DNA from: Candidatus Fermentibacterota bacterium
GTDB taxonomy: Bacteria; Fermentibacterota; Fermentibacteria; Fermentibacterales; JCC-6
Direction: 5' to 3'
Assembly (NCBI GenBank): GCA_029571005.1
Contig: JAKPTG010000071.1
Location: 1 to 34,668 of the forward strand
Length of the DNA stretch: 34,668 nucleotides
Shown here: positions 1 to 34,668 of the stretch, piece after piece
How positions within the stretch are numbered: position 1 is the stretch's first letter
Layout of the letters: the number at the start of each line of letters is the position of its first letter
Notes under the pieces: model-generated
The model's database searches: none
Told to the model about the DNA's origin: nothing
What the model saw: the letters and a program-made list of their open reading frames with translations, nothing else
Made by a program: the position numbers and the translations under genes

Positions 1-2160
1 CAGGGCAACAACTACGTCAGCGACTCCCTGATCGTGAGGAGCCTGGGGCTCAGAATCGGGGAAGAGGTGAACCGAGCGGCCCTCAGCGCCGGCATCAGAA
101 CCCTGTTCGAACTCGGTTACTTCCGGGACGTGGAGGTCCTGTCCGACTCCCTCTCTCCGGAGGCGTCGGTTGTCACGGTGTTGGTGGCGGAAAACCCCAT
201 CGTGGGGCAGGTCCGTTTCGAGAACCCGGGCAACCTGGACGTGTCCAAGGCCCGTGACAGTCTGATGATCTTCCCGGGGCAGACCGTTTCCATGGGCAGG
301 GTGGCGGAGGCGGTGGCCGTGATCGAGAGGATGTACGCCCTGAAGAACCGCCATCTGGCCGCCGTGGAGACGGCTTGGGGTGAGCCGGACCTCCAGGGCC
401 GGCGGGACCTGATCTTCATCTGCGACCAGGGTCCGGACGTCCGGGTGGGGGAAATAGTCTTCGAGGGCAACGAAGCCTTCAGCGACAGGGAACTCCGGGG
501 AAAGATGAACACCCGGCAGGACAGTTTCTGGAGGAGCGGAAAGCTGAAGGAGGATGTGTTCGCCCAGGACCCCGGGCGCATCGAGGAACACTACCACAGA
601 AACGGCTATCCCGATGCCAGGGTTCTGGGAAGCACCAGGGAGCTGATGGATGACGGCAGACACCTCAGGATAACTATCACGGTCTCCGAAGGCCCCTTCA
701 GGACCTTCGGGGAAGTGAGCTGCTCCGGGGGCGCCTCCATCCCCGACTCCATCCTTGTCCGCGCCGTCTCGGGAATCAAGCCCGGGGCCCCCTACGATGT
801 GAGGAAGATGGACGGGGCCATCGAGAATCTCTACACCCTGTACCAGGACAAGGGCTACTTCTACGCCGTGGTGCAGCCGGAGACCGCGTTGGGTCCCGGA
901 GAAACCATGGACGTGTCGTTCCGCATCACCGAGGGTGAGAGGGCCCATATCCGGCGCATAGACATAACGGGAAACACCCGTACCTGCGACAACGTCATAC
1001 GGCGGGAACTCACGGTGTACCCCGGGGACCTGTTCCAGAGAACCGCCCTTCTACGGAGCATGAGGAATGTTTACTATCTAAATTATTTCGATAATGTAAT
1101 GCCTGATTTCAGGCCCGTTCCCGAATCCCAGGACGTTGACCTGATAATGCAGGTGGAGGAAAAGACCACCGGTCGCGCCGGGCTCGGGGCGGGGTACAGC
1201 GGCTCCGAGGGTATGAGCGGCTACCTGGAGTACGATGAGGTGAACTTTCGGGGAAGGGGGCAGCACATCGGCGCCGCCTACCAGTTCTCGAAGAAAACCC
1301 AGAATGTGCAGCTCAGCTTCACCGAGCCGTGGTTCATGGACACCCCGCTGACCCTGGGAGCCCAGCTTTACCGTACCTCCAGCAACTATGAGGAGTACAA
1401 CCGGCTCAAGACCGGCGGTTCGGTGATGGCGGGAAGGCCGATACCGGGCCTGGATTACGTCCGGGCCTCGGTGAGGTACACCCTCGAGAGGGTGGATGTT
1501 TTCAATATCACAAGCGACTCCACCAGCTTTTACTACGACCTCAGACGGACGGACTGGCCCAGGTGGGAGAGCCAGGTCCGCTTCTCCTTCTCCCGGGACA
1601 GCCGGGACCGGCAGAACTTCCCCGGGGAGGGCTCCCTCAACAGCATCACCATGCAGTACGCCGGCGGCCCCCTGGGGGGAGACCTGGGCTACCAGAAGTA
1701 CCTCCTTGACTCCCAGTGGTTTATTCCCCTCTGGTGGAAGTTCTTCCTCACTCTCCGGGCCAGGGCCGGCTACGTGACCGGCTTTGGCGGCGAGACACCC
1801 CCCTCCTGGGAATACTTCGAGCTGGGGGGGACGGGCTTTTATGGTCTGAGGGGCTACGGTGAGCGCACCATCGCCGCCTCGGAGGGCTACGAGACCATAG
1901 GCGGCAGGAGTATGCTCATATTCACGGCGGAGTACAGGCTGAGGATAATAGACCAGCTTCAGCTCTCGCTTTTCGCCGACGCCGGGAACGCCTGGAGCCG
2001 GTGGGCGACGATGGACCTCACGGACATGAACCGGGGCGCCGGTATGGGGGTCAGGGTGGAGGTTCCCATGCTGGGCATCCTGGGGTTGGATTACGCCTAC
2101 GGTTTCGACGGGCCCGACAGGGGATGGGAGCCCCATTTCCAGATCGGCACCAGTTTCTGA
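1..2160 (+). CDS. bamA: Outer membrane protein assembly factor BamA (POTRA repeats + beta-barrel), 5'-truncated by window edge
   Basis: Frame is open to base 1; repeated POTRA-like segments (e.g. VRVGEIVFEGNEAFSDRELR, AHIRRIDITGNTRTCDNVIRREL); C-terminal surface-antigen barrel ending in F (FQIGTSF); followed by skp/lpxD/lpxA genes. Confidence 0.95.
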   Translation, partial: QGNNYVSDSLIVRSLGLRIGEEVNRAALSAGIRTLFELGYFRDVEVLSDSLSPEASVVTVLVAENPIVGQVRFENPGNLDVSKARDSLMIFPGQTVSMGRVAEAVAVIERMYALKNRHLAAVETAWGEPDLQGRRDLIFICDQGPDVRVGEIVFEGNEAFSDRELRGKMNTRQDSFWRSGKLKEDVFAQDPGRIEEHYHRNGYPDARVLGSTRELMDDGRHLRITITVSEGPFRTFGEVSCSGGASIPDSILVRAVSGIKPGAPYDVRKMDGAIENLYTLYQDKGYFYAVVQPETALGPGETMDVSFRITEGERAHIRRIDITGNTRTCDNVIRRELTVYPGDLFQRTALLRSMRNVYYLNYFDNVMPDFRPVPESQDVDLIMQVEEKTTGRAGLGAGYSGSEGMSGYLEYDEVNFRGRGQHIGAAYQFSKKTQNVQLSFTEPWFMDTPLTLGAQLYRTSSNYEEYNRLKTGGSVMAGRPIPGLDYVRASVRYTLERVDVFNITSDSTSFYYDLRRTDWPRWESQVRFSFSRDSRDRQNFPGEGSLNSITMQYAGGPLGGDLGYQKYLLDSQWFIPLWWKFFLTLRARAGYVTGFGGETPPSWEYFELGGTGFYGLRGYGERTIAASEGYETIGGRSMLIFTAEYRLRIIDQLQLSLFADAGNAWSRWATMDLTDMNRGAGMGVRVEVPMLGILGLDYAYGFDGPDRGWEPHFQIGTSF

Positions 2161-2174
2161 TCAGGAGGTCTTTC

Positions 2175-2681
2175 TTGAGGATCGTTGCTTTCTGCGCCGT
2201 CTTCCTCTGCACTGCGGTCTTCGCCCGGGAGATAGCCGTGGTGGATTCGGAGAAAATATTCTCGACCCTTGGCTCGGTGACCGACGCCAGGGAGCTGCTG
2301 GAGGAGGAACTGGAGAAATGGCAGGCCCACGCCGACTCGCTTCAGGAGGAGGTTGACCGGATAAGGTCCGACCTGGAGCGCACCCTGGTGATGAGCCCCG
2401 AACGGAGGATGGAGAGGGAGGCTCTCCTGGAGGAGAAGGAGCTGGGTCTGGAGGAGTATCTCACCGGGGTGTTCGGCCCCGGCGGTCTTCTCGAACGCCG
2501 CAACGAGGAGCTGGTGGCGCCGATTGTGGCCGCCATCAACGAGGCGGTCAGAGAGGTGGCCGTGGAGGAGGGCTTGGCCGTTGTCTTCGATACCGCCGCG
2601 GGTCAGGTGGTCTTCGCCGACCCGACCCTGGATATAACCGACCTGGTGATGGACAGGGTGGTCTCCGGTGGCAGAAGGTGA
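2175..2681 (+). CDS. skp: OmpH/Skp-family periplasmic chaperone
   Basis: TTG start at 2175 preceded by AGGAGG; signal peptide MRIVAFCAVFLCTAVFA; REIAVVDSEKIFS and coiled-coil region typical of Skp; located between bamA and lpxD. Confidence 0.85.
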   Translation: MRIVAFCAVFLCTAVFAREIAVVDSEKIFSTLGSVTDARELLEEELEKWQAHADSLQEEVDRIRSDLERTLVMSPERRMEREALLEEKELGLEEYLTGVFGPGGLLERRNEELVAPIVAAINEAVREVAVEEGLAVVFDTAAGQVVFADPTLDITDLVMDRVVSGGRR

Positions 2682-3699
2682 GATAAGCCTTGGTGAGCTG
2701 GCGCACCGGCTGGAGGCCAGGCTGGTGGGGGAAGGCGGCGACAGGCCCGTAAAGGGGGTCGGGACCCTGGAGAGCGCCGGCCCCGATCAGGTCTGCTACT
2801 ACGGCAACCCCCGGTACGCCCGGCAACTGGGAACAACCGGGGCCCTGGCGGTGATAGCGGCCGGCGAGATCGAAACCTCGGCCCCGAACGTTCTTGTGGT
2901 GAAGAACCCCTACCTGGCTTTTCGGAACGCCCTGACCCTGTTTCAGCCGGATCGGGGGACCGGGTTCCCGGGGGTGCATCCGTCCTCAATCATCCACCCT
3001 TCGGCGATCCTTGGCCCCGGGGTGGAAATCGGCCCCCTGGCGGTGGTGGACAGGGACGCCCGGATAGGCGGCGGTTCCCGGATTGGAGCATCCTGTGTGA
3101 TAGGTCCGGAGGCGGAGATCGGCGACGACTGCCTGCTCCATCCACTGGTTTCCGTTCTGGCGCAGTGCGTCCTGGGGGACCGGGTCATAGTTCATTCCGG
3201 AGCGGTGATAGGGTCCGACGGGTTCGGTTTCGTGCCCGACCCGGCGGGGGGCAGGCACGCCAAGATACCCCAGAACGGAAACGTGGTCGTCGGCGACGAT
3301 GTGGAGATAGGGGCCGGGACCACGATAGACCGGGCGGTCATTGGAAGCACGGTGGTGGGAGCCGGTTCCAAACTCGACAACCTGGTGCAGGTGGCACATA
3401 ATGTCCGGATTGGAAAGGGGTGCTTCCTGGCGGCCCATACCGGCATCGCGGGCAGCACCGTACTCGAGGATATGGTCACCTGCGCCGGGCAGGTGGGTAT
3501 AGGCGGGCACCTGAGGATCGGCAGGGGAGCGGTCATCACCGGCAAGTGCGGGGTTACCAAGGACGTGAAACCCGGTGAGACGGTGAGCGGCATTCCCGCC
3601 CGGGAACACAGGGAAAACATGCGGGTCATGGCCGCCGCGGCGAGGCTTCCCGGGCTTCTCGAAAGGCTCGCCTGCAAGCATGAGGAACGGGGTTTTTGA
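2668..3699 (+). CDS. lpxD: UDP-3-O-(3-hydroxyacyl)glucosamine N-acyltransferase LpxD
   Basis: Left-handed beta-helix hexapeptide repeats, VIGSDGFGFVPD, HNVRIGKGC; operon position. Confidence 0.95.
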   Translation: MAEGEISLGELAHRLEARLVGEGGDRPVKGVGTLESAGPDQVCYYGNPRYARQLGTTGALAVIAAGEIETSAPNVLVVKNPYLAFRNALTLFQPDRGTGFPGVHPSSIIHPSAILGPGVEIGPLAVVDRDARIGGGSRIGASCVIGPEAEIGDDCLLHPLVSVLAQCVLGDRVIVHSGAVIGSDGFGFVPDPAGGRHAKIPQNGNVVVGDDVEIGAGTTIDRAVIGSTVVGAGSKLDNLVQVAHNVRIGKGCFLAAHTGIAGSTVLEDMVTCAGQVGIGGHLRIGRGAVITGKCGVTKDVKPGETVSGIPAREHRENMRVMAAAARLPGLLERLACKHEERGF

Positions 3700-5021
3700 T
3701 GAACCGTTTTCAGACCACTCTCGACAGGGCTGTGTCCGTCACCGGCGTGGGCCTTCATCTGGGCAAGGAAACCACCATCACCTTCAAACCGGCTCCGCCC
3801 GACACCGGCTACGTCTTCGTGAGAACCGACGTGGAGAGCAGGCCGATGATCAAGGTGTGCGTGGAAAACGTCAGGATGATAGAGGAGCAGGCTCGCCGTA
3901 CCACCTTGGGGGAGAACTATTTCGAGGTGCATACGGTGGAGCATGTCCTCAGCGCCCTTTACGGCCTGGAGATAGACAACGCCATCATCGAGATAGATTC
4001 GGACGAGCCGCCGGAGCCGGCGGGCGGGTCGGTGAGTTCCTTCGTGAAGGTACTCCGGGAGGCCGGGGTTGCCACCCTGAACCACCACCCCAGGAAGGTC
4101 TTCACCATAACCGAACCGGTGAGCCTCGAGTACTACGGGGCCACCCTGACGGTGGTTCCCTACAGCGGTCTCAAGGTGAGTTTCACCATAGACTACGACA
4201 TCCCCGCCATCGGCACCCAGTATCTGAGCCTTGACATCACCCCTGACTCTTTCACCACCGAGATAGCCCCGGCCAGAACCTTCTGCCTGTACCGGGACGT
4301 GAAGGCCCTCCAGGAGAAGGGGCTCATCAAGGGGGGTTCCCTGGACAACGCGGTGGTGATCGGGGACGACGGCATCATGAACGAGGATCCCCTCAGGTTC
4401 CCTGACGAGTTCGTGAGGCACAAGATACTGGACCTGATAGGAGACCTCTCCCTGCTGGGGTTCAGGCTCGAGGGCCATGTGATAAGCGCCAAGAGCGGCC
4501 ATGCGTCCAACGTGCAGTTCGTGAAGAAGATCAAGAGCGTTTACCAGGGCAGCGTCGCCAAGGCGCAGAAGCATCTGAAGGACAGGAAGTGGGACATACA
4601 GGACGTGATGAAGCTTCTGCCCCACCGGTACCCCTTCCTGCTGGTGGACAAGGTGCTGGAGATAGAGCCCGGGAAGAGGATCGTGGGGCTGAAGAACGTC
4701 ACGATAAACGAACCCTTCTTCCAGGGGCACTTCCCGGGAAGCCCCATCATGCCCGGAGTGCTGGTGGTTGAGGCCATGGCTCAGGTGGGGGGGCTGATGC
4801 TCTTCGACAGCGTTGACGATCCTTCCAACTGGTTGGTTTACTTCGGCGGCATAGACAAGGTGAGGTTCCGCAAACCCATCATGCCCGGTGACCAGGTCAG
4901 GTTCGAACTGGAAATGCAGGGCATCAGGGGACGTCTCTGCCGGATGCGGGGGCTGGCCTTCGTGGAGGACCGGGTGGCGGCGGAGGCGGAACTCACGGCG
5001 ATGCTGGTGGAAAGATCGTGA
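3696..5021 (+). CDS. lpxC-fabZ: Bifunctional UDP-3-O-acyl-GlcNAc deacetylase / (3R)-hydroxyacyl-ACP dehydratase (LpxC-FabZ fusion)
   Basis: LpxC motifs HTVEHVLSALYG, ARTFCLYRD, HKILDLIGDL, GHVISAKSGHASN followed in the same frame by FabZ motifs LPHRYPFLLVDKV and GHFPGSPIMPGVLVVEAMAQ. Confidence 0.95.
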   Translation: MMNRFQTTLDRAVSVTGVGLHLGKETTITFKPAPPDTGYVFVRTDVESRPMIKVCVENVRMIEEQARRTTLGENYFEVHTVEHVLSALYGLEIDNAIIEIDSDEPPEPAGGSVSSFVKVLREAGVATLNHHPRKVFTITEPVSLEYYGATLTVVPYSGLKVSFTIDYDIPAIGTQYLSLDITPDSFTTEIAPARTFCLYRDVKALQEKGLIKGGSLDNAVVIGDDGIMNEDPLRFPDEFVRHKILDLIGDLSLLGFRLEGHVISAKSGHASNVQFVKKIKSVYQGSVAKAQKHLKDRKWDIQDVMKLLPHRYPFLLVDKVLEIEPGKRIVGLKNVTINEPFFQGHFPGSPIMPGVLVVEAMAQVGGLMLFDSVDDPSNWLVYFGGIDKVRFRKPIMPGDQVRFELEMQGIRGRLCRMRGLAFVEDRVAAEAELTAMLVERS

Positions 5022-5779
5022 TACACCCTGCCGCGGTGGTATCCTGCCCGGTGCCCGAATCGTCGGAGATAGGCCCCGGAGCGGTGCTCGGCCCGGAAGT
5101 CGTGCTGGGGGAAAACGTGACGGTGGGCGCCAACGCCGTGATAGACGGCGCCACCACCCTTTCCGACGGGGTGAAGGTCGGCCCCGGGGCGGTTCTGGGA
5201 ACCATCCCCCAGGACCTCAAGTTCGAGGGGGAGAAAACCTCCCTCTTCATCGGCCCCGGAACCGTTATCCGGGAGATGGCCAACATCAACCTTGGGACCA
5301 AGGCTTCCGGCAGTACGGTGGTGGGGGCCCGGTGCTTCATCATGGCCTACGCCCATGTGGCCCACGACTGCCGGGTGGGCGACGGGGTCATTCTGGCCAA
5401 CTCGGTGAACCTGGCGGGCCACGTCATCGTAGGGAACGATGCGGTGCTCGGCGGATTGGTGCCGGTGCACCAGTTCTCCAGGATCGGGGAACTGGCCATG
5501 GTAGGCGGCGGCTACAGGGTTCCCAAGGATGTTCCGCCCTTCGTACTTGCCGGGGGTGAGCCCCTGCGGGCGGTGGGAATCAATGTGCTGGGCCTCCGGA
5601 GGCACGGCTGGACCACGGAACAGGTGGAGGAGGCCAAGGAAGCCTTCCGCATCCTGTTCCGGACCCCCGGCGCGGTGGACCGGAAGATCGAAAGGCTCAT
5701 GGCGGACACCCCTCCCGGGTCCCCGTTCCACAGGATGGCCAGGTTCATGGCCGAATCACAGCGGGGGGTAATCGTCTGA
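5018..5779 (+). CDS. lpxA: Acyl-ACP--UDP-N-acetylglucosamine O-acyltransferase LpxA
   Basis: Hexapeptide repeats, NINLGTKASGSTVVG, MAYAHVAHDCRVGD, LRAVGINVLGLRR; ATGA overlap with lpxC-fabZ. Confidence 0.95.
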   Translation: MIHPAAVVSCPVPESSEIGPGAVLGPEVVLGENVTVGANAVIDGATTLSDGVKVGPGAVLGTIPQDLKFEGEKTSLFIGPGTVIREMANINLGTKASGSTVVGARCFIMAYAHVAHDCRVGDGVILANSVNLAGHVIVGNDAVLGGLVPVHQFSRIGELAMVGGGYRVPKDVPPFVLAGGEPLRAVGINVLGLRRHGWTTEQVEEAKEAFRILFRTPGAVDRKIERLMADTPPGSPFHRMARFMAESQRGVIV

Positions 5780-5796
5780 GGTGGGTCATCCTCACG

Positions 5797-6222
5797 GTGC
5801 TCGTCGCGGCGTTGTTGCCGGCGGACAGCACCGGGGTGGCGCAAATCCCCCGCAGAAACCCCACCGGAGCGCTGGTGAGAAGTGCAGTGATACCCGGATG
5901 GGGGCAGTTCTACAACCGGGAACCCTTGAAGGGGCTGGCCTACGGCTCGCTTCAGGCGGGGCTCCTTGGCTGGACCCTCTACGAGAACCATGCGGCTGAC
6001 CACGCCCGGGACATGTTCCTGGCCACCGGCGATCCCTCCTGGGACCGGGACGCCGAAGATCACCGGAACACCTTTCGCAGCCTGATCTGGTACACCGCGG
6101 GGGCGTGGGTCCTCAGCATGCTCGACGCCTACGTTGACGCCTGGCTCTTCGGGTTCGAGCAGGAGAACGAGAACTTCGACAGGAACGCGGGTCTCGGGCT
6201 GATGGTGGGGATCGGGCTCTGA
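5797..6222 (+). CDS. Small exported/membrane protein resembling DUF5683-type proteins (SAVIPGWGQFYN motif)
   Basis: N-terminal hydrophobic segment, RSAVIPGWGQFYNREPLKGLAYGSLQAG motif; start codon uncertain (GTG 5797 or slightly upstream). Confidence 0.6.
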   Translation: MLVAALLPADSTGVAQIPRRNPTGALVRSAVIPGWGQFYNREPLKGLAYGSLQAGLLGWTLYENHAADHARDMFLATGDPSWDRDAEDHRNTFRSLIWYTAGAWVLSMLDAYVDAWLFGFEQENENFDRNAGLGLMVGIGL

Positions 6223-6231
6223 GGGAATGAA

Positions 6232-6846
6232 ATGATCCTTTTCCTTGTACCACCTGCGGTCCCGGATGACGAGGAGACACGACTGGTCAGGCTCGCCTCC
6301 GGGGGAGACCGGGAAGCCTACGGGAGGCTGGTGGAGAAGTACCAGAAAAGGGTGTTCAGGGTGGCGAGAAGACTTTGCGGTTCCGACGACGACGCCTGGG
6401 ATATCACACAGGAGTCCTTCATCCGGGCCATGAACGCCATGGAAAACTTCGATCCAGGGTTCAGGTTCTTCACCTGGATTTACAGGATAGTCACCAACAC
6501 CGCTATCAATTTTTACCGCAGAAACAGTCGCAGGGCCGAGGTGGAGTACCGGGACGACTACGGTTACCAGGGGCTGACCGTAACCCCGGATCTGGCGGCG
6601 GTGAACGCCGAGGCCGGAGAGCTTGCCAGGGCGGTGGGCAGGGCGGTGGAATCCCTTTCAGACCCGCTGAAATCGGTTTTCGTACTGCGGGTGGACCAGG
6701 AACTCAGCTACGGCGAGATCGCCGAGACCCTGGGCATAGCCGTGGGCACCGTGATGTCCCGGCTGAACAGGGCCCGGAACCGGGTCAGAATCCTGGTCGC
6801 CCGGGAGCTGGGAAGGGAGGGGTCGTGGCCTGTCCCGACGGAATGA
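6232..6846 (+). CDS. ECF RNA polymerase sigma factor (RpoE-like)
   Basis: Sigma-70 region 2 (YQKRVFRVARRLCGSDDDAWDITQESFIRAMNAMENFDPGFRFFTWIYRIVTNTAINFYRR) and region 4 (ELSYGEIAETLGIAVGTVMSRLNRAR). Confidence 0.93.
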   Translation: MILFLVPPAVPDDEETRLVRLASGGDREAYGRLVEKYQKRVFRVARRLCGSDDDAWDITQESFIRAMNAMENFDPGFRFFTWIYRIVTNTAINFYRRNSRRAEVEYRDDYGYQGLTVTPDLAAVNAEAGELARAVGRAVESLSDPLKSVFVLRVDQELSYGEIAETLGIAVGTVMSRLNRARNRVRILVARELGREGSWPVPTE

Positions 6847-7853
6847 AACTCATGGCCTACCTCGACGGCGAACTCGAGGTCTCCGAACGGGAGTCGCTGA
6901 GACTGCACCTTCTGGAGTGCCCGGGCTGTTCCCGGCTGATGGAGAGTCAGCGCCGGCTGGAAGCCGCCTGGCGGGATTCCTGGCGGGACCCGCCGGATTC
7001 GAGGTTCAAGGCAATGCGGGAGTCCGTGGACCGCCGCCTCCGGAAGCCCCGGGGCATTCCCGGCTGGCTCATCGGGGCCGCCGCCGGGGCCGGTGCGGTC
7101 TTCCTGGGGGTAAGGGTGTTCCTTGGCCCCGGCCGAGGGCGCCTGGAGGATCGGATTCATGCCGAACCCCCGGTTCCGGCCGTTGCCGGGGAAAGGCCGG
7201 AGGAGGCGTTCTTCGGGGGGGCTCCGGCGGACGGTCCCTATGCGGAGCCCTCATCGGCGGCCATGGGGACGGCGGAACCGGAGGAGGCCGGGGTGAGCGC
7301 CGGCCTCGGCCCTTCGAGCCCGGTTACGGACGGCGCCGGGGCCTCGGAGGCTGAAGGGGCGAAAATAGTGAGCGGCCCGGATTCTCCGGACGGCTCGTCC
7401 CCCGGTCTCCTGTATCACCGCCCCTCCCATGCACCGGCCCTGGAACCGGAGGAGGCGGAGGAAACCCTGCTCCTGGGGCAGGCGGCCGACGGGGAAATGG
7501 GCGTAAGCCCGGCGCCCCGGGCCGTGATGGCGGTTCAGGATGCCGAGCCCTCCGGGGCGTTGTGCGAAGCGGTCGCCGTGACGGGAACCCTCTCCAGGGA
7601 GAACCGGGAGCCGGTACGGGCCGCCCCCTCCTTCACCCTGTCCTGCACCGGTCCCGGTGGAGCGGAGGTGCGGCCGTGGGAAGGGCTGACATCCTTCGTG
7701 CAAGGTCTGCTGGACTCCCTGGGCCGGACGCCGTCCGAGTTCCGTCTCGATTCCCTCGGATACACCGTCGAGCAGGATGGGGTTCCCAGAACCTACCTTG
7801 GGGTGGACGATCCCGCCATGGTGCCCATGACGGTTCGGGTCACCGCCTTCTGA
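6825..7853 (+). CDS. Anti-sigma factor with zinc-finger (zf-HC2-like) N-terminus, one TM helix and long extracytoplasmic region
   Basis: GTG at 6825 with upstream GGAAGGGAGG; HLLECPGC (HxxxCxxC) motif; TM GWLIGAAAGAGAVFLGVRVFLG; overlaps the end of the ECF sigma gene. Confidence 0.75.
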   Translation: MACPDGMKLMAYLDGELEVSERESLRLHLLECPGCSRLMESQRRLEAAWRDSWRDPPDSRFKAMRESVDRRLRKPRGIPGWLIGAAAGAGAVFLGVRVFLGPGRGRLEDRIHAEPPVPAVAGERPEEAFFGGAPADGPYAEPSSAAMGTAEPEEAGVSAGLGPSSPVTDGAGASEAEGAKIVSGPDSPDGSSPGLLYHRPSHAPALEPEEAEETLLLGQAADGEMGVSPAPRAVMAVQDAEPSGALCEAVAVTGTLSRENREPVRAAPSFTLSCTGPGGAEVRPWEGLTSFVQGLLDSLGRTPSEFRLDSLGYTVEQDGVPRTYLGVDDPAMVPMTVRVTAF

Positions 7854-7911
7854 GCCACTTTCCAATAGCCCTCTCCGCTGTTACATTCCCCGCATAAAAG
7901 GGAGAAGGAAG

Positions 7912-9213
7912 GTGCTCATGCTCATTCTGACGGCTGTCATCGCGATGCTGACCACGGGAAGCCGGCCCCTCCTTGGGGTGGTGCCCCTGTTCCCTGCCGG
8001 GGAATACGATGTCCCGGCCCTAACCGCCGGGGCCGGCGAGGCATTCCGGTCCTCCGGACGCTTCGAAGTCGTTGACCTGTCCGGTGAACCCGGATTCTCG
8101 GGGGAGGCCGGGACCCTTGCCTACCGTCTCAGAGAGATGGCGGCCGCCCGGGGGGTGGACTTCTTCATGGTTCTCGATGTCACCTCCTCGGACGGAGGCG
8201 TTGCACCCTCCCTTCCGACGGATTCCCTCCCGCCGGCCTTCCGGACGATGGTGGACTTGTCGGCCAGGTTCTACACCTCCGACGCCGCTCTGATCGGGAC
8301 CCTGCGGGAGACCCTCTGGGCGGAGGGCTTCCCGGCGTCGCTTCAGTCAACGGCCCTCAGGGGTGTGGAGTCGCTGGTCGCCAGGAGCCTGCTGGAAATA
8401 TTCCCAATGGAACTCACCTTCACCGTTTCCGACGGCCCGGTCTATGAACTGCCGGTCGGCTCCGACGACGGCGCCGTCCGGGGAATGGTCTTCTCGCTGG
8501 TGGCCAGATCCGACGGGGTCCCCCGGTCCCGGAGCGAGTACGAGTATCTCCGTAGCCGGGGAATAGTCCAGATAACCGGCGTCGGCCCCGGGCTGAGCCG
8601 GGGAAGACTCATCACCGGCAGGCTGGTGGAGGGCTCCACTGTGACCGCCGTGGAAACGTCCTCTCCGGCGAACATCTTCCTTCAGTATTCCATGGTTCCG
8701 GTGAAAATCGTTTCCGGAGACGGGCTCTCCGGAGACGACGCCCTGGAAAGACGGGTGATGAACCAGGTGGAGCTGGGGGGGCGGACCTCCCGCTGGGGGC
8801 TCTCCTTCGGTGGAGCCCTGACAAGCGGCGCCCTGCCCAGGATGAGCACCCTGGGAGTCAGGGGGAGCGTGGGCGTCAGAATCCCCGTTTCCTCGCCTTC
8901 CCTGGCCCTCAGGCTGGAGGCCGGGGCCGAGGCGGGCTTCCTCATCCAGGACACCAGGGCCGATTCGGTTTCCGCCTCCGCCAACGCGGCGGCTTTCACG
9001 GCTTCGGCGGACGCCGGAATCGAATGGCTCTTCAGCCGGCACCTGGGGGTGCAGGGAACCCTGTCGGCGGCCGTATCCTCCGGCACCGACCGGTGGACTG
9101 TTCAGGACTGGAGGGGCTACAACCGTAAAGCCCTGCCCGGCAAACTCCACTACGCCGAGGTGAAGCCGGGGGTTTTCAGCGGGCGGATCGGGCTTTTCTA
9201 CATGGTCTTCTGA
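7912..9213 (+). CDS. Hypothetical exported protein
   Basis: Long ORF with GGGAGAAGGAAGG ribosome-binding region, hydrophobic N-terminus, beta-rich C-terminus. Confidence 0.65.
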   Translation: MLMLILTAVIAMLTTGSRPLLGVVPLFPAGEYDVPALTAGAGEAFRSSGRFEVVDLSGEPGFSGEAGTLAYRLREMAAARGVDFFMVLDVTSSDGGVAPSLPTDSLPPAFRTMVDLSARFYTSDAALIGTLRETLWAEGFPASLQSTALRGVESLVARSLLEIFPMELTFTVSDGPVYELPVGSDDGAVRGMVFSLVARSDGVPRSRSEYEYLRSRGIVQITGVGPGLSRGRLITGRLVEGSTVTAVETSSPANIFLQYSMVPVKIVSGDGLSGDDALERRVMNQVELGGRTSRWGLSFGGALTSGALPRMSTLGVRGSVGVRIPVSSPSLALRLEAGAEAGFLIQDTRADSVSASANAAAFTASADAGIEWLFSRHLGVQGTLSAAVSSGTDRWTVQDWRGYNRKALPGKLHYAEVKPGVFSGRIGLFYMVF

Positions 9214-9893
9214 TTCTTCCTCCAGGGGCCCTGGGCCATCTCCTGCTCCCAGATCACCTCCATGGCGTTCCATGCCGTCACCGCGAAGGCCAGGCCGGCG
9301 CTGGTGCCGCTGAAGGGGGTGCCGACGAAGGCCCCCAGAACCACCGCTCCCCCGGCCAGCATGCCCAGAAAGATCAGGAGCAGCGTGGAGGCGAGGGATA
9401 GGGCCCCCCATCGGCTCAATACCCTGGTCCGTCCCTGGTGAAGCCCCCACACCCAGGCGATGTACGCCAGACAGCCGGTTATAGCCATGGGCACCTGGGT
9501 GAAGACGAAGGCTACCAGAAGCCACACAAGGAATAAGCAGAGGAAGAACACAAGGGCTCTTCGGCTGGAGGGCGAGTACCACCCGCTCTGCTCGGGGATT
9601 TCCCCCAGGGCCGTCCAGAGAAGCGCTCCGCAGGTCATTCCCAGGAAGAGCTGAAGGTCGGTGTCGTTGATGAAGCTGAAGACCACGGTTCCCGCCGCCC
9701 CCAGGACGCCCAGTATCAGAAGGAACGTTATGGGGGTGTGGGGGTTGCGGGACTGGCTGAAACTGTAGTAACGTGCTCCGGCGAACTGGATTATCAGAAA
9801 GCTGGCTGCGGCGGCGCCGGACCAGAAAAGGGCCGTCAGGGCGCCGGAACCCCGGGCGGGGCGTGTTATCGCCTGGAAGAGGAGCTGAATCAT
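9198..9893 (-). CDS. Hypothetical multi-pass membrane protein
   Basis: From ATG at 9893 the frame encodes several hydrophobic helices (FLIIQFAGARYY, FFLCLFLVWLLVAFVFTQ, LLLIFLGMLAGGAVVLGAF); the longer ORF to 10523 is antisense extension. Confidence 0.6.
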   Translation of the reverse strand: MIQLLFQAITRPARGSGALTALFWSGAAAASFLIIQFAGARYYSFSQSRNPHTPITFLLILGVLGAAGTVVFSFINDTDLQLFLGMTCGALLWTALGEIPEQSGWYSPSSRRALVFFLCLFLVWLLVAFVFTQVPMAITGCLAYIAWVWGLHQGRTRVLSRWGALSLASTLLLIFLGMLAGGAVVLGAFVGTPFSGTSAGLAFAVTAWNAMEVIWEQEMAQGPWRKNQKTM

Positions 9894-9990
9894 TGAAACC
9901 TCCGAATTTCCGGGAAAACAGAATCCTAAACAAACGGCGGTACCGGTGTCCAGGCTTGCAGAACCGTGCTTTTGATGGTACACTACAGGC

Positions 9991-13951
<3,961 letters not shown>

Positions 13952-14213
13952 GCATACAATAAGCGAGGCGGCAAACCCGGAAATCACCAGAAAAATCGCG
14001 ACGCCTGCAAACGGCGCTGTGGTTTTCCCCTTGCCGGCCGCGGCAGGGGTGAGGAGCGGTGATCGGCGCGCCGCCGGCCAACCGGCGCATCCGTAACCGG
14101 CGGTGACACCACGGAAGCGTCATTGCCAGGGTTTACAGCGGTAAGCGAAACCCCTTTCATCCGAGGCGGCTCTTTTCGGAAAAGCCCTTTCGCTGAATCG
14201 AAAAGTGGTTCCG

Positions 14214-14570
14214 CTAACTCAGGGCCTTCTCCAGTTCGGGAACCTGGCGGCGGACCTGAAGCCTCACATTGCCGAGGTTGGCATCCTTTTCGGCGACCAC
14301 CGCAAGGAGAGCTTCACGGCCGAGGGCCGTCATCATCACGATGCCGTCCTGGTACTCCATCATGGCCTGGTCCATCTCGGCAAGGCCGATTTCATGCCCC
14401 ACATTTTCCGCGGAACCCATCACGGCGGAAACCATGGCGCCGATGGCTTCGATGTCGGCCTCCTTGGTTGAAGCGGCGTCTATCACGAATCCGTCTCGGC
14501 CTACGCATATCGCCACGTTTACGCCGGCTACCTCCACGAGCCGGCTGAGTATTACGTTCAATTCCTTCAT
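14214..14570 (-). CDS. Roadblock/LC7 domain protein, copy 1
   Basis: ATG at 14570 preceded by AAAGGAG; MKELNVILSRLVEVAGVNVAICVGRDGFVID... typical Roadblock/LC7 fold sequence. Confidence 0.85.
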   Translation of the reverse strand: MKELNVILSRLVEVAGVNVAICVGRDGFVIDAASTKEADIEAIGAMVSAVMGSAENVGHEIGLAEMDQAMMEYQDGIVMMTALGREALLAVVAEKDANLGNVRLQVRRQVPELEKALS

Positions 14571-14933
14571 CGGGGAAACTCCTTTCAGGAGAAGAAATTC
14601 TCCAGTATTTTTTCCTTCCCTACGCAATCAACCATGGGCACCTGGGCTGTCATACCGGAAGTCGGCCGGGGGAAAAATGCCTCGTCCAGAGCCGTGAGCG
14701 AAGATGGGGATTCGTCGGAAGCGACGGCTAAACCATGTCTTTCCCTTGGCATTCTGTTCAGGGGTGCCGACGAAAGCCTCTGAAAGGCATGGTAGCCCCG
14801 GCGGAACCGTATATCACCCGGAAGGAGAGAATCATGCCCCGACAGCCGCTCCATGGGCTGGCGTTCTTTATGGGTGTCGCTGCGGTTCCGGAATTCGGTG
14901 TGCAGGTCCACGGCGTTTATGAGGGCGGTTCTG

Positions 14934-15290
14934 CTAACCGAGGGCCTTTTCCAGCTCGGGAACCCGACGGCGGCCCTGAAGCCTCATATTGCCGAGGTTG
15001 GCATCCTTTTCGGCGACCACCGCAAGGAGTGCTTCACGGCTGAGGGCCGTCATCATCACGATGCCGTCCCGGTACTCCATCATGGCCTGGTCCATCCCGG
15101 CGAGGCCGAGTTCACGCCCCACTCTTTCCGCGGGACCCATTACGGTGGAAACCATGGCGCCGATGGCTTCGATGTCGGCCTCCCTGGTGGAAGCGGCGTC
15201 TATCACGAATCCGTCTCGGCCTACGCATACCGCCACCTCCACACCGGCAATTTCCAAGAACTGGTTGAGTATTCTATTTAGTTCTAACAT
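14934..15290 (-). CDS. Roadblock/LC7 domain protein, copy 2 (tandem paralog of copy 1)
   Basis: MLELNRILNQFLEIAGVEVAVCVGRDGFVIDAAST...; about 92% nt identity by eye to copy 1 over 300 bp at exactly 720 bp offset. Confidence 0.85.
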   Translation of the reverse strand: MLELNRILNQFLEIAGVEVAVCVGRDGFVIDAASTREADIEAIGAMVSTVMGPAERVGRELGLAGMDQAMMEYRDGIVMMTALSREALLAVVAEKDANLGNMRLQGRRRVPELEKALG

Positions 15291-15359
15291 ACGAAGTTAA
15301 AACTCCCTCCACCAAGGACAAAAACACTCGGGCGATGCCCTCACGGAAGTTGGGCCTTC

Positions 15360-15387
15360 AATATCGTAACATGGTTGTCGTTGTCAA
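15360..15387 (-). promoter_or_regulatory. Predicted sigma-70-type promoter for roadblock copy 2
   Basis: Minus strand TTGACA (15387-15382), 16-nt spacer, GATATT (15365-15360). Confidence 0.5.
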
Positions 15388-15684
15388 GGAACCCCCGGAT
15401 TCCCGCACCGGGGGGAGCGTCCCCGTTTTTCATCGGGTACATTTTTCGGACCGTTCCCTTGACTTGATGGTCTGACTCACGTGTCTCAGGCGGCAGGAAC
15501 TTCCACCCTCGGCATTGGCCGGCGACGCATCCAATTCCCGCCCCACGGCCGCGATTACGCCAACGAAGGATTCCTGAAGCATCCGGATTACGACCGCACT
15601 TTCAGAACCCGTCCACCGGTTGGATTTCGGTCTGGGGCGCACCTCCCGGGCGGGCCTGAGGGCGCGGGTTTCTGGAACACGGCG

Positions 15685-15719
15685 CAAAAAAGCGGCCCGC
15701 GCCTTCCGGTGCGGGCCGC
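15685..15719 (-). terminator. Rho-independent terminator downstream of the S8 protease gene
   Basis: GCGGCCCGC...GCGGGCCGC stem (15692-15700/15711-15719) followed on the minus strand by TTTTTT. Confidence 0.85.
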
Positions 15720-15733
15720 CGTTGTTTTCTGCC

Positions 15734-17494
15734 CTACCGGAGCAGGGTCATCCGGCTGATCGCCTGACCGCCCGGGCCCTCGGCCCGGATGAAGTACAGG
15801 CCGTTGCTCATGGCTTCGGGCACGTTCCAGAGGAAGCTGTGGGAACCCAAGGTCAGCTCTCCGCCGTGCACCGACGCGACCGTTCTTCCGGTGATGTCCA
15901 GGATACTCACCGTCACGCTTCCCGATGCGGGTATGTAGAGGGAGAACCGGGCATGGGAGCCGGCAGGGTTGGGGGATACTCCGGAAAGCACCATTGCGGC
16001 GGGCTCCGCCGGGGCTCCGGATTCCTCTTCCCCTATCGGCACAAGGGCGGCGAGAACCGCCTGGTAGATGTCCACCCTTCCGGCGCCGAAGATGTTGTCC
16101 TTGCCTGCGGCGCCCCGGTCAACCGCGGTCATCTCCAGCAGCGAGTCAACCTGGGCGCAGGTGAGGTTCGGGTTGGCGCTGAGCAGCAGCGCCACGCAGC
16201 CGGCGATGTGGGGAGTGGCCATGGAGGTGCCGTCCATTTCGGTATAGCCCGAGGGGTTGCTGTAGGAACAACTCAATATGTCAACGCCCGGGGCGGAAAT
16301 ATCCGGGTCTATAAGGCCGATCTGGGGGGCGGTGTCGGGGTAGTCGAACCAGGGGGAGTCGAACATCCAGGTCGAGTAGCCTACACTGGAAAAACTGGCG
16401 ATGTTGTCGTTGCTGTCCGTTGCGCCCACGGTGATGACCGAACTGAGACCGCCGGTCGTGGTCTGATCGGGATGGAGCCACGGAGGCGGGCAATCGCCGG
16501 GGGTGCGGATGTCGCCGTAGGTTCCGGGGTTGCCCCCCTCGTTGCCCGCCGCGATGCAGTGGTTGACCCCTGCGGCCAGGCTGTTCTCAAGGGCTTCGCG
16601 CCAGGTCTGGCGGGCTGGATTCCAGCTCTGTCTCCACCCGAAGGACGAGGAGACCACGCTTGCTCCATGTTCGGTGGCGAATTCGTAGGCGTCCCAGCAC
16701 TGCTGTTCGTCGGACAGTTGCATGCTTATCTTGAGGGCCATAATGGTGGCCTGGGGAGCGACGCCGGTATTGGTGCCCGAGGTGCCGTCACCCGCCACGG
16801 TTCCCGCACAGTGGGTTCCATGGCCGTGGGTGTCCATGGGATTCGGGTTGCCGCTGGCGAAGTTCCAGCCGTAGTGAAAACCGGCGTCGGTGTCGTGCCA
16901 CATGTTGTTGTGCAGATCGTTGTGGTTGTAGTTCACGCCGGTGTCCACCACCGCTACGATGACGCCCTGGCCCTCGTAGCCCAGGTTCCATACGTCGGGA
17001 GCGTTTATCTTATCCACACCCCAGGCGTTGGCCAGATCGAGTTCGCCACGGCCGGGCTCGCGGGTGTTCACCGGCTCTATGAGTATGTCGGGCCGGGTCT
17101 TCAGGTGAACCCACTCCACGTCTCCCCGGAGGGCGATCCGGCGGATGACTTCCGGGGTGGCCCAGCAACCGACTGCGCTCACGATCCAGTTGGTCTGGAT
17201 ATCGGAGACGCTGCCGGCGGGCATCGCTTCCAGGGTTTCGACGAGGGGCCTCTGAGCCGCCTCGGCGAAGTCCTTGAGAACGGTGACGACGAACTCACGA
17301 CGTTCCGAATTGTTCATTCCGGCCGCCACGGAATTGATGTAGTCGAGATCCGCCCTGCCGACGGGCTTGATCAGCACCGGGATCAGTTGCTCCGGGGCCG
17401 CCTGGGCCATTTCCAGTTGCAGGGGGTCGCTTATGACCCCGGCGTAACCCGCGGCGACAAGAAGCACAAGAGCTGTTAGGAGACCTTTCATCAC
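15734..17494 (-). CDS. Secreted subtilisin-like serine protease (S8) with signal peptide and C-terminal T9SS/FlgD-type sorting-like domain
   Basis: Catalytic motifs VVDTGVNYNHNDL (Asp), HGHGTHCAGT (His), DGTSMATPHIAG (Ser); C-terminal SGVSPNPAGSHARFSLYIPASGSVTVSILDITGRTV...GLYFIRAEG. Confidence 0.93.
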   Translation of the reverse strand: MMKGLLTALVLLVAAGYAGVISDPLQLEMAQAAPEQLIPVLIKPVGRADLDYINSVAAGMNNSERREFVVTVLKDFAEAAQRPLVETLEAMPAGSVSDIQTNWIVSAVGCWATPEVIRRIALRGDVEWVHLKTRPDILIEPVNTREPGRGELDLANAWGVDKINAPDVWNLGYEGQGVIVAVVDTGVNYNHNDLHNNMWHDTDAGFHYGWNFASGNPNPMDTHGHGTHCAGTVAGDGTSGTNTGVAPQATIMALKISMQLSDEQQCWDAYEFATEHGASVVSSSFGWRQSWNPARQTWREALENSLAAGVNHCIAAGNEGGNPGTYGDIRTPGDCPPPWLHPDQTTTGGLSSVITVGATDSNDNIASFSSVGYSTWMFDSPWFDYPDTAPQIGLIDPDISAPGVDILSCSYSNPSGYTEMDGTSMATPHIAGCVALLLSANPNLTCAQVDSLLEMTAVDRGAAGKDNIFGAGRVDIYQAVLAALVPIGEEESGAPAEPAAMVLSGVSPNPAGSHARFSLYIPASGSVTVSILDITGRTVASVHGGELTLGSHSFLWNVPEAMSNGLYFIRAEGPGGQAISRMTLLR

Positions 17495-17620
17495 TTACCT
17501 TTCCTCATTAGAGGGAAACCTGCGGAGAACCCGCTTCTGCCTTGGCAAAAACGAAACCAGCCCTTTCCGGCCCGATTCCGCCTCGGAAAACATCCTGCTC
17601 ATTGTCGTGCAGGCAGGAAA

Positions 17621-17649
17621 AGCATAATCACCGATACAAACCTGTGCAA
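17621..17649 (-). promoter_or_regulatory. Predicted promoter for the S8 protease
   Basis: Minus strand TTGCAC (17649-17644), 17-nt spacer, TATGCT (17626-17621). Confidence 0.5.
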
Positions 17650-17655
17650 GCGTGT

Positions 17656-18084
17656 TCACGGGACGATCCTCACGGCGGACACGAAGCGCCTTACGTAATT
17701 GGACTGATCCACGGGAGTCACTATCACGCCGGTGTCCCGGTAGGAGGAACAGTGCACAAAACTTCCCTCGCCGATGTATATGCCCACGTGTCCGGGATTC
17801 CGGAATATCAGGAGGTCGCCTGGGACGAGGCTGTCCCGTGATACGGGGGTTCCGGCCTCCGCCATGGCGCCGGCGGTCCGGGGGAGGGGGATGCCGTGGT
17901 CTCCGAACACCCTGTAAACCAGCCCGCTGCAATCGTAACCCGAGGGGCCGGTTCCGCCGTACACGTACGGGGCGCCGAGGCGCGAGAGGGCGTCGGCGAC
18001 TATGGCTTCGGCAACCCCTGGAGTATTGAGGGAGTCGCCGGCGTCGGCTTCCGTGAAGAGAAACAGCAGAAACACCGTAATCAT
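17656..18084 (-). CDS. NlpC/P60 family cysteine peptidase
   Basis: GAPYVYGGTGPSGYDCSGLVYRVF, LPRTAGAMA, HVGIYIGEGSFVHCSS motifs. Confidence 0.9.
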   Translation of the reverse strand: MITVFLLFLFTEADAGDSLNTPGVAEAIVADALSRLGAPYVYGGTGPSGYDCSGLVYRVFGDHGIPLPRTAGAMAEAGTPVSRDSLVPGDLLIFRNPGHVGIYIGEGSFVHCSSYRDTGVIVTPVDQSNYVRRFVSAVRIVP

Positions 18085-18393
18085 GATACCGGAACAACCC
18101 CGTTCTTCTGCCTGTGCCGGCTCCGTTCTTCCGGGCGGAAACGAAAGACGCGCCCGGCTGTTTCATGGATGTACCGCCGACGGGGTGCGGCGGTTCCCGT
18201 GAGCGGGCAGCCCGGCGGAGCCGTCCGCGCTTTTTCGGGGTTTTTCCAAGCGGAACCCTATCCGGGCCGGGCGTAATCTGAGAGCCGGAGATTCCGCAGG
18301 CAGCCGGGAAAGGCCCGTGGAAGGCCCGCTTTTCCGTTTACGGGCCGCCGGTGTAATATTTCGGTGTCGTGTTTCGATGGAAGGAGGTTCTGC

Positions 18394-19002
18394 ATGAACT
18401 GCCCCTTGATGCTTCTCGTCCTGGCGTGCGGGTTTTATCCTGCTTTCCCGGAAAGCACCGTTCCCGGGCCGGGGTACGACGGTTCCGCCGGTTCAGTATG
18501 GCTGGATCGGTTTCTGGCCCTCGATGGGATGGAGTACGGGGAGTTCCTGACGGAACTGGGCCTTTTCGAGCAGCGCACCGGCCCGGGATGGGGGAGGCGC
18601 CCCTCCACCTGGCGGTGGATACACAGAGTCGGGGAGTGGGAGCGGGAGTTTCCCGAGATGAGCGGTCTTGGAGCCCTGCTGTGCCGGCTCGATCTGGATT
18701 GGTCCCAGCACGCATACCTTGACGCCCTCACCGCCTGGACGAACTACCGCCTGGAGGCCGCAGCCTCCACCTACGGCGGGGAAAGCCGCAGGGACGCTTT
18801 TTTCCGGGACTTCACCGGGGGAGGGGCCTGGGTTCCCTCCGCGGACCTTTTCGCCGGGGAGAACCTGTTCCACGGCGAGGCGGGGGACATGGTGGCGGAG
18901 GCGGTGGCCCTGATTAGGGAGATGCTCACCCCGGATCAGATGGAGACGGCATCCTCCCTGGTCCGCGACGGCGGCTTCGACCGGGGAAGGCGTCGCTACT
19001 GA
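18394..19002 (+). CDS. Hypothetical exported protein
   Basis: ATG at 18394 with upstream GGAAGGAGG; hydrophobic N-terminus MNCPLMLLVLACGFYPAFP. Confidence 0.6.
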   Translation: MNCPLMLLVLACGFYPAFPESTVPGPGYDGSAGSVWLDRFLALDGMEYGEFLTELGLFEQRTGPGWGRRPSTWRWIHRVGEWEREFPEMSGLGALLCRLDLDWSQHAYLDALTAWTNYRLEAAASTYGGESRRDAFFRDFTGGGAWVPSADLFAGENLFHGEAGDMVAEAVALIREMLTPDQMETASSLVRDGGFDRGRRRY

Positions 19003-19549
19003 GAAGGCCGAAGACGTTCACGTTTCTGTGGGCTCCGTGAAGCAGGAGGGCGTCCCTCAGGGTTCCCTCGAGCCTGAAGCCGACTCTGTACAGCAGCCTT
19101 TCGGCCCTCCGGTTGCCCTCCGCTACCCGGGCCTCGATCCGGTGGAGCCCCAGGGCGTCGAACCCGTACTCCACCGCCGCGGAGAGGGCGCTGGTCATGA
19201 GGCCCTTTCCCCTGTGCTCCGTAAGAAGCTCGAAGGCGGTCTCCGCCGAGCCGTCATGAAAGCTGAACTCCTGCAGGGAGACGCTGCCGGCGTAAAGGCC
19301 GGTGCCCTTCTCGACCACGGCCCAGTTCAGGGCCGTGCCGCTTTCGTGCCCGTGGATGAACTCCTCCAGTACTCCTTCGAGGGCTTCGGGCCTGTCCACC
19401 GGGTCCGTGATGAACTCGGTGGCGTCCGGGTCCGAGAAACACCGGAAAAGGCCGTCCAGATCCTCCGGCGTGAAACGGCGGAGGATCGCGTTCCCGGCTT
19501 TCAGCACCGGAAACGCCTCCGGCCATGTGATACTTGGACATTCCGGCAC
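18926..19549 (-). CDS. GNAT-family (RimJ/RimL-like) N-acetyltransferase
   Basis: LRRFTPEDLDGLFRCFSDPDATEFI, ELLTEHRGKGLMTSALSAAVEYGFDALGLHRIEARVAEGNRRAERLLYRVGFRLEGTLRD. Confidence 0.9.
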   Translation of the reverse strand: MPECPSITWPEAFPVLKAGNAILRRFTPEDLDGLFRCFSDPDATEFITDPVDRPEALEGVLEEFIHGHESGTALNWAVVEKGTGLYAGSVSLQEFSFHDGSAETAFELLTEHRGKGLMTSALSAAVEYGFDALGLHRIEARVAEGNRRAERLLYRVGFRLEGTLRDALLLHGAHRNVNVFGLLSSDAFPGRSRRRGPGRMPSPSDPG

Positions 19550-20028
19550 TCGGCGACCTCCAAGGTTATGGGGCTGCCTTCGGGAGCGGTATGCAGCGCT
19601 CCCTCGGCCCCATGCCTGTCACGGCCGGGGGATCCCGGGCTGAAGTTCCGCGCCGGGTTCTCCGAAGGAAGGGGCCGGCCTTCGGCCTCTTCCCTCCGGC
19701 CGCCGGTACTGTAACGGAAGGTCGGGCCGGGGGAAAGGGGCATGCCGCATCGTTTCCGCCCGGGGGGCGGCCTCCCCGGGGAACCTTGACCTTCCCCCGC
19801 CCGGGGCCGCACCCTGAAGCCGCGGACGCACCGTTCCGGAACGTTTCCGGCATCTCCCGGCCCCTCCGTACCCAGCCGTGGGTTTCACGCCGCAGGGCCG
19901 AATTCCCGCATCACGCTCCGGGAAGCCCCTCCGCACGCCTTGTGTCCCGCGGCCTTGCCGTGGTTGCCCCCGACTGGCCGTGAGCGGATATTCACACATC
20001 GTCGAGCCAAAAACGAAGGGGAGAAGCC

Positions 20029-21237
20029 ATGGGACGGATTCCGTACCTTTTGTTTCCGGTCTGCCTGCTTTTCGCTGCGGGGCTTTTCATCGCCTGCGGC
20101 AAGAGCCCCTCCGGGCCGGAGAACGCCCCCACCCCCTCGGTTCTCACCGCGGTCGCCGGCGCGACCGGGGTCGCCCTGTCATGGACCCGGTGCCCCGATC
20201 CGGACTTTTCCCACTACACCCTCTACCGCTCCTACGTCGGCGGGATAGCCGAAGATACCCTTTCTGCGGAGAAGCTCGGCGTATTCACCGATCCCGGCGT
20301 GCTTGCCTTCAACGATTCAACCCTCGCGCAACCCACCGCCTGCTACGCCCTGCGCACCACCAACGACGCGGGCCTGTCCTCCTGGAGCAACGAGGGGACC
20401 GCCGTTCTCCGGGGCTACACCATATCCGCCTGGGGTTGGAATAGCGACGGCCAGTGTGATGTTCCATATCCCAACACCGGTTTCATCGCTGTAGCGGGGG
20501 GAGGATGGCACAGCCTCGGCCTGAAGTCGAATGGCTCCATAGTCGCGTGGGGTCGGAACGACTACGGCCAGTGCGATGTTCCATATCCCGACAGCGGTTT
20601 CATCGCGGTTGCGGCTGGAGGATGTCACAGCCTCGGCCTGAGGAACGACGGCTCGATAGCCGCGCGGGGTCGGAACGACTACGGCCAGTGCACGGTTCCC
20701 TATCCCAACAGCGGTTTCATCGCGGTTGCGGGCGGATGGAGGCACAACCTCGGCCTGAGGAACGACAGTTCCATATCCGCCTGGGGGAGGAACAACTACG
20801 GCCAGTGTAATGTTCCCTCGCCCAACAGCGGTTTCATCGCCGTCTCGGCGGGGAGCTATCACAGCCTCGGCCTGAGGAACGACGGCTCCATATCCGCCTG
20901 GGGGAGGAACAACTACGGCCAGTGTAATGTTCCCTCGCCCAACAGCGGTTTCATCGCGGTTGCGGGCGGATGGGGGCACAGCCTCGGCCTGAGGCCCGAC
21001 GGCTCAATAGTCGCGTGGGGTTCGGACGACTACGGCCAGTGCGATGTTCCCTATCCCAACAGCGGTTTCATCGCAGTTGCGGCGGGGAGCTATCACAGCC
21101 TCGGCCTGAGGGACGACGGCTCAATAGCCGCGTGGGGAAGGAACGACGGTGGCCAGTGCGATGTTCCCTCGCCCAACACCGGTTTCATCGCGGTCGCCGC
21201 AGGAGTCCAGCACAGCCTCGGCCTGAGGGAGGAGTGA
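20029..21237 (+). CDS. Lipoprotein with fibronectin-III-like segment and tandem RCC1-like repeats
   Basis: SD GGGGAGAAGCC; lipobox FIAC; repeated GQCDVPYPNSGFIAVAAGxxHSLGLRxDGSIxAWGRNDY units. Confidence 0.88.
   Translation: MGRIPYLLFPVCLLFAAGLFIACGKSPSGPENAPTPSVLTAVAGATGVALSWTRCPDPDFSHYTLYRSYVGGIAEDTLSAEKLGVFTDPGVLAFNDSTLAQPTACYALRTTNDAGLSSWSNEGTAVLRGYTISAWGWNSDGQCDVPYPNTGFIAVAGGGWHSLGLKSNGSIVAWGRNDYGQCDVPYPDSGFIAVAAGGCHSLGLRNDGSIAARGRNDYGQCTVPYPNSGFIAVAGGWRHNLGLRNDSSISAWGRNNYGQCNVPSPNSGFIAVSAGSYHSLGLRNDGSISAWGRNNYGQCNVPSPNSGFIAVAGGWGHSLGLRPDGSIVAWGSDDYGQCDVPYPNSGFIAVAAGSYHSLGLRDDGSIAAWGRNDGGQCDVPSPNTGFIAVAAGVQHSLGLREE
20425..21234 (+). repeat. Tandem 117-bp (39-aa) in-frame RCC1-like repeats
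   Basis: GGCCAGTG(C/T) recurs every 117 bp; 71-nt exact identity between 20770-20840 and 20887-20957. Confidence 0.9.
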
Positions 21238-21301
21238 CCCGGGGCGGAGGGCTCGCATTTTTTGAGGTTCCTGCACCTTACCTCTGGAGGATGACCGGAT
21301 T

Positions 21302-22009
21302 TTGACAGTACTTGAAAACCCGCAGCGGCGGTTTCCTCCGCCGCCCGGAAGCTTCGCCGGCGCCGTCTTCGATCTCGACGGCACACTGCTGGACACCCTG
21401 GACGACATCACCAGGGTGGGAAACTCGATCCTGTCCCGGCGGGGGTTCCCCGTCAGGGACCGGGAAACCTTCAGAGCGGCGACGGGAATGGGGATCGAAG
21501 CGCTTTACAGAAAACTTTTGGGGGACGATTCCGACCCGGCCCTTGTGGCGGACATGGCGAGGGAGGCCGCTCTGGCCTATTCCAGGGTGGAGGAGAGCAT
21601 CGCCCGGCCCTTTCCCGGAGTCCCGGAATTGTTGAGCAGGCTGGAATCGGAAGGGATTCCGATGGCGGTTCTGTCCAACAAGCCGCAGGAAGCGGTTACG
21701 GCCCTCCTTGCCGTGTTGCTGCCCGGGGTGCGGTTCCATGCGGCCATAGGGGCTGCGCCCGGAAGAACGGTGAAACCCTGCGGGGAAGCGGCGGTGAAAC
21801 TGATGGGCTCCATGGGAGTCGTCCCGGAAAAAACCGCCATGGTCGGCGATGGGGAACCGGATATGAAAACGGCCCTGGCCGCCGGTATGGTGCCGGTGGG
21901 GTGCTCCTGGGGGTTCACCCCTCCCGGGAGGCTCCTTGAAATGGGGGCGGTGTACCTGGTGCACAGCCTGAAGGAGCTGGAGGACATCCTCATCCCTCCG
22001 GCGCTATGA
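21302..22009 (+). CDS. HAD-superfamily hydrolase, phosphoglycolate phosphatase-like
   Basis: AVFDLDGTLLDTLDDI, AVLSNKP, VKPCGEA, AMVGDGEPDMKTALAAGM motifs. Confidence 0.92.
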   Translation: MTVLENPQRRFPPPPGSFAGAVFDLDGTLLDTLDDITRVGNSILSRRGFPVRDRETFRAATGMGIEALYRKLLGDDSDPALVADMAREAALAYSRVEESIARPFPGVPELLSRLESEGIPMAVLSNKPQEAVTALLAVLLPGVRFHAAIGAAPGRTVKPCGEAAVKLMGSMGVVPEKTAMVGDGEPDMKTALAAGMVPVGCSWGFTPPGRLLEMGAVYLVHSLKELEDILIPPAL

Positions 22010-22912
22010 CCGTCAGACCCGGGCCGGTGCGGAAGAGTATCTCCGACGGAGGCGAAGAAAAGACCTGGAATTCCCCGTCCAGCTCCATGAGCAGATCTCC
22101 CTTGGGTTCGACCCGAAAGGCGGCGGCCCTGTGGCCCCGGGCCTGGGGGAGTTCCAGGAGGGTTCCGTCGAAGACCCGGGGAATGTTGGCCGCTATGGTG
22201 AAAAAGCCTACCGGAAGAATCCAGGCCGCGTCCAGCAGGCCGTCGTCCGGAAGGGCGGCGGGGGAGAGGCTCATGCCGCCGCCGCTGTAGCGGCCGACCC
22301 CCAGGGTGAGGGTGAAGTACGCTCCGGAATGGAGCAGGTCGCCGCCGGAAGAAATATCGGCTCTCCAGACCGGAGGGAAGAGGGCCGACGCCACGAGGGA
22401 TGCCAGGTAGCCGCTCTTGCCCAGGGGGAGGACCCTCCTCAGCCTCAGCGCCCTGTGGAGGACGAAGGCGTCGAAGCCCATCCCCGCCGAATTGAGAAAA
22501 AACCTGGGTTCGCCGTCGGCAAGGCAGACTCCGGTGTCAACCCGGCGGGAGAATCCTTTCTTCATCAGCTCTACCGCTCCGGGTACCGACCGGGGTATGC
22601 CGAGGCTTCTCACCCAGTCGTTGCCGGTTCCCGAGGGTATGTGGGCCAGGACCGGCGGAACCTCCATGCCGCAGAGAGCCGAGGCCGCGGTGGAAAGGGT
22701 TCCGTCGCCGCCGTAAACCGCGAGGCCGTCGAAGCCGTCTCTGACGGATGATTCGGCCAGTTCGGCGGTTCTGCCGGGACAGGTGGTGAAGACGGGTGCA
22801 AAGGGAATGCCCCGGGAGGAGAGCAAATCGGCGACGGAGGGCCAGCGGCGCCCCGCCCGGCCCACGGCGGCGGCCGGGTTCACTATGACACGCCAAGTCC
22901 CCTGGAAAGCCA
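21990..22912 (-). CDS. Diacylglycerol kinase / YegS-LCB5-family lipid kinase
   Basis: VIVNPAAAVGRAGRRW, AVYGGDGTLSTAASAL, IPSGTGNDWVRSLGIP; start placed at ATG 22912 (MAFQGTWRVIVNP) rather than 22994. Confidence 0.88.
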
Positions 22913-22941
22913 TGGCCGGAATATGTAAAAAGGCACCGGGG

Positions 22942-22969
22942 TTGACGACGACGAAAAGAGGTGTAGAAT
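22942..22969 (+). promoter_or_regulatory. Predicted promoter for rex-hyd operon
   Basis: TTGACG (22942-22947), 16-nt spacer, TAGAAT (22964-22969). Confidence 0.6.
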
Positions 22970-22976
22970 ACTGAAG

Positions 22977-22994
22977 TTGTGAAAACAGTAACAA
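22977..22994 (+). promoter_or_regulatory. Predicted Rex operator
   Basis: TTGTGAAAACAGTAACAA differs from the well-known Rex consensus TTGTGAA-N4-TTCACAA at two positions; sits at the predicted transcription start upstream of rex. Confidence 0.7.
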
Positions 22995-23033
22995 TGTTAC
23001 AAAATATACAACAGCTTACGATTCACGAGGCGC

Positions 23034-23669
23034 ATGAAGTCAGAGATTCCGCCGAACACCGTGGCAAGGCTGAGCCTTTACAGAAGGCTGCTGGAAGCGT
23101 GGCTGGAAAAGGGGACCACCCACCTCTACTCCCATGAGATAGCCTCCATGGCCTGCGTCACTCCCGCCCAGGTCCGCAGGGACCTGATGGCGATAGGCTA
23201 CAGTGGGAGCCCCAGCCGGGGCTACTCGGTGGATGCCCTGGAGGACAGTATAGGCCGTTTCCTGGGCAGCGACACCGTCAGGAAAATCGCGCTGGTGGGC
23301 ATGGGCAACCTGGGGAGGGCCCTCGCCACGTACTTCGTTTCCAGAGCGCCAAGGTTCAGGATGACGGCGGCTTTCGACAACGACCCCCGAAAGACCGGCA
23401 GGGTGATAGCCGGTTGCATGGTTCATCCGGTGGAAGCCATACCCGGGATCATTCCGGCGGAGGGCATAAGGACGGCCGTCCTCGCCCTTCCCCCGGAGAG
23501 CGCCCAGGAAATGGCCGACACCCTGGTAAAGGCAGGAGTGAAAGGAATACTTAATTTCGCCCCGGTGCCCTTGAGGCTTCCGGGAGATGTTTTCCTCGAA
23601 AACCGGGATGTGACCGCCTCCTTGGAGAAGGTGGCGTTCTTTTCCGGACAGCCCCGGGAGGGTAACTGA
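23034..23669 (+). CDS. rex: Redox-sensing transcriptional repressor Rex
   Basis: Winged-helix ARLSLYRRLLEAWLEKG...YSHEIASMACVTPAQVRRDLMAIGYSG and Rossmann VGMGNLGRALATYF. Confidence 0.95.
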   Translation: MKSEIPPNTVARLSLYRRLLEAWLEKGTTHLYSHEIASMACVTPAQVRRDLMAIGYSGSPSRGYSVDALEDSIGRFLGSDTVRKIALVGMGNLGRALATYFVSRAPRFRMTAAFDNDPRKTGRVIAGCMVHPVEAIPGIIPAEGIRTAVLALPPESAQEMADTLVKAGVKGILNFAPVPLRLPGDVFLENRDVTASLEKVAFFSGQPREGN

Positions 23670-23672
23670 TCC

Positions 23673-24149
23673 ATGGGCTCGACAAAAATTCTCAAAGTTC
23701 TCGAGAGGTATCCAGGTGTCGGGAAGGATAAACTGATTCCAATCCTGCAGGAAGTGCAGGAGGCCGAGGGGTTCCTGGGCAGGGAAGCGGTGATCCTCAT
23801 CGGAAAGCATCTCGACGTTCCGGCCAGCAAGATCTACGGTGTCGCGACATTCTACAACCAGTTCCGGTTCGAACCCGTGGGCAGGTTCCACATACAGATC
23901 TGCCGGGGAACCGCCTGCCATGTGAAGGGTTCGGCGAAGCTCCTTGAGACCCTGAAGCGGGAGCTGGGTGTTGAGCCGGGCAGGACCACCAGGGACGGCA
24001 TGTTCAGCATCGAGGTGGTGGCCTGCATCGGGGCCTGCGGCCTTGCCCCGGCGATTTCCATCAACGGCGAGTTCCACGCCAGGGTCACCCCCGAGGAGAT
24101 TCCCGTGATTCTGGGAAACTGCCGGAAGTCCGCTCAGGAGGTGAGCTGA
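23673..24149 (+). CDS. hydC: NAD-linked [FeFe]-hydrogenase subunit HydC (NuoE-like thioredoxin-fold [2Fe-2S])
   Basis: YGVATFYNQFRFEPVGRFHIQICRGTACHVKGS and CIGACGLAPAI cysteine motifs. Confidence 0.93.
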   Translation: MGSTKILKVLERYPGVGKDKLIPILQEVQEAEGFLGREAVILIGKHLDVPASKIYGVATFYNQFRFEPVGRFHIQICRGTACHVKGSAKLLETLKRELGVEPGRTTRDGMFSIEVVACIGACGLAPAISINGEFHARVTPEEIPVILGNCRKSAQEVS

Positions 24150-26140
24150 TGCCCTCGATAAAGTTCCGCTGCTGTGACAAGTGCACCGATTCCAAGGACA
24201 CGCCCTGCGCCAAGAGCGTGGAGTGCCTCACCGAAGGCCCGCTCTGTCATGAGGACCAGGCTTGCCGGGACAAGAGACTCGGGTGGAAGGAATCGGTGGC
24301 GAGGAAGAATACGAACACACCCATAATCTTCATCGGGGCCGGCACCTGCGGTCTCGGCGCCGGGGCCGGCGCCACCATCGGGGCGATCCGCGAGTATCTG
24401 AAGGCCAAGTCAATCGAGTGCACCCTGGTGGAGGTCGGCTGCATCGGTCTTTGCGCCGTGGAGCCCATAGTGGACATCAAGCTGCCGGGGAAGAACAGAA
24501 TATCCTTCCACGGCGTGACCCATGACCGGGTGGGAGTGCTCCTGGAAAGCATGCTGCACGACGGAAAGGCCCCGGAAAACATGGCGCTGATGCAGTTCCC
24601 CGGGGAGGAGAAGGCCTGGGAGGGGGTGCCTGGAATCGGCGAGCACCCGTTCTTCGCTTCTCAGACCAGAAGGGTGCTGGAAAGCTGCGGAGTGATGGAC
24701 CCGGAGAGCCTGGAAGAGTACATGGCCGGCGGCGGGTACCGGGCCTTTGCCCGGGCCCTGCGGACCATGACCCCGGAACAGGTCTGCGATACGGTCGAGA
24801 GCAGCGGCCTTCGGGGCAGGGGAGGCGCCGGGTTCTCCACGGGAAAGAAGTGGCGTTTTGCCCTGAACACTCCCTCCAGCGTGAAGTACGTGATCTGCAA
24901 CGCCGACGAGGGCGACCCCGGTGCGTTCATGGACAGGGCCGTCATCGAGGGCGACCCCCACAGGCTCATAGAGGGTATCGCCACGGCGGCCTACGCAGTG
25001 GGGGCGAACCACGCCTACATCTACATCAGGGCCGAGTATCCCCTGGCGATCAAGAGGCTCAGGAACGCCCTGCAGCAGGCCGAGGCGGCGGGCCTTCTCG
25101 GAACGAACATACTGGACAGCGGCTTCGATCTGCACGTGACCATCAAGACTGGCGCCGGAGCCTTCGTGTGCGGCGAGGAAACGGCCCTTATCAAAAGCGT
25201 AGAGGGGCAGAGGGGGATGCCTTCACCCAGACCGCCCTTCCCCGCCGTCAGCGGCCTGTTCGGCAAGCCCACGATAATCAACAACGTGGAAACCTTCGCC
25301 AACGTGTCCGGAATCATCGATCGGGGACCGGAATGGTTCCGCTCCAAGGGCACCGAGGGAAGCCCGGGCACCAAGGTGTTCGCCCTTTCGGGAAAGATCA
25401 CCAACACCGGGCTTATCGAGGTCGCCATGGGGACCAGCCTGGATGAGATACTCTTCGGCATGGGCGGCGGCATCCCCGGAGGAAAGGCCTTTAAGGCGGT
25501 CCAGATCGGAGGGCCTTCGGGGGGCTGCATACCCGCGGGTCATACCGACCTCCGGATAGACTACGAGTCCCTGTTGTCCTTCGGCGCCATGATGGGCTCC
25601 GGAGGTCTGGTGGTGATGGATGAGGACACCTGCATGGTGGACGTGGCCAAGTTCTTCATGGACTTCATCCAGAGGGAAAGCTGCGGAAAGTGCATTCCCT
25701 GCCGGGAGGGGACCAAGAGGATGCTCGAAATCCTCAAGGCCATAACCAGGGGTTACCGCGACGAAACCAAGGAGCAGACCCTGGAGCGATTCCGGGGGAT
25801 AGTGACCCTGGAGAGGCTGGGGCAGACCGTCAAGAAGACGAGCCTCTGCGGCCTGGGACAGACCGCCCCGAACCCCGTGCTCAGCACTCTCCGGTGGTTC
25901 AGGAACGAGTACGAGGCCCACGTCTTCGACAGGAAGTGTCCGGCCGGGGTTTGCACCGGGCTGCTCACCTACTCCATTGATCCGGACAGTTGCCGTGGAT
26001 GCACCCTCTGTGTCCGCAAGTGCCCCTCCGGCGCCATAAAGGGTGCCCAGAAGAGCCCCCACTACATCGTTTCCCAGGAATGCGTCGGCTGCGGCGCTTG
26101 TCTGGAAGTCTGCCCCTTCGGCGCCGTCAGGGTTCAGTAA
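24149..26140 (+). CDS. hydB: NAD-linked [FeFe]-hydrogenase subunit HydB (NuoF-like flavoprotein with C-terminal 2x[4Fe-4S])
   Basis: Thioredoxin-like [2Fe-2S] segment, SGLRGRGGAGFSTGKKW, ICNADEGDPGAFMDR, GAGAFVCGEETALIKSVEG, ESCGKCIPCREG, and terminal CRGCTLCVRKCP/CVGCGACLEVCP. Confidence 0.95.
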   Translation: MPSIKFRCCDKCTDSKDTPCAKSVECLTEGPLCHEDQACRDKRLGWKESVARKNTNTPIIFIGAGTCGLGAGAGATIGAIREYLKAKSIECTLVEVGCIGLCAVEPIVDIKLPGKNRISFHGVTHDRVGVLLESMLHDGKAPENMALMQFPGEEKAWEGVPGIGEHPFFASQTRRVLESCGVMDPESLEEYMAGGGYRAFARALRTMTPEQVCDTVESSGLRGRGGAGFSTGKKWRFALNTPSSVKYVICNADEGDPGAFMDRAVIEGDPHRLIEGIATAAYAVGANHAYIYIRAEYPLAIKRLRNALQQAEAAGLLGTNILDSGFDLHVTIKTGAGAFVCGEETALIKSVEGQRGMPSPRPPFPAVSGLFGKPTIINNVETFANVSGIIDRGPEWFRSKGTEGSPGTKVFALSGKITNTGLIEVAMGTSLDEILFGMGGGIPGGKAFKAVQIGGPSGGCIPAGHTDLRIDYESLLSFGAMMGSGGLVVMDEDTCMVDVAKFFMDFIQRESCGKCIPCREGTKRMLEILKAITRGYRDETKEQTLERFRGIVTLERLGQTVKKTSLCGLGQTAPNPVLSTLRWFRNEYEAHVFDRKCPAGVCTGLLTYSIDPDSCRGCTLCVRKCPSGAIKGAQKSPHYIVSQECVGCGACLEVCPFGAVRVQ

Positions 26141-26153
26141 GGAAGGTCGCGAG

Positions 26154-27869
26154 ATGAGAATCACTCTGAACGGAAAAACCATGGAGGCCAGGGAGGGCGA
26201 GACCATCCTCTCCGCGGCGAGAAGAATGGGCTTGAATATCCCCACTCTGTGTCACATGGAGGGCCTTCCCCCGACGGGTGCCTGCCGGGTGTGTCTGGTG
26301 GAGGATGTGAAAACCGGCAGGCTGATCCCCTCCTGCTCCTTCCCGGTATCGGAGGGAATGGACATCGCCACCCACTCCAGCCAGGTGGTGGCCGCCAGGA
26401 AGACCATCATAGAACTCCTCCTGGCATCCCATCCGGACGACTGCCTGTACTGTGCGAGCAACGGAACCTGCGAACTGCAGAAGTACGCCCAGGAGCTGGG
26501 GGTGCGGCAGCGAAGCTACTCCGGCGACAGGAACCGGATTGATCTGGACATGTCCAGCCCCTCCATAATCCGTGATCCGGAGAAGTGCATCCTCTGCGGC
26601 AGATGCGTGAGAGTCTGCTCCGAGGTGCAGGGAGTCAGCGCCATTGACTTCGCCGGCCGGGGAAGCAACGCCCAGGTGAGTTGCGCCTTCGACGAAGGGC
26701 TCAACGTGTCCAGCTGTGTGAACTGCGGTCAGTGCGTGATGGTTTGCCCCACCGGGGCCCTCACGGAACGCCGGGACGTGGACCGGGTGCTCGCCGCCCT
26801 GGACGACCCCAAAAAGACCGTTGTTGTTCAGCATGCTCCGGCGGTGTCGGTCTCCCTGGCCGAGGAATTCGGCATCAAGCCCGGAAGCGACGTGGTGGAC
26901 AAGATGAACGCCGCCTTCCGGCGAATGGGCTTCGACAAGATTTTCCCCACCAGCTTCAGCGCAGACCTTACGGTCATGGAGGAGGCCCATGAACTGGTGG
27001 AGAGAGTCAAGAAGGGCGGCCCGTTCCCCATGTTCACAAGCTGCTCGCCGGGCTGGATCAAGTACCTCGAGGAGTTCCACCCGGACCTGCTGGGCAACGT
27101 TTCCACGTGCAAGAGCCCTCAGCAGATGATGGGAGCGGTGGTCAAGAGGCTCTGGGCCCCGGCCCAGGGGCTGGAAAGCGGACAGGTGTTCAATGTCTCG
27201 GTGATGCCGTGCACCGCCAAGAAGTTCGAGGCCGCAAGGCCGGAAATGGGCGGGGAGGTGCCGGATGTTGACGCCGTTATAACCACCCGGGAGCTGGCCG
27301 AGATGATCCGGATGTTCGGCATAGACATCACCTCGCTGGAAGGTGAGCAGGCGGACAGCCCCTTCGGGGACCGCAGCTCCGCCGGAAAGCTCTTCGGGGC
27401 CACCGGCGGCGTCATGGAGGCGGCGGCCAGAACCGCTTACCACATGATCACCGGCAAGGAGCTTCCCGAGCTGAAGATAGACGCCGTGCGCGGGCTGCAG
27501 GATGTGAAGGAGGCCGTCGTCAACATAGACGGGCTGGAGCTGAAGCTGGCGGTGGTCAGCGGCCTTGGGAACGCCGGGCGGCTTCTGAAGGACATCATTG
27601 ATGGCAAGAGGACCTACCACTTCGTAGAGGTCATGACCTGCCGGGGTGGATGCATCAGCGGAGGGGGCCAGCCCCTCGTCACGAACCCCGAGCGGGTGAA
27701 GGCCAGGATGCAGGTGCTCTACGAGATAGACCGGGACGCAAGCCTGCGGGTATCCCATGAGAACCCTTCCATAAAGGCCTTGTACAGGGATTTCCTGAAG
27801 GAGCCCGGCAGCCACAAATCCCACGAACTCCTGCACACCGAGTACTCCCCGCGGGAGGTACTCAAGTAG
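26154..27869 (+). CDS. hydA: [FeFe]-hydrogenase catalytic subunit HydA
   Basis: N-terminal [2Fe-2S], HPDDCLYCASNGTCELQ, CILCGRCVRVC, CVNCGQCVMVCPTGAL; H-cluster motifs TSCSPGW, MPCTAKK, EVMTCRGGCISGGGQP. Start ATG 26154 (ORF track start 26043 lies inside hydB). Confidence 0.95.
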   Translation: MRITLNGKTMEAREGETILSAARRMGLNIPTLCHMEGLPPTGACRVCLVEDVKTGRLIPSCSFPVSEGMDIATHSSQVVAARKTIIELLLASHPDDCLYCASNGTCELQKYAQELGVRQRSYSGDRNRIDLDMSSPSIIRDPEKCILCGRCVRVCSEVQGVSAIDFAGRGSNAQVSCAFDEGLNVSSCVNCGQCVMVCPTGALTERRDVDRVLAALDDPKKTVVVQHAPAVSVSLAEEFGIKPGSDVVDKMNAAFRRMGFDKIFPTSFSADLTVMEEAHELVERVKKGGPFPMFTSCSPGWIKYLEEFHPDLLGNVSTCKSPQQMMGAVVKRLWAPAQGLESGQVFNVSVMPCTAKKFEAARPEMGGEVPDVDAVITTRELAEMIRMFGIDITSLEGEQADSPFGDRSSAGKLFGATGGVMEAAARTAYHMITGKELPELKIDAVRGLQDVKEAVVNIDGLELKLAVVSGLGNAGRLLKDIIDGKRTYHFVEVMTCRGGCISGGGQPLVTNPERVKARMQVLYEIDRDASLRVSHENPSIKALYRDFLKEPGSHKSHELLHTEYSPREVLK

Positions 27870-28396
27870 ATGGCCGAGTGCCTCGAGCCCCTGGTGCGGA
27901 CCGTTCCCGGGAAGGGCAAGGTGCGTTGCACCTGCGTGAGGGAATGTCCCGCCGAAGCCATCCGTACCCTGGAGGGCCGGGCGGAGGTTGTCACCGAAAG
28001 GTGCATAGCCTGCGGAAACCGCGTTAGAGTCTGTACCAGGGGCGCCGAAAAGGCACGGGTCAATGTCTCCGATGTGAAGAATCTTCCTGCGTCGGGCCGC
28101 AGGGTGGCGGCCGTCGTTGCCCCCGGCCGCTCCGGCGGAGTTTCCAGGAATTTCTTCCCGCAAGTTCGTGGGAATGATGAACGGGCTGAGTATGAAGGTT
28201 TCCGATACCGGAACCGGAATCGGCCCGGAAAACATGAAGAAGCTGTTCGAGCCGTTTTTCACCATCAAGCCCGGGGGAAAGGGACCGGCCCGGGGCCTGT
28301 GGTGACGTACGGCATTGTGAAAATGCACAGAGGCGTAACCGCGGTTTCAAACCCGACCCGGTGAAGGGGCCTGCGGGCACTACCTTCACGGTGTGA
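27870..28396 (+). pseudogene. Remnant of an Fe-S-domain sensor histidine kinase (N-terminal ferredoxin-like part + C-terminal HATPase part, centre deleted, frameshifted)
   Basis: Frame A: CTCVRECPAEAIRTLEGRAEVVTERCIACGNRVRVC...RRVAAVVAP; shifted frame: AAPAEFPGISSRKFVGMM then VSDTGTGIGPENMKKLFEPFFTIKPGGKG; back to frame A: TGPGPVVTYGIVKMHRG...SNPTR*; then GPAGTTFTV* in another frame. Confidence 0.75.
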
Positions 28397-28437
28397 CCCG
28401 CCCCGGAGGGTGAGCGAGGATGGAGGAAGGAACTCCA

Positions 28438-28824
28438 ATGAAGGATCACCTGACAGTACTTCTGGTGGATGATGACCAGGACTTCCTGGAACAAACTGAA
28501 ATAATGCTGAAAAACGCCGGGCACCGGGTTCTGCCCGCTACGGGAAGGGCTCGGGCCGAGGAAATCCTGGAGGAGACCCGGCCGGACATTGCGCTGGTGG
28601 ACCTGATTATGGATCGGGGCGACGACGGTTTCGTGCTCGCCCACCGGATCAAGGGTAAGTACCCGGAAGTCCCGGTGATCATAATCACCGCCGCAGCCAG
28701 CAAAACCGGGATAGACTTCGCCTCGCTCCCGGATACCGGGGGGTGGATAAAGGCGGATGCCATGCTTCAGAAGCCCGTCAGGTTCGAACAGTTGGAAACG
28801 CAGATAAAAAGACTGTGTGGGTGA
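28438..28824 (+). CDS. Receiver-domain-only response regulator
   Basis: ATG 28438 with GGAGGAAGGAA upstream; LLVDDDQDF, PDIALVDLIM (phospho-acceptor Asp), VIIITA, MLQKPV (conserved Lys). Confidence 0.9.
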   Translation: MKDHLTVLLVDDDQDFLEQTEIMLKNAGHRVLPATGRARAEEILEETRPDIALVDLIMDRGDDGFVLAHRIKGKYPEVPVIIITAAASKTGIDFASLPDTGGWIKADAMLQKPVRFEQLETQIKRLCG

Positions 28825-29030
28825 CGAAACCGTCCTGAAGCTCCTGGTGGTGGGTGACTAAGCGGGGATGCGCATGGGTTATCCGCAGTCCCCGCGGGGG
28901 CTCACCGCGGAGCCGGACGGTGCCGGGCGGGTCGTGAGGCTTTCGGCGGACGAGGCGGAAAGCGGGATCCCCGCCGAAAAACTCCGCATAGTAATCCACG
29001 CCGCCGTAAAACCGTGAATATCGTTGGATG

Positions 29031-29057
29031 GAACCCCGTGCCCGCGACGGGGTTTTC
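29031..29057 (+). terminator. Hairpin terminator between convergent response regulator and NYN genes
   Basis: ACCCCGT GCCCGCG ACGGGGT TTTT; approximately symmetrical, could act in both directions. Confidence 0.6.
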
Positions 29058-29062
29058 CGCCG

Positions 29063-29896
29063 TCAGGTCAGGGCCTTTATGCAGCCGATGTTCCTGGCCT
29101 GAAGCTTGCCTGGTTCGATGCCGTCGGATATCTGGAACTCAAAGACCAGGTTTCTGTCGGGCAGACGAAAATAGTCAACGTTGTCAGGCAGGTTCGAGTC
29201 GTGGAAGAAAATGTTGGCGTAGGGCGAAAGGGGATCCCGGTTGTCTATCCTCCAGAGTTCGTCGTTGGTCTTCACCATGTAGCGGAAGAAACCGAACCCC
29301 TTGTCGTGGCTGACGCACATGCCCCTGACCCAGGAGTTCACCTCCCCCCATGTGCCGGGATCGTCCAGCCCCTTGAACGGGAGCAGGTTGGGGATGAGGT
29401 ATCCCGATACGAAGAGGTCCGCCTCCCGCCGCAGTTCATGGGCTATGTTGTCGAAGGCCGTGACCTCCACCCGGCACCCCCGGCTCTGCAGGGCGTGGAC
29501 CACCCTGACGAAATCGCCGTCGCCGCTGGCCAGGAGAACACGATCGAGCCTTTCCGACTGGAGTATCGCGTCTATTCCCATTTCCAGGTCAACGTTCGAC
29601 TTGGCGTACCTGTTGCCTGAATCGTCGCTGTACCATTTAACCGTCTTGGGGATGACCTTGTAGCCGATATCCCGCAGGGCGGTGTGAAACCGGTTCTGAC
29701 CGTCCTTGTACTCCCGGTCCGTGCGGGCTCTGACTTCATCGAAGCTGACGTAGGCGTTCAGGCGCACGGGGAACCCTCCCCCCCGGCAGGCGAACTGCCG
29801 GAGCACCTCGTAACGCATGCCGAATCCGCCGTTCATGGTGAGATTGCTCACGTCAACGTAAACGCCGACCTTGTTTCCATTGCTCTGCGAAGACAT
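29063..29896 (-). CDS. NYN (LabA/DUF88-like) domain protein with C-terminal cold-shock-like domain
   Basis: VGVYVDVSNLTMNGG, KSNVDLEMGIDAIL, RVLLASGDGDFVRVVHALQSRGCRVEV (NYN); KGFGFFRY...NIFFHDSNL...VFEFQISDGIEPGKLQARNI (CSD-like). Confidence 0.88.
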   Translation of the reverse strand: MSSQSNGNKVGVYVDVSNLTMNGGFGMRYEVLRQFACRGGGFPVRLNAYVSFDEVRARTDREYKDGQNRFHTALRDIGYKVIPKTVKWYSDDSGNRYAKSNVDLEMGIDAILQSERLDRVLLASGDGDFVRVVHALQSRGCRVEVTAFDNIAHELRREADLFVSGYLIPNLLPFKGLDDPGTWGEVNSWVRGMCVSHDKGFGFFRYMVKTNDELWRIDNRDPLSPYANIFFHDSNLPDNVDYFRLPDRNLVFEFQISDGIEPGKLQARNIGCIKALT

Positions 29897-29955
29897 TGTC
29901 CCCTCCACAAGAAGTGCCGTGGGAAAGCAAACAGCATCGTAAAAGGATTATACTC

Positions 29956-30528
29956 ATGGCCGCATCACGGGACAAACCGGTTTACTCCCGATGGCTCGAG
30001 AAGCAGGGGGTGCCCCGGGGGGCCTACCCGGAGGAGGTCTGCCGGAAAGCGGCGGTTCCGCCGGACAGCCGGAACTGCCCGGCCCTGGAGGCGGTGAAGG
30101 CGGTGGTGCTGCACCATTCGGCCACCGAATCCGGCGGGGCGGGAGCCTTCAGGGTCTTCCACCGGCTGGTCAGGGGATGGGATGACCTGGGGTACCACTT
30201 CGTGATAGGCAACGGCACCCATACCGGCGACGGCGTACTGGAGGAGGGGAGGCCCCTCCGCTGCCGGGGGGCGCACGCCCGGGGGGCCAACGAGTTTTCC
30301 CTGGGAGTCTGCCTTGTGGGGGACTTCAATAAGGGAAAACCCACCCTCCGGCAGATGAACACCCTTGGGCTCCTCCTCGGAAGGCTGATGAAGGAGTATG
30401 GGCTTTCCGAAAGCGCGATTATGCTTCACAGTCAGGTCATGGGGAGCAAAACGGAGTGCCCCGGAAGAAACCTTACACTGGCGATGGCGCTTCAGTCAAT
30501 CGGGCTCCTTGAAGAAAGAGAAGGATAG
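29956..30528 (+). CDS. N-acetylmuramoyl-L-alanine amidase (Amidase_2/PGRP fold)
   Basis: VVLHHSAT, LGYHFVIGNG, RGAHARGANEFSLGVCLVGDFN, CPGRNL motifs; ATG at 29956. Confidence 0.9.
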   Translation: MAASRDKPVYSRWLEKQGVPRGAYPEEVCRKAAVPPDSRNCPALEAVKAVVLHHSATESGGAGAFRVFHRLVRGWDDLGYHFVIGNGTHTGDGVLEEGRPLRCRGAHARGANEFSLGVCLVGDFNKGKPTLRQMNTLGLLLGRLMKEYGLSESAIMLHSQVMGSKTECPGRNLTLAMALQSIGLLEEREG

Positions 30529-30546
30529 TCATGAAGGGGGCTGGAG

Positions 30547-30575
30547 TTGCATCCCACGGCACCGTTTGCTATATA
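30547..30575 (+). promoter_or_regulatory. Predicted promoter for secG-tRNA-Leu
   Basis: TTGCAT (30547-30552), 17-nt spacer, TATATA (30570-30575). Confidence 0.6.
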
Positions 30576-30601
30576 CCCCCCTCACTGAAGGGGTGAAACA
30601 G

Positions 30602-30826
30602 ATGGTATTCGCGCTTACGATTCTCCATGTGGTAGTATGCGTGTTGCTGGTCGGGGTTGTTCTGCTCCAGAAGTCCAAGGGCGACGGTCTTTCCGGCGCC
30701 TTCGGGGGTGGCGGAGCCCTGACGGCCTCCTTCGGAAACGTGGGAGCCGTCACCTTCCTCAGCAGGGCCACCAGCGTACTGGCGATTCTTTTTATGGTGC
30801 TGTCCTTCCTTCTGGCCATCATCTGA
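30602..30826 (+). CDS. secG: Preprotein translocase subunit SecG
   Basis: MVFALTILHVVVCVLLVGVVLLQKSKGDGLSGAFGGGGA...FLSRATSVLAILFMVLSFLLAII, two TM helices; starts at ATG 30602. Confidence 0.93.
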   Translation: MVFALTILHVVVCVLLVGVVLLQKSKGDGLSGAFGGGGALTASFGNVGAVTFLSRATSVLAILFMVLSFLLAII

Positions 30827-30832
30827 GGTTGT

Positions 30833-30920
30833 GCCGGGGTGGTGGAATTGGCAGACACGCTAGGCTAAGGACCTAGTGGGCGAATAGCCTGTGCGGGTTC
30901 AAGTCCCGCCCCCGGTACCA
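30833..30920 (+). tRNA. tRNA-Leu, anticodon AAG, CCA encoded
   Basis: Acceptor GCCGGGG/CCCCGGT, type II long variable arm, GGTTCAAGTCC T-arm, anticodon stem CTAGG/CCTAG with loop C-T-A-A-G-G-A giving anticodon AAG. Confidence 0.92.
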
Positions 30921-30928
30921 GAAAAGAG

Positions 30929-30950
30929 AACCCCGCTTCGGCGGGGTTTT
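30929..30950 (+). terminator. Rho-independent terminator after tRNA-Leu
   Basis: AACCCCGC TTCG GCGGGGTTTT. Confidence 0.85.
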
Positions 30951-30961
30951 CCTGTACATGT

Positions 30962-30990
30962 AAAAAGGGGGCCGGCGGATGCCGGCCCCC
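30962..30990 (-). terminator. Rho-independent terminator of the downstream minus-strand secreted protein gene
   Basis: GGGGGCCGGC GGAT GCCGGCCCCC; on the minus strand followed by TTTTT. Confidence 0.8.
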
Positions 30991-31005
30991 TGCGGCGAAA
31001 CGGGT

Positions 31006-31674
31006 TTACCAGCTGGCCTTGATCCTGCCCCAGGTGGTCTGTCCGAAGGCGTAGGAGGGTTCCAGAAGCAGGTCGTCCCAGTAGATGGGAGTGGCGTTGT
31101 TGCCGAAGAGGTCCAGGGCCGCCAGGTTCTTGGTGCCGTTCTGGCTCCAGGCGATGGTTCCCAGTTCGATGCCGTTGTAGAAGATGGTCTGGGTGTTGTC
31201 ATCAAGGTTGATGACGACTTCGGTCATCACCCACTGGTCGAAGACCAGGGTGGCGGAGCCGCCGCCCTCAGTTGCGCTGACGACGCCGGTGTTGCTGTTG
31301 AATCTGAACTGGAGGCTCCATTCATTCTCGGAACTGCCGTGGGCGTACTGGCTCATGAGGATGAAGTACTGGGTTCCGACCGAACCCGCGGGAACGTAGT
31401 TGTAGCCGCTGATGGACCAGATGCCCGTGGTGTAATCGGTGAACTGGTGGATGATATCGGTGGTCTGGATGATCTTGATCGAGTTGGCGGGACTCTGAGA
31501 GTACTCGGAGCTGACCAGGGCGTCAACGCCGGGGTTCTCGTCCCAGCCCTCCCATCCGCCCTGCCCGATGATTCCGGCGCCTGCGGTGTAGGAGTCGAAG
31601 TTTTCGGACCAGTCCGCCCAGGCGGCACCGGCGGTCAGAATAAGGCAGACGGCCATGCAGAAGAAAGCTTTCAT
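31006..31674 (-). CDS. Secreted LamG/concanavalin-A-like protein
   Basis: Signal peptide MKAFFCMAVCLILTAGAAWA; WSENFDSYTAGAGIIGQGGWEGWDENPG...WDDLLLE typical of beta-jelly-roll proteins; SD GGGAGG. Confidence 0.75.
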   Translation of the reverse strand: MKAFFCMAVCLILTAGAAWADWSENFDSYTAGAGIIGQGGWEGWDENPGVDALVSSEYSQSPANSIKIIQTTDIIHQFTDYTTGIWSISGYNYVPAGSVGTQYFILMSQYAHGSSENEWSLQFRFNSNTGVVSATEGGGSATLVFDQWVMTEVVINLDDNTQTIFYNGIELGTIAWSQNGTKNLAALDLFGNNATPIYWDDLLLEPSYAFGQTTWGRIKASW

Positions 31675-31748
31675 CTGTTCACCCTCCCTTTCAGTGCTGA
31701 TACGTGAACTCACCCCGGGCCGGCGGCCCGTACCGTAAGTATATCGTT

Positions 31749-31777
31749 CTTATCTTAAATTTGGAAACCCTTGTCAA
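31749..31777 (-). promoter_or_regulatory. Predicted promoter for the secreted LamG-like gene
   Basis: Minus strand TTGACA (31777-31772), 17-nt spacer, GATAAG (31754-31749). Confidence 0.5.
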
Positions 31778-32074
31778 GGAATCCCCCCGGCGCCTTTTCC
31801 CCGGCAAGGAACCGAAAACGTCGGAAACCTCAATTCCGGGAGAGGGCTGCAACCCTGTCGTCCGGTGTTCTCCCCCGGATTCAAGTCGCAGGTGCAACCA
31901 CGGGCCATCCGTCGGGATGGCGGACCGCGGCAGGCGGAAGTACCGCCGATTCCCGCCCAGAAGGAGTGCCTGCGCCGTTCCGCACACAACGGACCGGGGG
32001 GAACGGTACAGGGCTTATGCTCTTCGGCCGGCGGGTCGGAGATTGACAATGCCGGAAAAGCCGTATATTCCAGA

Positions 32075-32090
32075 CTGACCGTTCGGTCAG
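32075..32090. promoter_or_regulatory. Predicted TetR operator (inverted repeat)
   Basis: CTGACCGTTCGGTCAG palindrome immediately upstream of the tetR SD; upstream TTGACA (32043-32048) and TATATT (32064-32069) form a candidate promoter. Confidence 0.7.
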
Positions 32091-32102
32091 GAAGGAGCAG
32101 CC

Positions 32103-32705
32103 ATGAGTTCCAGACAGGCGATCCTGGATTCAGCCGGAACTGTATTCAGGGAGAAAGGCTTCTCGGGCTCCTCGATAAAGGAGATTTCGGCCAGGGCCGG
32201 GGTGTCTAAGAGCCTCATATACCACCACTTTAAGTCGAAAAGAGAGATATGGCATGCGGCGGTGAAGGATTACCTGCAGCGCTCGGGCCTTGTTGAGAAA
32301 TTTTTCGATGTCGCGGCCGGGGGCGGAGCCGGCCTTCTGGAAGACTTCGCGGGGGGGGAGGAGGGGTTCTTCTACTTCCTTCAGAGGAACCCCGGCCTCG
32401 TGAGGATGCTGGACTGGCTCAACCTTGAGGGCGGAGCCGGCATGGGGCTCCCGGACCCGGAGCAGCGGAAGGCGATTCTCGACCGGATGCGGGAGCTGGT
32501 CAAAAAGGGTGTCTTCCGGGCGAACGTTGATCCGGTGGTCCTCCCGATACTCTACATGTCAATCTGCACCGGCTGGTTCAGTTCCAGGCGGAGGTACGCG
32601 GACTGGTTCGGCCCGGGAGTGACCTGTGAAGAGATGGACGACAGGTTCATCGGAGCCGCCATGGATATCATCATGAGGGGGGCGCTTCCCGATGAGAAGC
32701 GTTAG
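32103..32705 (+). CDS. TetR/AcrR-family transcriptional regulator
   Basis: N-terminal HTH: RQAILDSAGTVFREKGFSGSSIKEISARAGVSKSLIYHHFKSKREIW. Confidence 0.95.
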   Translation: MSSRQAILDSAGTVFREKGFSGSSIKEISARAGVSKSLIYHHFKSKREIWHAAVKDYLQRSGLVEKFFDVAAGGGAGLLEDFAGGEEGFFYFLQRNPGLVRMLDWLNLEGGAGMGLPDPEQRKAILDRMRELVKKGVFRANVDPVVLPILYMSICTGWFSSRRRYADWFGPGVTCEEMDDRFIGAAMDIIMRGALPDEKR

Positions 32706-33747
32706 TCTGGGCGTGATGCTCCTCATCGCGGCCTGCGCCCCCCCATCCCGGGAATGGCGTGAGAGGGTGGTTCCGGTCACGGTCATCGTCGTGGAACCCA
32801 CGGTGTTTTCGCGGACGGTGATGGCCGCCGGATGGCTGGAGGGGGGGGCCGAGGCGGTTCTGTACGTCCCGGAGCCGGGGCGGATCACCGGTGTGCGGGT
32901 TTCCGAAGGTGATTCCGTGGAGCCCGGGGATACGCTGGTGCTCATATCCACCGACAGGGCGTGGACGGCGGGCCTGACCTGCGCCGCAGCCGCGGTCTCC
33001 GCGGCCTCGGCCGCCGAGGCCGCCGCCCGCGAGAACCTGGAAAGTTTGGAACTCCTGACGGAGTCCGGCGCCGCGAGCCCCCGGGAGTACGAAGAAGCCC
33101 TGGCCCAGGCCCGGGAAGCCTCGGCGGCCCTGGCTTCCGCCAGGGCCGGATACGCCTCTGCCCGGGACGGGGCCGCCCGCGGGGTCATGCTGGCCCCCTT
33201 CCGGGGAACGGTGACCAGGGTCTGGGCCAGAACCGGCTGTCCGGCGGCGGGTCCCCTGGCGGCCTTGGCGGGGGAAGGGACCCTGAAGTGCCGGGTCGGC
33301 CTTTCGGTCGGCGCCCTTCCCTGGATACGTCCGGGCCTTCCCGCTTTCTTTGCCACGGAACACAGGCCGGGGATGTTGTTTCCCGGGTGGGTGGTCTCCG
33401 CCGGCGACCGGGTGGATCCCGTCACCGGTCTGGTTTCCGCGGTGCTCCAGTTTCCCGATTCCACGGGTCTCCTTTCGCCCGGAATGTCCGGAATGGCCTC
33501 CATCGCCCTGGAAACGGTGAGCGACGCCGTGGTTTTGCCCGAAAACGCCTTTGTCATCGGGCCTGACGGGGAAAGAACCGTCATGGTGGTCAGGCGGGGC
33601 AGGGCGGTGGAGCTGACGCCGGATACGGGCCTGGAGTGTGGTTTCATGGTGCAGGTGCTGGATCGGGTGACTCCCGGGGACAGCGTCATTCTGCTGGGCA
33701 ACACCCTGGTGTCTCCGGGCGACAGCGTGGCGGCAGTGGCGAGATGA
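32692..33747 (+). CDS. RND efflux periplasmic adaptor (membrane fusion) lipoprotein
   Basis: Lipobox LIAAC; GRITGVRVSEGDSVEPGDTLVLIS, APFRGTVTRVWARTG, VLPENAFVIG; overlaps tetR and RND genes. Confidence 0.9.
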   Translation: MRSVSLGVMLLIAACAPPSREWRERVVPVTVIVVEPTVFSRTVMAAGWLEGGAEAVLYVPEPGRITGVRVSEGDSVEPGDTLVLISTDRAWTAGLTCAAAAVSAASAAEAAARENLESLELLTESGAASPREYEEALAQAREASAALASARAGYASARDGAARGVMLAPFRGTVTRVWARTGCPAAGPLAALAGEGTLKCRVGLSVGALPWIRPGLPAFFATEHRPGMLFPGWVVSAGDRVDPVTGLVSAVLQFPDSTGLLSPGMSGMASIALETVSDAVVLPENAFVIGPDGERTVMVVRRGRAVELTPDTGLECGFMVQVLDRVTPGDSVILLGNTLVSPGDSVAAVAR

Positions 33748-34668
33748 ACCTTCCGGGGATGGCCGTCCGCCGCAGAACGGCATTCGCGATGCTTTTCATC
33801 CTGATGGTGGGTTCGGGGGTGTTCGCCTTTCTCCGGATGGGGCTGGACTACTTTCCCGCCGTTGACATTGGAACCGTGGTGATAATGACGGCGCTGCCCG
33901 GGGCCGGCCCCGAGGAGGTGGAAACCCTGGTCACCAAGGTGATCGAGGATGCCGTGGGCGGTGTCGAGGCGGTCAGGGTGGTGGAATCCACGAGTTCCGC
34001 CTCGATGAGCGGAATCACGGTGAAGCTGGCGCCCGGGGCGGACATCGAAACCGTGGAGGGGGATGTCAGAAAGGCGGTTGAAAGGATAAAGGCATCACTC
34101 CCGAAAAACGCTTCGGATCCTATGATAGTTGCCCTGGAGTCAAACTTTAAACCCCTTGTGCTGGTCAGCTTCGTGAGCGGTGCGTTGTCCAGCCATGAAC
34201 TCCGCACGCTGGTCGAGGATGAGATAGTGCCGGTTTTGAGCAGGGTTCAGGGCATATCCGACGCCACGGTCAGCGGCGGCGAAGAGAGGATAATCCTCGT
34301 TGAACCGGACCCGGTGCTGATGTTCCGCAGGGGGATACCCCTGGCCCGGATATACGGGGCGCTTTCGGCGGCGGGTTCCGACCAGCCCGGCGGGACCCTC
34401 GAGTTCGGGAACCTGGAAGTACCGGTCGGGGTGAGAACCGGGTTCAGAAGCGTTGATCAGATCATGGACCTGGCGATCGGGGCTTGGGGGGGTGTGCCCG
34501 TAAGGCTCAGGGATGTCGCCAAGGTGGAGGCCGGTTACAGGGAGCAGTCGAACAGGGTGACCTTGGACGGCAGCAACACGGTTACGGTGGTGTTCCGGAA
34601 GACCCCCGACGCCAATGCGGTCCAGACCTGCCGCGCCCTGGAGGCGGAGCTGGAAAGGATCGGGGGGG
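33744..34668 (+). CDS. RND-family efflux transporter (AcrB/MexB-like), truncated at window end
   Basis: ATGA overlap with adaptor; MAVRRRTAFAMLFILMVGSGVFAFLRMGLDYFPAVDIGTVVIMTALPGAGPEEVETLVTKVIEDAV...; not in the supplied ORF track, probably because it has no stop in the window. Confidence 0.93.
   Translation, partial: MNLPGMAVRRRTAFAMLFILMVGSGVFAFLRMGLDYFPAVDIGTVVIMTALPGAGPEEVETLVTKVIEDAVGGVEAVRVVESTSSASMSGITVKLAPGADIETVEGDVRKAVERIKASLPKNASDPMIVALESNFKPLVLVSFVSGALSSHELRTLVEDEIVPVLSRVQGISDATVSGGEERIILVEPDPVLMFRRGIPLARIYGALSAAGSDQPGGTLEFGNLEVPVGVRTGFRSVDQIMDLAIGAWGGVPVRLRDVAKVEAGYREQSNRVTLDGSNTVTVVFRKTPDANAVQTCRALEAELERIGG

Follow-up and report, generated by a model that had tools for sequence, protein, structure and literature searches.

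A small Fermentibacterota genome that has recently lost a putative two-component relay for hydrogen or redox sensing

Introduction

Hydrogenase-like proteins of groups C and D are treated as putative sensors (PMC5037454, PMC8163306, PMC10055695, PMC8924675), and among them HydDB group C1 comprises the 'histidine kinase-linked (putative)' [FeFe]-hydrogenases, for which a role in H2 sensing has been proposed (PMC5037454). In Hydrogenedentota the group C1 proteins contain an HATPase, 21 of 53 adjoin group A3 hydrogenases, and the P1-P3 motifs could hardly be found in them (PMC11406978). Two further relatives are HydS of Thermotoga maritima (class M2f), which carries a PAS domain, and HydS of Thermoanaerobacter mathranii (class M2e, group D), which has neither a PAS domain nor a fused kinase; both possess a hydrogenase-like domain (H-domain) with a Cx2Cx4Cx16C cluster motif, lack the proton-transfer Cys of group A, and are often encoded beside a group A hydrogenase (PMC10055695, PMC8163306).

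Here we analyse a window of 34,668 nucleotides on contig C25 of a Candidatus Fermentibacterota genome (G000), in which a stretch of shifting reading frames lies directly behind an [FeFe]-hydrogenase gene. We conclude, with a probability of roughly 0.94, that positions 27870-28398 once encoded a soluble, fused sensor histidine kinase of the [FeFe]-hydrogenase-like kind (HydSK) and that this gene was inactivated recently. HydSK resembles group C1 (PMC5037454) in being a putative sensor of hydrogenase-like type with a histidine-kinase link, although in the Fermentibacterota relatives a single polypeptide carries both parts, and it resembles the two HydS proteins in its H-domain with the Cx2Cx4Cx16C cluster and in its missing proton-transfer Cys, yet differs from them in having a fused HisKA-HATPase and no PAS domain. 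In the window this protein has been destroyed.

Results

An intact sensor kinase and its conserved neighbours

The comparison is with G001, the sole comparison genome of the same genus, whose locus (L052; the sensor orthologue is on contig C11) has the same neighbours. At the same place, directly after hydA and before a response regulator gene (RR), G001 has an intact gene for a protein of 672 aa (about 664-668 aa in most other homologues) with two Fer4 domains, Fe_hyd_lg_C (E 5e-42), FeS (PF04060), HisKA and HATPase_c. The earlier note on this DNA had expected an intact orthologous gene of about 1.7-2 kb, and a gene of about 2 kb is indeed what follows hydA in the relatives. The architecture it had described, a ferredoxin domain with a hydrogenase-like/PAS part and a kinase, holds for the ferredoxin, H-domain and kinase but not for PAS: the PAS domain characteristic of M2f HydS is absent from the HydSK proteins of G001, L073, L092 and L128. 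In the G001 H-domain C142, C190, C291/292 and C295 are invariant in homologues, as are the four Cys of the Cx2Cx4Cx16C cluster (C379-C382-C387-C404). Residues 142, 190 and 291-295 of the G001 protein and its homologues lie in variant H-cluster-type motifs (CPA, GPCxAKK and LCCxGCIMGPG). Hydrogenedentota loci were recovered in our scan for the HydSK family and share the HATPase, and these variant motifs, with their invariant Cys in the intact Fermentibacterota homologues, may be the reason why the published survey hardly found P1-P3 in the Hydrogenedentota group C1 proteins (PMC11406978).

The G001 sensor gene is followed by genes for a receiver protein of 137 aa and a REC-HisKA-HATPase protein of 386 aa (RRHK). 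The order HydA-HydSK-RR-RRHK recurs in nine other genomes of the family or order (in G026 as far as a contig end permits), and an RRHK orthologue is present in 12 of 42 genomes of the order, all of which except G024 also have HydSK. In a set of 80 named loci drawn from many phyla, RRHK lies downstream in 63 of the 66 with enough sequence and RR in 46 of 66, with HydA upstream in 55 of 68. The module is found (L073-L152) in Phycisphaerae, Hydrogenedentota, Bacteroidales, Myxococcota, Marinimicrobia and others. This recurrence suggests a widespread H2 signalling relay, of which, as a unit, we found no description.

The window retains the two ends of the sensor gene

In the window, a 164-aa open reading frame (27870-28364) begins at the base directly 3' of the hydA stop codon. 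It contains the ferredoxin-like peptides quoted in the earlier note, whose remaining peptides are found in the two other frames; all are present as stated, and they are not chance resemblances, since tblastn aligns them to the intact G001 kinase. Pfam shows almost nothing in this ORF (a single sub-threshold Fe-S match), and the case for a pseudogene thus rests on comparison. With the G001 kinase as query, residues 1-85 match in frame 3 (73% identity, E 9e-31), residues 77-106 in frame 1 and residues 575-614 in frame 1 (75%, E 2e-12), the tail being recovered through other frames. DNA alignment to G001 and the Cys columns together place the 5' remnant (residues 1-106) at 27870-28181 on the forward strand, as are all genes and remnants given below; it comprises the two-cluster ferredoxin domain and, past a one-base gain near 28127, about 28 residues from the beginning of the hydrogenase-like domain. 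The segment AVVAP/AAPAEFPGISSRKFVGMM, which had been counted with the ferredoxin-bearing N-terminal part, is present but marks where the hydrogenase-like domain begins. The 3' remnant (28189-28398) covers the G1/F/G2-box region of the ATPase and has stop codons in two frames, at 28362-28364 and 28396-28398. Residues 1-106 and those from about 575 onward are therefore what the window copy retains. That an intact homologue occupies the syntenic place, combined with the disabling lesions below, bears out the proposal of a decayed redox-sensor histidine kinase. The description of this remnant as fused to the 3' end of the hydrogenase operon needs adjusting: it does lie directly after hydA, but as a separate gene within a cluster that runs from Rex to RRHK. 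No second HydSK copy was found elsewhere in G000 (bin 92.6% complete).

Lesions in the sensor gene

Genome comparison showed the region matched by G001 as two blocks with ~1.4 kb of G001 unmatched between them. Collinear blastn blocks end at window position 28182 (7701 of the reverse complement of L052) and resume at 28189 (9121), placing the junction (28182-28189, unstranded) of an in-frame deletion of 1,413 bp that takes out roughly residues 107-574 in the numbering of the full-length protein. With it went nearly the whole H-domain, the Cx2Cx4Cx16C cluster, HisKA with its phospho-accepting His (H444) and that half of the ATPase which holds the N-box, leaving the G1/F-box region. In G001 the 5-bp sequence AACAA occurs at both deletion ends, which would be compatible with an origin by short-repeat deletion. 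Block-wise DNA alignment against G001, from which all lesion positions are taken, further located the one-base gain near 28127 in the 5' remnant and showed that the 3' remnant has lost single bases near 28284 and 28353 and three bases near 28332. Three frame-changing indels thus flank the deletion, in line with the large internal deletion and two or three frameshifts that had been proposed. Loss of Cys ligands had also been claimed, with Arg at a third expected position; that change (C51->R) is real, but the count is higher, as C16->G and C19->R are also present and only five of eight ferredoxin Cys are left, all eight being invariant across 11 homologues. None of the hallmarks of a functional HydSK is complete in the window copy, be it the eight-Cys ferredoxin motifs, the Cys of H-domain motifs L1, L2 and L3, the Cx2Cx4Cx16C cluster, or HisKA with a full HATPase.

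Could the gene be intact in the cell, and the contig mis-joined or burdened with indel errors? The source is a metagenome bin in 125 contigs, any one of the indels could by itself be a sequence error, and other bins of the order do show error-like frameshifts in HydA. However, substitutions at three invariant Cys codons are not assembly artefacts, nor are the Asp substitution and nonsense codon in RRHK described below; moreover two genes are broken while the surrounding HydA, HndC, HndA, Rex, RR and NYN genes are full length, and the excess of amino-acid change reported in the following section is restricted to the sensor remnant. We therefore consider such an error very unlikely. The error-like cases themselves are HydA of G040 (L060 6369-8353), which is in two frames, and HydA of G028 (reverse complement of L061, 5838-7551), which is in three, both without a large deletion; in contrast to the window, these split genes look like sequence error.

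Selection on the remnant

Pairwise dN/dS against G001 is 0.07 for Rex, 0.09 for HndA, 0.12 for HndC and 0.07 for HydA, with RR at 0.27 the highest of the intact genes. The N-terminal sensor remnant still gives 0.10, so that pairwise values alone do not prove decay. A relative-rate test polarised by outgroups speaks more clearly, as residues 1-85 carry 15 changes unique to the window against 1 unique to G001 (p=0.0005), showing relaxed constraint on the window lineage. No significant skew was seen in HydA (27:20), HndC (33:25), Rex (9:2, p=0.07) or RR (14:8, p=0.29), and the C-terminal sensor remnant (28 codons; 3:1) has no clear excess, being too short to tell. A skew of 15:1 together with a low pairwise dN/dS fits a young pseudogene, and in this sense the word 'recently' in the earlier note was apt; dS is near or above 1 throughout.

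These data also bear on the alternative that the 164-aa ORF has been kept for a new role, as a short working protein of ferredoxin type or as a regulator of reduced size. Its position directly after the hydA stop codon means that it is probably translated, and residues 1-85 remain 73% identical to G001. Nevertheless, three of its eight cluster ligands are lost, its tail is out of frame and its changes are accelerated. A conserved stand-alone protein of this length had been named as a finding that would overturn the pseudogene reading, and among 36 family genomes there is no short homologue; we rejected this candidate and give it almost no credence.

A second broken kinase

Decay does not stop with the sensor. 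The earlier note had ended it at 28396, which agrees with the end of the sensor remnant (28398), but damage runs on to about 28966. Alignment to G001 identifies 28817-28966 as the first 50 codons of RRHK, in which the first Asp of the acidic pair is changed to Gly, an in-frame TAA stands at 28859-28861 and two one-base indels are present. The 3' remainder (~1 kb) is missing from the window, and no intact RRHK orthologue was found elsewhere in G000. The open tail that follows (IPAEKLRIVIHAAVKP, window 28967-29014) had no convincing match in relatives. The next syntenic gene, encoding an NYN-domain protein (29063-29908), is full length. In G001 the sensor module is separated from the NYN gene by a gene for an arylsulfotransferase-like protein that carries a T9SS sorting domain (L052 4939-7032); this gene is absent in the window, and the stretch after the RRHK remnant accordingly differs for more than one reason. 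Elsewhere in the window, apparent decay at 18.2-19.5 kb was considered and rejected, as it comprises an intact GNAT acetyltransferase and an adjoining ORF.

The hydrogenase cluster is intact

The cluster has the order Rex-HndA-HndC-HydA-HydSK-RR-RRHK. Its first four genes are intact, and encode the Rex redox repressor (23034-23669; Pfam Put_DNA-bind_N and CoA_binding; 86% amino-acid identity to G001), an HndA/NuoE-like [2Fe-2S] subunit (23673-24149; Pfam 2Fe-2S_thioredx, E 2e-49), an HndC/NuoF-like subunit (24149-26140; Pfam Complex1_51K and others) and the catalytic subunit HydA of a group A6-type [FeFe] hydrogenase (26151-27869; start picked by homology, the ORF reaching upstream to 26043). 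HydA scores 814 bits against NCBIfam NF040763 (cut-off 765), is 85% identical to G001 and matches the solved HydA1 8a6t end to end. Damage suspected from its odd TSCSP motif was rejected, as the motif is common to relatives and the solved HydA1 7q4v; TCRGGC in place of TCPGGC is also seen in L038. The maturase HydG of G000 scores 521 bits in a single open frame.

RR (28420-28824; a single REC domain, Pfam Response_reg E 4e-16) lies intact between the two wrecked kinase genes. Its start is likely ATG 28438, preceded by GGAGGAAGG, and the alignment shows the acidic residues, phospho-Asp, Thr and Lys retained.

Discussion

Taken together, the G000 locus records the loss of a control system while the machine that it presumably controlled was kept, otherwise an ordinary gene-loss step. 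The domains of the intact module and its conservation lead us to infer a phosphorelay that responds to H2 or redox state, in which HydSK would read H2 or redox state via its H-domain and pass phosphate to RR and RRHK; this is the simplest reading, given that RR consists of a receiver domain alone and RRHK starts with one. In G000 a large in-frame deletion with frame and point lesions has destroyed HydSK and RRHK has lost its 3' part, with no order of events implied, while the hydrogenase and the maturase HydG are kept. The hydrogenase would now be controlled without HydSK, perhaps by Rex at the head of the same cluster, and RR may be an orphan or be served by another kinase.

That RR is well kept after losing both partners means either that the loss is recent or that RR has another role. 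Were RR taken over by another kinase, sensor loss would be rewiring and not simple decay: RR is intact with its receiver residues retained, it shows no significant acceleration on the window branch, and both its cognate kinases are gone. On the other hand its dN/dS is the highest among the intact genes, a short time since the loss would give the same picture, and no candidate kinase was identified, so that we regard a takeover as unlikely. The stronger version, in which the hydrogenase cluster would have been caught in a regulatory switch that replaced a dedicated H2 sensor by some other signal as its input, is somewhat more doubtful still. A further explanation is that the sensor became dispensable once a second hydrogenase that it regulated had been lost. 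G001 and several other module-bearing genomes do have a second, about 48%-identical hydrogenase, and G000 gave a single match; however, G005, G018 and G038 retain the sensor module, and that search showed no second hydrogenase of this kind in them. As the cause of the loss we rejected this improbable account.

The simple loss of the relay agrees with the state of the genome at large. The G000 bin amounts to 1.87 Mb (G001 2.8 Mb), and its HisKA matches number 7 where G001 has 25 and most family members have about 20, which makes the loss of signalling genes general in G000. This broad two-component loss agrees with genome reduction, though incompleteness of the bin contributes a little to the low count.

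G000 thus offers a clear natural knock-out of a putative H2 sensor, from a family to which the literature likewise assigns a putative sensing function. Within one genus, species with and without the module carry the same hydrogenase, and a comparison of its expression between them would show what the sensor does. The conservation of the HydA-HydSK-RR-REC-kinase module in many phyla is a more useful result than the pseudogene itself.

As a minor observation, a tRNA-Leu with anticodon AAG, which is uncommon in bacteria, lies at 30833-30920 of the window and is common to family members (L052 2603-2690, L056 13298-13384); in the order relative L053 the nearby tRNA-Leu has GAG.
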